DNA from: Microtetraspora niveoalba
GTDB taxonomy: Bacteria > Actinomycetota > Actinomycetes > Streptosporangiales > Streptosporangiaceae
Direction: 5' to 3'
DNA length: 64,000 nucleotides
Assembly: GCF_001570405.1 (NCBI RefSeq)
Contig: NZ_BBYM01000031.1
Span: forward strand, 1 to 64,000
The translations under genes were made by a program, and so were the position numbers. How positions within the stretch are numbered: the stretch's first letter is position 1; each line of letters begins with the position of its first letter. Shown piece after piece: positions 1 through 64,000 of this stretch. The notes beneath the pieces were generated by a model. The model did not search any database and was not told the origin of the DNA. It was given only the letters and a program-made list of their open reading frames with translations.

Positions 1-18
1 TAGGGCCTGTTTCTTGGA

Positions 19-561
19 TCACGTGCGGAGCCAGATCACCAGAGCTGCCACGGTGACGGTGCCGAGGTAGATGTAAGCGCGCTTGTCGTAGCGGGTGGCA
101 ACAGCTCGAAAGTTCTTCAGCCGGTTGATCGCCCGCTCGACAACGTTGCGCTTCTTGTAGCGCTCCTTGTCAAACCCGGTAGGCCGTCCACCGGCCGAGC
201 CGCGCCTGCGACGGTTGGCCCGTTGGTCACGAGGCTCAGGAATGGTATGCCGAATCTTGCGTCGCCGCAGGTAGGAGCGGTTCTTGCGCGAGCTGTAGGC
301 CTTGTCCGCGCTGACACTGTCCGGCCGGCTACGAGGACGTCCAGGCCCGATCCTAGGCACCGAGATCTTCTCCATCACGGCCTGGAACTGCGGGCTGTCG
401 CCATGCTGTCCAGGGGTGAGAACCACAGACAGCGGTCGGCAACGCCCGTCGGCGGACAGGTGGATCTTCGTGGTGAAGCCTCCGCGTGAACGCCCTAGAC
501 ATTCACCTGCTTGACCACCTCCGCCAGGCGGGCGGACAGGCTCTGCAGCACCAGATCGCAC
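19..561 (-). CDS. IS5-family transposase, C-terminal part (orfB)
   Basis: Second frame of the transposase, overlapping the first by 67 bp. It contains SRGGFTTKIHL, the second catalytic aspartate in SADKAYSS, and the glutamate in VERAINRLKNFRAVATRYDK, completing the DDE triad. The C-terminus ends IWLRT close to the left inverted repeat. Residues before GECLGRSRGG are likely reached only by frameshifting from the first frame, because no good ribosome binding site lies before the first in-frame ATG. Nothing suggests inactivation, so the element could still be mobile. Confidence 0.88.
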   Translation of the reverse strand: MRSGAAEPVRPPGGGGQAGECLGRSRGGFTTKIHLSADGRCRPLSVVLTPGQHGDSPQFQAVMEKISVPRIGPGRPRSRPDSVSADKAYSSRKNRSYLRRRKIRHTIPEPRDQRANRRRRGSAGGRPTGFDKERYKKRNVVERAINRLKNFRAVATRYDKRAYIYLGTVTVAALVIWLRT

Positions 562-956
562 CGCTTTGTCCCAGCTCGTCCCCCCTTTAACGGAGAAGCC
601 ATAGGCGGAGGCGCGTTCCGTGCTCCGGCCGCGTGCTGGTGCGCTCGAGCCGTCGTGGAGTCGACCGACACCTCCCAGTCGATCCCGCCCTCAGCGTCCT
701 GGGCGGCCTGCACCTGCGCGAGCAGACGTTCCCAGGTGCCGTCGGCAGACCAGCGGCGATGCCGTTTGTACACCGTGAGCCATGGCCCGAAGCGTTCCGG
801 CAGGTCTCGCCACGGCAGCCCGGTCCGGGCCCGGTACAACACCCCGTTGATGACCATGCGGTGCTCACTCCACCGGCCACCGCGTGTTCCCGCGGGTGGG
901 AGCAATGGCTTCAGCCGCTCCCACTCCGCGTTGGTTAAATCTCCTCGGCCTCCCAT
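495..956 (-). CDS. IS5-family transposase, N-terminal part (orfA)
   Basis: 153-residue first frame of the element. It begins with the typical DUF4096-like N-terminus (LTNAEWERLKPLLPP, then the WRDLPERFGPW region) and carries the first catalytic aspartate in VDSTTARAHQHAAG. The frame runs out shortly after SPLKGG. On the minus strand the codons there are TTA AAG GGG GGA, and a -1 slip on the A/G run at about 580-588 would continue into the second frame with the family sequence KGGTSWDKAV. Fusion by programmed -1 frameshifting is therefore likely, as in many IS5 elements. The frameshift site is seen directly; its use is inferred. Confidence 0.88.
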   Translation of the reverse strand: MGGRGDLTNAEWERLKPLLPPAGTRGGRWSEHRMVINGVLYRARTGLPWRDLPERFGPWLTVYKRHRRWSADGTWERLLAQVQAAQDAEGGIDWEVSVDSTTARAHQHAAGARNAPPPMASPLKGGRAGTKRCDLVLQSLSARLAEVVKQVNV

Positions 957-1012
957 GCCGACCAGGGTGGGGGCGACACCCTGATCACATCAGGAGATCC
1001 GGGAAACAGGAC

Positions 1013-1495
1013 CTAGTGGTGGTTCCACTTGCGGATGCCCGGCTCGCCGGTATCGCGGGTGGAGCGGATATGCCCGTGCGTGTAGGAGCCATAGGGCGGG
1101 GAGGTGAGCATCAGCGCCGCCATTCCGGCCAGGCCCGGCAGGAGGCGGGATGCGTTCCGGGAGTCCCCGATCACGACCTGCGCTGTCCCGGGGGCGCCGT
1201 TCCAGCGGGCGTGAGCGACGTTCTCGGCGGCGAGTTTGGCCCACTGGGGCTCGTACTCGATGCCGGCCGCGTGCCGGCCGTGGTGGATCGCCTCGACCAG
1301 AGTGGTGCCGATCCCGCACATCGGGTCGATCACCAGCTCGCCCGGCCGTGTGTAGGTGGAGATCACCTTCGCGGCGATGGCGGGCAGCATCTTGCCCGGA
1401 TGCTTCATCGACTCGGGCAGGTAGCGGCCCCGTCGCTGAGTCCGGGAGGGTTGCTGCCCCGTGGCCCACACCGATCCGATCGGTTCCCTCATCAC
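1013..1495 (-). pseudogene. DNA (cytosine-N4/adenine-N6) methyltransferase, 3' end removed by the IS
   Basis: 160 residues of a class I SAM-dependent DNA methyltransferase of the PF01555 type. Visible motifs are the SAM-binding loop DPMCGIGTT (about residues 71-79), the acidic residue in GIEYEP, and the catalytic TSPPYG (about 131-136). TSPPY is usual in N4-cytosine enzymes. The sequence stops at GIRKWNHH, exactly where the IS5 right end begins, so the rest of the catalytic domain lies beyond the left edge or is lost. The ATG overlaps the stop of the upstream methyltransferase-like gene (ATGA at 1492-1495), showing translational coupling. The truncated product is probably inactive. Confidence 0.8.
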
Positions 1496-2325
1496 CGCTC
1501 CTCTCCTCCTTCGTTCGGGTACGGCTCGGCCGAGACCGGTGGCCGGGCGGGTTTGGTGAAGATCAGCACGTCCGCGTGCGCCCGCAGCACCGTTGGAACG
1601 TGCGGCGGGCCAGCCTTCGCCCGCGTGGCAGCGACGGTGGCCGGAAGGAGGGACAAGACGATCCGCTTCCGGCGGACCGGGCCGTGTATAGCGACGATGT
1701 GCTGCAGATAGACCAGCCCTGCACGGCGCGCCTCACGTATGAGGCCGGGCACCGGGTCATACGGACGGCCTTCCATCAGGTGCAGGCCAGTGACGACGAC
1801 CAGGTGGCCGCCGCAGGTGAGCAGCGCGGCGGGCTCGGTCAGGATGCTCTCGTGGAGAGGCACTCCGGCAGCAGTCGCGTTCGGCGGTTCGCAGGTCCGC
1901 CGGAGGACGACGAGGGCTGCTTCGCCGCGCCGGTGGGCAAGCGCCGGATAGATGGCCTCGGCTCGGGCGACGCGAACCTCCGCCCTGCGCACCGGGCCTT
2001 CGTCGCGGCCGGTGGTTGCCCGTGTCCACGTGACACCCGCCTCGCGGGGGTCGCTGATGACAGCCGTGGCGCGGCGGCCGAGGATCATCGCGTTGGCCAC
2101 CAGCGTGTGGTCGGCGGGGTGGATGTCGACGACCAGATCACCGGGGCGGGTGCAGGTCGTGATGAGCTGGCGGGCCAGTCGTCCGGTGACCGGCATGCAG
2201 CAGCCGCTGCGGCAGACGGCGGGTGATTGGCCCTCCGGTGCGGTGAGCCAGACGCTGAGCGGCAGATGCCGCGGCTGGCAGGAGTGAGCGGAGAAGTCCT
2301 GGAAGGAGTGCGGCGAGGTCGTCAC
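1492..2325 (-). CDS. Degenerate methyltransferase-like protein, partner of the downstream methyltransferase
   Basis: 277 residues, GTG start at 2325. It has the layout of the neighbouring methyltransferase, but the key motifs have decayed. The SAM loop region reads PGDLVVDIHPADHTLVANA without the GxG glycines, and where (N/D/T)PPY is expected there is only a hydrophobic strand followed by LRRTCEP. The later strands (GGHLVVVTGLHLMEG, RKRIVLSLLP, DVLIFTKP) still fit a Rossmann methyltransferase fold. It may be a catalytically dead subunit that modifies or recruits the active enzyme. Similar pairs occur on actinomycete integrative elements as far as I recall. Function is unproven. Confidence 0.55.
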   Translation of the reverse strand: MTTSPHSFQDFSAHSCQPRHLPLSVWLTAPEGQSPAVCRSGCCMPVTGRLARQLITTCTRPGDLVVDIHPADHTLVANAMILGRRATAVISDPREAGVTWTRATTGRDEGPVRRAEVRVARAEAIYPALAHRRGEAALVVLRRTCEPPNATAAGVPLHESILTEPAALLTCGGHLVVVTGLHLMEGRPYDPVPGLIREARRAGLVYLQHIVAIHGPVRRKRIVLSLLPATVAATRAKAGPPHVPTVLRAHADVLIFTKPARPPVSAEPYPNEGGEER

Positions 2326-2564
2326 GATGGTGTGGCCCGGTCACCCCGGCCACCTGATCCCTGTCACTTACTCAAATACCTGCGGCGAGATGCCGGTTGG
2401 GACAGCCTCCACGCGAATGCGCGTGAGGGTCCGTACTATTGCCGCGTCTCGACGCCGCATGACGGCGGGCCCGCTGCGGCTACGAGCGCCCCATACGCGG
2501 TGTCCGTGAGCGGCGGGGACGTGGGCCCATGACGGCGTTTCAGGGACCGGTCGGGGTTCGGAAG

Positions 2565-2612
2565 GGGCGCGACGGTACGGAGGTGTCGGGGGCTGCCCGT
2601 ACCGTCGCGCCC
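2565..2612. terminator. 16-bp perfect inverted repeat, hairpin or operator
   Basis: Arms 2565-2580 (GGGCGCGACGGTACGG) and 2597-2612 pair perfectly, separated by 16 bases. The position is between the stop of the 2747-3022 gene and the start of the methyltransferase pair. It could be a second terminator, an operator or a recombination-related site; the sequence alone does not decide. Confidence 0.5.
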
Positions 2613-2657
2613 GGCCTGTCCACGCGCGGAGCGTCACACGCGCCATCAGGCCCACAT

Positions 2658-2691
2658 AGCGGTCCCCGCCCACCCCAGAGAGGGGACCGCT
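2658..2691 (-). terminator. Hairpin terminator candidate
   Basis: Perfect 10-bp stem AGCGGTCCCC / GGGGACCGCT with a 14-base loop, 56 bp downstream (minus strand) of the stop at 2747. There is no U-tract, as is common for actinomycete terminators. Confidence 0.5.
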
Positions 2692-2746
2692 CTCCCGTGC
2701 CGCCATCAGGGACCGCATCAAGCGGCACGGAGCTTTTCGATCATTG

Positions 2747-3022
2747 CTAGTGGAGATGCCAGCTGATGCCGCCCGGCGGGCCGGTGATGTCCCGCCACTC
2801 CTCGTCGGAGACCGGCGGGATACCCATCAGCTGGGTCGCCACGTCCATCCCGCCCCGGGTAAGGCGGCCATCGCTGATCAGTCCTTGTGGGTGGCGCTGC
2901 TCCCGGCGGGCTATCTCTGCCGTCACCTCCAACGCTCGGGCGACCGTCTCGCGCATCCCGCGCAGTTCCTCGCCGGAGAGCTCTTGCCGGCTACTGAAGT
3001 CGGGCATGGGGAACACGCTCAC
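2747..3022 (-). CDS. Small hypothetical protein coupled to the ATPase gene
   Basis: 91 residues starting at a GTG whose GTGA overlaps the stop of the upstream ATPase-like gene (3019-3022). A GGGAGG Shine-Dalgarno lies six bases before it, which decides the start. The protein is acidic and mainly helical (EELRGMRETVARALEVTAEIARREQ) with a C-terminal PPVSDEEWRDITGPPGG segment. I do not recognise a family. Coupling to the SpoIIAB-like ATPase suggests a role in the same regulatory module. Confidence 0.6.
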   Translation of the reverse strand: MSVFPMPDFSSRQELSGEELRGMRETVARALEVTAEIARREQRHPQGLISDGRLTRGGMDVATQLMGIPPVSDEEWRDITGPPGGISWHLH

Positions 3023-3549
3023 GCTGCACCTCCCGCACAAGGTGACGAAAGCGGCACGAGATGGGTTGACATGGGTTGTCCGCCTATGCGGAACCAGACG
3101 GCATTGCCTGCCTCGTCATCGTGATGGACTCCCCAGGCGTCGGCCATGACGTTCACCATCCACAGGCCTCGCCCGCTGCCGTCTTCCGGGCATGCCTCAC
3201 GGATGACGGGAACGCTGGCGGCCGACCCGTCATCGATGACCTCGCAGTGCGCGACGCCGTCCCCGGCCGCCAGGAAGACCGTGACCAGCCCGCCCGCCTT
3301 GCGGCCGGAGTCTGAATGCACGATGGAGTTCGTAACCAGTTCGCTGAGCAGGAGAACGGCGTCTTCCCGGACCTCGTCCGCGACATGTCCGGCCAGCAGG
3401 CCATCGGCCCATGCTCTGGCAGCGCCGACGGATACGGCCTTTCCGGCGAAGTCGGCTTGGCCAAGAGCGCATAGGTTCCGATCGCGCGAGACGGCCGCAT
3501 ATGCAGTCCGGCGGCGCTCTCGCGCAGGTCTCAGTTTCTGCGTTTTCAT
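3019..3549 (-). CDS. ATP-binding protein, SpoIIAB/RsbW-like HATPase
   Basis: 176 residues with a HATPase_c_2 fold. It has the N box LLLSELVTNSIVHS, the G1 box CEVIDDG and the G2 box GSGRGLWMV. Such proteins occur in large numbers in actinomycetes as anti-sigma-like or WhiJ-system components. It is the middle gene of a three-gene minus-strand operon, with 4-bp stop/start overlaps at both ends (3546-3549 and 3019-3022). The divergent XRE/DUF5753 and DUF397 genes at 4102-5135 complete the usual trio. Whether it binds a sigma factor here is unknown. Confidence 0.85.
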   Translation of the reverse strand: MKTQKLRPARERRRTAYAAVSRDRNLCALGQADFAGKAVSVGAARAWADGLLAGHVADEVREDAVLLLSELVTNSIVHSDSGRKAGGLVTVFLAAGDGVAHCEVIDDGSAASVPVIREACPEDGSGRGLWMVNVMADAWGVHHDDEAGNAVWFRIGGQPMSTHLVPLSSPCAGGAA

Positions 3550-3842
3550 TGATTCACCGCCGCTTTGACCTTTGTGGCGGCATTCTCATCGAGTGCCCAC
3601 GCCCATTCGCCTCGCCGCCATAGACGCGACCATGAAGGCCTCCAGGTGAACACCCACCCGTGCGGCCGGCGAATCATCTCGACACGCAGGGGCCTGCCGC
3701 TCGGTCGCATAACGTCCAGGGCAGGGAATTCACTCGGAAGCAGCACAAGCGAGGTAGCGCCCCCAAGACTCCGCAGGTCCCAGGCCAGTCGCACCAGATG
3801 GATGAGCTGCTCCTGCGCGTGCGGCGCCACTCTCAAAGCCAC
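3546..3842 (-). CDS. Small hypothetical protein upstream of the ATPase gene
   Basis: 98 residues with a GTG start at 3842. GGGAGG sits seven bases upstream, supporting this start. The stop overlaps the next ATG (ATGA). The sequence has a leucine-rich N-terminal half (LIHLVRLAWDLRSLGG, SLVLLPSEFPALDVM) and a Trp/Arg-rich segment (HGWVFTWRPSWSRLWRRGEWAWAL). No known domain was recognised. Genes of this size commonly precede such ATPases in actinomycete regulatory clusters. Confidence 0.6.
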   Translation of the reverse strand: MALRVAPHAQEQLIHLVRLAWDLRSLGGATSLVLLPSEFPALDVMRPSGRPLRVEMIRRPHGWVFTWRPSWSRLWRRGEWAWALDENAATKVKAAVNQ

Positions 3843-3998
3843 GTGATCACCTCCCTATGACATGTCCCAAACGGTTTCGATCACGGCCTGTGCAAGGACA
3901 GGCAGGCGGGGAAGTTTGTCCGCTGATTGTCATTGCTCAGTCGTGGGACGAAGATCTGGGTTTAGATTGCCCTCAGTTCCGGTGGCCGTGTAGACATA

Positions 3999-4020
3999 TT
4001 CCGTCGACAATTGGGCGACG
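3999..4020. promoter_or_regulatory. Inverted repeat between divergent operons
   Basis: CCGTCG and CGACGG arms separated by about nine bases lie in the 259-bp space between the ATPase operon (minus) and the XRE gene (plus). This is a possible operator for autoregulation by the XRE protein; no binding is shown. Confidence 0.3.
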
Positions 4021-4101
4021 GAAACTCCCGCGCGTTGTAGGGATGTGTCATAGCCCTGGAGCAAAGCGTCATGGTTCCGCCAGGAGATACCAAGGAGAAC
4101 A

Positions 4102-4929
4102 ATGGCGAACGATCTTGACCCGCGGCTGACGCCGGTTCAGCGTTTCGGCCGTGAGCTCGCACGGGCCCGCAAGGAGGCGGGTCTATCTCAGGAGCGGCTC
4201 GGCACACGCCTGGGCGTCTCTGGATCGCTCGTGGGACACATCGAGATCGGCAACCGGACCCCCAAACCGGACCTTGCAGCCCGATGCGATGAGGTGTTCG
4301 GAACGGGTGACTTCTTCGCCCGGCTCTGCAAGAACATCACCTCCCCGTCGGCGCCCCACTGGTTCCTCAGATGGTCAGAGGAGATCGAGCCCCGGGCACG
4401 GGTACTACGGAGCTGGGACCCGCTACTGATCCCCGGACTACTCCAGACCGAGGACTACGCAAGGGCCGTCTTCCGTGGTGGCCTGGCAGCTTCGGAACAG
4501 GAGATCGAAGAGCAGGTAGATGCCCGCATGACTCGCCAGATCATCCTCGATCGCGAGAATCCCCCCATCTTGTGGGTCCTGCTGGACGAGTGGAGCCTGC
4601 TACGCCCTATCGGCAGCCCGAAAGTCATGTATGAGCAACTCGACCATCTGACCGACGTAGCGGCTCGGCAGAACGTAAAGGTCCAGATCGTTCCGCATGA
4701 CGCGCCCTGCACCGTCAGGCTGATGTCGGGGTTCGCACTCGCCGAACTGCCGGATGCGCCGACCACGGCGTCCATAGAGTCAGCAGGAGCAGGTGAGGTG
4801 TCCGCCGAGCATGAATTGGTGAGCCTCATGTGGGACACCTATGACAGGATTCGTGCCGAAGCCCTTCGTCCCGGTCATTCACTGGAAATGATCAAGGAAG
4901 TAAGAGAGCAATGGAAGTCAAAGACGTGA
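4102..4929 (+). CDS. XRE-family regulator with DUF5753 domain
   Basis: 275 residues. The N-terminal helix-turn-helix (FGRELARARKEAGLSQERLGTRLGVSGSLVGHIE..., about residues 13-60) is followed by a DUF5753 domain that includes LLIPGLLQTEDYARAV, the family hallmark. AAGGAG precedes the ATG by six bases. The 3' end overlaps the DUF397 gene by 19 bp, the standard arrangement of these pairs in actinomycetes, where they resemble the WhiJ developmental regulators. It probably acts as a DNA-binding repressor modulated by the DUF397 partner and perhaps the ATPase. Confidence 0.92.
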   Translation: MANDLDPRLTPVQRFGRELARARKEAGLSQERLGTRLGVSGSLVGHIEIGNRTPKPDLAARCDEVFGTGDFFARLCKNITSPSAPHWFLRWSEEIEPRARVLRSWDPLLIPGLLQTEDYARAVFRGGLAASEQEIEEQVDARMTRQIILDRENPPILWVLLDEWSLLRPIGSPKVMYEQLDHLTDVAARQNVKVQIVPHDAPCTVRLMSGFALAELPDAPTTASIESAGAGEVSAEHELVSLMWDTYDRIRAEALRPGHSLEMIKEVREQWKSKT

Positions 4930-5135
4930 CCCATGTGGACCTCTCCACAGCCGCGTGGAAGAAGAGCTCCCGGAGCGGCTCCAGCGGCGGCAACTGTGTC
5001 GAGGTCGCCAGCAACCTTCCGGGCGTCATCGCGGTCCGTGACAGCAAGAACCCCGATGGCCCCAAGCTGCTCTTCACTCCTGCCGAGTGGCGAGCCTTCA
5101 TCGGCGGCGTGAAGGATGGCGAGTTCGACGCCTAG
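4911..5135 (+). CDS. DUF397 domain protein
   Basis: 74 residues, a complete DUF397 domain: the LSTAAWKKSSRSGSSGGNCVEVA block, then VAVRDSK-like IAVRDSKNPDGPKL, then FTPAEWRAFIGGVKDGEFD. It overlaps the end of the XRE/DUF5753 gene and is translationally coupled to it. DUF397 proteins are small partners of such regulators. Confidence 0.93.
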   Translation: MEVKDVTHVDLSTAAWKKSSRSGSSGGNCVEVASNLPGVIAVRDSKNPDGPKLLFTPAEWRAFIGGVKDGEFDA

Positions 5136-5202
5136 CGGCCGACGACGTTTCTCGTACGGCTCCTCACCTCGCGGCGCTGACTGACGTTGCCAGCATCTGA
5201 TG

Positions 5203-5835
5203 TCAGGGCCAGAACGGCTGCGCGCGGGTGGCGGCTGAGACCAGCGGGGCCGCGTCGATCTCGGTGAATGTCAACGGGACGTCGAAGGCTGGCCACTCCA
5301 CGACGAACTCGAACGGCTCAGGCGGCGGCAGTGGCCATAGCCACAGATGCCAGCTCCGGCACACAAACCCGCGGCCGCCCGGCTCGCTCTTTCCGTGCAA
5401 GGACAGGAGAACCGGGCTATCCGGTTGAGATGGAGGCCACTCCGGCGTCTGGCGCATCCCGTCGAAGATGGTCGCCTTGCTTCCATCCGAGAAGCGGACC
5501 CCGAAACGCTCGATCTCCTCAGGGAGGGGACGGTCGGGCCCGAGATGGAAGTGGCTGCCCATCAGTAGTTCACGCTGGCTCCACCAGGTCTCATCGTCCA
5601 CGCCTTCGCTGCGGCGTGCCCCCATCGTGACCTCGAAGTCAACACCTTCGGGAAAGACAGTGGCGCTGGTGAGCACCAGAACCAGAGTCTCACCGCGGAA
5701 CAGCACCCGCTCGATGGGCACCAGGGCGCCGAGCACGTCTTTCCGAGGGCCGCTCCACGCGGGCGGCACCGTTTCCTCGCCTTCGAATTCCATACGGCGA
5801 GGCGGCGGGACATCGAAGAACCCCATGCGCCTCAC
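5203..5835 (-). CDS. Hypothetical actinobacterial protein
   Basis: 210 residues from a GTG at 5835 (MRRMGFFDVPPPRR). The ATG at 5826 (MGFFDVPPP) is an equally possible start. Soluble, with no signal peptide, rich in aromatic and Pro residues (MGSHFHLGPDRPLPEE, WHLWLWPLPPPEPFEFVVEWPAFDVPLT). The pattern of alternating strands suggests a beta-rich fold. I recognise it only as a conserved hypothetical type. It faces the DUF397 gene tail to tail. Codon usage fits a real gene. Confidence 0.7.
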   Translation of the reverse strand: MRRMGFFDVPPPRRMEFEGEETVPPAWSGPRKDVLGALVPIERVLFRGETLVLVLTSATVFPEGVDFEVTMGARRSEGVDDETWWSQRELLMGSHFHLGPDRPLPEEIERFGVRFSDGSKATIFDGMRQTPEWPPSQPDSPVLLSLHGKSEPGGRGFVCRSWHLWLWPLPPPEPFEFVVEWPAFDVPLTFTEIDAAPLVSAATRAQPFWP

Positions 5836-6196
5836 GCTACGTCACGTCTTCAGCACGAACATCTTCGCCGCTTCGCCCATAAGCCGGCCCAGGGGAGCCC
5901 CGACCGCAAGCCGGGACAGAGAAGCGATTACGAGGTGACGAAAGCTTGACCCGAATCGCTCAGTGACTTCGATTGTCGCTGGTCAGCGCGTTTTTGGGAC
6001 GTCATTGGGAGATGAGGCGGCACACTCCATGACGCTGTCTTTTCCTGTTTCCCCAGCTCAGATCATGTTCCGGACGATGGCGGTCTCTTTGCTGGGTGTT
6101 TGCGGTGCTCGGTGTCCGTACCGAAGGTGTCCCGTTCATGTACGGGGCCGGTGGGAGACCGGCGGTGTCCGAACCGATCACCATTCGGGGGCCACC

Positions 6197-7024
6197 ATGA
6201 CAAGCATCGACACCATCGGCACCGTCACCACCCGCGACGACCACCAGGGCTCCGGTACCGAACCGCACCGTCCCGGAACCACACCCCGTACCACCGCCAC
6301 CGCCTCCCGCCTCCCGCTGGACGTCGCGGAGAACGCATTCCGGCTGCTGATGGAAGGACCTCAGCCGCTCTCCGTCAACGGCGCCAAGCTGTGCTTCGGC
6401 CTTCCCAAGCGGGAGATCCCGCTGGATGAACTGCGGACGATCCTGCTTCACCCGCTCTGCGCGCGGACCATCCGGGACGAGGTCTGGCGGCACCTCATCA
6501 GCCAGTCCCGAACGCATCGCGGCGCGTGGACCGTCACCGCTGTCGCGCTCGCACTGCCAATGCTGCGCCGCCTGGTCAGGACCATGGCAGAGCAGGTCAC
6601 CGTCGAACGGGAGGACCTCGAAGCCGAGGTACTCACCTGCTACCTGGAGGCCCTGGAGCGGGTGAACCTGACCTGGACGCAGCCGCTGCTGCGGCTGTTC
6701 CGGCTGACCCGGTTCGCGGTCCTTCGCGCTCATGCCGTCGAGCCGCCCCACCTGCTGGCAGACCCTGACCCGGTCGGGGACAGGAGCCTGTCCTACCCGG
6801 CCGGGCACCCGGATCTGCTCCTGATGGATGCGGTCCGTCAGGAGATCATCACGGCGGAGGCGGCCGAGGTGATCGGGATGACTCGGCTGGAGGGCGTCCC
6901 GCTGTCGGTCTACTGCCGCCGCCGCGGCCTGCTCTACTGCGCGGTGCTCAAGCGCCGCCAGCGGGCCGAGGCCCGGCTGGCCAAGGCCCTCATCGACGGC
7001 GAGCTGTCGGCGGCAAGCCTCTGA
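6197..7024 (+). CDS. Accessory protein of the conjugative region, possibly sigma-like or HTH
   Basis: 275 residues starting at the ATG at 6197; an upstream extension of the frame has poor codon bias. After a polar Thr/Pro-rich N-terminus there is a helical core (VAENAFRLLM, LDELRTILLHPLCARTIRDEVWRHLI) and VEREDLEAEVLTCYLEALERVN. The C-terminal part (RQEIITAEAAEVIGMTRLEGVPL...YCAVLKRRQRAEARLAKAL) has the feel of a sigma region-4 helix-turn-helix. It lies just ahead of the pilin-like and channel-like genes, so it may control or support them. The assignment is tentative. Confidence 0.6.
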   Translation: MTSIDTIGTVTTRDDHQGSGTEPHRPGTTPRTTATASRLPLDVAENAFRLLMEGPQPLSVNGAKLCFGLPKREIPLDELRTILLHPLCARTIRDEVWRHLISQSRTHRGAWTVTAVALALPMLRRLVRTMAEQVTVEREDLEAEVLTCYLEALERVNLTWTQPLLRLFRLTRFAVLRAHAVEPPHLLADPDPVGDRSLSYPAGHPDLLLMDAVRQEIITAEAAEVIGMTRLEGVPLSVYCRRRGLLYCAVLKRRQRAEARLAKALIDGELSAASL

Positions 7025-7278
7025 TCAATTTTCCGTCGGGTCATGTCCCAACAGGGGCGTTGAGCCAAGTCTTTCAACAGGTGCAAGGGCAGTACGGGCG
7101 CTTCCTTCCCAGCTTGCCGAGCCGCACTCCGGCCACCGGTCCCTGTCACCCACCGGCATCGGCAAACCCACAGCCCATTCGAAGGAGGACGCCCACCCGG
7201 CCACGGCAAGCCGAAGGCGCCCGTACTCCTGCCCCATCGTCTCCACCGCATCACGGGCAATGACTCGGGAGGCACCCA

Positions 7279-7662
7279 GTGAGATCCAACCCCGGCACCA
7301 CCCGCCAGGTTCTCACCAACGTCGGTACCGTCGCGGCCGGTGCAGCGCTCGGCTTCATCATCGGAACCGGTATCACGTGGTTGATCAGCGACCCCAGCAC
7401 CGCCACCGCGTCCACCGCGCTGGCTGCGCCGTCGTCGCTGAATCAGGTGATCGACAATCTGCGCAACGTCATCGTCGGTCTGCTCGTCGCCCTCGCCACG
7501 CTGTTCCTGACGATCGGCGGGGTCCGCTACATCCTCGCCGGCGGCGACCCGAGCGAGGTCGAGGCGGCCAAGAAGACCCTGCGCTACGCCGGCCTTGGGT
7601 ACGGCATCGCGACGCTGGCGCCGCTGCTGGTCAGCATCCTCAAGGGCATCGTCGGAGGCTGA
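7279..7662 (+). CDS. VirB2/TrbC-like pilin-type membrane protein
   Basis: 127 residues, GTG start with GGGAGG six bases upstream. Three hydrophobic stretches are visible: VGTVAAGAALGFIIGTGITWLI (about 15-36), VIVGLLVALATLFLTIGGVRYILAGGD (about 64-90) and GIATLAPLLVSILKGIVGG at the C-terminus. The LFLTIGGVRYILAGGDPSEVEAAKK pattern is the actinobacterial pilin-like (T4SS VirB2/TrbC) signature. It ends two bases before the next gene's start, so the two are probably one operon. Confidence 0.78.
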   Translation: MRSNPGTTRQVLTNVGTVAAGAALGFIIGTGITWLISDPSTATASTALAAPSSLNQVIDNLRNVIVGLLVALATLFLTIGGVRYILAGGDPSEVEAAKKTLRYAGLGYGIATLAPLLVSILKGIVGG

Positions 7663-7664
7663 CG

Positions 7665-9215
7665 GTGACCCCCCGTCAACACCCGCGCCGTCACCTCACC
7701 GCAAGTGCCGCAAGCGGCCTGGCCGCAGCACTCATTCTCCTTGGCGCCGTGCTCGCCTTCCTGGTCCCTGCGGCATCCGCAACTCCTGCGGCCCCACATC
7801 CGGCGCCTTCACCGTCTCCGCAGGTGAGCTGGATCGCCCCGCCCTCCCCGGCCCCGGCTGGGAAGGGAGCGGGGAAGGGTGAGTGCGGCTGGATGGACGT
7901 CGGCTGCAAGGTGAACAAGGCTGTCAACGGCTGGTTCACCGACCTGGTGAAGGACGCGATCAACCCGGCCTTCGCCATGGTCGGGCGGACCCTGCTCTCC
8001 TCACCGCCGCCGTCGCTGCTGTCCCGGGTGCGGGAGCTGACCGGCCAGGTGATGGTCGTCTCCAACGCCCTGCTCGTGCTGTTCGTCCTCGCGGGCGGCA
8101 TCATCGTCATGGCCTACGGCAGCACGCAGACCTCCACCACCGTCAAGGAGGTCGCCCCGCGGCTGGTGCTGGCGACGATCCTGTCCAACGGGTCGCTGAC
8201 CGTCTGCGAGTACGCCGTCCAGCTCGCCAACGGCCTGGCCAGCAGCCTGGTCGGGGAAGGCGTGGACGCGCAGCGGGCCGGGGACCTGCTGGCCGGCAAG
8301 GTCGCCGCCATCCTCACCGATCCGGTCAATGCCGCGCTTTATCTGGTGCTGCTCGCCGGAGGCAGCGTGCTGATGGGCCTGATCCTGGCCTTCATCGCCA
8401 TCATCCGCATCACCCTGCTGCTGTTCCTGATCATCTGCGCTCCGCTCGCGCTGCTGTGTCACGCGCTGCCCCAGACCGAAGGCATCGCCCGGCTGTGGTG
8501 GCGCGGCTTCACAGGGGTGCTGCTGATGCAGGTTCTGCAGGCCCTGGTGCTCTTGTTGGCCTTCAAGGTCCACCTCACCGACTCACGCGACCTGTTCACC
8601 CCCGCTGCTTCGACGGCCGGGCAGTCGTCTGCTGCCGGGGGCGCGTTGGACGTGCTGATCCTGATCGGCCTGCTGTATGTGCTGATCAAGATCCCAGGCT
8701 GGGTGGCGCGGAGCGTCTGGCAGCAGGCCAAACCGCAACTGCTGATGCGGATGGTCAAGGCCGTCGTCGTCTACAAGACCCTCGGCGCGCTCGGCGGCGC
8801 GTTCCGCAAAACCCGAACGGCCCCCTCCTCCGGTCAGAAAGTCGCCGCCCATCACCAGGGCGCAGCTTCCCGCATCGCGCGGCCCAGCCCGGCAAGCAAA
8901 GCCACCTCTCGCTCCGGCCCCTCTACGTCATCGACGGGTGTCACCACCTCTACCTCGGGAGTCAGTCACGCGATGAACCCGCCCACCCGCCCCAGCCCAT
9001 CCACCTCCTCCTCAGCGGGGAGTTCCCGCCCTCCGCAGCAGCTCCCGCTACCACTCCAGGTCACCCCCACACCGTCCCCCCGTACGGCGCGCCGCGCTCG
9101 CCAGGGGCAGCAGCTCGCGCTGCCGTTCCCGGTGACCCGCGTACCGCGCCCACCCGCACCCGCTCCCACGCCGCCGGTGAAGGCGACATGGATCCGGCCC
9201 CGGCCGCGTCCTCGG
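7665..9215 (+). CDS. VirB6/TrbL-like conjugal transfer membrane protein, 3' end likely altered
   Basis: The GTG start is at 7665, with GGAGG of the preceding gene's tail as Shine-Dalgarno. It has a signal peptide (LAAALILLGAVLAFLVPAASA) and an exported Pro-rich linker. A GWMDVGCKVNKAVNGWFTDLVKDAINPAF segment follows, then at least five membrane helices (about residues 130-365), then a long low-complexity Ser/Pro/Thr tail. This layout matches T4SS VirB6/TrbL-like channel proteins of actinomycete elements. The same frame stays open to 9521, but from about 9190-9215 it reads antisense to a phytase-like gene fragment. The native C-terminus is therefore probably lost at a junction, and the usual VirB4-type ATPase genes that should follow are missing. 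Confidence 0.75.
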
Positions 9216-9700
9216 CAGTGGCGAAGGTGGCCGCCGGGCCCTCGTCGTCCTCCCGCTCGATCAGGATGGCCCGGTTGGCGTCGAGGGAATGCATGTCGGC
9301 GATGCGGTGGTCCGCACCGTCTGTCCGGTACTGCCAGCTGCGTCCGGTGTAGCGGTTCGCGCGGGTGTCGAACTCGTGGATGCAGCGCCGGAACCGGTTG
9401 CCGTCGCCGGCCGGATAGAGGTAGCGCCCGTCCGGGGAGGAGGCGGGCGCCTCGAAACCGCGGCTGCTCTCCACCGTTGGCGTCTCCCCACTCGCCAGTT
9501 CCGGACTCTGGGGCGCTTTGAGCACGGGATGCGAGACCGGAGCCTGCAGCAGCCTGCCGGTGCCGTCGACGTGCAGGAGGAACGGGCCGAACTCATCCCC
9601 GATCCACATCGACCCGTCGGGGACCCGGGTCACCGACTCGACGTCGAAGTCGCCGCCGGTGAGCAGCCGCTCCGTGGTGTTCTCGTTGACGATCGAGAAG
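9215..9700 (-). pseudogene. Phytase-like esterase fragment (PF13449 type), both ends missing
   Basis: The minus-strand frame reads FSIVNENTTERLLTGGDFD, VESVTRVPDGSMWIGDEFGPFLLHVD, LKAPQSPELASGETPTVESSRGFEA, then LYPAGDGNRFRRCIHEFDTRANRYTGRSWQYR and DMHSLDANRAILIERED. These are hallmarks of the secreted esterase-like/phytase-like beta-propeller family. There is no start codon or signal peptide upstream (the frame runs into the exporter gene's end), and the C-terminal part is replaced by the tail of the conjugation gene. About 160 of a usual 350-450 residues remain. It marks a recombination scar. Confidence 0.8.
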
Positions 9701-9710
9701 GGACTCCGGT

Positions 9711-11867
9711 TTAGTAACTGGCCGATTTTCCAGGAAGCTCGTGCTGCGTCGCGACCAGTTCGGCGTACTTGCCGCTCATGGCCATCAGCTCCTCGTGCGT
9801 GCCACGCTCGACGATGCGCCCGCTGTCGACGACGAGGATGAGGTCGGCGTCCCTGACCGTGCTCAGCCGATGGGCGATGACGATCCTGGTCTGGACGAGG
9901 TGGCTCAGGTTCGCCTCGATGACCGACTCGGTAGCGCTGTCAAGGTTGCTGGTGGCCTCGTCCAGCAGCAGCACCTTGGGGCGGCCCAGGAGGGCGCGGG
10001 CCAGTGCCAGGCGCTGGCGCTGCCCGCCGGACAGGCCACCGCCGTCAGTCAGCATCGTCTCGTACCCCATCGGCATGGCCATGATCTCGTCGTGCAGCGC
10101 GGCCACGCGCGCCGCCGCCATCACGCGCTCCAGCGGCGCACCGGGGTCGTTCAGCCCGATGTTCTCCCTGATCGAGCCGTTGAACAGGGACGGGTCCTGG
10201 GTGACCACGCCGAACTGGCGGCGCAGCGTACGCAGACTCAGCTCCCCTGCCGGCACCCCGTCGTAGCGGATCTCGCCCAGCACCGGCGCGTGCAACGCCA
10301 GCAGCAGTCTGGCCAGCGTGGTCTTGCCCGACCCGGACGCACCCACCAGTGCTACCTTCTGGCCCGGGCGGATGACGACCGACACGTCCCGCACCGTCCA
10401 CGGGGCGCGGGGGTCGTGTCTGAAGCTCACGCCGCGCACCTCGATCGCGCCGCGCAGGCGCAGCACCTCGATGCCCTCGCTCGGCTCCGGCTCGGAGGCC
10501 AGGATGTCCGACAGCCGGTCGAAGTGCGCGCCCGCCTGCTGCAAGCTCTGCAGCCCGGTCATAAGTGAGCCGAGCGGGGTGAGCGCGGCCAGCGCGATGG
10601 CGTTGAGCGCGATCAGCGCACCCACCGTGAGCTGCCCGTCGAGCACCCGCCAGGCACCCAACCACAGCAGCCCGAGCGGCGCCGCCACCCGGATCCCCGA
10701 CAACGCCGACTCCAGCAGCCCTCGGGCCAGCCCCATCCGCACGTCCGCGTCGAGTTGCCGGCTGAAGTGGGCCGACCACTTCTCCACCGCGCGCTGCTCG
10801 GCGCCGGACGCCTTCAACGTCTCGATGCCGGAGATCGCCTGGATGAGGCTGGTCTGCGACGCCGACAGCGCTGCCAGCTCCTGCCTGGTGAGCGTGGCGA
10901 TGCGGTTGGTGGTGCCCAGCATGAGGAGGGTCTGCAGCACGGCCACACCGGTTAGCGCCAGCCCGAAGACGGGGTCCCAGAAGTAGACGACCACGAGGTA
11001 GCCGACGGCCAGCGGCCCGTCCAGCAGCGCGGCCACGATCTGGCCGGTGAGGATGGCGCCGAGGGTGGACACGCTGGCCGCACGGGTGACCAGGTCGCCC
11101 GTGCCGCGCCGGGTGAAGTACCGATACGGCAGCGTCACGAGATGGCTCACCACGCCCTCGGTGAGCTGCTGGTCGGCGCGGACCCGCACGGCCACCAGCA
11201 GCGCGCTGCGGAGGTAGCCGATGACGAACTGGGCCGCGCCGGCCAGCAGCACGGAGCCGCCCAGCAGAGTGAGCACCTCCACGCCGTACGCGGGGACGAT
11301 CCTGTCCAGCAGGAGCTGGGAGAACATCGGCAGGGCCAGCCCGAGCAGCTGCAGCAGCAGCGAGGCGGCCACGATCTGCGCGAGCATGCCCTTACGCCGC
11401 CGAAGCAGCGTGCGTACGAACTCCCTGCGCCAGGCGCTCGCGATCGAGGTCGTGCCGCGCTGGAAGCCCTCGCCCGGCTCGAACACCAGAAGCACGCCGG
11501 TGAACCCGGCGCCGAACTCCTCGGCGGTCAGCCTGCGGCGACCGGCAGCCGGGTCCACGACGTCCACGCGGTCCGGCGACCAGCGTTCCACCACCAGGAA
11601 GTGGTTGAACTCCCAGTGCGCCACGGCCGGGAGCGGCACGCGGGCAAGGTCCTCGGGGGCCAGGGAGAACGCGCGGGCCTTGAGGCCGTGCTCGCGCGCG
11701 CCGTCCAGGAGCGCCCTGGCGCTCAGGCCGTCCCTGCCGATTTGGAGGCGTTCGGTGACCTGGTGCAGCGTCGTGCGCCGGCCATGGTTGCACAGCACCA
11801 TGGCCAGGCAGGCGGCACCGCACTCGGTGTCGGTGTTCTGCAGGATGACGGGCATGCGGCGAATCAT
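9711..11867 (-). CDS. C39-peptidase ABC exporter (bacteriocin/RiPP type)
   Basis: 718 residues. The N-terminal C39 peptidase has Q10, catalytic C16 in TDTECGAACLAM, H89 in HWEFNHFLVVE and D105 in DVVDPAAGRR. A six-helix transmembrane domain occupies about residues 160-440. The nucleotide-binding domain has Walker A GASGSGKTT, signature LSGGQRQRLALARAL, Walker B VLLLDEATSNLD and the switch histidine in IVIAHRLST. Such proteins cut leaders after a double glycine and export the core; the precursor at 12502 has exactly such a leader. The ATG overlaps the stop of the small membrane gene (ATGA at 11864-11867), with GGGAG seven bases upstream. Confidence 0.95.
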   Translation of the reverse strand: MIRRMPVILQNTDTECGAACLAMVLCNHGRRTTLHQVTERLQIGRDGLSARALLDGAREHGLKARAFSLAPEDLARVPLPAVAHWEFNHFLVVERWSPDRVDVVDPAAGRRRLTAEEFGAGFTGVLLVFEPGEGFQRGTTSIASAWRREFVRTLLRRRKGMLAQIVAASLLLQLLGLALPMFSQLLLDRIVPAYGVEVLTLLGGSVLLAGAAQFVIGYLRSALLVAVRVRADQQLTEGVVSHLVTLPYRYFTRRGTGDLVTRAASVSTLGAILTGQIVAALLDGPLAVGYLVVVYFWDPVFGLALTGVAVLQTLLMLGTTNRIATLTRQELAALSASQTSLIQAISGIETLKASGAEQRAVEKWSAHFSRQLDADVRMGLARGLLESALSGIRVAAPLGLLWLGAWRVLDGQLTVGALIALNAIALAALTPLGSLMTGLQSLQQAGAHFDRLSDILASEPEPSEGIEVLRLRGAIEVRGVSFRHDPRAPWTVRDVSVVIRPGQKVALVGASGSGKTTLARLLLALHAPVLGEIRYDGVPAGELSLRTLRRQFGVVTQDPSLFNGSIRENIGLNDPGAPLERVMAAARVAALHDEIMAMPMGYETMLTDGGGLSGGQRQRLALARALLGRPKVLLLDEATSNLDSATESVIEANLSHLVQTRIVIAHRLSTVRDADLILVVDSGRIVERGTHEELMAMSGKYAELVATQHELPGKSASY

Positions 11868-12127
11868 CCGGCCGCTCCCGCGCGCAGCGCCAGCACGGTC
11901 AAGACGGTGCCTGCCGCCAGAATCGCCGCCACGACCAGCCACAGCACGAGGAACGACGGGCCGCTGATCACCGGCGACAGGAGTCGGACCGGGCGGGGTG
12001 CGGCGTGCTCGCGCAGGGCCTCCTCCCGATAGATCCTCGGTCGCTCCTGCTGTTGCGCCGGCGCCACCCGGGGGCGCCGGACCGGGAGGGTGGCGTCGTT
12101 CGGATCGCCGGCCGTGATCTTCGACAT
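11864..12127 (-). CDS. 87-residue membrane stub resembling the N-terminus of a HlyD-family adaptor
   Basis: ATG preceded by GAGAGG. A polar N-terminus leads to RIYREEALREHAAPRPVRLLSPV, very like the cytoplasmic segment of HlyD-type adaptors of C39 exporters. One membrane helix follows (FLVLWLVVAAILAAGTVLTVLAL), and the protein stops a few residues later. The barrel-sandwich and coiled-coil domains of a true membrane-fusion protein are absent. The stop overlaps the exporter's start, so it is made with the exporter. It could be a reduced, functional adaptor or assembly factor, or a decayed gene; the intact coupling and ribosome binding site argue for function. Confidence 0.7.
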   Translation of the reverse strand: MSKITAGDPNDATLPVRRPRVAPAQQQERPRIYREEALREHAAPRPVRLLSPVISGPSFLVLWLVVAAILAAGTVLTVLALRAGAAG

Positions 12128-12501
12128 GGTCCTCTCTCTGGTGGCCGAATCTGAGAACCGGTCGCTGACGAACGCTAGGGCTGTGCGGTTGGAAGGGACT
12201 TGTGAGTGGCTGAGGTCGCCGTCTTGCGGTCCGCACGGCGTGACGGCATCCTCGGTCGGCTTGCCGGCCTGGGGTCCGCGCGAGTCAGGACCCGCTTCCC
12301 ACCCACATTGCAGCCGCCTGCAAGACGGCCCTCGCACGATCCAGTTCAGTGAGCAGGGAGGCGTTCCACGACGATGCACATCGACGATCCGAGCGAGGCA
12401 GCCGAACCGGCTCCATCGGAGCCTCCCGAGGACGTCTTTCTGCTCTGTTCTGTTCACGAACGCGGACGGGCGAACGTCCGCGACACGATGAGGAGTTGAG
12501 A
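12128..12501. promoter_or_regulatory. Divergent promoter region of the RiPP cluster
   Basis: 374 bp between the exporter operon (minus) and the precursor gene (plus), holding two promoters by inference. It contains one copy of the GGCGTTCCA motif (12360-12368) that occurs as triple repeats at 15203 and 18265. A perfect 8-bp hairpin (CGCGGACG, 12461-12468, pairing with 12475-12482, six-base loop) lies just before the precursor's ribosome binding site. Short frames across it have no family resemblance. Confidence 0.5.
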
Positions 12502-12657
12502 ATGACCATTCGAATCGATGATCTGGAAAACGGCGCCGAGCTGCCTGACGACGTGCTGGACGCGGTCATCGGCGGTCGCGACATGATTGGTCCGAGCCCG
12601 AAGGTCTGCACCTCGATCAACAACGGTCAGCCGGACACCTGCTGGGACCTCAGCTAA
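12502..12657 (+). CDS. RiPP precursor peptide with double-glycine leader
   Basis: 51 residues, ATG with GAGGAG six bases upstream. The leader (about 1-25) is acidic and ends ELPDDVLDAVIGG, a classic double-glycine leader for a C39 exporter. The 26-residue core begins RDMIGPSPK and ends NGQPDTCWDLS. It offers possible ester or amide donors (S32, K34, T37, S38, T46, S51) and few acceptors (D27, D45, D49, C-terminus), plus cysteines at 36 and 47. It precedes an ATP-grasp ligase gene, so side-chain macrocyclisation (graspetide) is expected. The core lacks the microviridin TxKxPSD-type motif, which makes the product class uncertain. Confidence 0.85.
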   Translation: MTIRIDDLENGAELPDDVLDAVIGGRDMIGPSPKVCTSINNGQPDTCWDLS

Positions 12658-12667
12658 CGATCGAGCG

Positions 12668-12693
12668 GAGCGGCGCTCCGCGGAGCGCCGCTC
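12668..12693 (+). terminator. Perfect 26-bp palindrome between precursor and ligase genes
   Basis: GAGCGGCGCTCCG at 12668-12680 pairs completely with 12681-12693. It lies 10 bp after the precursor stop and ends just before the ligase's ribosome binding site (AGGAG). A partial terminator here would give more precursor than enzyme, a common RiPP arrangement; the attenuation role is inferred. Confidence 0.7.
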
Positions 12694-12711
12694 TCCTTCT
12701 AGGAGCATCCG

Positions 12712-13704
12712 GTGATCCTGATACTCAGCAGCAAGGACGACATTGGCGTCAACCTCGTCCTGCCCAAGCTCGTCGAGCGTGGCGTCGAGGTGTACTGGTG
12801 GGACCCCGGCGACTATCCCGCCACCGCCCGGATCACCTCCCGCCTGGTCGGCGGTGCCTGGCGGCACACGCTGATCACGGACGACGCCGAGATCGACTCG
12901 TCGGCCGTCAGCACCGTCTGGGTGCGCCGCCCGCAGCCGCCGGAGGCGGCGCCCGCCGTGGCCGACCCCGGACACCGTGAGCATGTGGCGAAGCTCGGCC
13001 GGATCTTCATCGACGGCTGGAGCGACACCTACGACGCCCGGTGGTTCCCCGCCGACCTGAACACGCTGCGGCGTACCCAGAACAAGCTGGTCAACCTCGC
13101 GGCCGGCGCCCGGATGGGCTTCACCGTACCGGCGACGACCATGACCAACGATCCCGAGGAACTGGCCGACGGCTGGACGGCGACGGGCGGCCGGTTGATC
13201 GCCAAGGAGGTCGAGTTGGTGCCCTACGAACTCCACGGGGAGGAGCACGGCTTCTACACCACCTCGGTGACCCGGCGGCACCTCACCAGCCGCCACCGCC
13301 TGGCGCACGCGCCGGTGATCCTCCAGCCGAAGATCGAAAAGGCGGTCGAGCTGCGCATCACCGTCGTCGGCGACCGGGTGTTCGCCGTCGCGATGGACTC
13401 CCAGGCGTCGCGGATGACCCGGGACGATTTCCGCCACTACGAAGGCACCTTCATCAGCTACGCCATCCACGACCTGCCGAAGGACGTGGAACGGCGCTGT
13501 GTCGAACTGGTCAGATCGTTGGGCCTGGCCTTCGGCTGCCTCGACATGATCCTCACCCCGGAAGGCGAGTACGTGTACCTGGAGTTGAACCCCAACGGTC
13601 AGTGGGGATGGCTGGAGGAGTTCATCGACCTGCCCATCTCCGAGGCGATCGCCGACTGGCTGGCGGCCGGAGAGCGCCCGGCCGGTCAGGAGGTGCCCGC
13701 GTGA
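12712..13704 (+). CDS. ATP-grasp peptide ligase, MvdC/MvdD-like graspetide maturase
   Basis: 330 residues, GTG start with AGGAG six bases upstream. The N-terminal MILILSSKDDIGVNLVLPKL and GVEVYWWDPGDYP pattern and the VWVRRPQPP motif match the pre-ATP-grasp domain of graspetide ligases. The central part has RTQNKLVNLAAGARMGFTVPATTMTND. The metal/ATP-binding end has FGCLDMILTPEGEYVYLELNPNGQWGWLE. Family enzymes phosphorylate Asp/Glu side chains and join them to Ser, Thr or Lys of the precursor as ester or amide macrocycles. The next gene starts inside its stop (GTGA), so the two enzymes are co-made. Confidence 0.9.
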   Translation: MILILSSKDDIGVNLVLPKLVERGVEVYWWDPGDYPATARITSRLVGGAWRHTLITDDAEIDSSAVSTVWVRRPQPPEAAPAVADPGHREHVAKLGRIFIDGWSDTYDARWFPADLNTLRRTQNKLVNLAAGARMGFTVPATTMTNDPEELADGWTATGGRLIAKEVELVPYELHGEEHGFYTTSVTRRHLTSRHRLAHAPVILQPKIEKAVELRITVVGDRVFAVAMDSQASRMTRDDFRHYEGTFISYAIHDLPKDVERRCVELVRSLGLAFGCLDMILTPEGEYVYLELNPNGQWGWLEEFIDLPISEAIADWLAAGERPAGQEVPA

Positions 13705-14696
13705 CCGGCTACCCGCAGACGCTCGCCGGGGCGGTCGAACTGCTGCGTGGGCTGCCGCGCCACCGCGACGCCGTGCCCGAGGCGCGCAGGACCGTGGCGG
13801 CCTGGCGTGCCGCCGACCCCGGTTGCCGCGCCCAGCTCGTCGTGGACGAACGGCCGGGCACCCCGCAGGTCGACTACGACCTGCTCATCGACCACCCGGA
13901 CGGCGGCACCGTCGCGCTCACCGCCTCCGCCGAGGACGGCGTGCCGTGGGCGGTCGACCACTCCACGCACTGGGCCGCGAGCAAGGTGTTGCGCGTGGAT
14001 GGCCGGGACCTGTCCGTACAGACGGCGCTGCTTTCGATGCGGGCCTACGGCGAGCGGGACAGGACCCTGCATGATGATCTGATCGACTACTGCATCCTTT
14101 CCTTGGAGACCCAGGAGGACGAGGAGCCGTCGGAGGACGAGCTGCAGCGGGCCTCCGACGACTTCCGGCGGCGGCGCGGGCTGCACAGCCGCGCCGACAC
14201 GATGCGCTGGCTGGACCAGGTGGGTCTCACCCCGCAGGCGTACCAGAACCACCTGTTCACCCTGGCCAGGATGAACAGGTTCACAAGACGCATACAGGCC
14301 GAATCGGCCATGGCCTACTTCACCGACCACGCCGCGGACTTCGCCCGGGTGTCGGCCGTGTGGGCCATCGGGCCGGAAGCCGTCCTCGGTGAGCTGGCCG
14401 GCCAGAATGACGCCGTCGCGGCGCTGGGCGCGGCGGTGACCTGTCCTGGCGGAGACCTCACCGTCCATGTGGCCGACCGGGTGGCTGCCGAGCTGCCCGA
14501 GCCGTTGCGTGACGCCGCCGAGGGGGTGGCGGTCGGTCCGGTGCCCTACCGTGATGCCTTTCTCTTCGGTGTGGTACGTCGGCGCCGCCCCGCTCAGCCC
14601 GACAATGCCACGCTCGCCGCCGCGGGACGGGCCGCCTTCTCCGCCTTCATGGCGGAGCGGCGGGCCAAGGCGAAGATCGAGTGGTTCTGGCTCTGA
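13701..14696 (+). CDS. PpiC-related putative peptide maturation protein
   Basis: 331 residues, GTG start overlapping the ligase stop. The N-terminal part (VELLRGLPRHRDAVPEARRTVAAWRAADPG) leads into a middle domain (YDLLIDHPDGGTVALT, VPWAVDHSTHWAASKVLRVDG). The C-terminal half is helical, with VGLTPQAYQNHLFTLARMNRFTRRIQAESAMAYFTDHAADFARV and VAVGPVPYRDAFLFGVVRRRR, resembling parvulin/SurA-type foldases. I recall a family of PpiC-related proteins tied to peptide maturation (TIGR04500) that fits; a profile search would decide. It may hold or fold the precursor during ligation. No signal peptide is visible, so it probably acts in the cytoplasm. Confidence 0.75.
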   Translation: MTGYPQTLAGAVELLRGLPRHRDAVPEARRTVAAWRAADPGCRAQLVVDERPGTPQVDYDLLIDHPDGGTVALTASAEDGVPWAVDHSTHWAASKVLRVDGRDLSVQTALLSMRAYGERDRTLHDDLIDYCILSLETQEDEEPSEDELQRASDDFRRRRGLHSRADTMRWLDQVGLTPQAYQNHLFTLARMNRFTRRIQAESAMAYFTDHAADFARVSAVWAIGPEAVLGELAGQNDAVAALGAAVTCPGGDLTVHVADRVAAELPEPLRDAAEGVAVGPVPYRDAFLFGVVRRRRPAQPDNATLAAAGRAAFSAFMAERRAKAKIEWFWL

Positions 14697-14756
14697 TCTC
14701 GGCTGCCTCGTTGACGGCGCCCCGGTTCGCTCCCGCTTCCTGGAGCGCACCAGGCC

Positions 14757-14808
14757 GAACTGCGCCGGGTTTCGTGGAGGCCGGCCTCCACGAAACCCGG
14801 CGCAGTTC
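14757..14808. terminator. 52-bp perfect palindrome, bidirectional terminator
   Basis: The 26-base arm at 14757-14782 (GAACTGCGCCGGGTTTCGTG... to GGCC) pairs without mismatch with 14783-14808. It lies between the convergent ends of the PpiC-like gene (14696) and the secreted-protein gene (14863). No loop bases or U-tract are present, as in I-shaped actinomycete terminators. Confidence 0.8.
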
Positions 14809-14862
14809 AGGTCCGGTGGTGTGAAAGCGGACGGGTCGACCCCGTCCCCTTTTCGACAGCGC

Positions 14863-15162
14863 TCAGCGGCTACACGAGATGGTGACCGTGGCCAGGTAGA
14901 AGCCCAGTCCGTCGGGGAAGGCGTTCGAGCTGACCGTCCGGCATCGGGTGCTGCGGAACCCCGCGGCGACGGCCTGCGCGTTGGCGTCGGCCCGGGCCAT
15001 CGTGATCGCTGCGGCCCGGTTGGTACCGACCCCGTCCCCCTGGAACTCCTGGGTCTCCTGGACGCCGACGACGGACTGGACGGCGGCCGAGGCCGGGGCG
15101 GTGGCACCGGCCAGTGCCACGATGGCCAGGACCACTCCGATCATGATTCTTCTGAGCGACAT
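14863..15162 (-). CDS. Small secreted protein
   Basis: 99 residues. It has a clear signal peptide (MSLRRIMIGVVLAIVALAGATAPASA) and a mature part of about 73 residues (AVQSVVGVQETQEFQGDGVGTNRAAAITMARADANAQAVAAGF...). Cysteines in RSTRCRTVSS and TISCSR could form one disulfide. No family was recognised. Three CGTTCCA repeats lie 41-70 bp upstream of the start, the same layout as the second secreted-protein gene at 18219, pointing to shared control. It ends opposite the RiPP cluster at a strong bidirectional terminator. Confidence 0.75.
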   Translation of the reverse strand: MSLRRIMIGVVLAIVALAGATAPASAAVQSVVGVQETQEFQGDGVGTNRAAAITMARADANAQAVAAGFRSTRCRTVSSNAFPDGLGFYLATVTISCSR

Positions 15163-15735
15163 GTGCTGCCGTTCCCTTCTCTGAGGCGTCTCTCAAAAGG
15201 GAGGCGTTCCATGGCGTTCCACGGCGTTCCACGGGGATAGGCGGGCTCTTCGTCGTATCTGACGCGCGAGTACGTGTCCCCGCGACTTGCCGGAGAAACC
15301 GCCCTTGGCGAAGGCGCAACCGGTCAGCGCGCTGCAGAAAGGGCCGCTCACAGTGGAGCCCCACGACGACGAAGCTGTTGAAGTAGCCGCCGAGGCATCC
15401 GCGACGATCTTCTGACCGTTCCCCGGGTCGCCGGACACATCGCCTGCTCGGCCAGGCCGACGATCGCCCCGAACACCGACGGCCCGGTACGGGCGCGGCT
15501 GCGCCGCTACACGGTCGGAGCCCGCCACACCTCCTTCGGGCCGAGGACCTGGAAGCGACCTCGGCCTGCGCCTGCGGGGCCGGCTCAGAACGCCTGATCG
15601 GGACGCCTCGGCCGGTAGGGCCGGCTTCACGCTCTCCGGCGGCGACGTAAGCCGTAATCAAGGGTCCTGCAAGCAACGCTGCCTACGGTCGCGACAGCGG
15701 ACACGGGGCCCGATCACGAAGGAGCCCGGAACAGG
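15163..15735. other. Intergenic region between divergent genes, no gene supported
   Basis: 573 bp between the secreted-protein gene (minus) and the TPR regulator (plus). It holds the triple repeat at 15203-15231. Long frames on both strands (for example a minus frame with STVSGPFCSALTGCAFAKGG) have no start with a ribosome binding site and no recognised family. They could be gene debris. Confidence 0.55.
15203..15231 (-). promoter_or_regulatory. Triple direct repeat GGCGTTCCA, 10-bp period
   Basis: Copies at 15203-15211, 15213-15221 and 15223-15231 are identical, each followed by one spacer base. The nearest copy is 41 bp from the ATG of the secreted-protein gene. One-turn spacing on one DNA face is typical of tandem regulator binding near a -35 region. 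Confidence 0.65.
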
Positions 15736-17682
15736 GTGCGGAGTCTGACGGGGAGCCCGACGCCATCGGAGCACGGCATCGGATCGTCGCTCCTGGCGGG
15801 GGAACGCGCACTGTACGGCGAGGGCGACCTGTGCACCGCCCGGCGCTGCTTCGACTCGGCCTACCGGGAAGCAGAGCGGTGCGATGACGGACCCGCGATG
15901 GCGCGTGCCGCTCTCGGGCTCGGCGGGCTGTGGGTGCACGAACATCGGACGGCCGCGGACGCGGCCGCCGTCCGGGCACGACAGCGCCACGCTCTGTCGA
16001 TCATCGCCCCGGATTCCGTGCTGGCGCTCCGGCTGCGCACGCGGCTGGCCGCTGAGGAGGACTACCGTACCGGCGGGCATGCCGCGGTCCTCGCCATGGT
16101 CGAGGAGGCGAGGAGCCGGGGTGACTCCGTCGCCCTGGCGGAGGCCCTGAACTTGGCTCATCACTGCGTGCTCGGCCCCGGAGACGGAGCCCTGCGGCTC
16201 GAACTCGCCCAGGAGCTGATCGCCACCGCGTCCAGGACGGCTCGCCGCAGCGATCTGCTGATGGGGTTGCTGTGGCGAACCGTCGATCTGTTCCTGGACG
16301 CGGATCCGCACGCCGGTCGCGGCCTGGCCGAACTTCGCGGCCTGCTGGCAGATCGAGACCATCTGGCCGCCGGGTTCGTGGCCGACGCGATCGAGGTGAT
16401 GCTCGCCATCCGGGGCGGCGGGTTCGGGCAGGCCGAAGCCCGGGCGGCCGCCTGTGCCGAGCGAGGCACGACGGCCGGCGACGTCGACGGGGCGGTGTGG
16501 CACGCCGGGCAGTTGGTCGCGATCCGCTGGTACCAGGGCCGTGTCGCCGAACTGCTTCCGATGTTGTCTGAGCTGGTGAACTCGCCCAAGCTCAGCGCCG
16601 TGGACAACTCCGGCTTCGCCGCACTGGCGGTCGCCGCGGCCTCGGCGGGAGATCGCCGTCAGGCGGTGGGCGCGCTGGCCAGATTGCGCGGCCCCGGCCT
16701 GGCGGGCCTGTCCAGATCCAGTAGCTGGCTGGTGGCGATGTACGGGGCCGTGGAGGCCGCCCACCTGGTCGGCGACGCGGAGATCTCGGCACAGGCGTAC
16801 GCGTTGCTCCGCCCCTTCGCGCGCCTACCGGTCATGGTCAGCCTCGGGGCCGCCTGCTTCGGTTCGGTACACCATACGCTCGGGGTGGCCTCGCTGACCT
16901 GCGGCGACGCCGGGAACGCGGTGGCGCATCTGGGCGCGGCCATCCGCGACAACTCGGCGCTGGGGCACTGGCCGGCGGTGACTCTGTCGCGATGGCGTCT
17001 GGGCCAGGCACTGCGGCTGCGTGACGGGCCCCGGGACGAGGCGGCCCGGGAGGAACACGCCATCGCCGTACGTGATGCGGCGGAGCTCGGCGTGGTACTG
17101 CCTTCCGAGGCGGGGCGGCGTCCGGTGATCCACGCGGGCGGTTCCGGCGTTTCCGGCGGGGCGGCCCAGGTGGTGATCCAGCGCCGGGGCGGGCGGTGGC
17201 GGGTCGAGATGGGCACGCGGGCCGTGCTGGTGGGCCACTGCGTCGGCATGCGGCACCTGGCGGTGCTGCTCGCCAACCCCGGACACGAGGTTTCCGCCAT
17301 CGACCTGGCCGCGGGCATGAAGGTGCTGACCGCCGGGGATGTCACCCCGGCCCAGCCGCTGCTGGACAACACGGCCAGGCAGGCGTACCGGGAGCGGTTG
17401 GTACGGCTGGCAGCCGAACTCGACGAACTCGGCCCGACCGGCGGGAGCGAACGCGCCTCCGCGTTGCGCGCCGAGCAGGATTGGCTGATCGCCGAACTCG
17501 GCCGGGCGACCGGTCTGGGGGGCCGGGCACGCGGATTCACCGGTGACCGGGAGCGGGCCCGGGTCTCCGTTGGGAAGGCGATCCGGCGCGCCCTCGATCG
17601 GATCAGCGAGGCGGACCCGGTCATCGGCGATGAGCTTCGTGCCACCGTACAGACCGGCGCCCGCTGCTGTTACCGTCCCTGA
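15736..17682 (+). CDS. TPR-containing regulator with C-terminal winged-helix domain
   Basis: 648 residues, GTG start. Residues about 20-430 are helical repeats of TPR type (LLAGERALYGEGDLCTARRCFDSAYREAER..., LAVAAASAGDRRQAVGALARL). The C-terminal part is the module seen at the end of many actinomycete AAA/TPR regulators: WRVEMGTRAVLVGHCVGMRHLAVLLANPGHEVSAIDLA, LLDNTARQAYRERLVRLAAELDEL and the winged-helix segment RARVSVGKAIRRALDRISEADPVIGDELRATVQTG. No nucleotide-binding domain is present. It lies between the two secreted-protein genes that carry the CGTTCCA repeats, so it is the best candidate for their regulator. Confidence 0.75.
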   Translation: MRSLTGSPTPSEHGIGSSLLAGERALYGEGDLCTARRCFDSAYREAERCDDGPAMARAALGLGGLWVHEHRTAADAAAVRARQRHALSIIAPDSVLALRLRTRLAAEEDYRTGGHAAVLAMVEEARSRGDSVALAEALNLAHHCVLGPGDGALRLELAQELIATASRTARRSDLLMGLLWRTVDLFLDADPHAGRGLAELRGLLADRDHLAAGFVADAIEVMLAIRGGGFGQAEARAAACAERGTTAGDVDGAVWHAGQLVAIRWYQGRVAELLPMLSELVNSPKLSAVDNSGFAALAVAAASAGDRRQAVGALARLRGPGLAGLSRSSSWLVAMYGAVEAAHLVGDAEISAQAYALLRPFARLPVMVSLGAACFGSVHHTLGVASLTCGDAGNAVAHLGAAIRDNSALGHWPAVTLSRWRLGQALRLRDGPRDEAAREEHAIAVRDAAELGVVLPSEAGRRPVIHAGGSGVSGGAAQVVIQRRGGRWRVEMGTRAVLVGHCVGMRHLAVLLANPGHEVSAIDLAAGMKVLTAGDVTPAQPLLDNTARQAYRERLVRLAAELDELGPTGGSERASALRAEQDWLIAELGRATGLGGRARGFTGDRERARVSVGKAIRRALDRISEADPVIGDELRATVQTGARCCYRP

Positions 17683-17704
17683 CGGCGGCCTGTCGGCCGC
17701 CGTC
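17681..17704. terminator. Bidirectional hairpin terminator
   Basis: Perfect 10-bp stem GACGGCGGCC / GGCCGCCGTC with a TGTC loop, starting in the stop codon of the TPR regulator and ending before the convergent gene at 17710. Confidence 0.8.
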
Positions 17705-17709
17705 ACCCG

Positions 17710-18219
17710 TCAAGCGGACTGGAACGTGCACCCCTTGGCTTCGCCGGTGGACATGACGACGAACTGCGCGGATGCGATCGCCTTCTTTCCGAAGTCTTCC
17801 TTGACCGCGTTCGCCCCTTCCTCCATGGAGTCGAGCACGGAGGCGAAACCATCGCACTCAGCCTGAGTTGCCGGTTTCATGCCTGGGAAGTTCGACCTGC
17901 CCGTGGCGGTGGCAACCGTACGTGCGTTGGATCCGCTGCCGGTCGTGGTGATCTTGCACCCCCGCCACTCGCCTACGGTGCGAACGGTGTCCGCCGAGGT
18001 CAGGAACCGCTTGGCCGCGGCGGGATCCTTGCTGCCCTCCGCCCACTGATTGAGCAGATCGATCGAGTACGCCATGGCGTCGCACCGGGACTGGGTCAAC
18101 GGCCCGGGGTCCTTGCCCAGCTTGCCGGTGGCGGTGGCTGTGGTGGCGGCCTGTGCGGCACCGCCGAAGGCCATCATCGTGGCCACCACGAGCGCGGTGG
18201 TCAGAACGCGTCTGTTCAT
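17710..18219 (-). CDS. Secreted hypothetical protein
   Basis: 169 residues from the ATG at 18219, chosen because GGAAGGTG lies six bases upstream. It has a signal peptide (MNRRVLTTALVVATMMAFGGAAQA). The mature region has four cysteines (SRCDAM, RGCKIT, AECDGF, KGCTFQ), fitting two disulfides, and repeated D/A-rich helices. No known family was recognised. Upstream lie three CGTTCCA repeats in 10-bp period and a small hairpin (AGTGCC/GGCACT). Shared promoter architecture with the 14863 gene suggests coordinated secretion, perhaps tied to the RiPP or the TPR regulator. Confidence 0.75.
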   Translation of the reverse strand: MNRRVLTTALVVATMMAFGGAAQAATTATATGKLGKDPGPLTQSRCDAMAYSIDLLNQWAEGSKDPAAAKRFLTSADTVRTVGEWRGCKITTTGSGSNARTVATATGRSNFPGMKPATQAECDGFASVLDSMEEGANAVKEDFGKKAIASAQFVVMSTGEAKGCTFQSA

Positions 18220-18264
18220 CTGATTCACCTTCCGTTTCGAGTGCCCGGCGGCACTCACCTGGAA

Positions 18265-18293
18265 GGCGTTCCAATCCGTTCCACCGCGTTCCA
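18265..18293 (-). promoter_or_regulatory. Triple CGTTCCA repeat, 10-bp period
   Basis: GGCGTTCCA, TCCGTTCCA and CGCGTTCCA follow each other at exact 10-bp spacing. The nearest copy is 45 bp upstream of the ATG at 18219. The core CGTTCCA is identical to the copies at 15203-15231. Confidence 0.65.
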
Positions 18294-18388
18294 GCGTCCC
18301 TCTGTCGCCGCCTCCCCTCCCGACTGAGCACCACAGCAGCTCACCGCATGTTTGCCCTTGGCCTTGGGGCAGGGTTCACACTCATCGC

Positions 18389-19204
18389 ATGGCTATCTCG
18401 AAACCGGCCGACTCGGCCTGGACCGGCATGGTGCCGGTCGACGACACGGCGCTGGCCGTGACCGACACCGGCGGCCCCGGCCGTCCCGTCGTCTATCTGA
18501 ACGGCGCCTACGCCGACCAGCGGCCCTGGCGGCCTGTGATCTCTGAACTCGGCAGCGGCTGGCGGCACATCACCTACGACGAGCGGGCCCGCGGCCGATC
18601 GAAGCGGTCGGCGGATTACTCCTTCGAGGCGTGCGTCCGTGATGTCGATGCCGTCCTTGCGGCGAGAGGTGTGGACCGGCCGCTGCTGGTCGGCTGGTCC
18701 TACGGCGCGGTGGTCGCGGTGCACTGGGCCGACCGGAATCCGGACCGCGTCCTGGGGGCGGTGTCCGTGGCCGGCGCTGTTCCGTACGGCTTGACCGGCG
18801 AGGATGGCCGTGAGCGCATCCGGCGCTTGTTCCGCCGGATGCGGTTGTTGATGCCGCTGGTGCGCACGCTGGGCCTGACCGCGCAGATGACCGCCGACCA
18901 GCACGCCGAGGTCAACATCGAGCTCAACGAGATCGCGGCCGCCCTCGCGACGGTCCTCGACCGCGTGACCTACCCGGTGCGGTACGTCCTGGCCACGGGT
19001 GCCGGCCTTGGCGGGAGCCAGGAGGAGATGGAGCAGGCACGCGCCTCACTCGATCCGGTGCTCGCCCGCAACCCGAACCTCCGGGTCAGCGCGAAGGTCG
19101 CGAGCAGCCACTCCCACATTCTGCGCAAGGACTTCCGGGCTGTGGCCGAGGCCGTACGCGAGACGGCAGCGGCCCATGACCGGGACGGTTCGTCGAGCCA
19201 ATGA
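18389..19204 (+). CDS. Alpha/beta hydrolase
   Basis: 271 residues with a canonical alpha/beta-hydrolase fold. The oxyanion region is VVYLNGAYADQRPW, a YDERARGRS strand-turn follows, the nucleophile serine is in LVGWSYGAV, and a late histidine lies in SSHSHILRKDF. No signal peptide. The substrate cannot be told. Its stop overlaps the ATG of a MerR gene remnant (ATGA). In related genomes such hydrolases often pair with a MerR regulator, so the remnant may once have controlled it. Confidence 0.85.
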   Translation: MAISKPADSAWTGMVPVDDTALAVTDTGGPGRPVVYLNGAYADQRPWRPVISELGSGWRHITYDERARGRSKRSADYSFEACVRDVDAVLAARGVDRPLLVGWSYGAVVAVHWADRNPDRVLGAVSVAGAVPYGLTGEDGRERIRRLFRRMRLLMPLVRTLGLTAQMTADQHAEVNIELNEIAAALATVLDRVTYPVRYVLATGAGLGGSQEEMEQARASLDPVLARNPNLRVSAKVASSHSHILRKDFRAVAEAVRETAAAHDRDGSSSQ

Positions 19205-19317
19205 CGGACGGGCTCACGGTAGGCCAGGCGGCGGCGTTCGTCGGCGCCACGGTGAAGACCATGGCCGAGGCGTTGATCTCGGCCGAGGCCGACAGCCTGT
19301 GCGGCGTGCGCGTCTAA
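19201..19317 (+). pseudogene. MerR-family regulator remnant
   Basis: 38 residues: MTDGLTVGQAAAFVGATVKT is the start of a MerR helix-turn-helix. It then jumps to MAEALISAEADSLCGVRV and a stop, so the recognition helix, dimerisation and effector parts are missing. Coupled by ATGA to the hydrolase gene. An internal deletion is the likely cause. Confidence 0.6.
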
Positions 19318-19422
19318 TCAATCGCATCGGCGAATGTCGAGCAGCGTGATCGCTGGACATGTCCGCTCCCCTGCATCCAGGCCGCTCATGACAAGCGCCG
19401 AATTGGCCTTCACACTGACGGC

Positions 19423-19614
19423 GTGGTCGCCCGAGAACAGGACGAACGCCTGGCCCATCATCTCCAGCAGGGCGGATGCGGGCACGTCACAACGAGCTTC
19501 GCTCAGGTCGCCCGCGTCATCGGCGAGGAGCTACCTGCCAGCGCCTGCAAGCGCTCAGCCTGGTGGGCCGGCGATCCCAAGCACGCGCAGGCCGTATGGC
19601 TCGACGTTGGCTAG
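19423..19614 (+). CDS. Small conserved-type protein (LPASA...WWA motif)
   Basis: 63 residues from a GTG. It contains LAHHLQQGGCGHVTTSFAQVARVIGEELPASACKRSAWWAGDPKHAQAVWLDVG. I recognise the pattern of actinomycete proteins with a C-terminal VTLSFAEVEAILG.LPASAR...WWANDP..H.QA..WL module, here nearly alone. No clear ribosome binding site is visible and the region around it is rich in remnants, so it could be the tail of a longer lost gene. Confidence 0.5.
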   Translation: MVAREQDERLAHHLQQGGCGHVTTSFAQVARVIGEELPASACKRSAWWAGDPKHAQAVWLDVG

Positions 19615-19616
19615 AG

Positions 19617-19900
19617 GACCGCGCGCTCGGCGACGACGAGTATGGGCAGCTCATCAAGGGTGGCCTGGAGCGGCCGGCCGAGCAGTTGGGTGAGGCCACC
19701 TGACAGGCCCACCGGGGTTGACGGCGACGGTGCCGGCAGCCGGGGCCGTGGCATCGGACCGGCGTATGAGGGCGTAGGCGACGGCGACGACACCGAGTGC
19801 CGGGTCGTCCTGTACGAGCGGGCGACTGATGGTGCCGCAGTCAACCAGGTGGCCGGGGCCGAGGGACACCAGGCCGGGGTGGTGGAGTCTTCGTCGAGCT
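19617..19900 (-). pseudogene. Alpha/beta-hydrolase (tripeptidyl-aminopeptidase-like) remnant
   Basis: The minus-strand frames read CGTISRPLVQDDPALGVVAVAYALIRRSDATAPAAGTVAVNPGGP, the N-terminal pattern of TAP-type hydrolases (CGTL.VPLDY...NPGGPG). After a frame change they read GLTQLLGRPLQATLDELPILVVAERAVL and stop. At least one frameshift is present, and everything after the second strand is missing. Confidence 0.6.
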
Positions 19901-19976
19901 CTACCCTCCTGGGTTGAGCCGGAGATCCTACCCACGCCAGAGGCGGCAGCCGTACCCGACCGGCACCGTGAACAGG

Positions 19977-21101
19977 GTGAAACGTGCACTCATCATCACC
20001 GCCCTGGCCCTCACGCTGGCCGGATGCGGCTTCACCCCACCGCAGCGCCTGACCGTCCCGAAGCCGACGGGCCCGCATCCGGTGGGGACCGTTTCGGTCC
20101 ACCTGGTCGACCGGTCCCGCCCGGATCCCTGGAACGGCTCCGGCCGGAAGCGGGAGCTGATGGTCAGCCTGTGGTACCCGGCCCGGGACGTGCGGGCCCA
20201 CCCGGTCGCCCCCTGGATGCCGAAGGCGGCGGCGGATCGGTACTTGGAGATGAACGACCTGGAGCCGGGCTCGCTGCTACTGGACAGGACCGACGGCCAC
20301 GAGGGCGCGCCCGTCGACGCGAGCCTGGGCAGGCTGCCGGTCGTCCTGTACTCGCCGGGCGCCAACGCCTCGCGCGCGTACGGGACCGGCGTCGTCGAGG
20401 AGCTGGCCAGCAAGGGGTACGCGGTGGTCACCGTCGATCACCCCTATGACGCGGCGGTGGTGGAGTTTCCCGGCGGCCGGGTGGAGACGGGCGGCGAGCT
20501 GACCGGCTTCGCCAAGGCGGTCGACGTCCGGGTGGCCGACGTGCGCTTCGTCCTGGACAGCCTGCCCTCCCTGGAGGAGAAGCTGCCCGGCCGTAACGGG
20601 AAGCCGCTCTTCGACCTCGCGCGGATCGGAATGTTCGGGCATTCGCTCGGCGGCGCGGCCACCTCCTCCGCCATGTACGCCGACCCGCGGATCAAGGCCG
20701 GGCTCGGCCTGGATGGCGCCGTCTTCGGCAAGGTCGCGCAGTCCAGCCTCGACCGGCCGTACATGGTGGTCGACACCGACGGGAAGGGCGGCATGGCGAC
20801 CAATCCGACGCTGCGCACCTTCTGGGACGGCCTGCGCGGCTGGCGGCTCAACGTGACGCTCAAGGGGGCGGCGCACAACTCCTTCGGCGACGACGTCCTG
20901 CTCATCCCCATGTCGGCCGGGCCGCTGGGGCTGAGCAAGGAGCAGCTCCAGGAGGTCGTCGGCACGATCCCGGCCGAGCGCGCGCTGGCCTTCCAGCGCG
21001 CCTACCCGCTGGCCTTCTTCGAGCAGAACCTGCGCGGCCGTCCGCAGGCGTTGCTGCAGGGCCCGTCACCCGCCTTCCCCGAGGTCTCCTACCGCCGCTG
21101 A
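19977..21101 (+). CDS. Lipoprotein alpha/beta hydrolase, PAF-acetylhydrolase-like
   Basis: 374 residues from GTG 19977 (MKRALIITALALTLAGCGF). A lipobox LAGC at about residue 17 predicts a lipid-anchored cell-surface protein. It has LMVSLWYPARDVR, then RLPVVLYSPGANASRAYGTGVVEELASKGYAVVTVDHPYDA. The nucleophile is in IGMFGHSLGGAATSSAM, and a histidine lies in GAAHNSFGDD. This is the pattern of platelet-activating-factor acetylhydrolase isoform II / dienelactone-type carboxylesterases. The 3' end overlaps the convergent regulator gene by 36 bp. Confidence 0.85.
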   Translation: MKRALIITALALTLAGCGFTPPQRLTVPKPTGPHPVGTVSVHLVDRSRPDPWNGSGRKRELMVSLWYPARDVRAHPVAPWMPKAAADRYLEMNDLEPGSLLLDRTDGHEGAPVDASLGRLPVVLYSPGANASRAYGTGVVEELASKGYAVVTVDHPYDAAVVEFPGGRVETGGELTGFAKAVDVRVADVRFVLDSLPSLEEKLPGRNGKPLFDLARIGMFGHSLGGAATSSAMYADPRIKAGLGLDGAVFGKVAQSSLDRPYMVVDTDGKGGMATNPTLRTFWDGLRGWRLNVTLKGAAHNSFGDDVLLIPMSAGPLGLSKEQLQEVVGTIPAERALAFQRAYPLAFFEQNLRGRPQALLQGPSPAFPEVSYRR

Positions 21102-21782
21102 TGGCCCCTGCCCGCCGGCCGTGACCACGCCGCCCTCGTAGGCGGCGATGACGAGCTGCGCCCGGTCGTGCGCGGCGAGCTTGGCCAGCAGGCTGCGGAT
21201 ATGGGTCTTGACCGTCGCCGGCCCGATGCCGAGCCGCTCGGCGATCTGCGGGTTGGTCAACCCTCGAGCCACCAGCGAGAGCACCTCCCGCTCCCGGCCG
21301 GACAACCGGGTCAGCCCCGCCGCCAGTCGGGCCGGGATTCCGGTGGGCTCGCGCCGGGCGAACTCCCCGATCAGCCGTGTGGTGACCGACGGGGCCAGCA
21401 GCGCCTGCCCCTCCCCCACGATGCGCAGCGCCTCCAGCAGGTCGCCCGGCCGGGTGTCCTTCAGCAGGAATCCGCTGGCTCCGGCCCGCAACGCCCCGTA
21501 GACGTACTCGTCGAGATCGAACGTGGTCAGCATCACCACCCGCGTCGCGGCGGTCATCGGGTCGGCCCGGATCAGCTCAGTGGCCTTGATCCCGTCGAGG
21601 CCGGGCATACGGACGTCCATGAGCACCAGGTCGGGCCGGAGGCCGCGGGCCAGTTCCACCGCCTGCTCCCCCGTCCCGGCCTCGCCGACGGCCTCCAGGT
21701 CGGGGGCGCTGTCGATCAGCCTGCGCAGCCCCGCGCGCAGCAACGCCTGGTCCTCGGCGACCAGCACCGTGAACGTGCTCAC
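21066..21782 (-). CDS. NarL/FixJ-family response regulator
   Basis: 238 residues. The receiver domain (VLVAEDQALLRAGLRRL) has the phospho-acceptor aspartate in LVLMDVRMPG. The C-terminal LuxR-type HTH reads LTRLSGREREVLSLVARGLTNPQIAERLGIGPATVKTHIRSLLAKL. It is translated with the upstream kinase by an ATGA overlap (21779-21782). The C-terminal tail runs past the convergent lipoprotein gene's stop. Confidence 0.95.
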   Translation of the reverse strand: MSTFTVLVAEDQALLRAGLRRLIDSAPDLEAVGEAGTGEQAVELARGLRPDLVLMDVRMPGLDGIKATELIRADPMTAATRVVMLTTFDLDEYVYGALRAGASGFLLKDTRPGDLLEALRIVGEGQALLAPSVTTRLIGEFARREPTGIPARLAAGLTRLSGREREVLSLVARGLTNPQIAERLGIGPATVKTHIRSLLAKLAAHDRAQLVIAAYEGGVVTAGGQGPSAAVGDLGEGG

Positions 21783-22930
21783 CTCTCATCCTCCCCGGAA
21801 CCGCCTGGCAACAGCAGCCTCGCGCGAACGGCGAAGCCGCCTCCGGGCTCCGGTCCCGCCGAGAACGTTCCGCCGTACAGGGTCACCCGCTCTTCCAGCC
21901 CGGCCAGCCCGTGGCCCCCCTCACGCGGCGCAGCACCCCCGCGACCGTCGTCGACGACCTCGACCACCAGCTCGCGCTCCGCACGGGTGCCGACCACCAC
22001 CCGACATCGGGCCGGGCCGGCGTGTTTGAGCACGTTGGTCAGCGACTCCTGCACGAGGCGATAGACGACGAGGGCCACCTCGTCGCCCAGCGCGGGGCCG
22101 GGCTCGACGTCGAGCTCCACCCGAACGTCGCCGGCCGGAATCGCCGCGACCAGCTCGCGCAGCGAGTCCAGCGTGTACGGCGGACCGTCCCGGTCCCCGG
22201 AGGCATCGCGCAGCAGACCGAGGAGGCGGCGCAGGTCCGCCAGCGCCTTCCGGCTGGTCTCCTCGATGATCGACAGGGCCTCACCCGCCTCCTCGGGGTG
22301 CGTGGCGGCGACGTGGTTGGCGATGCCGGCCCGCATGGAAATCAGGCTCATGCTGTGGGCGACGCTGTCGTGCACGTCACGAGCCATGCGCAGCCGTTCC
22401 GCCGCGGCCGCGGCCTGCGCCGACCGTGCGACGGCCTGCGCGGCGTACGCGCGCTGTTCCCGTACGGCAAGCCCGATCGTCCACGCCAGACCGAGCACCA
22501 GCCAGGCGAATCCGCACGCCGACGCCGCCTCGGCCCACGAGGGTGAGTCGATCGCGGCACCGGCGGCGGTCACGGCCAGCGCGGCCACCAGCGCCGCTAC
22601 CGCCGTCCGGCGTGCTTCCAGCAGCGCCACCGCGTGCAGCGCGACCGCCAAGGGCACGAACGCCTCCTCCCACCGGACGAACGGCGCGAACACCGCCGCC
22701 ACCAGGACCAGCGCGCAGACCGGGACCGGCCACCGGCGCCGCCCTGCCAGCGGCAGGCAGGCCAGCGCGATCATCGGCACGGCCGCATACGGCGACACTC
22801 CGGCGGACTCCGGCACCAGAACCGCCGGCACCGAGAACCCGGCGGCCAGGGCAACGGCCGCGAACGCGTCGACGGCGACCCAGTGTCCCGGTCGCAGCCT
22901 GCGCGCGATCAAGGGACGCCGTTCGGCCAT
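21779..22930 (-). CDS. NarL-type sensor histidine kinase
   Basis: 383 residues. Four to six membrane helices in the first 170 residues are followed by HisKA_3 (RLRMARDVHDSVAHSMSLISMRAGI, phospho-His in DVHD). The HATPase domain has LVQESLTNVLKHA, VEVVDDGRGG and GHGLAGLEERV. The sensory part is all membrane, without a large outside loop, so signals may be membrane-borne. Partner regulator is the next gene. Target genes are not evident; no transporter is adjacent. Confidence 0.93.
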   Translation of the reverse strand: MAERRPLIARRLRPGHWVAVDAFAAVALAAGFSVPAVLVPESAGVSPYAAVPMIALACLPLAGRRRWPVPVCALVLVAAVFAPFVRWEEAFVPLAVALHAVALLEARRTAVAALVAALAVTAAGAAIDSPSWAEAASACGFAWLVLGLAWTIGLAVREQRAYAAQAVARSAQAAAAAERLRMARDVHDSVAHSMSLISMRAGIANHVAATHPEEAGEALSIIEETSRKALADLRRLLGLLRDASGDRDGPPYTLDSLRELVAAIPAGDVRVELDVEPGPALGDEVALVVYRLVQESLTNVLKHAGPARCRVVVGTRAERELVVEVVDDGRGGAAPREGGHGLAGLEERVTLYGGTFSAGPEPGGGFAVRARLLLPGGSGEDER

Positions 22931-23095
22931 GCGCCCACCCTAGATGGGGCAGACCGGCAGGCGCCGCGGCCGAGGCCGTGAGCAGGTAGGACGCGCAGGC
23001 GTGATGGAGATCATGCAGTCTCAGCCAACTGGGACTTCGTACCTCAGCCCCAGTCCAACAGGCTGCGATGGTGACCGCCGAGCAGAGTGCTGATG

Positions 23096-23587
23096 TCAGG
23101 CAGGCAGATCACGCGTAGCGCCTGTGTCCGCTGTAAGTGATCCCAGCGCTGCCAAGCCGGACTCGACCGCCGCAGATTCCTGATCGAGCAGACTCCGCGC
23201 CCTGGTGCCCCAGTCGGCGTCTATTCGGAAGCTGTCCCCCTCGAACCTGGGGAACACATGCAGGTGAAAGTGGAAGACCTCCTGAAATGCAGCCTTCCCG
23301 TCCGCGAGGAAAACGTTCACGCCTTCACAGCGCAAACCAGAACGCCGCAGAGCCCGGCCCATCCGGTGGCCGACCCTCCATACGTGCGCGCTCGTCTCCT
23401 CATCAAGGTCTTCCAGTCCGACGGCGTGGACGCGCGGAATCACGAGGAGGTGGCCCGGAGTGACAGCCCCTACGTCCATAATTACCACTACGCGATCGTC
23501 GGCGTAAGGAACACTCGCCTCAGCCTCGCCACGAAGGATCGCGCAGAAAACGCAATCTGAACGAGCAAGATCTCCCATGCTCAACAT
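23096..23587 (-). CDS. HIT-family hydrolase
   Basis: 163 residues (or 160 from the internal ATG, MGDLARSDCVFC). It has DCVFCAILRGEAEAS, PGHLLVIPRVHAVGLEDLD, NVFLADGKAAFQEVFHFHLHVFPR with the histidine triad HFHLH, and an acidic C-terminus. HIT proteins hydrolyse nucleotide conjugates such as AMP-lysine, Ap4A or adenylylated metabolites. It stands alone between a two-component system and a remnant region. Confidence 0.92.
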   Translation of the reverse strand: MLSMGDLARSDCVFCAILRGEAEASVPYADDRVVVIMDVGAVTPGHLLVIPRVHAVGLEDLDEETSAHVWRVGHRMGRALRRSGLRCEGVNVFLADGKAAFQEVFHFHLHVFPRFEGDSFRIDADWGTRARSLLDQESAAVESGLAALGSLTADTGATRDLPA

Positions 23588-23904
23588 GGTGACAGCGACC
23601 GGCGTCTACAGCGAACACTTATAGCTCGCGCCAGCGATCACCTAAAGTCGAGATCGCGCCGTAACGCCGAGGCGACTGGTCAAGATGCCTACTGACGGCA
23701 ACAGCGCCGAACAACGCCTGCACGCCAGAGCTCCAGCCCAGACGGCGTGCCCGTGGCGTGCCCGTTAGGGGGTGATCAAGGGGGACCCGTGGGGAACCAC
23801 GTGTACTCATAGCACTTGCTCGCAGGTCGGCGTCTCCCCAGCTCAGCGACCAGATGCGTTAGAGACTTCCCAAGCTGACGTTGTCGCTGGAAGAGCGCCT
23901 GGTC
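23588..23904. other. Intergenic region with an 11-bp tandem duplication
   Basis: 317 bp without a supported gene. GGCGTGCCCGT occurs twice in tandem (23744-23765), followed by TAGGGGGTGATCAAGGGGGA. This GC/G-rich pattern reminds me of the 3' ends of actinomycete integrase genes, but no integrase residues can be read, so nothing is called. Confidence 0.45.
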
Positions 23905-24159
23905 TTATTCATCATCGTCGTCACTCGTGTATGCGTCGTATAGCTTGTGGCGGAGGAGATCGGTTCGGACGGTCAGGGCACCGAGAAGTTCCTCATCGCT
24001 CAGCCCGTCCGTGGTCCTGAAGGCCCATGAGGAGTGACCTTCCTCATCAAGGCACTTCACGAGAACTATCGCGCCCAGAGCGGTCCATCCTTGGGGAAGC
24101 GGGTAGACGTTGAGGCCATTCAGAGCCTGGCCTACGGGTACTTCCTTTTCCTCTGTCAC
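23905..24159 (-). CDS. Small hypothetical acidic protein
   Basis: 84 residues, GTG start with GGAGG five bases upstream; the GTGA overlaps the stop of the upstream cysteine-rich fragment. Sequence features are LNVYPLPQGWTALGAIVLVKCLDEEGHSSWAFRTTDGLSDEELLGALTVRTDLLRHKL and a terminal acidic run (SDDDDE). I recognise a hypothetical type found in actinomycetes, with no function known. Good codon usage and ribosome binding site support it. Confidence 0.65.
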   Translation of the reverse strand: MTEEKEVPVGQALNGLNVYPLPQGWTALGAIVLVKCLDEEGHSSWAFRTTDGLSDEELLGALTVRTDLLRHKLYDAYTSDDDDE

Positions 24160-24323
24160 GGAGCCTCCTGATGGCTGGTGGTGGCACGAATCGAAATGTG
24201 CTGCTCAAGCGCGTCGCAGCAAACATCGAAACCACCGATCCGGGGGCAGTCGACTTCACCGGCTCGCGGGCAGTAGTAGATGTCCGAACAGCCGCAGACG
24301 AAGAAACAGGAGTCGCTGGCGTT
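24156..24323 (-). pseudogene. Cysteine-rich small protein, 5' part lost
   Basis: The frame reads CFFVCGCSDIYYCPRAGEVDCPRIGGFDVCCDALEQH and ends at the TGA inside the GTGA that starts the 84-residue gene. Paired cysteines (CxC, CP, CP, CC) suggest a metal-binding or zinc-ribbon-like module. Upstream the frame enters IS256-type sequence and meets a TAA, so the true N-terminus was replaced by the insertion remnant. Confidence 0.5.
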
Positions 24324-24575
24324 TTACGACTTCCCGGCCGAGCACTGGATCCATCTGCGCACGACGAATCCGATCGAGTCGATGTTCGCAACCGTCCGGC
24401 ACGGCACCAAGGTAACCAAGGGGCCGGGCTCGCGGGCGGCCGGGTTGGCCATGGCGTTCAAGCTGATCGATTCGGCCCAGGCCCGCTGGCGCGCGGTCAA
24501 CGCACCTCACCTGGTGGCACTCGTACGTGCCGGAGCCCACTTCGAACGCGGCGTACTCATCCAACGTGACGAGGT
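24300..24575 (+). mobile_element. IS256/mutator-family transposase C-terminal remnant
   Basis: The plus-strand frame reads LAFYDFPAEHWIHLRTTNPIESMFATVRHGTKVTKGPGSRAAGLAMAFKLIDSAQARWRAVNAPHLVALVRAG and FERGVL, the conserved C-terminal end of mutator-type transposases. The N-terminal two thirds, including the first catalytic residues, are absent. No inverted repeats were found. Confidence 0.85.
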
Positions 24576-24627
24576 CAGCCGCGAGGGCCGGAGCGTTCGC
24601 CTCCTTGAAGAAGCAGCAATAGGTGTT

Positions 24628-24694
24628 GATACCTGGCGGATACACGGCTGAGCGCGGATGGATACCCGGCCAACACCAAGTGGAGGAAAACGGC
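24628..24694 (+). promoter_or_regulatory. GATAC direct repeats in 11-bp phase upstream of the lipoprotein operon
   Basis: GATAC units start at 24628, 24639 and 24661 (spacing 11 and 22). The last belongs to a longer element, GATACCCGGCCAA-N6-GTGGAG-N4-ACGGCC, that is repeated at 31087 upstream of the carboxypeptidase gene. Direct repeats at 11 bp are typical of OmpR-family binding. Confidence 0.6.
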
Positions 24695-24761
24695 CGCCAA
24701 GGTGGCCACGGCGCCGCGAGGGGCGGCGCGATTCCCCCATGTCACGGTGAAGGACTACTCC

Positions 24762-25547
24762 ATGCGTGTGCTGATGTACGGTCTGCTCGGTCTTGCGGTG
24801 TTGACCGGGTGCGGGGCGAACGCCGTTCCCGTGGCCGGCGGCGGGAATGCCTCGATGGACAAGGCCCGCGAGCGGGAGAACGTCATCGCCACCTGCATGA
24901 AGCGGAAGGGTTTCTCCTACACCCCCTCGGTCAGCCGGCCCAAGCAGTCCGATGCGAACCCCGCCGACTACGCGGCGATGAAGGCGGACCGCAGCAAGAA
25001 CGGCTTCGGCGTCTTCTCCGCTGTCGTCTATCCGAAGCCGTCGGAATCGCTGGCGCCGGACCCCAACCAGGCGACGATCGACAGCCTCTCCGGCGCCAAA
25101 CGGGACGCCTACCTCAAGACCCTGAACGAGTGCCGGGTCACCGCCCTCCAGCAGGTGAACGGCCTGAAGGTCACCTCACTCGCGGACTATCAGGACCAGA
25201 TGAGCACGGAGATCGAGAACATCGACAAGGAGCTCGACGGCGACCCCAAGCTGCTGGAGCTCGCCGCGTCCTTCGCCGAGTGCCTGAAGTCGAAAGGCGA
25301 GCGGGTGACCTCCGCGAAGCCGCTCGCGCTGAGCGTCCGCGGCATGGATGTGTGGGGCGAGCAGGCCGACCGGCTCGGCAAGGCGGGCACCGTCACGGCG
25401 GAGGCGGCCAGGCCGTACCTCGCCAAGGAGATCACGTCGGCGCTGGTCGACCTGGAGTGCGGCAAGGACTTCTACGCCGCCTTCATCCCCCTGCAAAAGC
25501 GGCTCACCAACGAGGCCAGGGTGAAGTACGGGTTCCAAGAGCAGTGA
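24762..25547 (+). CDS. Lipoprotein of the MacB-like efflux operon
   Basis: 261 residues from ATG 24762. A short signal peptide ends in the lipobox LTGC. The mature part is helical and polar, with VIATCMKRKGFSYTP, LNECRVTALQQVNG, FAECLKSKGERVTS and LVDLECGKDFYAAFIP. Evenly spaced cysteines could form disulfides. Such lipoproteins are often the first gene of actinomycete operons with a peptidoglycan-binding adaptor and FtsX/MacB-type transporter. The stop overlaps the next start (TGATG). Confidence 0.8.
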   Translation: MRVLMYGLLGLAVLTGCGANAVPVAGGGNASMDKARERENVIATCMKRKGFSYTPSVSRPKQSDANPADYAAMKADRSKNGFGVFSAVVYPKPSESLAPDPNQATIDSLSGAKRDAYLKTLNECRVTALQQVNGLKVTSLADYQDQMSTEIENIDKELDGDPKLLELAASFAECLKSKGERVTSAKPLALSVRGMDVWGEQADRLGKAGTVTAEAARPYLAKEITSALVDLECGKDFYAAFIPLQKRLTNEARVKYGFQEQ

Positions 25548-27248
25548 TGCGTACCCGTCGCGGCAAGCTGCTGCTCGTGCTGGCCGTGGTCTTGGTGGTC
25601 GCGGGGACCGGCTGGGGAGTGGGCACCCTGCTGCGCTCCCCGGCCGACGAGGCGGCGGCGCGCAAGCCGCCCAAACCGTCGCTGGTCACCGTCGCGGTCG
25701 AGCGGCGCAAGCTGGTCGCCACCGTCGTGGTCAGCGGCACGCTGGAGTACGGCTCGCCGTATCCGGTGTCGCTGGCCGGGGTGGTGGGCGGCAGCGAATC
25801 CGCTCAGCGCGCCACCCGAGCTCCCCGGCGGGGCACCCTCGCGGAGGGCGCGGTGCTGATGGAGGTGAACGGGCGCCCGGTGTTCGTCTTCTCCGGCACG
25901 GTGCCGATGCACCGCAGCATTGTCCCCGGCGCCAAGGGGGCCGATGTCCAGCAGTTGCAGAAGGCGCTGCGCAGGCTCGGCTACCGCGCACCCGCGACCG
26001 GCGTGTTCGACCAGGCGACCATCGCCGCGGTGTCGCGCTTCTACGCCAAGCGGGGCTATGAGGCGCAGCAACCCACCTTGGAACTGCGGCAGAGCCGCGA
26101 CGACCTGCTCCGGGCCGTGCGGACCGCACAGGAAGTGCTCGCGACCGAGCGTAAGGCCCTTGACCAGGGCAAGGATGTGCTCCCGCTGAAAGTCAGGCTC
26201 GCCAACGCCCGGCACGATCTGCGGGAGGCCGAACAGACGCTGAAGAGCGCGCGGGCGCAGGACCACACCACCGAGGACGAGGCCAAGGTCGAGGCCGCCG
26301 AAAGCACCGTACGGTCGGCCGAGGAGAACCTGCTGGCGGCCCAGCAGGAGCTCGCCCAGGCCATCGCGACGCCCACCCCCGCGCCCACCCTCAACCCCAG
26401 CCCCACCGCGGGTCCCACGGCCGGGCCGCCTACCGACACCCGCCTGCTCGAACTCCGGGTCACCAACGCCAGAGCCGATCTGGCCGCCGCCAGGTCGGCG
26501 CTGGAGCGCGTACTGGAAGAGGTCGAGAACGCGCGGGCCAAGCGGCTGACTGAGCTGACGAAGAACGTCCGGGTGGCTCGCGAGGCCGTCGTCACCGCCG
26601 AGCAGGCGCTCAGGCAGGCCAGGCAGCTCTCGCCCGTCAGGCTGAGGGTGGCCAACGCCCAGAGCGACCTGGCCGCGGCACGGGCGCTGCTGGCCGAGTT
26701 CTCCCGGACCTACGGCACCACCGTTCCGCCGGGAGAGGTCGTCTTCCTGCCCAAACTGCCCGCCCGACTGCACAAGCCGACCGTCAAGGCGGGCGATCTG
26801 GTGGACAAGTCGATCGCCACGGTGACCAGCTCCACCTTCGTGGTCTCAGGCTCGGTGGACGTGGCCGAGGCCGAGCGGCTGAAGACGGGTCTGAACGCGA
26901 GCATCGAAACCGAGGCCGGCACGATCGTCCCCGGCGCGGTGACCTCCCTCGGCGGGCGCGACGCGAAAGGCGCCGCGCCGGTGACCATCACTCCTGCCTC
27001 GATGAGGGGCCTCAAGAAGCTCGCCGGCGCACCCGTCACGGTTCGCGTCACCATCGGAGCCACCGATCAGGAGGTGCTCGTGGTCCCCGCCGCGGCGGTC
27101 GTCACCGCCGCGGACGGCAGGGCGCGGGTGCAGGTGGAGACCGCGCCCGACCAGACCAAGGAGGTCGAGGTGCGCACCGGCCTGTCCGCCGACGGAGCCG
27201 TGGAGGTGACCGGCGACCTCAAGCCGGGCGACATGGTGGTGATCAACG

Positions 27249-27256
<8 letters not shown>
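25547..27256 (+). CDS. Efflux adaptor with peptidoglycan-binding domain
   Basis: 569 residues. An N-terminal membrane anchor (LLLVLAVVLVVAGTGWGVGTLL) precedes a barrel segment starting VTVAVERRKLVATVVVSGTLEYG. A peptidoglycan_binding_1 motif follows at about 130-165 (GAKGADVQQLQKALRRLGYRAPATGVFDQATIAAVSRFY). A long coiled-coil (about 185-390) is broken by a Pro/Thr linker (PTPAPTLNPSPTAGPTAGPP), and C-terminal beta-barrel strands close the protein. This is the actinomycete version of the MacA/HlyD adaptor, joining transporter and cell wall. Seven 3' bases overlap the ATPase gene. Confidence 0.88.
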
Positions 27257-27923
<667 letters not shown>

Positions 27924-27925
27924 AT

Positions 27926-29101
27926 GTGCACCCGCGCGACCTGCTGAACGAGGCCATGGCGGGCCTGCTGGCCCGCCCGGTGCGCTCGGTGCTGACCACG
28001 CTGGGCACCGTGCTGGGCATCACCACCCTCGTGGTCACCCTGGGCGTCGCCGCGACGGCGGGCAACCAGATCGTCGGCCGCTTCGACGAGCTGACCGCCA
28101 CCTCCGTCACGGTCGAAGTCCCGGAGAACCCGTTCCCCCTGGTCGATTGGGCCGACGTCGGCCGGGTGACCCGACTGCGCGGGGTGGTCTCCGCCGCCGC
28201 CCTCGCCGAGTCGAACCAGAGCGCCAACCTCAGTGTCCGCTCCAACGACATGGTGGACCCCACCCGGGTCACCGACCAGACTCTTACGGTGGTCGCCAGC
28301 AGCCCCGGCCTGCCCGCCGCGGTCAAAGGCAGGATGGTCGAGGGCCGCTACTTCGACGCCGGGCACATCGCCCGTGGGGACAAGGTCGTCGTGCTGGGCC
28401 AGCACGCGGCCAAGATGCTGGGCATCACCCGGCTGGAACGGGCTCCGGCCGTCTTCATCGGCACCCAGGCGTACACCGTCATCGGCGTGCTCGGCGACCT
28501 GAAACGCGAAAAGAGCCTGGCGAGCGCCGTCATGCTGCCACCGGCCGTCGGCGGGCGCTACGGCCTGGGCACTGTGACCCGGGTCCTGGTCAACACCGGC
28601 CTCGGCGCCGCCGAACTGATCGCCAAGCAGGCGCCGGCCGCACTCAGCCCCGGCAACGAGGCCCTCCTCCAGGTCATCTCGCCGTCGAGCCCCACCAGAG
28701 CGCGCGATGCGGTGGAAGGCGACGTCAACGCCCTCTTCCTGATCCTCGGGCTGGTCTCCCTGGTCGTCGGCGCGGTCGGCATCGCCAATGTCACCCTGGT
28801 GACCGTGATGGAGCGCATCGCCGAGATCGGCTTGCGCCGCGCCCTGGGCGCCGCCCGCCGCCACGTCGCCGCGCAGTTCCTGCTGGAGTCCACCCTCACC
28901 GGTCTGACCGGCGGCATCGTCGGCGCTTCCGTGGGGATCGTCGTGGTCGTCGCGGTCTGCGCCGCCAAGCAGTGGACTCCGGTCCTGGACGTACGGCTGG
29001 CCGTCATGGCACCTGCCGCCGGCGCCGTCGTCGGGCTGCTCGCGGGCCTGTACCCGGCCCTGCGTGCCGCTCGCATGGAACCAGTCAACGCACTTCGGTA
29101 G
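27926..29101 (+). CDS. MacB/FtsX-type ABC transporter permease
   Basis: 391 residues, GTG start two bases after the ATPase stop. The first membrane helix is VLTTLGTVLGITTLVVTLGVAATAG. A large periplasm-side domain follows (MacB_PCD type, about 50-260). The FtsX domain reads LFLILGLVSLVVGAVGIANVTLVTVMERIAEIGLRRALGAARRHV, with two further helices ending LLAGLYPALRAARMEPVNALR. Together with the adaptor, ATPase and lipoprotein it forms a tripartite-like exporter. Confidence 0.93.
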   Translation: MHPRDLLNEAMAGLLARPVRSVLTTLGTVLGITTLVVTLGVAATAGNQIVGRFDELTATSVTVEVPENPFPLVDWADVGRVTRLRGVVSAAALAESNQSANLSVRSNDMVDPTRVTDQTLTVVASSPGLPAAVKGRMVEGRYFDAGHIARGDKVVVLGQHAAKMLGITRLERAPAVFIGTQAYTVIGVLGDLKREKSLASAVMLPPAVGGRYGLGTVTRVLVNTGLGAAELIAKQAPAALSPGNEALLQVISPSSPTRARDAVEGDVNALFLILGLVSLVVGAVGIANVTLVTVMERIAEIGLRRALGAARRHVAAQFLLESTLTGLTGGIVGASVGIVVVVAVCAAKQWTPVLDVRLAVMAPAAGAVVGLLAGLYPALRAARMEPVNALR

Positions 29102-29116
29102 ATATGGTGCATTTTC

Positions 29117-29815
29117 ATGACATCCCTGCTGCTCGTCGAAGACGACGCGGTGATCCGCACGTCGGTCAGCCTGGCCCTGGAACGCTACGGCTATCGAACG
29201 ACCACCGCCGCTGACGGGCTGAGCGGCCTGGAGGCGGCCCGGGCGGGCGGCCACGACCTCCTGCTGCTGGATGTGATGCTGCCCAACCTGGACGGCATCA
29301 GCTTGTGCCGCAGGATCCGGGAAACCAGTCAGGTGCCGATCCTGATGATGTCGGCCCGCGGTGACGGACTGGACATCGTCGCGGGGCTGGAGGGCGGCGC
29401 CGACGACTACGTGGTCAAACCAGTCGACCTGCCGGTGCTGGTGGCCAGGATCCGGTCACTGCTGCGCAGGGCCGCCTTCGCCCGGCCGGTTCCCGCCGAA
29501 CCCACGGCGGGGCAGGCCGTCGCACTCGCCGTGCTGCACTTCGGCGAGCTGAGCATCGACACCGGCGCGCTGGAGGTACGGCGGGCCGGGCGACGCGTCG
29601 AACTGACCCCGACCGAGCTGCGGCTGCTGCTGGAGTTCGCCGCCCACCCCGGCATCGTGCTGGAACGCGCCACGCTGCTGCGCACCGTCTGGGACTACGG
29701 CTGGGACGGCGACAGCCGCGTCGTCGACCTCTGCGTGCAGCGGCTGCGCAAGAAGATCGGCACGGACCGGATCGAGACGGTGCGCGGGTTCGGCTACAAG
29801 TTGCGCCCGTCATGA
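29117..29815 (+). CDS. OmpR/PhoB-family response regulator
   Basis: 232 residues. The receiver (LLLVEDDAVIRTSVSLALERYG) has the phospho-aspartate in LLLLDVMLPNLDG and the lysine in DDYVVKPVDLPVLVARI. The winged helix Trans_reg_C reads LTPTELRLLLEFAAHPGIVLERATLLRTVWDYGWDGDSRVVDLCVQRLRKKIG. It overlaps the kinase start (ATGA at 29812-29815). Likely binding sites are the 11-bp GATAC repeats at 24628 and 31076, since OmpR regulators commonly bind such repeats; this is inferred. Confidence 0.95.
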   Translation: MTSLLLVEDDAVIRTSVSLALERYGYRTTTAADGLSGLEAARAGGHDLLLLDVMLPNLDGISLCRRIRETSQVPILMMSARGDGLDIVAGLEGGADDYVVKPVDLPVLVARIRSLLRRAAFARPVPAEPTAGQAVALAVLHFGELSIDTGALEVRRAGRRVELTPTELRLLLEFAAHPGIVLERATLLRTVWDYGWDGDSRVVDLCVQRLRKKIGTDRIETVRGFGYKLRPS

Positions 29816-31077
29816 TGGTGGGCTCGCTGCGATGGAAGGTCGCGGCACTGATCACACTGGCCTGCTGCGCGGTCGTGGCCGTGGTCGGGATCCTGGTCCA
29901 CCGCACGACTCTTGAGCGCACGATGTGGCAGGGTGAGGGGCGGGCGCTGGAGTCGGCCGCGATGGCTGCCAAGGAGTACCGCGCGGACACTCCCCCCGAG
30001 GGGCCTGACTCGTGGACCGAATGGATCAAGAATCCGGACGAGCTGCCCTCGCCCCTGCGCGAACGGCTGGCCATGGAGTCGCCCGCCACCTGGTATGACG
30101 ACCGGAAGCCCGATCAGCCGTGGATGTGGGCGGCGCGATGGGTGGGCGAGGGGCTCGTGGCCACCTCCAAGATGGAAATGGGGTCGGACATGCTCCGGCT
30201 GCGTGCCCTCGACCGAGCCATGGTCCGGGCCGCGCTGACCGCACTCGCCGTGGTGGTGCCGGTCTCGGTGTGTCTGGCCGAGCTGGCGAACCGGCGGCTG
30301 CGGCGGGTCGCCCGCACCGCCCGCAGGATCGCGAACGGCGACCTGGACGCCCGCATCGCCCCGCCCCCGCACCGGGGCGGCGGCTTGGCGCGCTGGGGCG
30401 GGCGTGACGAGATCGCCGACATCTCCGCCGCCGTGGACTCCATGGCGGCGAGCCTGCAGCACCGGCTGCTGGCCGAGCAGCGGTTCACCGCCGATGTCGC
30501 CCATGACCTGCGTACCCCGCTGATGGGCCTGGTCGCCGTGGTCGAACTGCTGGAGGAGGGCGAGACGACCGATCTGGTACGCGACCGGGTGCGGGTGCTG
30601 CGCTCGCTGGTGGAGGACCTGCTGGAGGTCTCCAGGCTGGACGCGGGCGCCGAGGTCGCCGAGCGGGTACGGGTGCCGCTGGCCGAGTTGGCCGAGGAGT
30701 CCGCGGCCCGGGTGGGGGTCGAGGTGCGGGTGCTGGCTTCGGGGGATCCGGTGGCCGAGACCGACCCGCGTCGCCTGGACCGGATCCTCGCCAACCTCCT
30801 GCTCAACGCCCACCGCCACGGTGCGCCCCCGGTGGAGATCATGGTCCGGGACCACGTGATCGAGGTCCGCGACCGGGGACCGGGCTTCCCTCCAGAGCTC
30901 CTTGCCGACGGCCCGAAACGCTTCCGCACGGGTGCCGCCGAACGCGGCCGCGGTCATGGCCTCGGGCTGACGATCGCGCTGGGGCAGGCCCATGTCATAG
31001 GCGCCGACCTGACCCTGGCCAACGCCCCCGGCGGCGCCGTCGCCGTCCTCCGCCTCCCCCGTCAGCCGTCGGGCTGA
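29812..31077 (+). CDS. Sensor histidine kinase (HAMP, HisKA, HATPase)
   Basis: 421 residues. The first helix is VAALITLACCAVVAVVGILVH, followed by an outside domain of about 110 residues and a second helix (AALTALAVVVPVSVCLAEL). HAMP comes next, then HisKA with phospho-His in FTADVAHDLRTPLMGL. The HATPase has LANLLLNAHRHG, VIEVRDRGPGFPPEL and GRGHGLGLTIALG. Partner of the OmpR regulator. The genes around it suggest it senses cell-envelope stress or a wall-active peptide. Confidence 0.94.
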   Translation: MMVGSLRWKVAALITLACCAVVAVVGILVHRTTLERTMWQGEGRALESAAMAAKEYRADTPPEGPDSWTEWIKNPDELPSPLRERLAMESPATWYDDRKPDQPWMWAARWVGEGLVATSKMEMGSDMLRLRALDRAMVRAALTALAVVVPVSVCLAELANRRLRRVARTARRIANGDLDARIAPPPHRGGGLARWGGRDEIADISAAVDSMAASLQHRLLAEQRFTADVAHDLRTPLMGLVAVVELLEEGETTDLVRDRVRVLRSLVEDLLEVSRLDAGAEVAERVRVPLAELAEESAARVGVEVRVLASGDPVAETDPRRLDRILANLLLNAHRHGAPPVEIMVRDHVIEVRDRGPGFPPELLADGPKRFRTGAAERGRGHGLGLTIALGQAHVIGADLTLANAPGGAVAVLRLPRQPSG

Positions 31078-31125
31078 TACACAGGTGATACCCGGCCAAG
31101 CGCGGGTGGAGACACGGCCACGGCC
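31076..31125 (+). promoter_or_regulatory. GATAC repeats in 11-bp phase upstream of the carboxypeptidase gene
   Basis: GATAC starts at 31076 and 31087 (11 bp apart). The second copy extends to GATACCCGGCCAA-N6-GTGGAG-N2-ACGGCC, matching the element at 24661 apart from a 2-base difference in the last gap. Confidence 0.6.
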
Positions 31126-31149
31126 GGACGGACACGTGGGTAGCCCACC

Positions 31150-32070
31150 GTGTCCGGTATGCGACGTTGTTTGATGTTCCTCCTGCTGACGAGCACCCTG
31201 TCCGGCTGCGGAGCGGTGCCGCCCGTCTCCGGCGCCGTTTCCGGCATGCCTCTGCCGTGGCCACCCGAGGGCCAGGCGGCGGTCGAGGTGGAGGGCATAG
31301 GCAGCCCGGGCGTCAGCGGCGAGCCGAACCCGGTGCCCATCGCCAGCGTGACGAAGGTCATGACCGCCTACGTGATCCTGCGCCGCCACCCGCTCCGGCC
31401 GGGCGACGACGGCCCGCTGATCAACGTGGACCGCACAGCCGCCGACGAGTCCTACCTGCCGCAGGAGTCCACCGCCCCGGTCAGGGAGGGCCAGCGGGTA
31501 CGGCTGCGCCGCATGCTGGAGTTGATGATGGTGCCGTCGGGAAACAACGTGGCCCGCCTCCTGGCCCGCTGGGACGCGGGTTCCCAGGAGCGCTTCGTCG
31601 AACGGATGAACGCCACCGCCCACCGTCTAGGTATGTCCAACACCAGGTACACGGGTGCCAGCGGCAACGAGGACAGCACCGTCAGCATCGCGGCCGACCA
31701 GCTCAAGCTGGCCAAGGAGGCGATGCGCGACCCGGTCTTCCGCGAGGTGGTGGCGCAGGCGGACACCGCCGTCCCCGGCGACGCGAGAAAGCTGCCCAAC
31801 ACCAACACACTGCTGAACAGGCACGGCGTCATCGGCATCAAGACCGGCTCCGGCACCGCCGCGGGCGGCAACCTGATGTGGGCCTCCCGCGTGCGGGGCC
31901 GCCTGGTGCTCGGGGTGATCCTCGGCCAGGCGGCGGGCACCAACCCGGTCGCCGCCAAGGCGGCGGCGCTGGAGGCGGGCGGGAGGATGAGCGCGGCGGT
32001 CGAGCAGTGGCTGCTCAGGCAAGCAGCTCCAGTGTCAGAGCCCGGCTCCACCTGGACCTCGACCCGCTGA
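31150..32070 (+). CDS. D-alanyl-D-alanine carboxypeptidase lipoprotein (PBP5-like)
   Basis: 306 residues from a GTG (303 from the ATG at 31159). Signal peptide with lipobox LSGC. Serine DD-peptidase motifs: SVTK (SxxK) in VPIASVTKVMTAYVILRR, SGN in MMVPSGNNVARLL, and KTG in VIGIKTGSGTAAGGNL. It trims peptidoglycan stem peptides outside the cell. Phased GATAC repeats upstream match those before the efflux operon, so it probably belongs to the same two-component regulon. Removing terminal D-Ala is a known way to change sensitivity to wall-binding antibiotics. Confidence 0.92.
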   Translation: MSGMRRCLMFLLLTSTLSGCGAVPPVSGAVSGMPLPWPPEGQAAVEVEGIGSPGVSGEPNPVPIASVTKVMTAYVILRRHPLRPGDDGPLINVDRTAADESYLPQESTAPVREGQRVRLRRMLELMMVPSGNNVARLLARWDAGSQERFVERMNATAHRLGMSNTRYTGASGNEDSTVSIAADQLKLAKEAMRDPVFREVVAQADTAVPGDARKLPNTNTLLNRHGVIGIKTGSGTAAGGNLMWASRVRGRLVLGVILGQAAGTNPVAAKAAALEAGGRMSAAVEQWLLRQAAPVSEPGSTWTSTR

Positions 32071-32079
32071 GGCGGCCTG

Positions 32080-32101
32080 CCACGCTCACCGGTGAGAGTG
32101 G
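32080..32101. terminator. Hairpin terminator after the carboxypeptidase gene
   Basis: CCACGCTCACC pairs with GGTGAGAGTGG with one mismatch, 10 bp after the stop and between convergent genes. Confidence 0.6.
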
Positions 32102-32218
32102 TGTACCCGACTCGTGTTCGATGAGGTCCCCGAACGGCACACGGCGGGTGGACGGCGCTCGCCACGATGGGGAGCGGTCCGAAGCGCCTCGGCGGCGGCC
32201 CGCAGCAGGCGGCGACTC

Positions 32219-33193
32219 TCAGGATGACGTTCCGTAGCGGGTGGCGATCGCGGCGGCGCGGTCGCGCAGGGAGTCGCGCAACCACTGCGGGGCCAGGGCT
32301 TCCGCGTTCGTGGCGAGCTGCCACAGCGCCCATTCGGCGTGTCTCGGATCTTGGAAGGTCACCTCCAGCCGCAACCAGCCGTCCGAGTCGGATTCCTCGG
32401 CGAGGACGGCCAGCGCTGTGCTCACCAGGTCCTCCCGCCGGGCCGGGTCCACCCGTACCAGCACGGTGACTTGGTCGCCGCCGGCCCGGAACTGTGTGCT
32501 GCGTTCCTGCCAGGCCCGGTCCAGATCGACCCGGTCCGGTCGCTGCGCGGGTTCGGCGAGTTCCTTGGCGGCCAGGATCCGGGACAGCCGGTAGGTGCGG
32601 TCCGCGCCAGACCTCGTGGCCAGCAAATAGCCCCGGTCGCGTACGGTGACCAGGCCGATCGGGTCAACCGTGCGCCACTTCGGGGTCTGGTCCACAGCCG
32701 CGTAGTGGATCTGCAGCTTGTGTCCGGCGAACACGGCGCGCAGGACCTTGGCCACTATGGCGTCAGGCACCTCCTCATCGACCAGTCGACGCGAGAGGAG
32801 GTCGGTCTCCGGGTCGATGAGCAATCGCTCGGACGCGCTGGCCGCGGTGTCCCGATAGCTTTCCGGTAGCGCGTCAACCACCTTGAGCATCGCCGAAGCG
32901 AGCGCCGAGCCGAGGCCGAACGCCTGCGCGCCGCGCCGCGATCCGGCGACCAGCAGGGCAAGAGCCTCGTCGTGGTTCAGTCCGGTGAGCTCGGTCCGGA
33001 ACCCGGGCAACAACGCGAAACCGCCGTGCCGCCCGCGTTCGGCGTAGACCGGGACGCCGGCCGCGGACAGCGCCTCGATATCCCGCAGCACGGTGCGGGT
33101 GGATACCTCCAGCTCGCGGGCCAGCGCGGTTGCGGACAGCCGACCGTGCTGCCGCAGCAGCAACACCAGCGATACCAACCGGTCGGCGCGCAT
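32219..33193 (-). CDS. WYL-domain (YafY/DeoR-type) transcriptional regulator
   Basis: 324 residues from ATG 33193 (MRADRLVSLVLLLRQHGRLS); a start 24 bp further upstream is possible. The N-terminal winged helix (SATALARELEVSTRTVLRDIEALSAAGVPVYAERGRHGGFALLPGF) precedes a WYL domain with KLQIHYAAVDQTPKWRTVDPIGLVTVRDRGYLLATR. A WCX-type C-terminus follows (VLVRVDPARREDLVSTALAVL...). The divergent RidA gene 131 bp away is the likely target. The ligand is unknown. Confidence 0.92.
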   Translation of the reverse strand: MRADRLVSLVLLLRQHGRLSATALARELEVSTRTVLRDIEALSAAGVPVYAERGRHGGFALLPGFRTELTGLNHDEALALLVAGSRRGAQAFGLGSALASAMLKVVDALPESYRDTAASASERLLIDPETDLLSRRLVDEEVPDAIVAKVLRAVFAGHKLQIHYAAVDQTPKWRTVDPIGLVTVRDRGYLLATRSGADRTYRLSRILAAKELAEPAQRPDRVDLDRAWQERSTQFRAGGDQVTVLVRVDPARREDLVSTALAVLAEESDSDGWLRLEVTFQDPRHAEWALWQLATNAEALAPQWLRDSLRDRAAAIATRYGTSS

Positions 33194-33324
33194 ACGAAAA
33201 ACGCTATCGGAATACATGACACAGGATGTCGTGATTTGTTTGCGAGGCTCATCGACGCGACCGAAAAGACGGCGGCACCGAGCCGATCGACGTACGTAAC
33301 GTCGACGAATCGAATGGAGCTGAT

Positions 33325-33726
33325 GTGGCAATGGAGCGAACGGCGGTCAACCCGTGGGCGTGGTCGGCGGAGCTGGGGTACAACCAGGGTGAGATCGTCT
33401 CCGGGCACACGCGGACCCTGTACTGCGCCGGGCAGGCCGCGATGAGCGGCGACGGCAAGCCCCAGCATAGTGATGACATGGCGGCGCAGTTGGCGCTGAG
33501 CCTCGACAACCTGGAGGCCGTGCTCGGCGAGGCCGGCATGTCCCTCGCGAACCTCGTCCGGCTCAACGTCTACACCACCGACGTCGATCGGCTCTTCGAG
33601 CACTACGGCGTGCTGGCGTCGCGGTTGGGCGCAGCCGGGGTGGCACCGTCCACCACGATGCTCGGGGTGACACGGCTGGCGATTCCCGACCTGATGGTCG
33701 AGCTTGAGGGGACCGCCGTCGCGTGA
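33325..33726 (+). CDS. RidA/YjgF family protein
   Basis: 133 residues, GTG start with GGAG five bases upstream. It has RTLYCAGQAAMSGDGKPQHSDDMAAQLALSLDNLEAVLGEAGMSLANLVRLNVYTTDVDRLFEHY and the C-terminal STTMLGVTRLAIPDLMVELEGTAVA. The conserved arginine of imine deaminases is replaced or shifted in this C-terminal motif (family: P.R..VEI), so deaminase activity is uncertain. Divergent from the WYL regulator. Confidence 0.92.
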   Translation: MAMERTAVNPWAWSAELGYNQGEIVSGHTRTLYCAGQAAMSGDGKPQHSDDMAAQLALSLDNLEAVLGEAGMSLANLVRLNVYTTDVDRLFEHYGVLASRLGAAGVAPSTTMLGVTRLAIPDLMVELEGTAVA

Positions 33727-33735
33727 TGCGACCTC

Positions 33736-33765
33736 GCCGCCTCCGGCAGGGCTGCCGGAGGCGGC
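33736..33765. terminator. Bidirectional hairpin terminator
   Basis: Perfect 13-bp stem GCCGCCTCCGGCA / TGCCGGAGGCGGC with a GGGC loop, between convergent RidA and DUF5701 genes. Confidence 0.85.
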
Positions 33766-33848
33766 ACTCCGGCCCGCCGGAACGGGGGCTTGACGGCGGC
33801 GCCGTTGCCGGTCACCGGCGTGGTGGGACTCCGGGTCCCGGTCGTCGG

Positions 33849-34502
33849 CTATGCGGTCGCGCCGCGGCTGCCGGCGGAGGCCATGCCGAGCCAGGTGTGC
33901 GGATTGCCTTCCCAGCACCAGCCGAGTTTGGGGGCGTTCTGGCTGATCCAGAGCGCTGGGACGCGGCGGTCGCCGGAGCGGGAGCCGCCGAGGGAGAAGC
34001 ACTTGTTCTTGACCAGGATCTCCGGGAATTGGGTGATCATCGCGATGCCCTCCTCGATGGTGAGCAGGGTGCGCCCACGGGCGGTGATGGTGTCCATGGC
34101 GTCGCGGGGTACGGCCCCGCAGAACTCCTCGCCGCGTTCGATGTCCAGCAGCAGGTAGACCCGCTGGTCCGGAAGCTCGGTCTCCTTGGTGGCGACGAAC
34201 CGTTCCAGGGAGCCGGGCTCGAAGGAATGGTCGACGAAACCCGGTTTGGCCTTTCTGTGCAGGGTCGTGCGCGGCATCATCTGCTCGATCGGGACGACCT
34301 GACGGGGGACCACGAGCACGAACGGAAGCCGGCCGGTGTCGGGCTCGCAGGTGATGCTCCCCGTCTTCGCGGCAAGGTCGCGCAGAGGTGCGACCAGAGA
34401 CCGGAACTGCTCAGGCGCCAGGCCTCCCATCGCCGGATATTCCAGTTCGATCAGGTTGTGGACCTGGCGGTCGAATTCTGCGCCTGCGTCGATTGTTGTC
34501 AT
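33849..34502 (-). CDS. DUF5701 family protein
   Basis: 217 residues. It has EFDRQVHNLIELEYPAMGGLAPEQFRSLVAPLRDLA, LPFVLVVPRQVVPIEQMMPRTTLHRKAKPGFVDHSFEPGSL, YLLLDIERGEEFCGAVPRDAMDTITARGRTLLTIEEGIAMITQFPEIL and LWISQNAPKLGWCWEGNPHTWLGMASAGSR. This strongly conserved pattern is known as DUF5701 in actinobacteria; function unknown. Convergent to RidA, separated by the terminator. Confidence 0.88.
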   Translation of the reverse strand: MTTIDAGAEFDRQVHNLIELEYPAMGGLAPEQFRSLVAPLRDLAAKTGSITCEPDTGRLPFVLVVPRQVVPIEQMMPRTTLHRKAKPGFVDHSFEPGSLERFVATKETELPDQRVYLLLDIERGEEFCGAVPRDAMDTITARGRTLLTIEEGIAMITQFPEILVKNKCFSLGGSRSGDRRVPALWISQNAPKLGWCWEGNPHTWLGMASAGSRGATA

Positions 34503-34592
34503 GGGATCCTTCCGGCGATCCGGTGGTTGGAGGCGTGAACCACTGCTCGCTGTCGGGGCCGGGGGTGATGGCGTGCGGGCGGGTCAGCGCTG

Positions 34593-34973
34593 TTAGGGGG
34601 CGGCCCATTCGACGAACTGGACGATCACTCCGTTGGGGTCGGTCACCTGGAACAGGCGCTCACCCCAGGGCTCCTCGCGCAGCGGCATGGTGATCTGGGC
34701 CCCGGCGTCGCGCAGCCGCTTTTCCTGCTCGGCCAGGCCGTCGGCGAGGGTGAAGGCGAGGATCAGGCCGCCGGCACGCTGGTCGCGCTGCTCGGGCGGC
34801 AGCACTGGGATGCCGCGGGCGAGCAGGACGATGTCGACCGCGTCGTCGCGTGACAGGGAGGCGAAGCCGTCGGCGGCCTGCTGGACGGTGTAGCCCAGGT
34901 AGGTGGTGAAGAACCCTTGGGAGGCGGTGACGTCGTCGACGGTCAGCGAGACGGTGGAGGCGGTGAACTGCAC
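34593..34973 (-). CDS. VOC (glyoxalase/bleomycin-resistance-type) protein
   Basis: 126 residues, GTG start with GAGGAG upstream. One betaalphabetabetabeta module pair is visible: VSLTVDDVTASQGFFTTYLGYTVQQAADGFASLSRDDAVDIVLL and LAFTLADGLAEQEKRLRDAGAQITMPLREEPWGERLFQVTDPNGVIVQFVEW. The usual metal glutamate and histidines are only partly present. It lies downstream of a short basic ORF and a well-formed promoter, likely repressed by the divergent TetR protein. Confidence 0.88.
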   Translation of the reverse strand: MQFTASTVSLTVDDVTASQGFFTTYLGYTVQQAADGFASLSRDDAVDIVLLARGIPVLPPEQRDQRAGGLILAFTLADGLAEQEKRLRDAGAQITMPLREEPWGERLFQVTDPNGVIVQFVEWAAP

Positions 34974-35004
34974 GGGGTCTCCTCGGGGTGCGGTGGGGGG
35001 CGGG

Positions 35005-35190
35005 TCAGTAGCCGCGGCGGCGGGGGACGAGGCGGACGCCCCGGGCCGGCTGCCGCGCACGGACGCTGTGGTCGGACGGCGGACGACGTAGTTCCGCGCC
35101 GCGCAGCGGGGGCGGCTCGGGCTGCTGCGACTGGGGCACAGGAGCGAACGCGACCACGTTCGCGGCGGGGTCGTGGGTGCGCTTGCGCAT
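35005..35190 (-). CDS. Short basic proline-rich ORF
   Basis: 61 residues from ATG 35190, with GAGGG six bases upstream: MRKRTHDPAANVVAFAPVPQ, then a Pro/Arg-rich stretch ending RGVRLVPRRRGY. It lies between the promoter and the VOC gene. No family recognised. It could be a real small protein or a translated leader. Confidence 0.4.
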   Translation of the reverse strand: MRKRTHDPAANVVAFAPVPQSQQPEPPPLRGAELRRPPSDHSVRARQPARGVRLVPRRRGY

Positions 35191-35221
35191 GGGTGTCCCT
35201 CTTTCGGACTCGGCATTCCAT

Positions 35222-35239
35222 CGTCGCAAACTTGCGACG
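35222..35239. promoter_or_regulatory. Palindromic operator between divergent VOC operon and TetR gene
   Basis: CGTCGCAA-AC-TTGCGACG is a perfect 8-2-8 palindrome. It lies just downstream of the -10 of the minus-strand promoter, so a bound TetR-type repressor would block the VOC operon. Confidence 0.65.
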
Positions 35240-35245
35240 GAGGTA

Positions 35246-35275
35246 AATTTAGCCCAAGGCTTCCAGGGGTGTCAA
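35246..35275 (-). promoter_or_regulatory. Sigma-70-type promoter for the VOC operon
   Basis: On the minus strand TTGACA (35270-35275) and TAAATT (35246-35251) are separated by 18 bases. This is the clearest housekeeping-type promoter in the window, followed at once by the palindromic operator. Confidence 0.6.
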
Positions 35276-35306
35276 CATAAAGATGCTACGAGGGTAAGAT
35301 TGCGCC

Positions 35307-35954
35307 ATGGCTACCCAGACTCCCGCCCCGGCCGCCGGGCTGCGCGAGACCAAGAAGCACGAGACCCGGCAGCTCATCTCCGACCACGCGACCCGGCTGT
35401 TCATTGCCCAGGGCTTCGAGCAGACGACCATCGCCGAGATCGCCGCCGCCGCCCGCGTCGCCAAAAAGACGGTCACCAACTACTTCCCGCGCAAGGAAGA
35501 CCTGGCCCTGGATCACCAGGAGGAGTTCGCCGCCTCCCTGGCCGCCGCCGTCGCCGCCCGACACCAGGGGGAATCAGCGCTGACCGCACTGCGCCGCGCG
35601 TTCGCCGACGCCGTGGCCGCCCAGGACCCGGTCGCCGGATTCTCCGGCCAGGAGTTCGCTCGCATGATCGCCGACAGCCCCACTCTGACCGCCTGCCTGC
35701 GCGGCCTGCACGATCAGCGTGAACACCACCTCGCCCAGGCGCTCGCCGACGCCACCGGTGCTCGGTCCGACGACATCACCGTCCAGACCGCCGCCGCCCT
35801 GCTGGGCACCGTCCACCGCGTGCTGTTCCACCGCATCCAGACCCTCACCCTCGCCGGACACCCCGACGACCAGATCACCCACACCATTGCCGCCGAAGCC
35901 ACCCAAGCCTTCGACCTGCTGGAGCCCGCCCTGCGCGACTACGCCGCGGCCTGA
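35307..35954 (+). CDS. TetR-family transcriptional regulator
   Basis: 215 residues. The N-terminal HTH reads ETRQLISDHATRLFIAQGFEQTTIAEIAAAARVAKKTVTNYFPRKEDL, with an all-helical ligand domain behind. Divergent from the VOC operon, with a perfect palindrome between them. Autoregulation and control of the VOC gene are expected. Ligand unknown. Confidence 0.94.
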   Translation: MATQTPAPAAGLRETKKHETRQLISDHATRLFIAQGFEQTTIAEIAAAARVAKKTVTNYFPRKEDLALDHQEEFAASLAAAVAARHQGESALTALRRAFADAVAAQDPVAGFSGQEFARMIADSPTLTACLRGLHDQREHHLAQALADATGARSDDITVQTAAALLGTVHRVLFHRIQTLTLAGHPDDQITHTIAAEATQAFDLLEPALRDYAAA

Positions 35955-36010
35955 TGCGAGTCATCGGGCGGTGCCATCCTCCGCTGATCACACGAGGGGC
36001 ATCGACGTTC

Positions 36011-36436
36011 TCAGACGCCTCCCCGTCCTCCGCGGTGCGGTGCGTCAGGCCGGCTGACCGGATCGCGGTGTCTGGACGCGATCGCGCTCGACAGCGTCGG
36101 GTGGATCGTGAAGCCGTGCTCCAGACCCGTGATCCGCAGCAGGTCGACCATTCGGGGACTCGGTGCGACGAGCCGGAGCGTGATGCCGAACTGCCTGGTG
36201 CGGTTCCGGATACCGACCAGTACGGCCAGTCCGGAGGCGTCGCAGAAGGACACTCCGGACAGATCGAGGATGAGCACATCCTCGGACCATTGGAGCGCAT
36301 TGCGTAGGCGCATCCGCAGCGCCGGACTCGTGGCGATATCGATCTCGCCGTGAATTCCGATGACGGTGTGAGCGGGCCGGCACGCGGCCAGCAGGCGCGC
36401 GTGCGTACGGGCCCTGGAATGGGCGGTGGCGGTCAT
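36011..36436 (-). CDS. STAS-domain anti-sigma factor antagonist-like protein
   Basis: 141 residues. The STAS fold is visible: HTVIGIHGEIDIATSPALRMRLRNAL, SEDVLILDLSGVSFCDASGLAVLVGIRNRTRQFGITLRLVAPSPRMVDLLRITGL. The serine in CDASGLAVL is the usual phosphorylation site of SpoIIAA/RsbV-type proteins. No partner kinase or sigma gene is adjacent. The last 20 residues are an Arg/Pro tail. Confidence 0.9.
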   Translation of the reverse strand: MTATAHSRARTHARLLAACRPAHTVIGIHGEIDIATSPALRMRLRNALQWSEDVLILDLSGVSFCDASGLAVLVGIRNRTRQFGITLRLVAPSPRMVDLLRITGLEHGFTIHPTLSSAIASRHRDPVSRPDAPHRGGRGGV

Positions 36437-37307
36437 GAGGTCTCCCGATGACGAGAAGCCGAAGATGGGCGTGCCAGTGACCTACGGTGTGGTGGAGCCC
36501 CGCTGTGATCGAGTGCGTCCGGGGCTGCTGACGCCTTTGCGGCGCCGGGAGCCACCAGCGACGGACTGATGTGGCCGGCAATTGTTGTGGTCGGTTCGAC
36601 CAGGTGGGAGTCGATGTCCCGCGAGCGGTTCACCTCGAGAAGGCGGCCCCGGGCCGGAGAATCGCGCGGGATGTCGTCCCAGGCGCCGGGGTCGAGGTCC
36701 CTCAGAGGGTCACCTCGCCCAGTCGCCGGTCCACGGCCGCGACGAGAGGAGGCGGTTCCGCGGCGGCGTGCCGCGAGCTCGGCCACCACATGCCGCCCAT
36801 GATGCGGCGGCCGTCGGGAACGGAATCGCGATTCGGCAGCACGACGCATGAGTCCGTGATCGCGACGGTGGAGAACAGCGTGGGCGGTTGGACGCGGTAC
36901 AGGAGTTTCGGCATCATGATCGACCGGTCTATCTCGGTCTTCGGACCGTGTTTTCTATCGCCTCGGGCGACGCCGACCCTGATGCCAACGCACGAAAAGT
37001 CCTCGGTGTCTCCAAGCTATCCGTCGAAGTGGCCGCAGATCGGCCCGAGACCGGCAACACGGCGGAGATCTTCACATACTCTCCGGACAACGCCGACGAG
37101 CACGATCGTCCCACTCGGAGGATCAGCCCCGCGTCCCCCGCACACCGTTTCCCAGGACGTGGACCGCGGCCGGCACCACCGCGCAGATCGCGCGACCGCG
37201 CCGACGGCGACCGTGGACCGGCTCCGGCACGATCCGCCGTCGCCCGGGTCCGGCCGGAACCGGGCGGGCTGGGCGAAGACGGCATCCGGCAGCCGGTAGC
37301 CCCATCT
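36437..37307. other. Long region without a supported gene
   Basis: 871 bp between the STAS gene and the tandem kinase gene. Several long frames exist on both strands, but they are Arg/Pro/Ser-rich with no family pattern or ribosome binding site. One minus frame (MMPKLLYRVQPPTLFSTVAITDSC...) has a less biased composition but is short. This may be decayed coding DNA plus the promoter of the kinase operon. Confidence 0.5.
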
Positions 37308-39323
37308 GTGCTGTCACGTGCGGAATCGTTAGGCTTGCTCGGCGTGCTGTCGGGCTGGCTGTGGTGGGTTGTGCCGCTCATCGTGACCGTGGCGCTGTAC
37401 GGCCTGGCCCTGCGGCAGACGGCAGGGGTGGCGGCCGGGGGCGTCGTGGTCACGGTGTCGCTGACCGCGGGGACGTCGAGCGTCCTCGGGGAGTCACCCA
37501 GGTCCGTCACCGGCGTGACACTGCTGGCCGCCGGACTCGCCGCGGTCACCTGGGCCCTGGGCAGGGCGCGGCGGCGCGCCCGGGCGACACGCCGGGCCGC
37601 GGCCGTCTTCCGCGCGGCCGCACCCGATGTGCCGGGCGTGGCCGCCGAGGCCGAGCGGCACCGGCTCGCCGCCGAACTTCACGACACCGCCGCCCACAGA
37701 CTCACCGGCATCGCGGTCGGCGCCGCCTCCGCCTTGCGTCTCGCCGACCCGGCTCTCGTGGCGGAGGCAGCCCGGTATGCCGCTGAGACCGGCCGCCTCG
37801 CCACCCGGGAACTGGAGCGGCTGACCACCACCGGTACCGGCTCGGCCGATCTCGCCGACGTGGACACGTTGGCCGCCACGTGGCCGGAGCCGCGTCTCAC
37901 CTACGTCAGAACAGCTCGGAGCGCCCCGCCCGAGATCGCCGCCCTCGCGTGCCGGGTGGTTCGCGAGGCGCTGACCAACGCCCTGCGGTACGCGCCGGGA
38001 GGCGCCGTGCGGGTCGGCGTCGACCGCGAACCCGGCCGCCTGGTCGTCACGATCGTCAACGACCCCGGCGAGCCGGTCGTGGACAACGCGGACGCGGCAC
38101 GTGGGCTGGGTGGTGGATACGGGCTCGCCGGGCTCAGGACGGCGGTGGCCGCCTGCGGAGGGTTCCTGTCCGCGGGGCCGGACGATCGGGGTTGGGCCGT
38201 GCGCGCCGAACTCCCGCTCACCCCTGACGAGGGCCCGGCATCGACGCCGTACGAATGGCGTGGCCGGCAGGCGTCCGACGCCGCGCTTGCGATCCTCGCG
38301 GTGGCGCTGTCCATCGGAACGAGCCTGTTGACGACCGACACGCCCGAGAGCCTCCCCGGAGAGGCCGCCCTGCTGGTGCCGCTCTTCTTCGCGCACGCCC
38401 TGCCGCTCGGCCTGCGCAGGCGGGCGCCGCTTTTCAGCCTGACGGCGGCGTTGTCGGTCTATCCGGTCCTGCTCGCCGCCGGACTCGCCGGCTGGACGAA
38501 GCAGCCCGCAGGGGACGTGTTCCTGTGGTGCCTGTGGGTTGAGCTGGCGCTGCTCTACGCGCTGGGCGCGTACGGCTCTCGCGCACGCCGGCGGTGGGGG
38601 GCCGTCGCCACGGCGGCTGTGGGGGCGACGGGCGGCCTTGCCCTGGCGTGCGGGCCGGGGATCGTGGGAGACCGGGCGGCCGCGTGGGCGGTGCTGGCCG
38701 TGGGCGTCGCGGTCCCGTCGTCGGTGGCGTGGGCGCTCGGCCTGATGGTGGGGGCAAGGCGTGCGCGGCGCCATGCGGCCGTGGCTTGGGAGCGGGACCT
38801 GCTCGGCCGCGAGACGGCGACGGTCGTGCTGGCGGAGCGGAGCCGGCTGGCGGCGGGCCTGCGCCGTACGGCCCTGCGACATGCCAGGGCCATCGTGGTC
38901 GCGGCGGACGCGGGGCGGCTGGACACCGTGCTGGCCGAGGCGAGGGCCGGGCTGGCCGCGCTCAGGGAGTCGCTCAGCGAGCTGCGCCGCCAAAGCGGCG
39001 ACGAGCCGCCCCCGACCATCGCCGGAATCGCCCTGCTCGCCGTGCGGCACCAGGGCACCGTCCGGTACGCCGGAGCCCGCCGCGAAGCGTCCCCCAGCGT
39101 GGAGGTCGCCGCGTTCAGGGTGGCCGAGTTGCTCCTGCGCGGCTGTACAGGGGATGGGCGGGAGATCACGGTGGCCTGCCGCGCCGACGGCGTCGCGGTC
39201 TCCGGGCCTTCCGCCGTGAGCGGGGACCGGCGGGTTCGCGCGCTGGCCGACGCGGCGGGAGGTAGCTTTTCGGACGCCGGGGACGGGATGGTGACGGTGT
39301 GGCTTCCGGAGGTGCTCCCTTGA
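37308..39323 (+). CDS. Tandem (two-module) NarL-type histidine kinase, second module degenerate
   Basis: About 671 residues from GTG 37308 (another GTG is at 37344). Module 1 has two or three membrane helices, HisKA_3-like RHRLAAELHDTAAHRLTGIAVGAA and a HATPase (VVREALTNALRYAPGG, IVNDPGEP, GGYGLAGLRTAV, PLTPDEGP). Module 2 follows directly: five membrane helices (AALLVPLFFAHALPLGLRRRAP...), then LAERSRLAAGLRRTALRHARAIVVAADAG, where the LHD phospho-histidine motif is LRR. Its ATPase part has lost the N box (VAELLLRGCTG). The two halves are each like a kinase of this family, so a fusion or duplication is likely. The partner regulator overlaps the stop. Confidence 0.85.
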   Translation: MLSRAESLGLLGVLSGWLWWVVPLIVTVALYGLALRQTAGVAAGGVVVTVSLTAGTSSVLGESPRSVTGVTLLAAGLAAVTWALGRARRRARATRRAAAVFRAAAPDVPGVAAEAERHRLAAELHDTAAHRLTGIAVGAASALRLADPALVAEAARYAAETGRLATRELERLTTTGTGSADLADVDTLAATWPEPRLTYVRTARSAPPEIAALACRVVREALTNALRYAPGGAVRVGVDREPGRLVVTIVNDPGEPVVDNADAARGLGGGYGLAGLRTAVAACGGFLSAGPDDRGWAVRAELPLTPDEGPASTPYEWRGRQASDAALAILAVALSIGTSLLTTDTPESLPGEAALLVPLFFAHALPLGLRRRAPLFSLTAALSVYPVLLAAGLAGWTKQPAGDVFLWCLWVELALLYALGAYGSRARRRWGAVATAAVGATGGLALACGPGIVGDRAAAWAVLAVGVAVPSSVAWALGLMVGARRARRHAAVAWERDLLGRETATVVLAERSRLAAGLRRTALRHARAIVVAADAGRLDTVLAEARAGLAALRESLSELRRQSGDEPPPTIAGIALLAVRHQGTVRYAGARREASPSVEVAAFRVAELLLRGCTGDGREITVACRADGVAVSGPSAVSGDRRVRALADAAGGSFSDAGDGMVTVWLPEVLP

Positions 39324-39973
39324 TCAGGGTGACGGTCGCCGACGACCAGGCGGTGGTGCGGGCGGGCATCGCGGCGGTCCTGGACGCCGAACCCGATCTG
39401 AGCGTCGTGGGCCAGGCCGCGGATGGGGAGGCCGCCGTGGCGCTGGCTGTGTCGCTGCGGCCCGATGTGGCCCTCATGGACATCCGGATGCCGGGCCTGG
39501 ACGGGTTGCGGGCGACCGCCCGGATCGGAGCGGAAGCGCCGGGCACCCGGGTGGTGGTGCTGACGACGTTCGGCCTCGACGAGTACGTGTTCTCGGCACT
39601 GAGGGCCGGCGCCGGCGGATTCCTGCTCAAGGACGCCGAGCCGGAGCGGGTCGCCGAAGCGGTCCGGGTGGTGGCCTCGGGGGACGCCCTCCTCGATCCG
39701 GGGGTCACGCGTCGCCTCGTCGATCGGTTCGCGTCCGAGCCGGAACCTCGTGACGCCGCCGTCCTCGGCACGCTCACCCGGCGCGAGACCGAGGTGCTGA
39801 CGCACGTCGCCCGCGGTCTCACCAACGCCGAGATCGGCGAGGTTCTCCGGATCAGCCCCTCGACCGTCAAGGACCACGTCGCGATGATCCTCGCCAAGCT
39901 CGGCGTCCGCGACCGCCTCCAGGCGACCATCACGGCGTACGAGACCGGCCTGATCCGCCCGGGCAGCCGCTGA
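39320..39973 (+). CDS. NarL/FixJ-family response regulator
   Basis: 217 residues from TTG 39320, which overlaps the kinase stop (TTGA). The receiver (IRVTVADDQAVVRAGIAAVL) has the phospho-aspartate in VALMDIRMPGLDG. The LuxR HTH reads LTRRETEVLTHVARGLTNAEIGEVLRISPSTVKDHVAMILAKLGVRDR. Partner of the tandem kinase. A strong hairpin follows its stop. The adjacent hydrolase at 40042 might be a target. Confidence 0.94.
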   Translation: MIRVTVADDQAVVRAGIAAVLDAEPDLSVVGQAADGEAAVALAVSLRPDVALMDIRMPGLDGLRATARIGAEAPGTRVVVLTTFGLDEYVFSALRAGAGGFLLKDAEPERVAEAVRVVASGDALLDPGVTRRLVDRFASEPEPRDAAVLGTLTRRETEVLTHVARGLTNAEIGEVLRISPSTVKDHVAMILAKLGVRDRLQATITAYETGLIRPGSR

Positions 39974-39994
39974 CCCCCGCCGCACGGCGGGGGT
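39973..39994. terminator. Hairpin terminator after the response regulator
   Basis: Perfect 10-bp stem ACCCCCGCCG / CGGCGGGGGT with a two-base loop, beginning at the stop codon. Confidence 0.75.
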
Positions 39995-40041
39995 GACGAC
40001 GGTTCCGCGGGAGGAGGTCGACGCGGGTTCGGCTTCCTAGC

Positions 40042-41310
40042 GTGGCTCGCATGAGATCCAACCTGTTGTCCGGCGGCGCGTTGTCGCTCGCCGGAGTGAT
40101 CGCGGCGGCCGTGGCCGGGACGGCGGCCTTCGTCGGGACGGCCGCCGCCGTCCCGGCCGTGATGGTGTTCTCCGCGGCCGGCCTCGTCGCGGCGGCGGGA
40201 ACCGCCTGGGTGTTCGGGCGGGCCGCGACGAGGCGGCTCGGCCGCCCGCGGGCGCTGTGGCCGTACGTCGCCGGCGTCGTGCTCGTGACGGCCGGGCTCG
40301 CGGCCCTCACGGTGATGCGCCCCTTCCCCGTGCCGCCAGTGGCCGCGGCCCCGCCCGGGGTCTCCCACTGGGACCTGCCCACGGGCTCCCGCATCGCGTA
40401 CGTGAAGATCCCCGCGTCCGGGCGGGCCCGGCCGACGCCGGTGATCTTCCTGCACGGCGGGCCGGGGACGCCGGGAGAGGGTGTCCCCGAGGGGGGACGG
40501 GAGCTGGCCGCGGCCGGTTTCGACGTCTACGCCTATGACCAGGTCGGCGCCGGCCGCTCCACCCGGCTGGCCGACGTGACCGGCTACACCGTCGCCCGGC
40601 ACGTCGCCGACCTGGAGGCGATCCGCCGCGCGATACACGCCGAGAAGGTCGTCCTCGTGGGCAGGTCATGGGGCGGGACCCTGTCGGCGGCCTACATGGC
40701 CGCCCATCCCGGCCACGTCGCCAAAGCCGTGCTCACCTCACCGGGCGCGATCTGGGAACCGGCCTTCCCCGGCGGACCGGGCGGTCCCTGGGACCGTCTC
40801 CCCCCGGCCCAGGCCGAACGCGCCGACGAGCTGACCTCCGATCCCCGATTCCTCCTCCAGGCGCTCCTGCTCCAGCTCAACCCGGCCGCCGCGCACGCAC
40901 TCGTGCCCGACGCCGAAGCCGACGCGTACTTCCGCGAGCTGCTGGTCACAGCCAAGGACGCCACCGGATGCCCGGGGAGCCCTGCCGCCCCCGTCCACGA
41001 CAACCCGTCCGGCTTCTACTCCAACCAGATGACGTCCGCCGACGCCGGCACCGTCCCCGACCCGCGTCCGACGCTGCGGACCGTCCATGTGCCCACGCTC
41101 ATCGTGCGCGGCGAGTGCGACTACCTGAAGTGGGCGGTCACCTACGAGTACCGGCGCACGCTTCCCGAGTCGACCCTCGTCTACGTGCGCGGCGCGGGGC
41201 ATTCGATCGCCAACGGCCGTCCTGACCTCTACCGCGACCTGCTCATGACGTTCCTTCTCGACCGCCCGCTGCCCCTCCCGCCGGTCACGTCGGCGGACAA
41301 GCCCACCTGA
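40042..41310 (+). CDS. Membrane-anchored alpha/beta hydrolase, proline-iminopeptidase-like
   Basis: 422 residues from GTG 40042 (419 from ATG 40051). Three hydrophobic helices occupy the first 95 residues (LSLAGVIAAAVAGTAAFVG..., VAGVVLVTAGLAALTVM). The catalytic domain has the HGGPG oxyanion motif (VIFLHGGPGTPGE), YDQVGAGRS, nucleophile LVGRSWGGTLSAAY, aspartate near RGECDYL and histidine in VRGAGHSIANG. This is the S33 prolyl aminopeptidase pattern. The membrane anchor is unusual and would place the enzyme at the cell surface or on the inner face. Confidence 0.88.
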   Translation: MARMRSNLLSGGALSLAGVIAAAVAGTAAFVGTAAAVPAVMVFSAAGLVAAAGTAWVFGRAATRRLGRPRALWPYVAGVVLVTAGLAALTVMRPFPVPPVAAAPPGVSHWDLPTGSRIAYVKIPASGRARPTPVIFLHGGPGTPGEGVPEGGRELAAAGFDVYAYDQVGAGRSTRLADVTGYTVARHVADLEAIRRAIHAEKVVLVGRSWGGTLSAAYMAAHPGHVAKAVLTSPGAIWEPAFPGGPGGPWDRLPPAQAERADELTSDPRFLLQALLLQLNPAAAHALVPDAEADAYFRELLVTAKDATGCPGSPAAPVHDNPSGFYSNQMTSADAGTVPDPRPTLRTVHVPTLIVRGECDYLKWAVTYEYRRTLPESTLVYVRGAGHSIANGRPDLYRDLLMTFLLDRPLPLPPVTSADKPT

Positions 41311-41326
41311 CTCGCGCGCTCCGGTG

Positions 41327-41881
41327 CTATGGCTGGGCCAGTTGCCAGAGCGCCGCTGAGGACCACAGGATCGCGATGAGGGTGACCAGGGTGCCGCCGG
41401 CGAGCGGCAACGCCCAGCCGGGTAGGCGCCGGCTGCGGACGATGAGTACCTTCGCCGCGAACGCGCCGTAGAAGAAGCAGCCTGCGAGGGAGTGCAGGGC
41501 GACCCGGGCGGTGTCCGTCTGCACTCCGTAGGCGGTGATGCAGTGGTAGGCGATGGGGAGGGAGAGCACGAACAGCACGGCTCCGCCGATGCGGTGGGCG
41601 AGGTGTACCGGGCGGGGGGCGGCACCGGCCCCGGGGAGCCGTTGGTAGATCCACAGCGCGAGTATGAGCTGGTAGAAGGCCAGCCCCAGCAGGGCGGTGC
41701 CTACTTGCGCCTTCAGGAGGTTCGCGTCGTCGCCGCGGCGTCCGAGCAGGCTGCTGGCGAAGTCCGGGGTGTGTATCCGGCCGAAGGCGTACAACGCCGC
41801 CGTCACGGCCAAGGCGAGCCCGGCGGCTGTCGCGAGCCGCAGCCGGGCCGGGTGAGGTGACATCCTCGGCGGGTCTTCCAC
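41327..41881 (-). CDS. DUF6529 family membrane protein
   Basis: 184 residues, five hydrophobic helices. Conserved pattern: LKAQVGTALLGLAFYQLILALWIYQRLP, HLAHRIGGAVLFVLSLPIAYHCITAYGVQTDTARVALHSLAGCFFYGAFAAKVLIVRSRRLPGWALPLAGG. Histidines in HRIGG, YHC and LHSLAGC resemble cytochrome b561-type haem ligands. I know the pattern as DUF6529; the haem role is inferred. Same strand as the haloperoxidase-like gene upstream. Confidence 0.8.
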   Translation of the reverse strand: MEDPPRMSPHPARLRLATAAGLALAVTAALYAFGRIHTPDFASSLLGRRGDDANLLKAQVGTALLGLAFYQLILALWIYQRLPGAGAAPRPVHLAHRIGGAVLFVLSLPIAYHCITAYGVQTDTARVALHSLAGCFFYGAFAAKVLIVRSRRLPGWALPLAGGTLVTLIAILWSSAALWQLAQP

Positions 41882-41956
41882 GTCCGTCCGTTCCCTCCCG
41901 TGATCCCGACCGCCGGTGCCGTCGCGACAGCCCGCTCGACGTTGTACGCATGGCGG

Positions 41957-43396
41957 CTACCGTCCGTGGCCCAGGGCTCGCGCGACGGTGGCGTTCGCGA
42001 CCGCGACGGTGGCGCCGGCGGGGCTGGCGCTGCCCGGGGTCTTTCCGGTCGGCGAGCTCGGGACGGCTGGGGCGAGCTTCGACTGGCGGAGCGCGTAGCG
42101 GGCGATGGCGGCGCCGAGTTCGTTGCCGGACTTATGGTCGAGCCGGGTGTGCACGCCGCCCCAGACGCGGCTGAGCCCCGCTTCGGTCGCGGTGGCGTTC
42201 AGGCTGGTATAGGGCTTGGTGTACGGCCGGGGGCTGCCGGTGGCGGCCGGTGAGGTGAGGGTGAAGGTGTTGCGGTCGCCGTAGAAGCCGGCGAGTACCG
42301 TGGCGGCGGCCGTACTGATGTCGCTGTGCATGCCCGGGTAGGACGGGTCGGGAGGGGTGACGACAAGCGGCGTCCATGCCGGGTCTCGTTTGACGCGCGG
42401 GTTGCCGGCGGCGAGGCGGATGGCGGTGATCGGCCGCCAGAACCGGTATGTGTACTTGGCGTCGTAGATGGCGATGGTGGCATCGGCGACGGTGAGGTTG
42501 AGCAGGGCGAACATGTCCGCCGACTGATCGAGGTCGCTGTGGCGCGCGAGGGCGACCTGCTGGGCGATGTCGTACCAGTAGTTCTGGGCGGGGCCGCTCC
42601 AGAGCTTGGCGAGCGTGGTCTGTTCCGCCGTGCGCGTGGTGATGCGGGCGGCGCCGATGGCCTTGACCTCGTTGATGGCGTCCGCGTAAGCCGAGCTGGC
42701 GAGCGGCGGAGGGGCGGTGGGACGGAACTGGTGGCCGGTACGGAGCAGGAACGGGGTGACTTTGCCCCAGTGGGTGAACTCCGGCGTTTTGAAGGCGGGC
42801 GGGGTCGACCGGTAGTCGCCGGGTTTGCCGGTCGTGGAGTAGGGCGGCGGGGTGGCGTCGGAGCCGTCGTGCGCGCGCAGGGCGATGATGGCACGGGCCG
42901 CCTGAGCGCCGACCTTGATGCCCTCCTGCTTGGCGCGGCCTTCGGGAATCCCGGCGAGATCGGAGGACAGCCGCCGGTCCAGGTCGGCCTTGTGCGCCGG
43001 GTACAGGGCGGTGAGGGTGTCGTGCGCGGCCGCCGCGGCCGCGGCGGGGCGTGAGGCGTCCCGCGGTGCGGTGAGGCTGGGGCCGTAGAGGGGACGAGCG
43101 CGGCTGATCGCGTTGACCGCGTCATAGACGGCCGCGCTCATGATGGCGAAGTTGCGCGTGGGGTGGACGGTGGTCGGCTCTGCGTGCGGACTGCGCACGA
43201 TGTCGAGCAGCGTCCGGTTCCACTCGATCACCACGTTGCCCTGGGCCGGCCGTGCGACAACATGCGCGGTCGCGAGCGGGGCGGCATGCGCGGCGGGTGC
43301 TGCGTGCTCGGCTCCGAGTGTCAGGAAGGCCACCGCGAGCGCGAGCACAGGCCGCCGCTGGGTTCTGCCAGGCTCTGGAAGCGCGCAAATTCTCAC
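41957..43396 (-). CDS. Vanadium-dependent haloperoxidase-like secreted PAP2 protein
   Basis: 479 residues from GTG 43396, chosen because AGGAGG lies just upstream. A signal peptide is likely (PVLALAVAFLTLGAEHAAPAAHA). Core features: VVIEWNRTLLDIVR, NFAIMSAAVYDAVNAI, KYTYRFWRPITAIRLA (K/R of the vanadate/phosphate pocket), DPSYPGMHSDISTAAATVLAGFYG (the SGH-like motif reads GMHS) and VWGGVHTRLDHKSGNELGAAIA. This fits the vanadium chloroperoxidase / PAP2 superfamily found in actinomycetes. Whether it binds vanadate or acts as a phosphatase is open. Confidence 0.85.
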   Translation of the reverse strand: MRICALPEPGRTQRRPVLALAVAFLTLGAEHAAPAAHAAPLATAHVVARPAQGNVVIEWNRTLLDIVRSPHAEPTTVHPTRNFAIMSAAVYDAVNAISRARPLYGPSLTAPRDASRPAAAAAAAHDTLTALYPAHKADLDRRLSSDLAGIPEGRAKQEGIKVGAQAARAIIALRAHDGSDATPPPYSTTGKPGDYRSTPPAFKTPEFTHWGKVTPFLLRTGHQFRPTAPPPLASSAYADAINEVKAIGAARITTRTAEQTTLAKLWSGPAQNYWYDIAQQVALARHSDLDQSADMFALLNLTVADATIAIYDAKYTYRFWRPITAIRLAAGNPRVKRDPAWTPLVVTPPDPSYPGMHSDISTAAATVLAGFYGDRNTFTLTSPAATGSPRPYTKPYTSLNATATEAGLSRVWGGVHTRLDHKSGNELGAAIARYALRQSKLAPAVPSSPTGKTPGSASPAGATVAVANATVARALGHGR

Positions 43397-43992
43397 GATC
43401 CTCCTCCTGTCGGGTAGCGGAGGTTGAGGAAGGATGACAGGCCGCTTCAGCGTCCCTGCGCCGAGCAGCGCCCCCGTTTCAGGGACCACAACCCAGTCGG
43501 GCTTTCCGCCCGGTTCGTAGAGCTCGCGTCGTCAGGAATTGCCCGGTGCATCGCTGGTCCGGTAGCGGAAGCCGCTCCGGTCATGGCGGAAAGCACCGCA
43601 GCGAGAGGACACGATCGAAAGCTGTGATCTCGTTGTTCTCTTCATGGAGAACGGCGCCCCTTCGTCAATATTGCTCGCCGGTTCGAATATTCAACGCAAG
43701 AATCTCTTTTGAGCGAAGACATTTCCCGACAGGGTGCTGCGGCGAGAATTTTCTGCCCATCGACCACCGCAGGGCACTCACCACGACCTGCGGTTCCGGG
43801 TAATCAAATACCGTGTTTTACCACAATAGCCGACAGTAAGTGCGCGTAAACATTGCCGAGACAAAGCCCTATGCAAGCTGGACCATCCACTCCGCAGCGC
43901 CGGTAAGCCTAAACCCGATGCGAAGTGTCGAGAAGATGACTCAGAGAGACCTGACCGACGCTCAGTGGGCGCCGGTCGAGCCGAACGGCATC
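43397..43992. other. Low-GC intergenic region with a transposase fragment
   Basis: 596 bp without an intact gene. Between about 43630 and 43850 the base composition is clearly more AT-rich than the rest of the window (for example TCAATATTG, AATATTCAACG, TAATCAAATA), suggesting foreign DNA or a regulatory region. An IS5-type N-terminal fragment lies near its end. Confidence 0.55.
43936..43985 (+). mobile_element. Tiny IS5-type transposase N-terminal fragment
   Basis: The frame reads MTQRDLTDAQWAPVEP, the typical beginning of IS5/IS4-like transposases (MTRRDLTDAQWARLEP). It then loses similarity where the antisense phosphatase gene begins. Debris of a former insertion. Confidence 0.5.
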
Positions 43993-44559
43993 TCAGCGCG
44001 TGTGGAGAGGGCTTTGCGGCGCGCGATGGAACTCGACGTCGGTGAAGCGCCCTTCATGGAAGCTGAGGCGTACCCCATCGCCGTGCGCGAACGGCGTCCC
44101 CCAAGAACCGTGTGGAGCGTCCGGCAAGCAGGCGACCAACGCCAGTTCGATCGCCCCTCCATGTCCGATCAGGAGCCCCGAGCCACCTTCCGCGACACCG
44201 CTGACCGTCTCCGCCCAGATCGCACGATGGGCCTCGGCCACGGCCGCCGCAGCCCGGCCCTGCCGGATGATTTCCCTTAACTGCCGGTAGGGCTCGGCCC
44301 AGCCCCATTGCGCATGCCGGGGGATCTCACCGTCCACGTACCCTGACGGCATTTCAATGGTGTCATCGACGCCGAAACCCATGGCGATGGCGGTTTCGAT
44401 GGCACGGGGGGATGAACTGGTCACCACCCTGTCATAGGGACCGACTCGCGAGCCGATGAACCGAGCGAGAGCGACGCCATCCGCCGACAGATGCGAGCCG
44501 CGACCACGTGTGGCCCCCTTCTTCGTCAGACTGTGCCGGCGCACGTCCAGCCAACGCAC
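43993..44559 (-). CDS. Histidine phosphatase superfamily protein
   Basis: 188 residues, GTG start with GGAGG seven bases upstream. It has the N-terminal LDVRRHSLTKKG in place of the usual RHG motif (the catalytic histidine is kept, the glycine is serine). A TSSSPRAIETAIAMGFGVDD segment and the second histidine in GLLIGHGGAIELAL follow. The pattern matches the SixA/phosphoglycerate-mutase-like branch. The substrate is unknown. Remnants of mobile and transporter genes flank it on both sides. Confidence 0.88.
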   Translation of the reverse strand: MRWLDVRRHSLTKKGATRGRGSHLSADGVALARFIGSRVGPYDRVVTSSSPRAIETAIAMGFGVDDTIEMPSGYVDGEIPRHAQWGWAEPYRQLREIIRQGRAAAAVAEAHRAIWAETVSGVAEGGSGLLIGHGGAIELALVACLPDAPHGSWGTPFAHGDGVRLSFHEGRFTDVEFHRAPQSPLHTR

Positions 44560-44714
44560 GTGATGTCCTCCCTATCAGGCCTCTTGGCAAGGGCGCGGAG
44601 ACGTGCAGAGGAGCCAGAATCATCACGCGCCTTGCTGCAACCGACGATTTCGAGGCGACCGCAGGTTCGCAGGCTAACTGGATCCAGGCGCCTCCGGCTC
44701 CGGGTTGATCACCT

Positions 44715-44790
44715 TGGACCGCCCGATCGGCCCGGTCCACCTTCGGGCGAGCGAGCTGACTCCGGAGCACCATGATCTCGGTGTTGGGCA
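44715..44790 (-). mobile_element. Integrase/transposase scrap
   Basis: The minus frame reads NTEIMVLRSQLARPKVDRADRAVQ, resembling the EILVLRHQLAVL...RPRL..ADRAL region of IS3/IS481-type transposases with an internal deletion. It directly abuts the permease fragment, so it probably caused the truncation. Confidence 0.45.
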
Positions 44791-44792
44791 GG

Positions 44793-45060
44793 CCGCCGCG
44801 GTCGCGGCTTCCACCGGGCGGAACCGCGTGGCCCGCCAGGTCGGCGGCAAGGTCGCCGCGAAGGTGACGACCAGCGCTGCCGCCACGATCACGAGATAGA
44901 TCCACAGCGGCACGGCGGGCACCACTCGGCCCAACTTGGCCACGCTGTACGGGAACAGCGTGGCCGCGGAGGCCACCGAGCCGAGGACGATGCTGACACC
45001 GCGCCTGCCGGAAACTCCTCCATGCGGTTCAAGCGGTACGCGAGTACGCGTGGAGGACAT
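44793..45060 (-). pseudogene. FtsX-type ABC permease C-terminal fragment
   Basis: The minus frame reads GVSIVLGSVASAATLFPYSVAKLGRVVPAVPLWIYLVIVAAALVVTFAATLPPTWRATRFRPVEAATAA. This is the last two helices of an FtsX/MacB-like permease, whose terminal motif is usually LPTWRATR..PVEAA. Everything upstream is missing. Confidence 0.65.
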
Positions 45061-45127
45061 CCGGTGAGTGAAATGTCTCGTACTTTGGGCTGATTGTGAG
45101 TGGTGGGGGCTCTCGTACCATGACTTC

Positions 45128-46261
45128 GTGCACGGCCTCATTCGCTCCGTGTGGTACGAGCCCCGTTCCCCCGACGCACCACGGCGGGTGTGGCGAGACT
45201 GGGTGCTCGTGGGGGTGTTGCTGCCGGTCGCGCTGCTCGAAGGAGTGGTGCGGCCGGACATGCCCTCACGGGTCATTTCGGTGAGCCTCGCGGTCGGGCT
45301 GGTGCCCACCTTGTTGTGGCGCCGCACCCGGCCGCTGCTGATGGTCGTCATCGCGTTCGGCGTGTCGGGTGTGGCCCAGGTACTGGCGGGTGGCGACTCC
45401 CCCGAGTCCAACACCATGATCTATCTGCTTCTCCTGCCCTATGCGCTGTTCCGGTGGGGGTCCGGGCGAGAGGCGATCATCGGCCTGATGATCATTCTCG
45501 TCAAAGCCACGTTCTCCGTGGTCGTGGACTATCCCGGTCCCGCCGACACCGCCGCCGCCTTCGCCGTCGTGTTCTCGGTGATCGCCGTGGGAGCGGCGTT
45601 CCGGTACCGCACGAGGGCGCGGATGCGGGAGCTTGACCAGGTCAAACTGCTCGAACGCGAGCAACTGGCCCGAGATCTGCATGACACCGTCGCCCATCAC
45701 GTCTCGGCGATGGCGATCCGGGCGCAGGCAGGGTTGGCGACGGCGGCGTCGCGGCCGGACGCCGCCACGGAGGCGTTGCAGGTGATCGAGGCCGAGGCGG
45801 CCCAGGCGCTCGCCGAGATGCGCGCCATGGTTCACGTCCTCCGCCGGAACGCGCCCGCGGACCTGGCGCCCGGGCGGAGCATCGCCGATCTCTCCCAGCT
45901 CGAAAGCCCGGGACAGTCCGGCCCGTCCGTCCAGGTGGAGATCGAGGGTGACACCGCCGGCCTCTCCCCTTCCGTCGAGGCCGCGATCTACCGCCTCGCC
46001 CAGGAGTCGGTCACCAACGCCCGGCGCCACGCGCGGCACGCCACCCGCGTCCTGGTTCGGATCAGCGCCGACGACACGTCGGTCCGTCTGTACGTGAGCG
46101 ATGACGGCGATCCCGTTCGCCCCGCGGAGACACCCGGCTACGGGATCACCGGCATGATCGAACGGGCTGATCTCCTCGGGGGGACCTGTGCGGCGGGCCC
46201 CAATCCCGACCGGGGATGGAGTGTCACCGCCGTGCTACCGCGTACCGGAGTGGCCAGGTGA
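45128..46261 (+). CDS. NarL-type sensor histidine kinase
   Basis: 377 residues from GTG 45128 (a start 60 bp upstream is possible). Four to five membrane helices lie between residues 25 and 160. HisKA_3 reads LLEREQLARDLHDTVAHHVSAMAIRAQAGLA. The HATPase has RLAQESVTNARRHARHATRVLV, VSDDGDPVRPAETPGYGITGMIERADLLGG. The family's HDTVAHH motif is intact. The regulator gene overlaps the stop (GTGA). Confidence 0.93.
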   Translation: MHGLIRSVWYEPRSPDAPRRVWRDWVLVGVLLPVALLEGVVRPDMPSRVISVSLAVGLVPTLLWRRTRPLLMVVIAFGVSGVAQVLAGGDSPESNTMIYLLLLPYALFRWGSGREAIIGLMIILVKATFSVVVDYPGPADTAAAFAVVFSVIAVGAAFRYRTRARMRELDQVKLLEREQLARDLHDTVAHHVSAMAIRAQAGLATAASRPDAATEALQVIEAEAAQALAEMRAMVHVLRRNAPADLAPGRSIADLSQLESPGQSGPSVQVEIEGDTAGLSPSVEAAIYRLAQESVTNARRHARHATRVLVRISADDTSVRLYVSDDGDPVRPAETPGYGITGMIERADLLGGTCAAGPNPDRGWSVTAVLPRTGVAR

Positions 46262-46914
46262 GCATCCGGGTGCTGGTCGCCGACGACCAGGAGATCGTCC
46301 GTACCGGACTGGCGATGATCCTCGACGCGCAGCCGGGGATCGAGGTGGTCGGCGAGGCCGCCGACGGGCGGCGAGCGGTCGACCTCGCCCGGCGGCTTCG
46401 GCCGGATGTGTGCCTTTTCGACATCCGGATGCCCGTGCTCAACGGCATCGAGGCCACCCGGATGCTCGCCGGGCCCACCGTCGACGACCCCCTCGCCGTC
46501 GTGGTCATCACCACCTTCGACCTCGACGAGTACGTCTACGCGGCGCTGCGCGCGGGAGCGCGGGGGTTCCTGCTGAAGAACGCCGGCGCCGAGTTGCTCT
46601 CCCAGGCCGTTCACGCCGCGGCGGCCGGTGACGCCCTCATCGCTCCGAGCGTCACCGCCCGCCTGCTCACCGCCTTCGCGCACGCCGGGCCCGCCGCGCC
46701 GTCGGTCCGTCCCTTCGAGGCGCTCACCGAGCGTGAGGAGCAGATTCTCGCCACGGTGGCCCGAGGGCGTACCAACAGTGAGATCGCCGACGAACTTCAC
46801 ATCTCGCTCAGCACCGTCAAGACCCATATCGCCAGCCTGATGGCCAAACTCGGCGCCCGGAACCGGGTGGAGATCGCCATGTGGGCGTACGAGACCCATC
46901 GGGTCAGGAACTAG
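46258..46914 (+). CDS. NarL/FixJ-family response regulator
   Basis: 218 residues, GTG start overlapping the kinase stop. The receiver (IRVLVADDQEIVRTGLAMIL) has the phospho-aspartate in VCLFDIRMPVLNG. The LuxR HTH reads LTEREEQILATVARGRTNSEIADELHISLSTVKTHIASLMAKLGARNR. Its last four bases overlap the convergent DUF2306 gene. The truncated permease upstream may be what remains of the transporter once controlled by this pair. Confidence 0.94.
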   Translation: MSIRVLVADDQEIVRTGLAMILDAQPGIEVVGEAADGRRAVDLARRLRPDVCLFDIRMPVLNGIEATRMLAGPTVDDPLAVVVITTFDLDEYVYAALRAGARGFLLKNAGAELLSQAVHAAAAGDALIAPSVTARLLTAFAHAGPAAPSVRPFEALTEREEQILATVARGRTNSEIADELHISLSTVKTHIASLMAKLGARNRVEIAMWAYETHRVRN

Positions 46915-47582
46915 CGTCTGCGGATGATCCACTCGGCCACGGCGAGGTTGATGATCCATCCGGCGGCCACGAGCAGGGCTCTGGGGGTCTCACCGAGGGG
47001 GCCGACGAGGAGCATCCAGGGGAGCTGGGTGAACGCCTGGGTGCCCGCGGCCACGCCGATCGCGTAGGCGCGAATCATCCAGGCGCGGTGGCGGCGGACA
47101 TCTCTCCGCCGGATGGCGGCGAAGCCGAGCACGAGGGAGGCCGCCATCGCCGTGCCGAACACGAGCCGGAACACCGCGAGGAGATCGCCGTCGCCTTCCG
47201 GGCGAGGATAGAACACGGTCATCCACAGGCCGGAGAGTGCGGCGACAAGTCCGCACACGACGAGAATCCGTCCCGCCATGCGGTGCCAGCCCGGCCTCCG
47301 GCGACGGAACGTCTTCGCGAACTGGAAGGCGCCCACGATGCCGTAGAGCGACGCTCCGATGATGTGCGACACCACGGGTGGCGGTGTCGCGAAGAATCGC
47401 GCGTTGGCGGGGGTGACCGCCGCGCCACCTGCCAATTCCCCCAAGCGCAGCGCGCCGGCGACCACCGGAATCACGCTGAGCATGATCAGGCCGGTGGGCC
47501 CCATCCATCCGGGGACTTTGGCGTCCCGTCCGCCGGGCTGTACCTTCCGGGGCTTGGCGCCCCTCACGCTGCTTTCGGTCAT
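46911..47582 (-). CDS. DUF2306 family membrane protein
   Basis: 223 residues from ATG 47582 (MTESSVRG). Six or seven membrane helices. Typical motifs: VVSHIIGASLYGIVGAFQFAKTFRRRRPGWHRMAGRILVVCGLVAALSGLWMTVFYP, FRLVFGTAMAASLVLGFAAIRRRDVRRHRAWMIRAYAIGVAAGTQAFTQL. Histidines in SHIIG, WHR and RHRAWM are family-typical and may bind haem. Function unknown. Confidence 0.85.
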   Translation of the reverse strand: MTESSVRGAKPRKVQPGGRDAKVPGWMGPTGLIMLSVIPVVAGALRLGELAGGAAVTPANARFFATPPPVVSHIIGASLYGIVGAFQFAKTFRRRRPGWHRMAGRILVVCGLVAALSGLWMTVFYPRPEGDGDLLAVFRLVFGTAMAASLVLGFAAIRRRDVRRHRAWMIRAYAIGVAAGTQAFTQLPWMLLVGPLGETPRALLVAAGWIINLAVAEWIIRRR

Positions 47583-47751
47583 GAGGGGATCGTGACTTCT
47601 TCGCCCGTGTCTGCTCATCGCACGAACGGCCCGATTCAGGTCAGCCGATCATCCAGCGATCAGGCGTACTTTCGGCCGATTCGGTGGCCGGCCGGGTTTT
47701 TTAGCCTTTCGACTACCTCCGCACCCGCATCGACTGCATAAGGAGATGGCG

Positions 47752-48738
47752 ATGAAGGCGTTCGTCTCACGCTCGTACGGGCCGCCCGATGTCCTGACGC
47801 TCACCGAGATCCCCGTTCCCGTTCCTCGCGACGACGAGGTCCTGGTCCGGGTGCGTGCCGGCTCCGTCAATCCGTACGACTGGCACAACATGCGCGGCGA
47901 GCCGTACCTGGCCCGCCTGATGCCCGGCGGCCTCGCGCTCCGCACCCCCAAGATCACCATTCTGGGCGCCGACATCTCCGGCCGGGTCGAATCCGTCGGC
48001 GGAAACGTCACGGAATTCCGTCCCGGCGACGACGTCTTCGCCGTCGTCAGCGGTGGCGGCTTCGCCGAATATGTCTGCGTCCGCGAATCCGACCTCGCCC
48101 CGAAGCCGGAGAACCTCTCGTACGAGGAGGCCGCCGCGGTTCCCATGGCCGCCAACACCGCCCTCCTCGCCCTGCGTGACGAGGGGCATGTCCTGCCCGG
48201 CCAGCGTGTCCTCATCAACGGCGCGTCCGGTGGGGTCGGCACGTTCGCCGTGCAACTCGCCCGCGCCCTCGGCGCCGAGGTCACCGGCGTCTGCAGCGCC
48301 CGGAACGTGGACCTGGTCCACTCCCTTGGCGCGGCCAAGGTCATCGACTACACCACCCAGGACTTCACCCGCGAGACCCAGCGCTACGACCTTTTCCTGG
48401 ACATCGCCGGAAGCCGACCGGTCTCCGTCTCCCGCCGCACCCTGCGCCCCAAGGGGGCCTACGTGGTGGTCGGCGGCCGGCCCGGTCGCTGGATACAGCC
48501 CATGGGCCATGTGCTCTCCGCCCTGGCGGTATCCCGCTTCGCAGGCCAGCGGATATCGGTGGCGGACGCCCTCAAGTGCCCCAGCCCCAAGCAGAACCTG
48601 CAGACGTTGAGCGCATTCCTGGACGACAAACGAGTGGTCCCGGTCATCGACCGCCACTACCCCTTCGAAGAGATCCCCAGGGCGATCGGCTACCTGGAGG
48701 AGGGCCACGCCCCCGGCAAGGTCGTCATCTCCGTCTGA
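47752..48738 (+). CDS. Zinc-free MDR-family NAD(P)-dependent oxidoreductase (quinone-oxidoreductase-like)
   Basis: 328 residues from ATG 47752, preceded by AAGGAG. MKAFVSRSYGPPDVLTLTEIPVPVPRDDEVLVRVRAGSVNPYDWHNMRGEPY is the GroES-like half. The Rossmann half has GQRVLINGASGGVGTFAVQLARALGAEVTGVCSARNVDLVHSLGA. The structural-zinc cysteines are absent, so it belongs to the quinone reductase type that reduces quinones or enones with NADPH. It is a single gene. Confidence 0.92.
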   Translation: MKAFVSRSYGPPDVLTLTEIPVPVPRDDEVLVRVRAGSVNPYDWHNMRGEPYLARLMPGGLALRTPKITILGADISGRVESVGGNVTEFRPGDDVFAVVSGGGFAEYVCVRESDLAPKPENLSYEEAAAVPMAANTALLALRDEGHVLPGQRVLINGASGGVGTFAVQLARALGAEVTGVCSARNVDLVHSLGAAKVIDYTTQDFTRETQRYDLFLDIAGSRPVSVSRRTLRPKGAYVVVGGRPGRWIQPMGHVLSALAVSRFAGQRISVADALKCPSPKQNLQTLSAFLDDKRVVPVIDRHYPFEEIPRAIGYLEEGHAPGKVVISV

Positions 48739-48962
48739 GCGGCGCCCTCACCTCCTTCGAGCCCGGCGTGCCCTTGCGCCAGGCGGGAGGCGATGTCGCG
48801 CAGGCTCATCACCTGCTCGCGCAGGTGCGCGGCCAGCGAAAGCACGGCCTCATCGAGGGTGCGGAAATACGACACAAGGTGTCGGGTTTCGCGTTGAGTA
48901 TGGGTTCCCCGGCAGCGTCGATGACGGACGCGGACCGGGCTCACGGACAGACAAGGACCTCA

Positions 48963-49490
48963 ATGCGCGAAACACCAGAAGAGCTCAAAGAGCTCCAGGC
49001 CCTCCTCGAAGCCTCCCTCTCCCGCTCCACCTCGCACCTCCGCTCGATCGTCACCGGGAACACCGTGACCGCGGAGCAACTCACCCGGATCCTGACCGGC
49101 ATGTGCACTCTCGCCCTGTCCACCGTGACGGCGAAGGGCGAGCCGCGGATCAGCGGTGCGGACGGGCATTTCCTGCACGGAAAGTGGTACTTCGGCACGG
49201 CGCGCGGCGCCGCCAAGGCCCGCCATCTCGCCGCCCGCCCCGCCGCCAGCGCCGCGCACATGCGCGGGGAGGACCTGGGCGTGTTCACGCACGGCACGGT
49301 GGAGATCCTCAACCCCCTGGACGGCGAGCCGGCCCCGGACTGGCCGGACCTGCTCGCCTACTTCAAGGACTTCTACGGCGACGACGCCTTCGACTGGGAC
49401 AACGACGTGGTCTACTACCGGCTGCATCCACGCTGGATGACCGTCTACGCCCCTGATATCGCGAAGCTCACTGCGACGTCCCCGTCCTGA
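48963..49490 (+). CDS. Pyridoxamine 5'-phosphate oxidase family (flavin-binding) protein
   Basis: 175 residues from ATG 48963, with AGGA six bases upstream. After a helical N-terminus (ELKELQALLEASLSRSTSHLRSIV) the split-barrel reads LTRILTGMCTLALSTVTAKGEPRISGADGHFLHGKWYFGTARGAAKARHLAARPAASAAHMRGEDLGVFTHGTVEILN. Such small proteins bind FMN or F420 and reduce various substrates. No partner gene is evident. Confidence 0.88.
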   Translation: MRETPEELKELQALLEASLSRSTSHLRSIVTGNTVTAEQLTRILTGMCTLALSTVTAKGEPRISGADGHFLHGKWYFGTARGAAKARHLAARPAASAAHMRGEDLGVFTHGTVEILNPLDGEPAPDWPDLLAYFKDFYGDDAFDWDNDVVYYRLHPRWMTVYAPDIAKLTATSPS

Positions 49491-49700
49491 CCCCCGCGGT
49501 TCCTGGACGACTGACGGTGACGTGTCCGCATGTGTGAGCACGTCTGGGACGACGACGTGAGTGAGGTTGTGATGGGAAACAGCCCGGGGTGGCTGGACGC
49601 GGCCGCCCTCAGCTGGGTGACCACCTTGGGTGGCCCTCACGTCCTCGTCCCCGAATCGGCGTGCCGGCACTGGCAGGGCGCACCGTGTTCCTCGTCCGCT

Positions 49701-50531
49701 TCACCTGATCACTCGTACCCTGCCGCGCCGGCGTTCGGCGAGGCGGCCCCACATCGACGCGGCGGCGATGGAGACGACGAGCAACACGCCGCTTCCGACG
49801 ATGTCGAGCACGTAGTGGTTCCCCGTGACGAGCACGTTCGCCGCCATGGCGAGCGGGAACAGCCACGACAGCAGCGCCGATCGCGGGTGGGAGTCCCTGA
49901 GCGCGGACCACACGGCATACGCGCACCACGCCGACCACCCCACGTGCAGACTGGGCATGGCCGAGTAGAGATTCTGGCCGTTCCCGGCCCCTCGTGAGGC
50001 GTGACTCCCCAGGATGTCGTATCCGGCGACGATGTCGACGACACCCGGCAGGGCGAACCGCGGGGGTGACATGGGCAGCGCCCAGAAGACCGGCAGAACG
50101 AGGGCGATCATCGCGAGCAGGGTCCGGCGGACCTTGATGTAGATATCGGCGTGCCGGACGAAAATCCACAGCAGCACACCGACGAGCACGACGTAGTACA
50201 AGCGGTAGTAGTACACCGCCGGCTGGATCAGGGCCGGATGTTCGGTGAGCCACTCGTTCGCCGTCCGCTCGATGTCCAGGTGGAGGGCGCGTTCCACGGA
50301 CTGCAGGGCAAGAGCGTTTGCGGTGGCGGACACGACGTCCTTGCCGGCGAGGCCGTGAAAGTGCGTGAAAAGCAGGAACCCGAGCAGCAGAACGATCACT
50401 TCGACGAGCACGGCGGGACGCCCACGCACTTCTCCGACGAGCGCGCCCGATCGGGCATGCTCGATCAGGCGCGATAATCGGCCGGCGGCAACCTCGCGCC
50501 GCCGGTTTCCGCGGTCCGGCGGTGGGTTCAT
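49701..50531 (-). CDS. PAP2-family membrane phosphatase (inositol-phosphotransferase-like)
   Basis: 276 residues from ATG 50531 (MNPPPDRG). Six membrane helices. The phosphatase motifs are AMPSLHVGWSAW (SLH of motif 2) and GNHYVLDIVGSGVLLV (motif 3, xxxHxxxD). Motif 1 is reduced to PMSPPRF. This matches the PAP2_3 / AUR1-like group, which acts on lipid phosphates at the outer membrane face. The N-terminal 35 residues are basic and cytoplasmic. Confidence 0.9.
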   Translation of the reverse strand: MNPPPDRGNRRREVAAGRLSRLIEHARSGALVGEVRGRPAVLVEVIVLLLGFLLFTHFHGLAGKDVVSATANALALQSVERALHLDIERTANEWLTEHPALIQPAVYYYRLYYVVLVGVLLWIFVRHADIYIKVRRTLLAMIALVLPVFWALPMSPPRFALPGVVDIVAGYDILGSHASRGAGNGQNLYSAMPSLHVGWSAWCAYAVWSALRDSHPRSALLSWLFPLAMAANVLVTGNHYVLDIVGSGVLLVVSIAAASMWGRLAERRRGRVRVIR

Positions 50532-50586
50532 GCGGTCACCATAGCTGCCCATGATTTATCGGCGGGCGTTCAATTCATTCGACTGC

Positions 50587-51327
50587 TCACGCGTCGCGGC
50601 GTCGCATCAGCACCGCGCCAGAGATCACGGCTGCCGCCACCCAGGCGAGGTAGACGGCGAACCCGCTCCACGGGCCCAGGGAGTCGTTGCCCTGGCCGGA
50701 CACGACCAGCGAGCCGGCGTTCGTGGTGAAGTATGCGGCCACGGTCCTGCCCCACGCGCCCGGGAGCTGGTTCGCCACCGTGGGCAGCACCAGGATCAGC
50801 GCGATGACCGCCACGATCGCGCCCGGCGTGTGCCTGATCAGCGTGCCCAGTCCCAGCCCGAACAGCCCGCACGCGGTCAGGTAGAGACCGGAGCCGATCG
50901 ACGCCCGCGCCACCTCGCCCATCTCGATCGACGGCGGCCGGGAGATCGCCACGCCGATGCCGATCGCGCCGGCCGCCGCGACCGCGCAGACGACCATCGA
51001 GACCGCGACGAACGCCATGATCTTGCCGGTGAGCAGGCTCATGCGCTTGGGCACGGCCATGAGCGAGGTGCGGATGCCCCCGGTGCGGTACTCGCTGGAG
51101 ATCACCAGAACGCCCAGGGTGGCCATGGACAGCGACGCCAACATGCCGCCGCTCAGGCTCGACTTGATCGCCTGGTCGCCCGGGATCGGCCCGTCGGCCG
51201 TGCTGTTGGCTGCGGCGCTGAGGAGGGCGGAGAAGCCCAGCATCAGTACGGCGGTGACGGTCAGCGTCCACACCGTGGAGCGGACCGAACGGATCTTGGT
51301 CCATTCGGACCTGAGGATGTCGATCAT
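50587..51327 (-). CDS. ABC-2 type transporter permease
   Basis: 246 residues from ATG 51327, whose ATGA overlaps the stop of the ATPase gene. It has MIDILRSEWTKIRSVRSTVWTL at the N-terminus and then six helices (VLMLGFSALLSAAAN, MLASLSMATLGVLVISSEYRTGGIRTSLMAVPKRMSLLTGKIMAFVAVSM, and others), ending MRRRDA. The SEYRTGGIRTSL motif is typical of ABC-2 permeases of the drug/lantibiotic-immunity type. Operon with the ATPase; the two-component pair just upstream probably controls it. Confidence 0.93.
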   Translation of the reverse strand: MIDILRSEWTKIRSVRSTVWTLTVTAVLMLGFSALLSAAANSTADGPIPGDQAIKSSLSGGMLASLSMATLGVLVISSEYRTGGIRTSLMAVPKRMSLLTGKIMAFVAVSMVVCAVAAAGAIGIGVAISRPPSIEMGEVARASIGSGLYLTACGLFGLGLGTLIRHTPGAIVAVIALILVLPTVANQLPGAWGRTVAAYFTTNAGSLVVSGQGNDSLGPWSGFAVYLAWVAAAVISGAVLMRRRDA

Positions 51328-52214
51328 GATGTGAACTCCAGGCTGTCCTTGGTGAGCTCCATGTAGGCCGCTTCCAGCGAGGGCCGCACGCACGTCAGCT
51401 CCTCCAGCGGGATCCCGGCCCGCGCGGTGATCGTGCCTATCTCGAGCGTGCTCATCGCGGTCACCCGCAGGTGGTCGGGATGCCGCTCGCTCACCTTGAT
51501 CAGCTCGGCCACCTCGGCCAGCCGGGGCGAGCGCACCCGTACGTACCCCTGCGAGCTGCGCGCGATGAACTCGGTCACGCTCGTGTCGGCGATGAGGCTG
51601 CCCTTGCCGATCACGATCAGGTGGTCGGCGGTCAGGGCCATCTCGCTCATGAGGTGGCTGGAGACGAACACCGTCCGCCCTTCGGCCGCGAGCGTGCGCA
51701 TGAGCGTGCGGATCCACAGGATGCCGTCCGGGTCGAGCCCGTTGACGGGCTCGTCGAAGAGCAGGATCTCCGGCTCGCCGAGCAGCGCCGCGGCGATGCC
51801 CAGCCGCTGTGACATGCCGAGGGAGAAGCCGCCGACCCGCCGCTTGGCCACCTCGCGCAGGCCCACCGTCTCCAGCACCTCGTTCACCCGGCTCGCGGGG
51901 ATGCCGTTGCTCTGGGCGATGGCCAGCAGGTGGTCGTACGCGCTGCGCCCGCCGTGCACGGCCTTGGCGTCCAGCAGCGCGCCGACCTTGCGCAGGGGGT
52001 GCGACAGCTCGTGGTACGGCCGCCCGTCCACGAGCACCGACCCGCCCGAGGGCCGGTCGAGCCCGAGGATCATGCGCATGGTCGTGGACTTTCCGGCCCC
52101 GTTGGGCCCCAGGAACCCGGTCACCCGACCGGGCTCGACGTCGAACGACAGATCGGCTACCGCGGTGGTGCCGCCGTAGCGTTTGCTCAGGTTCCTTGCT
52201 CGGATCGCGGTCAT
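51324..52214 (-). CDS. ABC-2 type transporter ATPase (DrrA/BcrA-like)
   Basis: 296 residues. RNLSKRYGGTTAVADLSFDVEPGRVTGFLGPNGAGKSTTMRMILGLDRP carries Walker A. The signature region is GFSLGMSQRLGIAAAL and Walker B is EILLFDEPVNGLDPDGILWIR. The switch histidine lies in VFVSSHLMSEM. A C-terminal helper domain of about 70 residues follows. Most likely exports or gives self-protection against a peptide or lipid-soluble drug. Confidence 0.95.
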   Translation of the reverse strand: MTAIRARNLSKRYGGTTAVADLSFDVEPGRVTGFLGPNGAGKSTTMRMILGLDRPSGGSVLVDGRPYHELSHPLRKVGALLDAKAVHGGRSAYDHLLAIAQSNGIPASRVNEVLETVGLREVAKRRVGGFSLGMSQRLGIAAALLGEPEILLFDEPVNGLDPDGILWIRTLMRTLAAEGRTVFVSSHLMSEMALTADHLIVIGKGSLIADTSVTEFIARSSQGYVRVRSPRLAEVAELIKVSERHPDHLRVTAMSTLEIGTITARAGIPLEELTCVRPSLEAAYMELTKDSLEFTS

Positions 52215-52294
52215 GATCCAACGGTGTCGTCAAGGACGGCCGTTTTCGTCATGCCTGGGAACAGTTCTCCGGCGAGGACTCTGGGAGCCTGGTC

Positions 52295-52948
52295 CTACTC
52301 TCCCGGTCGGATCAATCCCGCTTCGTACGCGACGATCACGGCCTGCGCCCGATCTCTGACGCCTATCTTGGCGAACAGGCTCGTCACGTGGTTCTTGACC
52401 GTCGAGGGAGAGACGGAGAGGTCGGCGGCGATCTCCGGGTTCGAGCGGCCACGGGCGATCAGGACGAGGATCTCCCGCTCCCGGCCGGTCAGCCCGGAAA
52501 GCTCCGCGGGCACCGCCTTCGGGCGCGCGGCGCGGACGAACGTGCCGATGAGCCTGGTCAGCAGGCGCGGCGCGACGGCCGAATCACCGCGGTGCACCAC
52601 GCGTACCCCCTCGATCAGCTCCTCGGGGGAGATGTCCTTGGGCAGGAAGCCGTCGGCACCCGCCCTGAGCGCCGCGACCACGTTCTCGTCCAGGTCGAAC
52701 GTGCTCAGCGCGAGCACCCGCACCCCCGGCAGCTCCGCGGTGATCAGCTCGGTGGCGCGTACGCCGTCCAGGCCGGGCATGTGCAGGTCCATGAGCACCA
52801 CATCCGGCCGGAGCTTCCTGCTCAGCTCCACCGCCTCCGCGCCGTCGGCGGCCTCGGCGACCACGCTCAGGTCGGGCTGGGCGTCCAGCATCAGCGTGAA
52901 GCCCTTGCGTACCAGCTCGTGATCGTCGGCCAGCAGAACTCTGATCAT
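52295..52948 (-). CDS. NarL/FixJ-family response regulator of the ABC-2 locus
   Basis: 217 residues. The receiver (IRVLLADDHELVRKGFTLML) has the phospho-aspartate in VVLMDLHMPGLDG. The LuxR HTH reads LSGLTGREREILVLIARGRSNPEIAADLSVSPSTVKNHVTSLFAKIGVRDRAQ. The start overlaps the kinase stop (ATGA at 52945-52948). It lies 80 bp upstream of the ABC-2 ATPase on the same strand, so the transporter is its likely target. Confidence 0.95.
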   Translation of the reverse strand: MIRVLLADDHELVRKGFTLMLDAQPDLSVVAEAADGAEAVELSRKLRPDVVLMDLHMPGLDGVRATELITAELPGVRVLALSTFDLDENVVAALRAGADGFLPKDISPEELIEGVRVVHRGDSAVAPRLLTRLIGTFVRAARPKAVPAELSGLTGREREILVLIARGRSNPEIAADLSVSPSTVKNHVTSLFAKIGVRDRAQAVIVAYEAGLIRPGE

Positions 52949-54087
52949 GGTTTCTCCAAGGGGATGCGGGCGTGCACCCGGAAACCGCCTTCCGGGCGCG
53001 GGCCCGTGGACAGCCGGCCGCCGCACAACGCCACCCGCTCGGCCATGCCGCCGAGCCCGAACCCCGGCGCGCCGGCCTCCTTCACCACGCCGTCGTCGAT
53101 CACCTCGACCTCCACCGCGGCCGGCTCGTACGCCAGCCGCACGCTGGCCCTGGCGCCGACGGCGTGCTTGCGGGTGTTGGTCAGCGCCTCCTGCACGATG
53201 CGGTAGACGGCGTGGTCCACGGCGGCGGGCAGCTCGACGGGCTCGCCGGTCACCGTCAGGCCGGCGGGCAGTCCCGACGACCTGGCCTCCTTGATCAGTA
53301 CGGGCAGCCGATCCGCGCTCACCCCCGTCGCGGCGTCCGGTCCTTCGTTGCCGTCGACCCTGAGCACGTCGAGCAGGTGGCGCATCTCCGACATCGCCTG
53401 GCGGGCGGTCTGCTCGGCGCTCTCCAGAGCGTTCTTGGTGACGGCCTGCCCGGGTGGGAGCGTGGCCCGCGCACCACCCACCAGGGCGTTGATCCCGGTG
53501 ATGTGGTGGGCGACCACGTCGTGCAGTTCCCTGGCGATCCGCCGCCGCTCGGCGCGCACGGCGGCGTCGGCGGCCTCCTGCCTGCCGCGCTCGTTGAGCT
53601 CGGTCCTGAGCCGGACGAACTGGCCGATGCCCACGGGCACGAAGACGGTGAACAAGAACGTCGACCAGCCGCCCGCCACGGCGAGGAACTGCTCCGTAGG
53701 GAACAGCTCCGTACCGATCGCGTAGACGACGAAGACCGTCGCCGAGGTGATCAGTGTCGCGCGGCCGGTGGTGTAGCGGCCCAGGCTGTAGTACGCGATG
53801 ATCGAGGGCGGGGTGGGGAAGAACAGCAACTGCGTCGTGATGCCCACGACGTCCAGCGCGGCCACCAGCCCGGCGGTCAGGGTCGGCCGGCCACGCCTCA
53901 TGAGCAGGCACAGGGAACCCGCCACATGGAGTCCGGCGGTCAGCGTCGCCCGCGTCTCCCCTTGGAGGATCAAGGAGTTCACGCCGAGGAGCATCGGGAC
54001 GGAGAGCACGATCACCAGCGTCGTGTCGAAGACCCGGGGGCGTCCGAAGAAACGCACGATCTTCATGAAGGTCCGTGCCACGCGCAC
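52945..54087 (-). CDS. NarL-type sensor histidine kinase of the ABC-2 locus
   Basis: 380 residues from the first ATG (MRVARTFMKIVRFFGRP); an ATG seven codons later is also possible. Five to six membrane helices lie in residues 20-165. HisKA_3 reads RRRIARELHDVVAHHITGINALVGGARATL. The HATPase has RIVQEALTNTRKHAVGARA, VEVIDDGVVKEAG and GFGLGGMAERV. This intramembrane-sensing type often detects cell-envelope-active compounds, consistent with the ABC-2 transporter next to it. Confidence 0.93.
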   Translation of the reverse strand: MRVARTFMKIVRFFGRPRVFDTTLVIVLSVPMLLGVNSLILQGETRATLTAGLHVAGSLCLLMRRGRPTLTAGLVAALDVVGITTQLLFFPTPPSIIAYYSLGRYTTGRATLITSATVFVVYAIGTELFPTEQFLAVAGGWSTFLFTVFVPVGIGQFVRLRTELNERGRQEAADAAVRAERRRIARELHDVVAHHITGINALVGGARATLPPGQAVTKNALESAEQTARQAMSEMRHLLDVLRVDGNEGPDAATGVSADRLPVLIKEARSSGLPAGLTVTGEPVELPAAVDHAVYRIVQEALTNTRKHAVGARASVRLAYEPAAVEVEVIDDGVVKEAGAPGFGLGGMAERVALCGGRLSTGPRPEGGFRVHARIPLEKP

Positions 54088-54225
54088 GCTAAGACCTTAA
54101 GTCACGTTGGTTCGCCCCGAACCCGGCCGCGCGCAGACGAATGCCGTGATCGGCTACCCGTTCTCCCCCGCGATGCGCTTCGTGACGGCAGCACGGGCCG
54201 GGGCCCGTGATTCGTCAGACACGAC

Positions 54226-55494
54226 CTAAGCCGCGCCGGCCACGTCGGCGGAGTCCAGTGGGATCGGTGAGAACATCGGCGGCTCCTCCTCCGGCGTCAG
54301 CGCCGTGGGGCCGTAGATCCACTCCGTGAAGGAGTAGTCGTAGGTGTCGCGCGCCCGCAGGAGCGTGTTGCGCTGGAGGCGGGCGACCCCGTCCAGGTGC
54401 CACAGCTCGCCCCAGGCGCGGGCCGTGGTCAGGACGCGCCGGCAGTGCTCGGGGCGGACGGCTTCGTAGGCCGCCAGGGCGCCCTGCCAGTCGATCGCGC
54501 CGTCCTCGGCGCGGCGTGCGGCGACGTGCTTGGCGAGCACCCAGCCGTCCTCGATGGCCATGATCGCGCCCTGCGCCATGTACTGCAGCGGCGGGTGGGC
54601 GGCGTCGCCGAGCAGCGCGATGTTGCCGTCGACCCAGGTCATGATCGGGTCGCGGTCGAACATCCGCCACCAGCGGTCGCGCCACATCAGCGGGATGCCG
54701 GCCCGGACCTCCGGGCAGGTCGTGGCGAAGGCGGCGTCCAGTTCGTCGGGCGTGCCCCAGTCCTCCTCCCCGGCGAGGGCCTTCGGGGACTCGAAGACCG
54801 CGACCTGGTTGAGCATCTCGCCGCCGCGCAGCCCGTATTGGACGAAGTGGCAGCGCGGGCCGACGTGGACCGAGACCTCGCTGAGGTCGACGTCCCGACC
54901 GGCCTGCTCGATGGGCACCGCGGCGCGGTAGGCGACGTAGGACGAGCTGACCGGCTCGTCCTCGACGAGGAGCCGGCGCGCGACCGAGTGCAGGCCGTCG
55001 GCGGCGACGACGATCCGGGCCTCGTCGGCGCGGCCGTCCGCCCGCAGCGCCCGGGCGCCGGACGCGGTGTTCTCGTAGCCGCTGACGCGGGCGTCGGTGA
55101 CCAGGTCGACTCCCGCGCGACGGCAGGCGCGCAGGAAGATGCCGTGCAGGTCGCTGCGGTGGATGACCATGTACGGGAACCCGTAGGCGCGTTCCAGGTC
55201 CACCAGGTCCAGGCGGGTCAGCTCGCCGCCGTCGACGGCGTCGCGCATCACCATGCTCTTCGGCACGACGCCGAGGCTCTTGGCCTCCTCCAGCAGACCG
55301 TAGTCGTGCAGGATCCGGGTGCAGTTGGGCGCGATCTGGAGGCCGGCGCCGACCTCGCCGAACTCGCGGGCCTGCTCCAGCACGCGCACCCGCAGGCCCT
55401 CGCGGGCCAGGGCGAAGGCCGCGCTCAGGCCGCCGATGCCGCCCCCGACGATCAGGACGTCGACGGGGTCGGCCGAGGTGGTGGATGTCGTCAC
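54226..55494 (-). CDS. FAD-dependent monooxygenase, 3-hydroxybenzoate 6-hydroxylase-like
   Basis: 422 residues from GTG 55494, chosen because GGAGAG lies just upstream. It has the FAD dinucleotide fold VDVLIVGGGIGGLSAAFALAREGLRVRVLEQA, VVAADGLHSVARRLL (DG motif), and ALLGDAAHPPLQYMAQGAIMAIEDGWVLAKHV. This single-component flavoprotein class hydroxylates aromatics such as salicylate or 3-hydroxybenzoate. The other genes of the operon break down gentisate, so conversion of 3-hydroxybenzoate to gentisate is the best fit. It is the last gene of the operon. Confidence 0.9.
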   Translation of the reverse strand: MTTSTTSADPVDVLIVGGGIGGLSAAFALAREGLRVRVLEQAREFGEVGAGLQIAPNCTRILHDYGLLEEAKSLGVVPKSMVMRDAVDGGELTRLDLVDLERAYGFPYMVIHRSDLHGIFLRACRRAGVDLVTDARVSGYENTASGARALRADGRADEARIVVAADGLHSVARRLLVEDEPVSSSYVAYRAAVPIEQAGRDVDLSEVSVHVGPRCHFVQYGLRGGEMLNQVAVFESPKALAGEEDWGTPDELDAAFATTCPEVRAGIPLMWRDRWWRMFDRDPIMTWVDGNIALLGDAAHPPLQYMAQGAIMAIEDGWVLAKHVAARRAEDGAIDWQGALAAYEAVRPEHCRRVLTTARAWGELWHLDGVARLQRNTLLRARDTYDYSFTEWIYGPTALTPEEEPPMFSPIPLDSADVAGAA

Positions 55495-55520
55495 GCTGCT
55501 CTCCTCGAAGGCCGGGACGC

Positions 55521-56231
55521 TCACAGCCACGCCGGCAGGGTCGGCGCGAGGGAGCCGTCGGGGGTGGTCAGGGCGTGCGGGCGTCCGGCGAGGTAGGCCG
55601 CGACGTCGGCGAGCGGGCCGCCGACGGTGGCGGGCTCGCCCTCACCGGGCAGCTCCCAGCGGTCGCCGGTGTCGGTGGCGGCCAGGACGACCGCGAGACC
55701 CGCGGCCCCACCGCGCTTGGCGGCGATGTCGTCGGCGAGGGCGGTCAGGAAACCGGCGGGCAGGTCGCCGAAGGCGATGCCGGAGGCCAGGTCGACGGCG
55801 TGGACGCAGACCTCGCGGGCGCGCAGCCACGGGATCTCGGTCGCGGGGACGGTACGGCCCTGGGCGGTGACGACCTCGGCGTTCCACTGGTCGTCGTCCA
55901 GCCCGGCGATGCCCGCGGCGAGCCGTTCGGCGGACGAGCTCAGCCAGGCGGCCAGCTCGGCGGCCGGCCTGCGGGAGCCGGCCTCGATGTCGGCGTCGCG
56001 CTGCCGGGGCGAGGAGTACATCGGGGTCCTCTCGCCGGTGGCGGCCCAGCGCACCAGGTTGCTGAGCGCGTCGGCGTTCGCCGCCACGTGCGCCACCAGG
56101 TGCTTGCGGGTCCAGCCGGGGAGCCCGGAGGGGGCGAGGAACTGCTCCTCGCCCCACCCGGTGGCGGCGCCGAGGAGCAGCTCGGTGCCCGTCTCGCTCC
56201 AGCTCAGGGTGTCGTCGAAGGTGCGGCGCAT
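55521..56231 (-). CDS. Mycothiol-dependent maleylpyruvate isomerase
   Basis: 236 residues. The MDMPI N-terminal domain reads TLSWSETGTELLLGAATGWGEEQFLAPSGLPGWTRKHLVAHVAANADALSNLVRWAATGERTPMY, with the metal-binding histidine of HLVAHVAANADAL. Later it has EIPWLRAREVCVHAVDLASGIAFGDLPAGF, supplying glutamate and histidine ligands. It isomerises maleylpyruvate, the product of gentisate cleavage, to fumarylpyruvate, using mycothiol. The start overlaps the stop of the hydrolase gene (TGATG). Confidence 0.93.
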   Translation of the reverse strand: MRRTFDDTLSWSETGTELLLGAATGWGEEQFLAPSGLPGWTRKHLVAHVAANADALSNLVRWAATGERTPMYSSPRQRDADIEAGSRRPAAELAAWLSSSAERLAAGIAGLDDDQWNAEVVTAQGRTVPATEIPWLRAREVCVHAVDLASGIAFGDLPAGFLTALADDIAAKRGGAAGLAVVLAATDTGDRWELPGEGEPATVGGPLADVAAYLAGRPHALTTPDGSLAPTLPAWL

Positions 56232-57079
56232 CAGGCCGCCCCGTCCTTGGCCACGGTGTTCTCGAGCCGGCCGATGCCCTGGATCTCGGTGACGACGCGC
56301 TCGCCGCCGGTCAGGTAGCGCTTGGGGGTGCGGGCGTGGCCGACGCCGCCGGGGGTGCCGGTGGCGATGATGTCGCCGGGGTTGAGGCGCACGATGGTCG
56401 AGACGTACTCGACCAGTGCGACCGGGTCGAAGAGCAGGTCGCCGGTGTTGTCGTGCTGCATGATCTCACCGTCGACGCTGAGGGTGACGTCGAGCTCGGG
56501 GCGTACGCCGCCGGGCAGTTCGTCGGGGGTGACGAGGTAGGGGCCGACGGGGGTCGAGGAGTCCCAGATCTTGCCCTGCAGCCACTCGCGGGTGCGGAAC
56601 TGCCAGTCGCGGCAGGTGACGTCGTTGAGGACGGTGAAGCCGGCGATCGCGGCTTCGGCCTCGGCGCCCTCGGCACGGCGGACCGGCTTGCCGATCACGA
56701 CGGCGAGTTCGACCTCCCAGTCGAACTCCGCGGTCTCGTCGGGGCGGGCGATGTCGTCGGCGGCGCCGATGAGGCAGTCGGCGAACTTGGCGAACAGGGT
56801 GGGGTACTGCGGCAGGTCGCGGCCCATCTCCTGGATGTGGTTCTTGTAGTTCAGGCCCACGCAGACGACCTTCGAGGGCCGCGGGACGACCGGCGCGAAG
56901 TCGGCGCTCTCGACGGGGTAGGTCGTGGCCGTGCCCGCGTCGACGGCGGCGGCCTCGGCGGCCCAGTCGTCCCGGGAGAGGAGTTCGCCGAGGTCGGCGG
57001 CGCCGAGGTCGACCAGCCGGTCGCCGTCGAGCCGTACGGCGCGGGTCGAGTCGTCGACGCGGAGGGTGGCGAGCTTCAT
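56231..57079 (-). CDS. Fumarylacetoacetate-hydrolase-family protein, probable fumarylpyruvate hydrolase
   Basis: 282 residues. The catalytic region has KVVCVGLNYKNHIQEMGRDLPQYPTLFAKFADCLIGAADDIARP and FDWEVELAVVIGKPVRRA (metal-binding ExE). It continues NDVTCRDWQFRTREWLQGKIWDSSTPVGPYLVTPDELP and IIATGTPGGVGHARTPKRYL. It splits fumarylpyruvate to fumarate and pyruvate, the last step of the gentisate route. The start overlaps the gentisate dioxygenase stop (ATGA at 57076-57079). Confidence 0.93.
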   Translation of the reverse strand: MKLATLRVDDSTRAVRLDGDRLVDLGAADLGELLSRDDWAAEAAAVDAGTATTYPVESADFAPVVPRPSKVVCVGLNYKNHIQEMGRDLPQYPTLFAKFADCLIGAADDIARPDETAEFDWEVELAVVIGKPVRRAEGAEAEAAIAGFTVLNDVTCRDWQFRTREWLQGKIWDSSTPVGPYLVTPDELPGGVRPELDVTLSVDGEIMQHDNTGDLLFDPVALVEYVSTIVRLNPGDIIATGTPGGVGHARTPKRYLTGGERVVTEIQGIGRLENTVAKDGAA

Positions 57080-58245
57080 CGGGTGGTCCCTTCGATACGG
57101 GTGTCGTGCTGGGTGCGGTCGAGCCGGAGAGCCTCGAAGACGGGGGCGTCGCTGAACCGGAACAGGTCCAGCGCGCCGGAGTCGGAGTCGGTGGAGCCGG
57201 CCTCGGACCGGGCCGAGAACGGCTGCCAGGACGGGACGGCGAACAGGTCGCCGCGGGTGACCGTCCAGGTCCTGTCGCCCACGGTCACGGTGCCGGAGCC
57301 GTCGAAGACCTGGTAGACCGACGAGCCGGTCTCGCGTACCGGGGCGGTCTCGGCTCCGCGCGCGATGCGGTGCATCTCGGCGCGGAGCGTGGGCAGCACG
57401 TCGGCGCCGGTGGCGGGGTCGGTGTAGCGGACGGCGGCGTGGCCGGGCTCGACGGTGCCGCCGAAGCCCTCCGCCTCCAGGGCGAGCTGGTCGGCCAGGG
57501 CGCGGTCGGTGAACTCCCACTTGTACGACAGCAGCGGGCTGCCCGGGGCGAGCTCGCCGACCGACAACGGGCGCAGGCCGGGGTGGCCCCACAGCCGCTC
57601 GGAGCGGGACCGCTCGGGGGTGATCCGCTCGGCGTCGCTGATCGCGTCGCGGCCGAACTCGAAGAACTGCGTCTCGGTGACGTACTGGAAGGGGATGTCC
57701 AGGCCGTCGAGCCAGGCCATCGGCTCGCCGGCCGCGTTGTGGTGGGCGTGCCAGTTCCAGCCGGCCTGCGGGAGGAAGTCACCGCGGCGCATCGGGACCG
57801 CGTCGCCGCCGACGACCGTCCAGACGCCCTCGCCCTCGACGACGAAGCGGAAGGCGTGCTGGGTGTGGCGGTGCTCGGGAGCGTCCTCCCCGGGCATCAG
57901 GTACTGGATCGCGGCCCACAGCGTGGGCGTCGCGAAGGGCCGTCCGCCCAGCGCGGGGTTGGCCAGCGCGATCGCCCGCCGCTCTCCACCGCGGCCGACC
58001 GGGACCAGGTCGCCGGCCTGCTCGGCGAGCCGCCGCAGGTTCTCCCAGCGCCACACGTGCGGCACCGCGCGCGAACGGGGACGCGCCGGCATCAGGTCGC
58101 CGATCTCCGTCCACAACGGCACGAGCAGCTCCCGCTCGAACCCGCGGTAGAGGTCTTCGAGCGCGGGGGTGACGTCGGGCTGGTCCGGCGCGTCGACCGC
58201 GCGGAGCCGCACCGGGGAGTCTGGCGAGGTCACAGGGGTGCTCAT
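57076..58245 (-). CDS. Gentisate 1,2-dioxygenase
   Basis: 389 residues, two cupin domains. The first has EDAPEHRHTQHAFRFVVEGEGVWTVVGGDAVPMRRGDFLPQAGWNWHAHHNAAGEPMAWLDGLDIPF, with the iron-binding histidines in HRHTQH and NWHAHHN. The second has SSVYQVFDGSGTVTVGDRTWTVTRGDLFAVPSW. It opens the ring of gentisate with O2 to give maleylpyruvate. First gene of the operon; the following three genes overlap or lie close. Divergent from the IclR regulator. Confidence 0.93.
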   Translation of the reverse strand: MSTPVTSPDSPVRLRAVDAPDQPDVTPALEDLYRGFERELLVPLWTEIGDLMPARPRSRAVPHVWRWENLRRLAEQAGDLVPVGRGGERRAIALANPALGGRPFATPTLWAAIQYLMPGEDAPEHRHTQHAFRFVVEGEGVWTVVGGDAVPMRRGDFLPQAGWNWHAHHNAAGEPMAWLDGLDIPFQYVTETQFFEFGRDAISDAERITPERSRSERLWGHPGLRPLSVGELAPGSPLLSYKWEFTDRALADQLALEAEGFGGTVEPGHAAVRYTDPATGADVLPTLRAEMHRIARGAETAPVRETGSSVYQVFDGSGTVTVGDRTWTVTRGDLFAVPSWQPFSARSEAGSTDSDSGALDLFRFSDAPVFEALRLDRTQHDTRIEGTTR

Positions 58246-58285
58246 ACGGCTAATGTTGCTGCCGCATCACTATGAAGAACGCGTA

Positions 58286-58302
58286 ATTCTGCTCTGCAGA
58301 AT
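58286..58302. promoter_or_regulatory. Palindromic operator between the gentisate operon and the IclR gene
   Basis: ATTCTGC-TCT-GCAGAAT is a perfect 7-3-7 palindrome in the 66-bp divergent space, 10 bp before the IclR start. Suits an IclR dimer controlling both directions. Confidence 0.65.
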
Positions 58303-58311
58303 CGAGGGGCC

Positions 58312-59088
58312 ATGGGCAAGCCGCTGAAGAATCCGCCGACCTACATGATCAACAGTGTCGACCACGCGCTGCGGATCGCCGCGATGCTGCAGTTGGAGGG
58401 CGAGCTGACCGTCTCGGAGGTCGCCGATCGGCTGGGCGTGGCCCGCTCCACCGCGCACCGGCTGCTCGCGATGCTGGTCTACCGGGACTTCGCGGTCCAG
58501 GACGAACGGCGCCTCTACCGGGCCGGCCCGGTCCTGGAGCTCGCGGCCCACTCGCCCTCGGCCGCGTCCCGCCTGCGGGCGGCGGCCCTGCCGCACATGC
58601 ACCGGATGGTCGGCGTGCTCGACGAGTCCGCCAACCTGACGGTGCGCACCGGGGACACGGTCCGGTTCATCGCCAGCGTCGAGTGTTTCCAGAGCCTGCG
58701 GGTGGGCTCCCGCGAGGGCATGGTGTTCCCGGCCCACCACACCACGGCGGGGCTGCTGCTGCTGGCGGAGCTGAGCGGCGAGGAACTCGAGGCGGTCTAT
58801 CCGGCCGAGCGGTACGCCGACCGGCCCGCCGAGCGGCCCGACCTGGACCGGCTGCGGACCGAGCTGGCCCGGGTGCGGCGCAACGGTTTCGCGCTCAACC
58901 AGGGCCGCTCGGAGCGCGGCGTGGTGGCGCTCGGCGTGCCGGTCCGGGCCCCGGACGGGACCGCCCTCGCCGGCCTGTCGGTGTCGATGCCGAGCGCACG
59001 CTACGACCGGCACCGGTTGCCGTCACTGGTCGACGCCCTCTCCCGTACCGCGGGCGCCGTCGAGGCCGATCTCGCCCGCTCCGCCTGA
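58312..59088 (+). CDS. IclR-family transcriptional regulator
   Basis: 258 residues. The N-terminal winged helix reads INSVDHALRIAAMLQLEGELTVSEVADRLGVARSTAHRLLAMLVYRDFAVQDERRLYRAG. The effector domain has LRAAALPHMHRMVGVLDESANLTVRTGDTVRFIASVE and LALVRRNGFALNQGRSERGVVALGVPV-like LARVRRNGFALNQGRSERGVVALGVPV. Divergent from the gentisate operon, with a palindrome between them. An aromatic pathway intermediate is the expected ligand. Confidence 0.94.
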   Translation: MGKPLKNPPTYMINSVDHALRIAAMLQLEGELTVSEVADRLGVARSTAHRLLAMLVYRDFAVQDERRLYRAGPVLELAAHSPSAASRLRAAALPHMHRMVGVLDESANLTVRTGDTVRFIASVECFQSLRVGSREGMVFPAHHTTAGLLLLAELSGEELEAVYPAERYADRPAERPDLDRLRTELARVRRNGFALNQGRSERGVVALGVPVRAPDGTALAGLSVSMPSARYDRHRLPSLVDALSRTAGAVEADLARSA

Positions 59089-59150
59089 ACGGGTGCTGCG
59101 CCTCCGCGCGCCTCACCCCGCATACGTTCGACGCCGGTGTGCGAGACGGC

Positions 59151-59180
59151 TTGACCCCTACGTGGCGTGAGGCGGCACGG
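59151..59180 (+). promoter_or_regulatory. MerR-type promoter/operator upstream of the TipA-like gene
   Basis: TTGACC (59151-59156) is followed by the imperfect dyad CCTACG-TGG-CGTGAGG (59157-59172), within the space where the -35/-10 spacer should lie and close to the ATG at 59188. MerR proteins bind such spacers; autoregulation is inferred. Confidence 0.45.
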
Positions 59181-59187
59181 TGGTGGC

Positions 59188-59961
59188 ATGAACGCAGAGG
59201 AGTACACCGTCGGCGTCGTCGCCAAGATGGCCGGAGTGTCCGTACGCACGCTGCACCACTACGACGAGATCGGCCTGCTGGAGCCGGAGGGGCGCAGTTC
59301 CACCGGCTACCGGCTCTACACCGGCGACGACATTCGCACGCTGCAACGCATCCTGTTCTACCGGGAGCTGGACTTCGACCTGGAAGCGATCCGGGCGATC
59401 CTGGCCGACCCGGCGTCCACCGACGTCGACCTGCTCCACCGGCAACGGCGCCTTCTCACCGAACGGGTGGCACGACACCAGGCCATGGTCGCCCTGATCG
59501 ACAAAGAGTTGAACGCGCGCACGCTCGGCATCACCCTCACCCCGCAAGAGCGGCTGGAGGTCTTCGGAAGCTCCGTCTTGGAGGACAACGCCACGCGCGC
59601 CGAGGAGCAGTGGAGCGGGTCCGACCTCTGGGAGCAGCGGAAGCTCCGCGCCTCGGCCTACTCGGCCGAAGACTGGCGGGAGATCCGCTCGGAGCAGTCC
59701 CGCATCCATCAACGCTTTCTCGACTCCATGAACGCCGGGATCCCCGCCACCGACCCGACCGTCATGGACGTGGCCGAGGAGCATCGGCTCCACCTCCACC
59801 GGCGGTTTCACGACTGCGACTACGGCACTCATCGATCGCTCGCCGAGTCCTACCTCGCCAATGAGCGGATCGGGCTCAACTTCGACGACGTGGCCCCGGG
59901 CCTGTCGCGATACATCCATGACGCGATCAACGCCAACGCCGAGCGCATGACGGACGCCTAA
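59188..59961 (+). CDS. MerR-family regulator with TipAS-type effector domain
   Basis: 257 residues from ATG 59188. The MerR HTH reads YTVGVVAKMAGVSVRTLHHYDEIGLLEPEGRSSTGYRLYTGDDIRTLQRILFYRELDFDL. A dimerisation helix follows (LLHRQRRLLTERVARHQAMVALIDKEL). The C-terminal TipAS domain (about 145-250) has DWREIRSEQSRIHQRFLDSMNAGIPATDP and LHRRFHDCDYGTHRSLAESYLANERIGLNFDD. TipAS domains capture thiopeptide-like or other hydrophobic drugs. No target gene lies directly downstream on the same strand. Confidence 0.92.
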   Translation: MNAEEYTVGVVAKMAGVSVRTLHHYDEIGLLEPEGRSSTGYRLYTGDDIRTLQRILFYRELDFDLEAIRAILADPASTDVDLLHRQRRLLTERVARHQAMVALIDKELNARTLGITLTPQERLEVFGSSVLEDNATRAEEQWSGSDLWEQRKLRASAYSAEDWREIRSEQSRIHQRFLDSMNAGIPATDPTVMDVAEEHRLHLHRRFHDCDYGTHRSLAESYLANERIGLNFDDVAPGLSRYIHDAINANAERMTDA

Positions 59962-59990
59962 GGGTCCCGCGGCGCGGGCGTGGCGGAGCC

Positions 59991-61520
59991 TCAGCCCGGG
60001 CTGAACCAGCGGGTGAGGGCCGACTTCAGGCTGTCGGGGTCGCCGCCCGCCCAGGCGACGTAGCCGTCGGGACGGATGAGCAACGCGGGCGCCGGGGAGT
60101 CGTCGGCGGTCGCGGTCACGCGGCGCACCCGGTCGCTCCAGGACGCCGCGGTGGCGGCGAGGTCGTTCCCGCCGGTGAGGTCGAGGAGCAGGGGACGGGC
60201 GTCGCGCAGGAGCTCGGCCAGGCGCCGTGTGCGTCCGTCGCCGGTGGTCAGGTCGACGGGTGGCACGAACCAGCCGGTGGGCGCGGCGGGGTGTTCCTCG
60301 CCCATGTCGTGGCGGACAGCGGCGCCCGCCATCAGGGCGGCGACCATGTGCACGTTCTCGGCGCGCTCCAGGAGTTCCGCGAAGAGCCGGCGCAGTGCGG
60401 TGACATCGCCGCCGGGCGCCATCAGAGCGGTCGCGGCCCGGGTGTGCATGAGCACACGTTCACCGCTCGCGCGGCGTTCGGTCTCGTAGCTGTCCAGCAG
60501 GCCCTCCGGGGCCCACCCCCGCAGTGCGGCGGCGAGTTTCCAGGCGAGGTTGGCCGCGTCCTGCAGCGCCTCGTTGAGGGTCGGCCCGTGGCTCACGTGC
60601 GCGGCGTCGCCGGCGATGAAGACCCGACCGGCGCGGTAGCGGTCGGCGAGCCGGAAGTTCCGGCCGCACAGGCGGCGAAGCAACGTGGGCGCGCCCTCGG
60701 GCGGCGGAGCCAGGGGCAGGCGCACTCCGAGGACCCGTTCGACGCTCTCCTCCATCTCGGTCAGCGTCATCGGCGCGCCCGTCCCCGGGAAGTCGCCCGC
60801 CGGGTGATCCTCCCATTCGGCCGTGTTGACCAGCGGCCGCTCCGGGTCGTGCGCGAGAAGGGTGAAGACGCCCCGCTCGGTGCGGTGGAACATGGCCGGG
60901 ATCTCGCCGAGGCCGTCGATCACGACACGTCCCCCCGGCGTGAAACGGAAGCGGTCGCTCGGGCCGATCAGGGCGGTCCGGTCGACGACGTTGTCGTCGC
61001 TGACGCCGGAGAAGGCGATCCCCGCCCGCTTGCGGATCAGGCTGCGGCCGCCGTCGCAGCCGACGAGGTACCGGGCCGTGAATGTCGTCTCGGTGCCGTC
61101 CGAACCGCGTGCCACGACATCGACCCGGTCATCGGTCTGGTCGAAGGACAACACGTCCCAACCTCGCCGGACCTCCGCGCCGAGTTCCGCCGCGCGCTCG
61201 TGGAGCACACGTTCGAGATCGCGCTGGTTGACCGGCAGGAGATACATCGGGTTCTCCTCGCCGAGCACGCGCAGCGGCAGCGGCATCCCGCCGAAGAACA
61301 ACCCCGGCGCGGGCGCCGGCGCCCCTCGGCCCCCGCAGCGTTCGAAGAGACCGCGGTTGTCCAGCAGCCGCACGACCTGGCCGGCGAGGCCGTGCGCCTT
61401 GTCTGACAGGTCCGGCTCAGCCCGTCGTTCCAGCACCAGGGGCCGGACTCCCGCGAGGCGGAGCTCGCAGGCCAGAAAGAGGCCGGTGGGTCCACCGCCG
61501 ACGATGATGACGTCGAACAT
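59991..61520 (-). CDS. FAD-dependent aromatic monooxygenase (rifampicin/tetracycline-monooxygenase-like)
   Basis: 509 residues. The FAD-binding start is MFDVIIVGGGPTGLFLACELRLAGVRPLVLERR. It continues VNQRDLERVLHERAAELGAEVRRG, LVGCDGGRSLIRKRAGIAFSG (DG motif), VFIAGDAAHVSHGPTLNEALQDAANLAWKLAAALRG (GD motif), and a thioredoxin-like C-terminal domain (about 400-509). This is the class A flavoprotein group that includes drug-inactivating and polyketide-tailoring enzymes. Divergent from a TetR gene with two related operator sites, so expression is probably induced by the substrate. Confidence 0.92.
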   Translation of the reverse strand: MFDVIIVGGGPTGLFLACELRLAGVRPLVLERRAEPDLSDKAHGLAGQVVRLLDNRGLFERCGGRGAPAPAPGLFFGGMPLPLRVLGEENPMYLLPVNQRDLERVLHERAAELGAEVRRGWDVLSFDQTDDRVDVVARGSDGTETTFTARYLVGCDGGRSLIRKRAGIAFSGVSDDNVVDRTALIGPSDRFRFTPGGRVVIDGLGEIPAMFHRTERGVFTLLAHDPERPLVNTAEWEDHPAGDFPGTGAPMTLTEMEESVERVLGVRLPLAPPPEGAPTLLRRLCGRNFRLADRYRAGRVFIAGDAAHVSHGPTLNEALQDAANLAWKLAAALRGWAPEGLLDSYETERRASGERVLMHTRAATALMAPGGDVTALRRLFAELLERAENVHMVAALMAGAAVRHDMGEEHPAAPTGWFVPPVDLTTGDGRTRRLAELLRDARPLLLDLTGGNDLAATAASWSDRVRRVTATADDSPAPALLIRPDGYVAWAGGDPDSLKSALTRWFSPG

Positions 61521-61534
61521 CACTGACGCTTCCT

Positions 61535-61603
61535 TAGGATACGCGACTGTATCTAACGGCGGACACCGTAGATCACCGAGATAAGATACGCAAGTGGATC
61601 CTA
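61535..61603. promoter_or_regulatory. Two related TetR-type operator sites
   Basis: Site 1 (61535-61555) has GATAC-N6-GTATC within TAGGATAC...GTATCTA. Site 2 (61583-61603) has GATAC-N6-GGATC and spans the GTG start of the TetR gene. Both share GATACGC and equal spacing, suggesting one repressor covers both divergent promoters. Confidence 0.6.
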
Positions 61604-62304
61604 AGCACGAGCGGATCGCCGGTGACCGCGGGGCGATCGGGGCGGGCGGGGCGCGGACGGCGGAACGTCGTGCCGACGGCGGCGCGACCGGCGACGGGGG
61701 CACGCCCCGCGACGGCGGCGCATCCCGTCGACGCGGCACCGAACTCGAAGGCGCGATCCTCGACGCCGCGTGGGACGTGCTGGTCGAGCACGGGTACCAC
61801 GGCTTCACCTACGAAGCCGTCGCCGCCCGCGCCGGCACGAGTCGTCCCGTTCTCTACCGGCGCTGGCCGCGGCGCGACGACCTGCTGCTGGCCACCCTCG
61901 CCAAGTTCTGGCAGCCGATCGCGGTGCCCGACACCGGCAACCTCCGCGACGACGCGATCGGCTTCCTGCGCAACGCCGACGCCGACCGGGCGGGCATGAT
62001 CACATTGATGAGCGTGCAGCTGGTGGGCTACTTCCGCGACACCGGCACCGGCCTCGGCGACCTACGCGACACCCTCCTCACGCCGGGCCTGGCGACCGCG
62101 TTCGAGATGATCGTCACCCGCGCGGTCGAGCGCGGCGAACTGCCCGACGTGCCGCGCTCGTCCCGCGTGGTGAACCTGCCGCTGGACCTGTTGCGCCACG
62201 ACATGCTCATGACGATGCGCGCGGTGCCGGACGAGTCGATCGTCGAGATCGTGGACGAGGTGTGGCTGCCGCTGATGGGAGTGCCCGGGGCCCCGTCCGC
62301 GTAG
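61594..62304 (+). CDS. TetR-family regulator of the monooxygenase
   Basis: 236 residues from GTG 61594, with an unusual low-complexity Gly/Ala/Arg N-terminal extension of about 48 residues. The HTH (LEGAILDAAWDVLVEHGYHGFTYEAVAARAGTSRPVLYRRWPRRDDLLLATLAKF) comes next, then a helical ligand domain with TetR_C-like LRDDAIGFLRNADADRAGMITLMSVQLVGYF. Divergent from the FAD monooxygenase; site 2 overlaps its own start. Confidence 0.92.
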   Translation: MDPKHERIAGDRGAIGAGGARTAERRADGGATGDGGTPRDGGASRRRGTELEGAILDAAWDVLVEHGYHGFTYEAVAARAGTSRPVLYRRWPRRDDLLLATLAKFWQPIAVPDTGNLRDDAIGFLRNADADRAGMITLMSVQLVGYFRDTGTGLGDLRDTLLTPGLATAFEMIVTRAVERGELPDVPRSSRVVNLPLDLLRHDMLMTMRAVPDESIVEIVDEVWLPLMGVPGAPSA

Positions 62305-62417
62305 ACGCGGCACCCGCCGGGGACCCATCTTGATCGATTCCCGGTGTCGCGATGGTACGCCGCGGGCCGCGCGGTACGGCGCCCTGGCCCCGCGGCGTGC
62401 GCCACCGGGGGCGGCCG

Positions 62418-62597
62418 TCAGGCGTCCGGCGTTCCGTCCTGCTCCGGCACTCCGTCCTGCCGGTGGACGGCGGCGAGATAGGCATGGATGGCGTCGCGGT
62501 TGCGGGTGAGGCGGTCGATGCGCTGCTGGATCCGCTCCGCCTCGCCGGCCGTCCTGCCGGTGCTGTCCGGCACCGATCTTCCGGCCGGCAGGTTCAC
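62418..62597 (-). CDS. Short ORF resembling a MerR C-terminal helix
   Basis: 59 residues from a GTG (start uncertain). It contains EAERIQQRIDRLTRNRDAIHAYLAAVHRQDG, similar to the C-terminal dimerisation helix of MerR proteins (RIDRLTRNRDAI.AYL), with a natural stop soon after. No DNA-binding part precedes it; the upstream frame enters the TetR gene. Probably a gene fragment, possibly expressed by read-through from the TetR operon. Confidence 0.35.
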   Translation of the reverse strand: MNLPAGRSVPDSTGRTAGEAERIQQRIDRLTRNRDAIHAYLAAVHRQDGVPEQDGTPDA

Positions 62598-62604
62598 CTG
62601 CGGG

Positions 62605-63216
62605 TCACTTCCGCCCGGTGAGACCTGAGGCGACGATGTCGACGAGCAGGTCGAGGATCTTGCCGTGGAGATCGGGGTCGCCGAGCCGGTCGGCGAACAT
62701 CGGCACCAGCAGCACGCACTGCAGCACGCCGATGATCACGGCCGGGTCGGCGTGGACGAGCTCACCGCGGCCGGAGCGGTCGGCGACGAACTCCGTCAAC
62801 GCCGTGACGGGGTTGTCGCCCAGGGCGGTGACACGTGCCGGGTCGAGCTTGCGCGCCACGGCCTGCATCTCTTCCGGGTGGGTCATCAGGCGGCGCCACA
62901 GCGGGTTGGCCGACAGCTCGGCGAGGGTGGCGTGCAGGAAGCGGCGCAGCCCCTCGCGCGGGTCGTCGGCGCTCAGCAGGGCGCCGTCGATGACCCGGCG
63001 CTTGACCTCGCCCGACTGGCGGATCATCAGTTCCAGATACAGCGCTTCCTTGGAGTCGAAGAAGACGTAGAAGCTGCTCTTGGCCACTCCGGTGGGGGCC
63101 ATCAGCTCCTCCAACGAGGTCTTGCGCAGCCCTTGGGCGGTGAACAGCTTCTCTCCGGTCTCCAGGAGCAGGGCCGTGATGTGGGCCTTCTCCTCGGCGG
63201 TGAACGCGGGCGGCAT
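62605..63216 (-). CDS. TetR-family transcriptional regulator
   Basis: 203 residues from ATG 63216 (MPPAFTAEEKAHI). The HTH reads ITALLLETGEKLFTAQGLRKTSLEELMAPTGVAKSSFYVFFDSKEALYLELMIRQSG. The C-terminal domain is helical, with LHATLAELSANPLWRRLMTHPEEM. It lies 43 bp downstream of the DUF6653 gene on the same strand, with a small palindrome between them (63235-63246), so the two form one operon or are co-regulated. Confidence 0.92.
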   Translation of the reverse strand: MPPAFTAEEKAHITALLLETGEKLFTAQGLRKTSLEELMAPTGVAKSSFYVFFDSKEALYLELMIRQSGEVKRRVIDGALLSADDPREGLRRFLHATLAELSANPLWRRLMTHPEEMQAVARKLDPARVTALGDNPVTALTEFVADRSGRGELVHADPAVIIGVLQCVLLVPMFADRLGDPDLHGKILDLLVDIVASGLTGRK

Positions 63217-63234
63217 CGGGGGCAACCTTCCTTC

Positions 63235-63246
63235 AAGCGAACGCTT
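63235..63246. promoter_or_regulatory. Small palindrome between DUF6653 and TetR genes
   Basis: AAGCGAACGCTT, palindromic except for its two central bases, within CAAGCGAACGCTTTG. Possible TetR operator; short and unproven. Confidence 0.35.
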
Positions 63247-63259
63247 TGTTCATATGTTT

Positions 63260-63763
63260 TCACTGTTCCGTGCGGACGTGGCCGAGCGCCCGTCGCAGGC
63301 CCTCTTCGTAGATGGCGACGAAGCGGTCGATCTGCCACAACTGGGAGATGAAGACGAGTGCCCATCCGAAGACGGCGGGCCAGGCCTCGACGCGGACCAG
63401 GCCGTACACCATGATCAGGGCGCCGACGGCGGCCATGGCGATCAGCCACCGAACCGCGGGCCGGTGTGCCTCTGCCGCCAGTGAACGGTCGGCGGCGTAC
63501 ATCTTCTCGCCGTAGATGCCCTTCTCCGCCCAACTGCGCGGCTCGTGGACCGGTTTGAACGCGTGGGGGTTGATCCACATCCAGATCACGCCCGCCGCGA
63601 TCGGGACCAGCGCCCACCAGCCGAAGACGTCGCGGAAGTAGATCGGCAGCAGGATCGGCGCCAGCCCGGCCATCCGGGTCCACACGCTCCACGCGTTGGC
63701 GTGCCGCTTCCACGAGTCGTCGTCGAGCCCGAACGTCGCCGCGGCGGCCTGGGTGAGCTTCAT
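63260..63763 (-). CDS. DUF6653 family membrane protein
   Basis: 167 residues from ATG 63763, with GGAG seven bases upstream. It has FGLDDDSWKRHANAWSVWTRMAGLAPILLPIYFRDVFGWWALVPIAAGVIWMWINPHAFKPVHEPRSWAEKGIYGEKM, then two helices (WLIAMAAVGALIMVYGLVRVEAWPAVFGWALVFISQLWQIDRFVAIYE). The pattern is known to me as DUF6653; function unknown. Four membrane helices. Probably repressed by the downstream TetR protein. Confidence 0.85.
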   Translation of the reverse strand: MKLTQAAAATFGLDDDSWKRHANAWSVWTRMAGLAPILLPIYFRDVFGWWALVPIAAGVIWMWINPHAFKPVHEPRSWAEKGIYGEKMYAADRSLAAEAHRPAVRWLIAMAAVGALIMVYGLVRVEAWPAVFGWALVFISQLWQIDRFVAIYEEGLRRALGHVRTEQ

Positions 63764-63813
63764 CGTCGCTCCTCGAAGAGGGAATCGGTCGGGCACCTCC
63801 CGGCCATGCATCC

Positions 63814-63842
63814 ATAAAACCAGATTGGAGATTTGTTTTCAA
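63814..63842 (-). promoter_or_regulatory. Promoter for the DUF6653-TetR operon
   Basis: On the minus strand TTGAAA (63837-63842) and TTTTAT (63814-63819) are separated by 17 bases, in an AT-rich patch 51 bp upstream of the DUF6653 ATG. The rest to 64000 shows no gene. Confidence 0.5.
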
Positions 63843-64000
63843 CACTCGGCGATCTCCGCCTCCGGTCGCCGCCGGTGCAGGCCCGGCACTCCCGTCGGAC
63901 GGCGGAGCGGTGATGGGGGCCGGCGGCGGAGCCGTACCGGTGCATGTAGGCCGATTTCGATATCTTGCATAGTTCGTGGCCGACCGAAACCTGTGACAGA

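Follow-up and report, generated by a model that had tools for sequence, protein, structure and literature searches.

A variant rosaritide-type locus in Microtetraspora niveoalba encodes a predicted graspetide precursor with a cysteine pair

Introduction

Graspetides reportedly fall into 24 groups, set up in a paper of 2021. Rosaritide stands for graspetide group 21, and its cluster in Micromonospora rosaria, mirABCD, is reported to encode a precursor, a synthetase (TIGR04187), a TIGR04500 protein, and a peptidase-containing ABC transporter (PCAT; TIGR03796) (PMC13097080). In that report the synthetase MirB alone leaves the precursor MirA unchanged, and three esters, Ser8-Asp22, Ser9-Asp26, and Thr11-Asp24, are formed with MirC (PMC13097080). 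Cysteine in graspetide precursors is as such already known: an earlier report describes many new precursors with conserved Cys, suggests thioethers made by radical SAM enzymes, and names TIGR04500 as one of the families that occur next to ATP-grasp genes (PMC8939145). Among the papers listed in our literature searches, which include PMC13003496, PMC9576775, and PMC12291112, no title or abstract opening reports a graspetide with a native disulfide. Here we describe a locus in a 64,000-nucleotide stretch of Microtetraspora niveoalba DNA (the window; contig NZ_BBYM01000031.1, positions 1 to 64,000), in which this soil actinobacterium carries a small peptide gene beside genes for ring-forming enzymes, and whose product is probably stabilized by both esters and a disulfide.

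Results

The window contains an ORF of 51 aa at 12502–12657 (+), translated as MTIRIDDLENGAELPDDVLDAVIGGRDMIGPSPKVCTSINNGQPDTCWDLS, which is divided after a double glycine into a leader (M1–G25) and a predicted core (R26–S51; 12577–12654, +), the core being delimited with the help of column conservation in 13 precursors. Translation bears out the residues and positions given in a preliminary description of this DNA: the only acidic residues after the double glycine are D27, D45, and D49, Glu is absent, and Cys stands at 36 and 47. Donor candidates in the core are S32, K34, T37, S38, T46, and S51. The ATG is immediately preceded by AGGAG, a GTG 153 bases upstream would open a possible longer frame, and the same start Met is found in the 12 relatives of our precursor alignment, with the consensus M[TSA][IVA]R[IFL][DE]D[LI]. 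The precursor matched no family among the Pfam and NCBIfam models at E values up to 1. As had been stated earlier, TxKxPSD and TTxxxxEE are absent from the translated core, and the microviridin leader motif PFFARFL is absent from the precursor. Comparison of homologs indicates that the ORF is a real precursor and not a chance ORF, because related ligases of other genera have the same kind of ORF in front and because the window shares an identical V35–D49 segment (VCTSINNGQPDTCWD) with locus L068 and with one of the L069 precursors.

A predicted graspetide synthetase, an ATP-grasp ligase of 330 aa with a GTG start (12712–13704, +), begins 54 bases after the precursor. It matches the MvdD-type pre-ATP-grasp domain PF21068 with 45.1 bits (cut-off 27) and TIGR04187 with 231.7 bits (E 1.2e-68), the latter below the curated cut-off of 350. 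The DFR motif of graspetide synthetases is located at residues 239–241 and occurs in 7 of the 113 ligases of our comparison set, most others having D[WY]R at the same place. Solved relatives matching the ligase are AMdnB (7m4s), 5ig8, 5ig9, and CdnC (7mgv), all of which we take to be microviridin-type enzymes. The AlphaFold model of the ligase, built from 4 sequences, has a pLDDT of 34.9 and allows no active-site argument.

The next gene, whose start overlaps the ligase gene's 3' end, encodes a TIGR04500 (PpiC-related), MirC-like partner protein of 331 aa (13701–14696, +; 263 bits, cut-off 180). Its AlphaFold model (pLDDT 76, pTM 0.54, 4 sequences) matches SurA-type chaperones, with a best Foldseek E value of 3.0e-6 and TM-scores of about 0.3. 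Residues 215–298 of the model match parvulin domains over 79–82 residues at 2.6 Å, with VIA Z values of 8.0–8.3, which, as the tool itself warns, may reflect no more than a common arrangement; the N-terminal domain (1–83) gave only weak matches, with VIA Z up to 5.8. MirC is reported to resemble an RRE and to have a chaperone-like part, with a C-domain unlike the PPIase domain of Cj1289 (PMC13097080). The parvulin-like stretch suggested by the model is a point to check against that report and no proven contradiction of it.

On the minus strand, a C39 PCAT of 718 aa from the chosen ATG (9711–11867) matches PF03412, PF00664, and PF00005 above their cut-offs and TIGR03796 with 615.7 bits, below the cut-off of 853.3; it is expected to cut after the double glycine and to export the core. 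This gene context supports the earlier assignment of the 51-aa ORF as a graspetide precursor. The PCAT start is overlapped by an 86-aa ORF (11864–12124, −) with one hydrophobic stretch, as judged by eye, and without a Pfam or NCBIfam match; a 50-residue stretch is 52% identical to one beside the PCAT at L095, and the ORF is possibly a transporter accessory. Among 15 proteins scanned around the precursor, a set to which neither the long ORF following 7662 nor the remainder of the window belongs, no match to redox or radical SAM enzymes that might act on the Cys residues was detected, and the genes scanned around the precursor included no O-methyltransferase. A type IV secretion pilin match (7279–7662, +; PF18895, 73 bits) lies near the cluster, and a mobile element beside it is therefore possible.

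The window's ligase clade and a neighboring clade whose cores carry CxW together comprise 11 loci, all of which have the partner after the ligase. A transporter homolog is present in six of these stretches (window, L095, L096, L133, L135, and L136), and the other five contain no full transporter homolog within the stretch examined, the stretches compared being 8.6 to 16 kb long in addition to the 64-kb window. A second ligase clade of 13 members, 46–51% identical to the window ligase and represented in the same genome by L003, has partner and transporter in 12 of 12 neighborhoods (L121 and L176–L186; 12 of the 13 loci). The group searches scored only the best 5–8 candidates of a first look per genome, so that ligases and partners may have been missed. 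One relative, L175 (G118:C177:66000-76000), has an intact-looking precursor (L156; core end CAYLASSHEGRTVDRLDIQV), a ligase consisting of residues 1–110 only, and partner and transporter matches in fragments; on these matches it is a decayed cluster. The window's own genome holds two further loci. At L127 (G000:C34, 5245–6309, +), a TIGR04500 gene has no ligase found within 12 kb with the window's ligase as query, and the genes directly before it look like keto-acid dehydrogenase E1/E2; in two other genomes (L124, L125), an ORF whose C-terminus is almost that of this E2 is followed some 70 bases later by the start of a ligase, and no precursor was called there. The pair may serve some other function, or the ligase may have been lost from the window's genome. 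At L120 (G000:C39, ~4919–5920, +), a family ligase has no TIGR04500 partner matched within 12 kb and no precursor called.

A profile built from the 13 aligned precursors gave 16 matches at E ≤ 1.4e-7 in 341 genomes of the family, 13 of them rows used to build it and 3 independent, and all 16 lie in a locus with a ligase, once a ligase fragment only; weaker matches outside known loci had E values of 5.6e-4 to 0.0097. Cores beside the wider set of ligases are very diverse, the calls at 88 of the 106 ligase loci having given 87 distinct cores; at the other 18 no precursor was called, and L104, L105, and L109 were below the leader score. Other core types beside related ligases include RMSVSWKIGGKPAEWVIS (one Glu), AKSQVIVIHGGHTHTSGDSN, RPMERCYHTNGTEGRPSDGWVSDY, and QKVEITTGWYADPPGYCGTD, some of these further types having a single acid acceptor only. 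If the reading proposed below is right, a precursor finder for such loci should accept a wider range of cores.

The relation to rosaritide was assessed with 113 ligases gathered by likeness to the window ligase or by TIGR04500, a set that is without MirB; alignment scores were calculated with the usual formula. With single linkage at score 70, the published ligase network threshold (PMC13097080), and also at 75, 106 of the 113 ligases form one component that includes those of the window and L043, and the two separate at 80; direct alignment scores of the window ligase with L043, L137, and L138 are 59–61. Because a set gathered in this way does not sample the other published groups, the network shows linkage and not separation from them. 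The L043 core, LPRNGAGSSKTIDDIPGGGRPDTDTDFD, precedes a ligase and a TIGR04500 gene and agrees with rosaritide at 13 of the 14 residues that PMC13097080 numbers, the exception being Thr for Ser at residue 25; the L137 core is the same. The window ligase is 39–41% identical to this rosaritide-like ligase (L043/L194), and the best ligase outside the family, in 345 genomes of the class with the family included, is likewise rosaritide-like (G386, 209.2 bits). The window locus is thus a variant of the recently described rosaritide-type system and not a new system.

Given this linkage at the published threshold within the 113-ligase set, the locus might be an ordinary group 21 member, its Cys-pair core already contained in the group consensus and nothing new, the more so as the published survey covers more than 20,000 predicted graspetides (PMC13097080). 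We consider this unlikely: the rosaritide pattern SSxT...DxDxD is not found in the window core, the authors term the group 21 residue pattern unique, and their main text mentions neither "Cys" nor "disulfide" (PMC13097080). The preliminary description had proposed a new core class. That proposal is only partly supported, in that the window core differs from rosaritide at its numbered residues, and it is weakened by a gene set equal to the rosaritide cluster and by a ligase that links at score 70.

The closest ligases are those of L068/L094 (Spongiactinospora sp., 78% identity), L069/L096 (Streptosporangium saharense, 77%), L070/L095 (Rhizohabitans arisaemae, 71%), and L071 (69%), the ligases being identical within each paired locus. 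Their precursors end in VCTSINNGQPDTCWDFS (L068), VCTSINNGQPDTCWDPQG and VCTSVNGEPDTCSDYPY (L069), YCTSINNGQPDSCRDVS and VCAATNGQSDNCRDWQG (L070, which has a divergent third precursor), and LSSSLGNGTRGDPLPDTFT (L071). In the cores of loci L072–L077 (about 60% ligase identity), CxW is followed by [AS]S[STA] and this by D-x2-D, with a single Cys four residues earlier. The alignment of these precursors has 13 rows from the window and CxW clades, with columns counted by eye and with the third L070 precursor, L116, L156 (from the decayed locus), L123, and L102 left out. D45 is invariant (13/13), every row has two Asp 3–4 residues apart, and Ser/Thr occupies position 37 in 12 rows and position 38 in 11. 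Most rows of the window clade keep the motif [ST][ST]-x5-7-D-x2-3-D, from which T37 and S38 are likely donors and D45 and D49 likely acceptors; the core of the second L070 precursor, CAATNGQSDNCRD, is without Ser/Thr at both donor positions, and the third L070 precursor has one Cys, outside the motif. D27 was rejected as an acceptor because most relatives have Pro or a different residue in its place, and K34, which varies among the rows, was rejected as a donor, so that two donors and two acceptors are expected. Of the three Asp acceptors proposed earlier, D45 and D49 are thus conserved and D27 is not, and of the proposed Ser/Thr/Lys donors the T37 and S38 columns are conserved and K34 is not.

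A core with the disulfide but a single ester, in which D49, after the second Cys, would be a conserved structural residue, could be imagined from second-clade Cys-pair cores. In L003, L044, and L110 the C-terminal motif (GQDC, GDC, and GDC) holds one Asp, other acids lying further upstream. The presence of two Asp in all 13 aligned rows, with Ser/Thr at position 37 in all except one, makes a single ester improbable in the window product.

Of the 13 aligned rows, 6 have both C36 and C47 and 7 have neither; of the latter, six have one Cys elsewhere and L071 has none. The two Cys noted in the preliminary description therefore belong together. The pair recurs in the second clade, for example in the cores of L003 (YACSSAASGQDCKNT), L044/L118 (YVCTASAAGDCRQA), and L104 (YVCTASQRGDCWKD), and both Cys are absent from L113 (YVSSSYANGTKTDTLPADR) and L117 (YVSTSYNNGKSTDTLPADR), in each of which Ser stands in for the first Cys and two Asp are present. 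The ligase tree groups the window with L068 and L069 (100/96), followed by L070 (100/99), and places L071, the Cys-less locus, as sister of these four (94/86, not starred); L072–L077 join next, with 100/100 for all 11, and the second clade of 13 is supported by 100/98. Cys traits were coded by hand over 26 loci, leaving out L123 and L102, entering the locus of L116 as L059, and coding L070 from two of its three precursors. By parsimony the two Cys require 4 and 3 changes when L106, which has a lone Cys, is coded against pairing; on these counts, joint gain or loss of the pair would have happened about three times. Supported branches offer three independent contrasts for joint change, two concordant and one (L106) not, and because there are only three, a sign test is not significant (p 0.5).

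Ser is aligned with Cys36 in L071 and L074 and with the first Cys in L113 and L117 of the second clade; because Ser replaces the first Cys in relatives, Cys36 stands at a possible donor position. One or both Cys might then be donors for a native thioester made by the synthetase, with no disulfide, and engineered Cys residues do serve such synthetases as donors, giving thioesters (PMC13003496, PMC12291112). The thioesters in the reports that we consulted, PMC12291112 among them, follow substitution, and none of these reports describes a native one. Moreover, the second Cys accompanies the first in all 6 rows of the window clade and sits between the acceptors, where a thioester donor would not need it, and we regard a native thioester as very improbable.

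Silent changes are favored in both parts of the precursor. Among seven precursors, pN/pS, a rough measure for such short sequences, is below 1 in 21 of 21 leader pairs and 19 of 21 core pairs, the core exceptions being window-L070 (1.16) and L070-L070b (1.08); for the window and L068 it is 0.37 in the leader and 0.46 in the core. Conservation among homologs, the check that had been proposed for the core, thus falls in the core as well as the leader, in alignment columns and in pN/pS alike. L070/L095 has three precursors ahead of one ligase, and its precursors 1 and 2 (leader 0.42, core 1.08) look like a case of core diversification after duplication. That the window locus is decayed or silent, as at least one relative (L175) is broken, is barely credible given four core genes with open frames, family matches for all except the precursor, and these preferences for silent change.

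Discussion

We propose, with a probability of roughly 0.6, that the window locus makes a rosaritide-like graspetide that depends on a partner protein and carries two esters and a disulfide formed on export. The proposal is based on gene content, homologous precursors, conservation of the two Asp and of the Ser/Thr pair, and the finding that the two Cys occur together or are missing together. The leader would recruit a complex of synthetase and chaperone-like TIGR04500 partner, the need for both being carried over by analogy from the MirB/MirC experiments (PMC13097080). The synthetase would phosphorylate Asp45 and Asp49, and attack by Thr37 and Ser38 would give two side-chain esters with two water losses; the assignment of T37/S38 to D45/D49 and the order of steps are our suggestion, and either pairing is allowed. 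The PCAT would cut after Gly25 and export the 26-residue core, and Cys36 and Cys47 would close to a disulfide outside the cell, crossing any ester from position 37 or 38 to D49. We infer esters inside and a disulfide outside from the reducing cytoplasm and from export by the PCAT.

More tentatively, and with less confidence than we place in the two-ester product itself, the product may be a natural hybrid of omega-esters and a disulfide in which the Cys pair replaces one Ser-Asp ester, the two having been exchanged repeatedly in evolution. The occurrence of Cys-pair cores in two ligase clades, together with the Cys-less L071, L113, and L117, each with two Asp and with Ser in place of the first Cys, is the basis for this suggestion. 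If it is true, enzyme-made ester and disulfide are interchangeable cross-links in the cores accepted by a synthetase family that has a chaperone-like partner, and related enzymes with Cys-pair, Cys-less, and single-Cys cores form a natural test series with which ring number, choice of ring partner, and the role of the partner protein could be probed.

Microviridins and plesiocin (groups 1 and 2) are made by ligases of the same superfamily as that of the window, but the window precursor is without TxKxPSD, TTxxxxEE, and PFFARFL, and a partner protein is present. The pre-fuscimiditide system ThfA/ThfB, whose enzymes we take to belong to group 13 and which is one of the graspimiditides with PIMT, has esters at Asp, as proposed here, and engineered thioesters are known for it; unlike it the window has no O-methyltransferase among the genes scanned and has another partner and another core. 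Disulfides and a Ser-Glu side-chain ester are combined in one peptide in the stryphnines, knottins of sponges, for which the authors report no grasp enzyme found (PMC13418204). The nearest counterpart is mirABCD, with which the window shares a precursor with a GG leader, an ATP-grasp synthetase, a TIGR04500 partner, and a C39 transporter (PMC13097080); unlike rosaritide with its three esters, the window core combines a Cys pair with two conserved Asp and two Ser/Thr.
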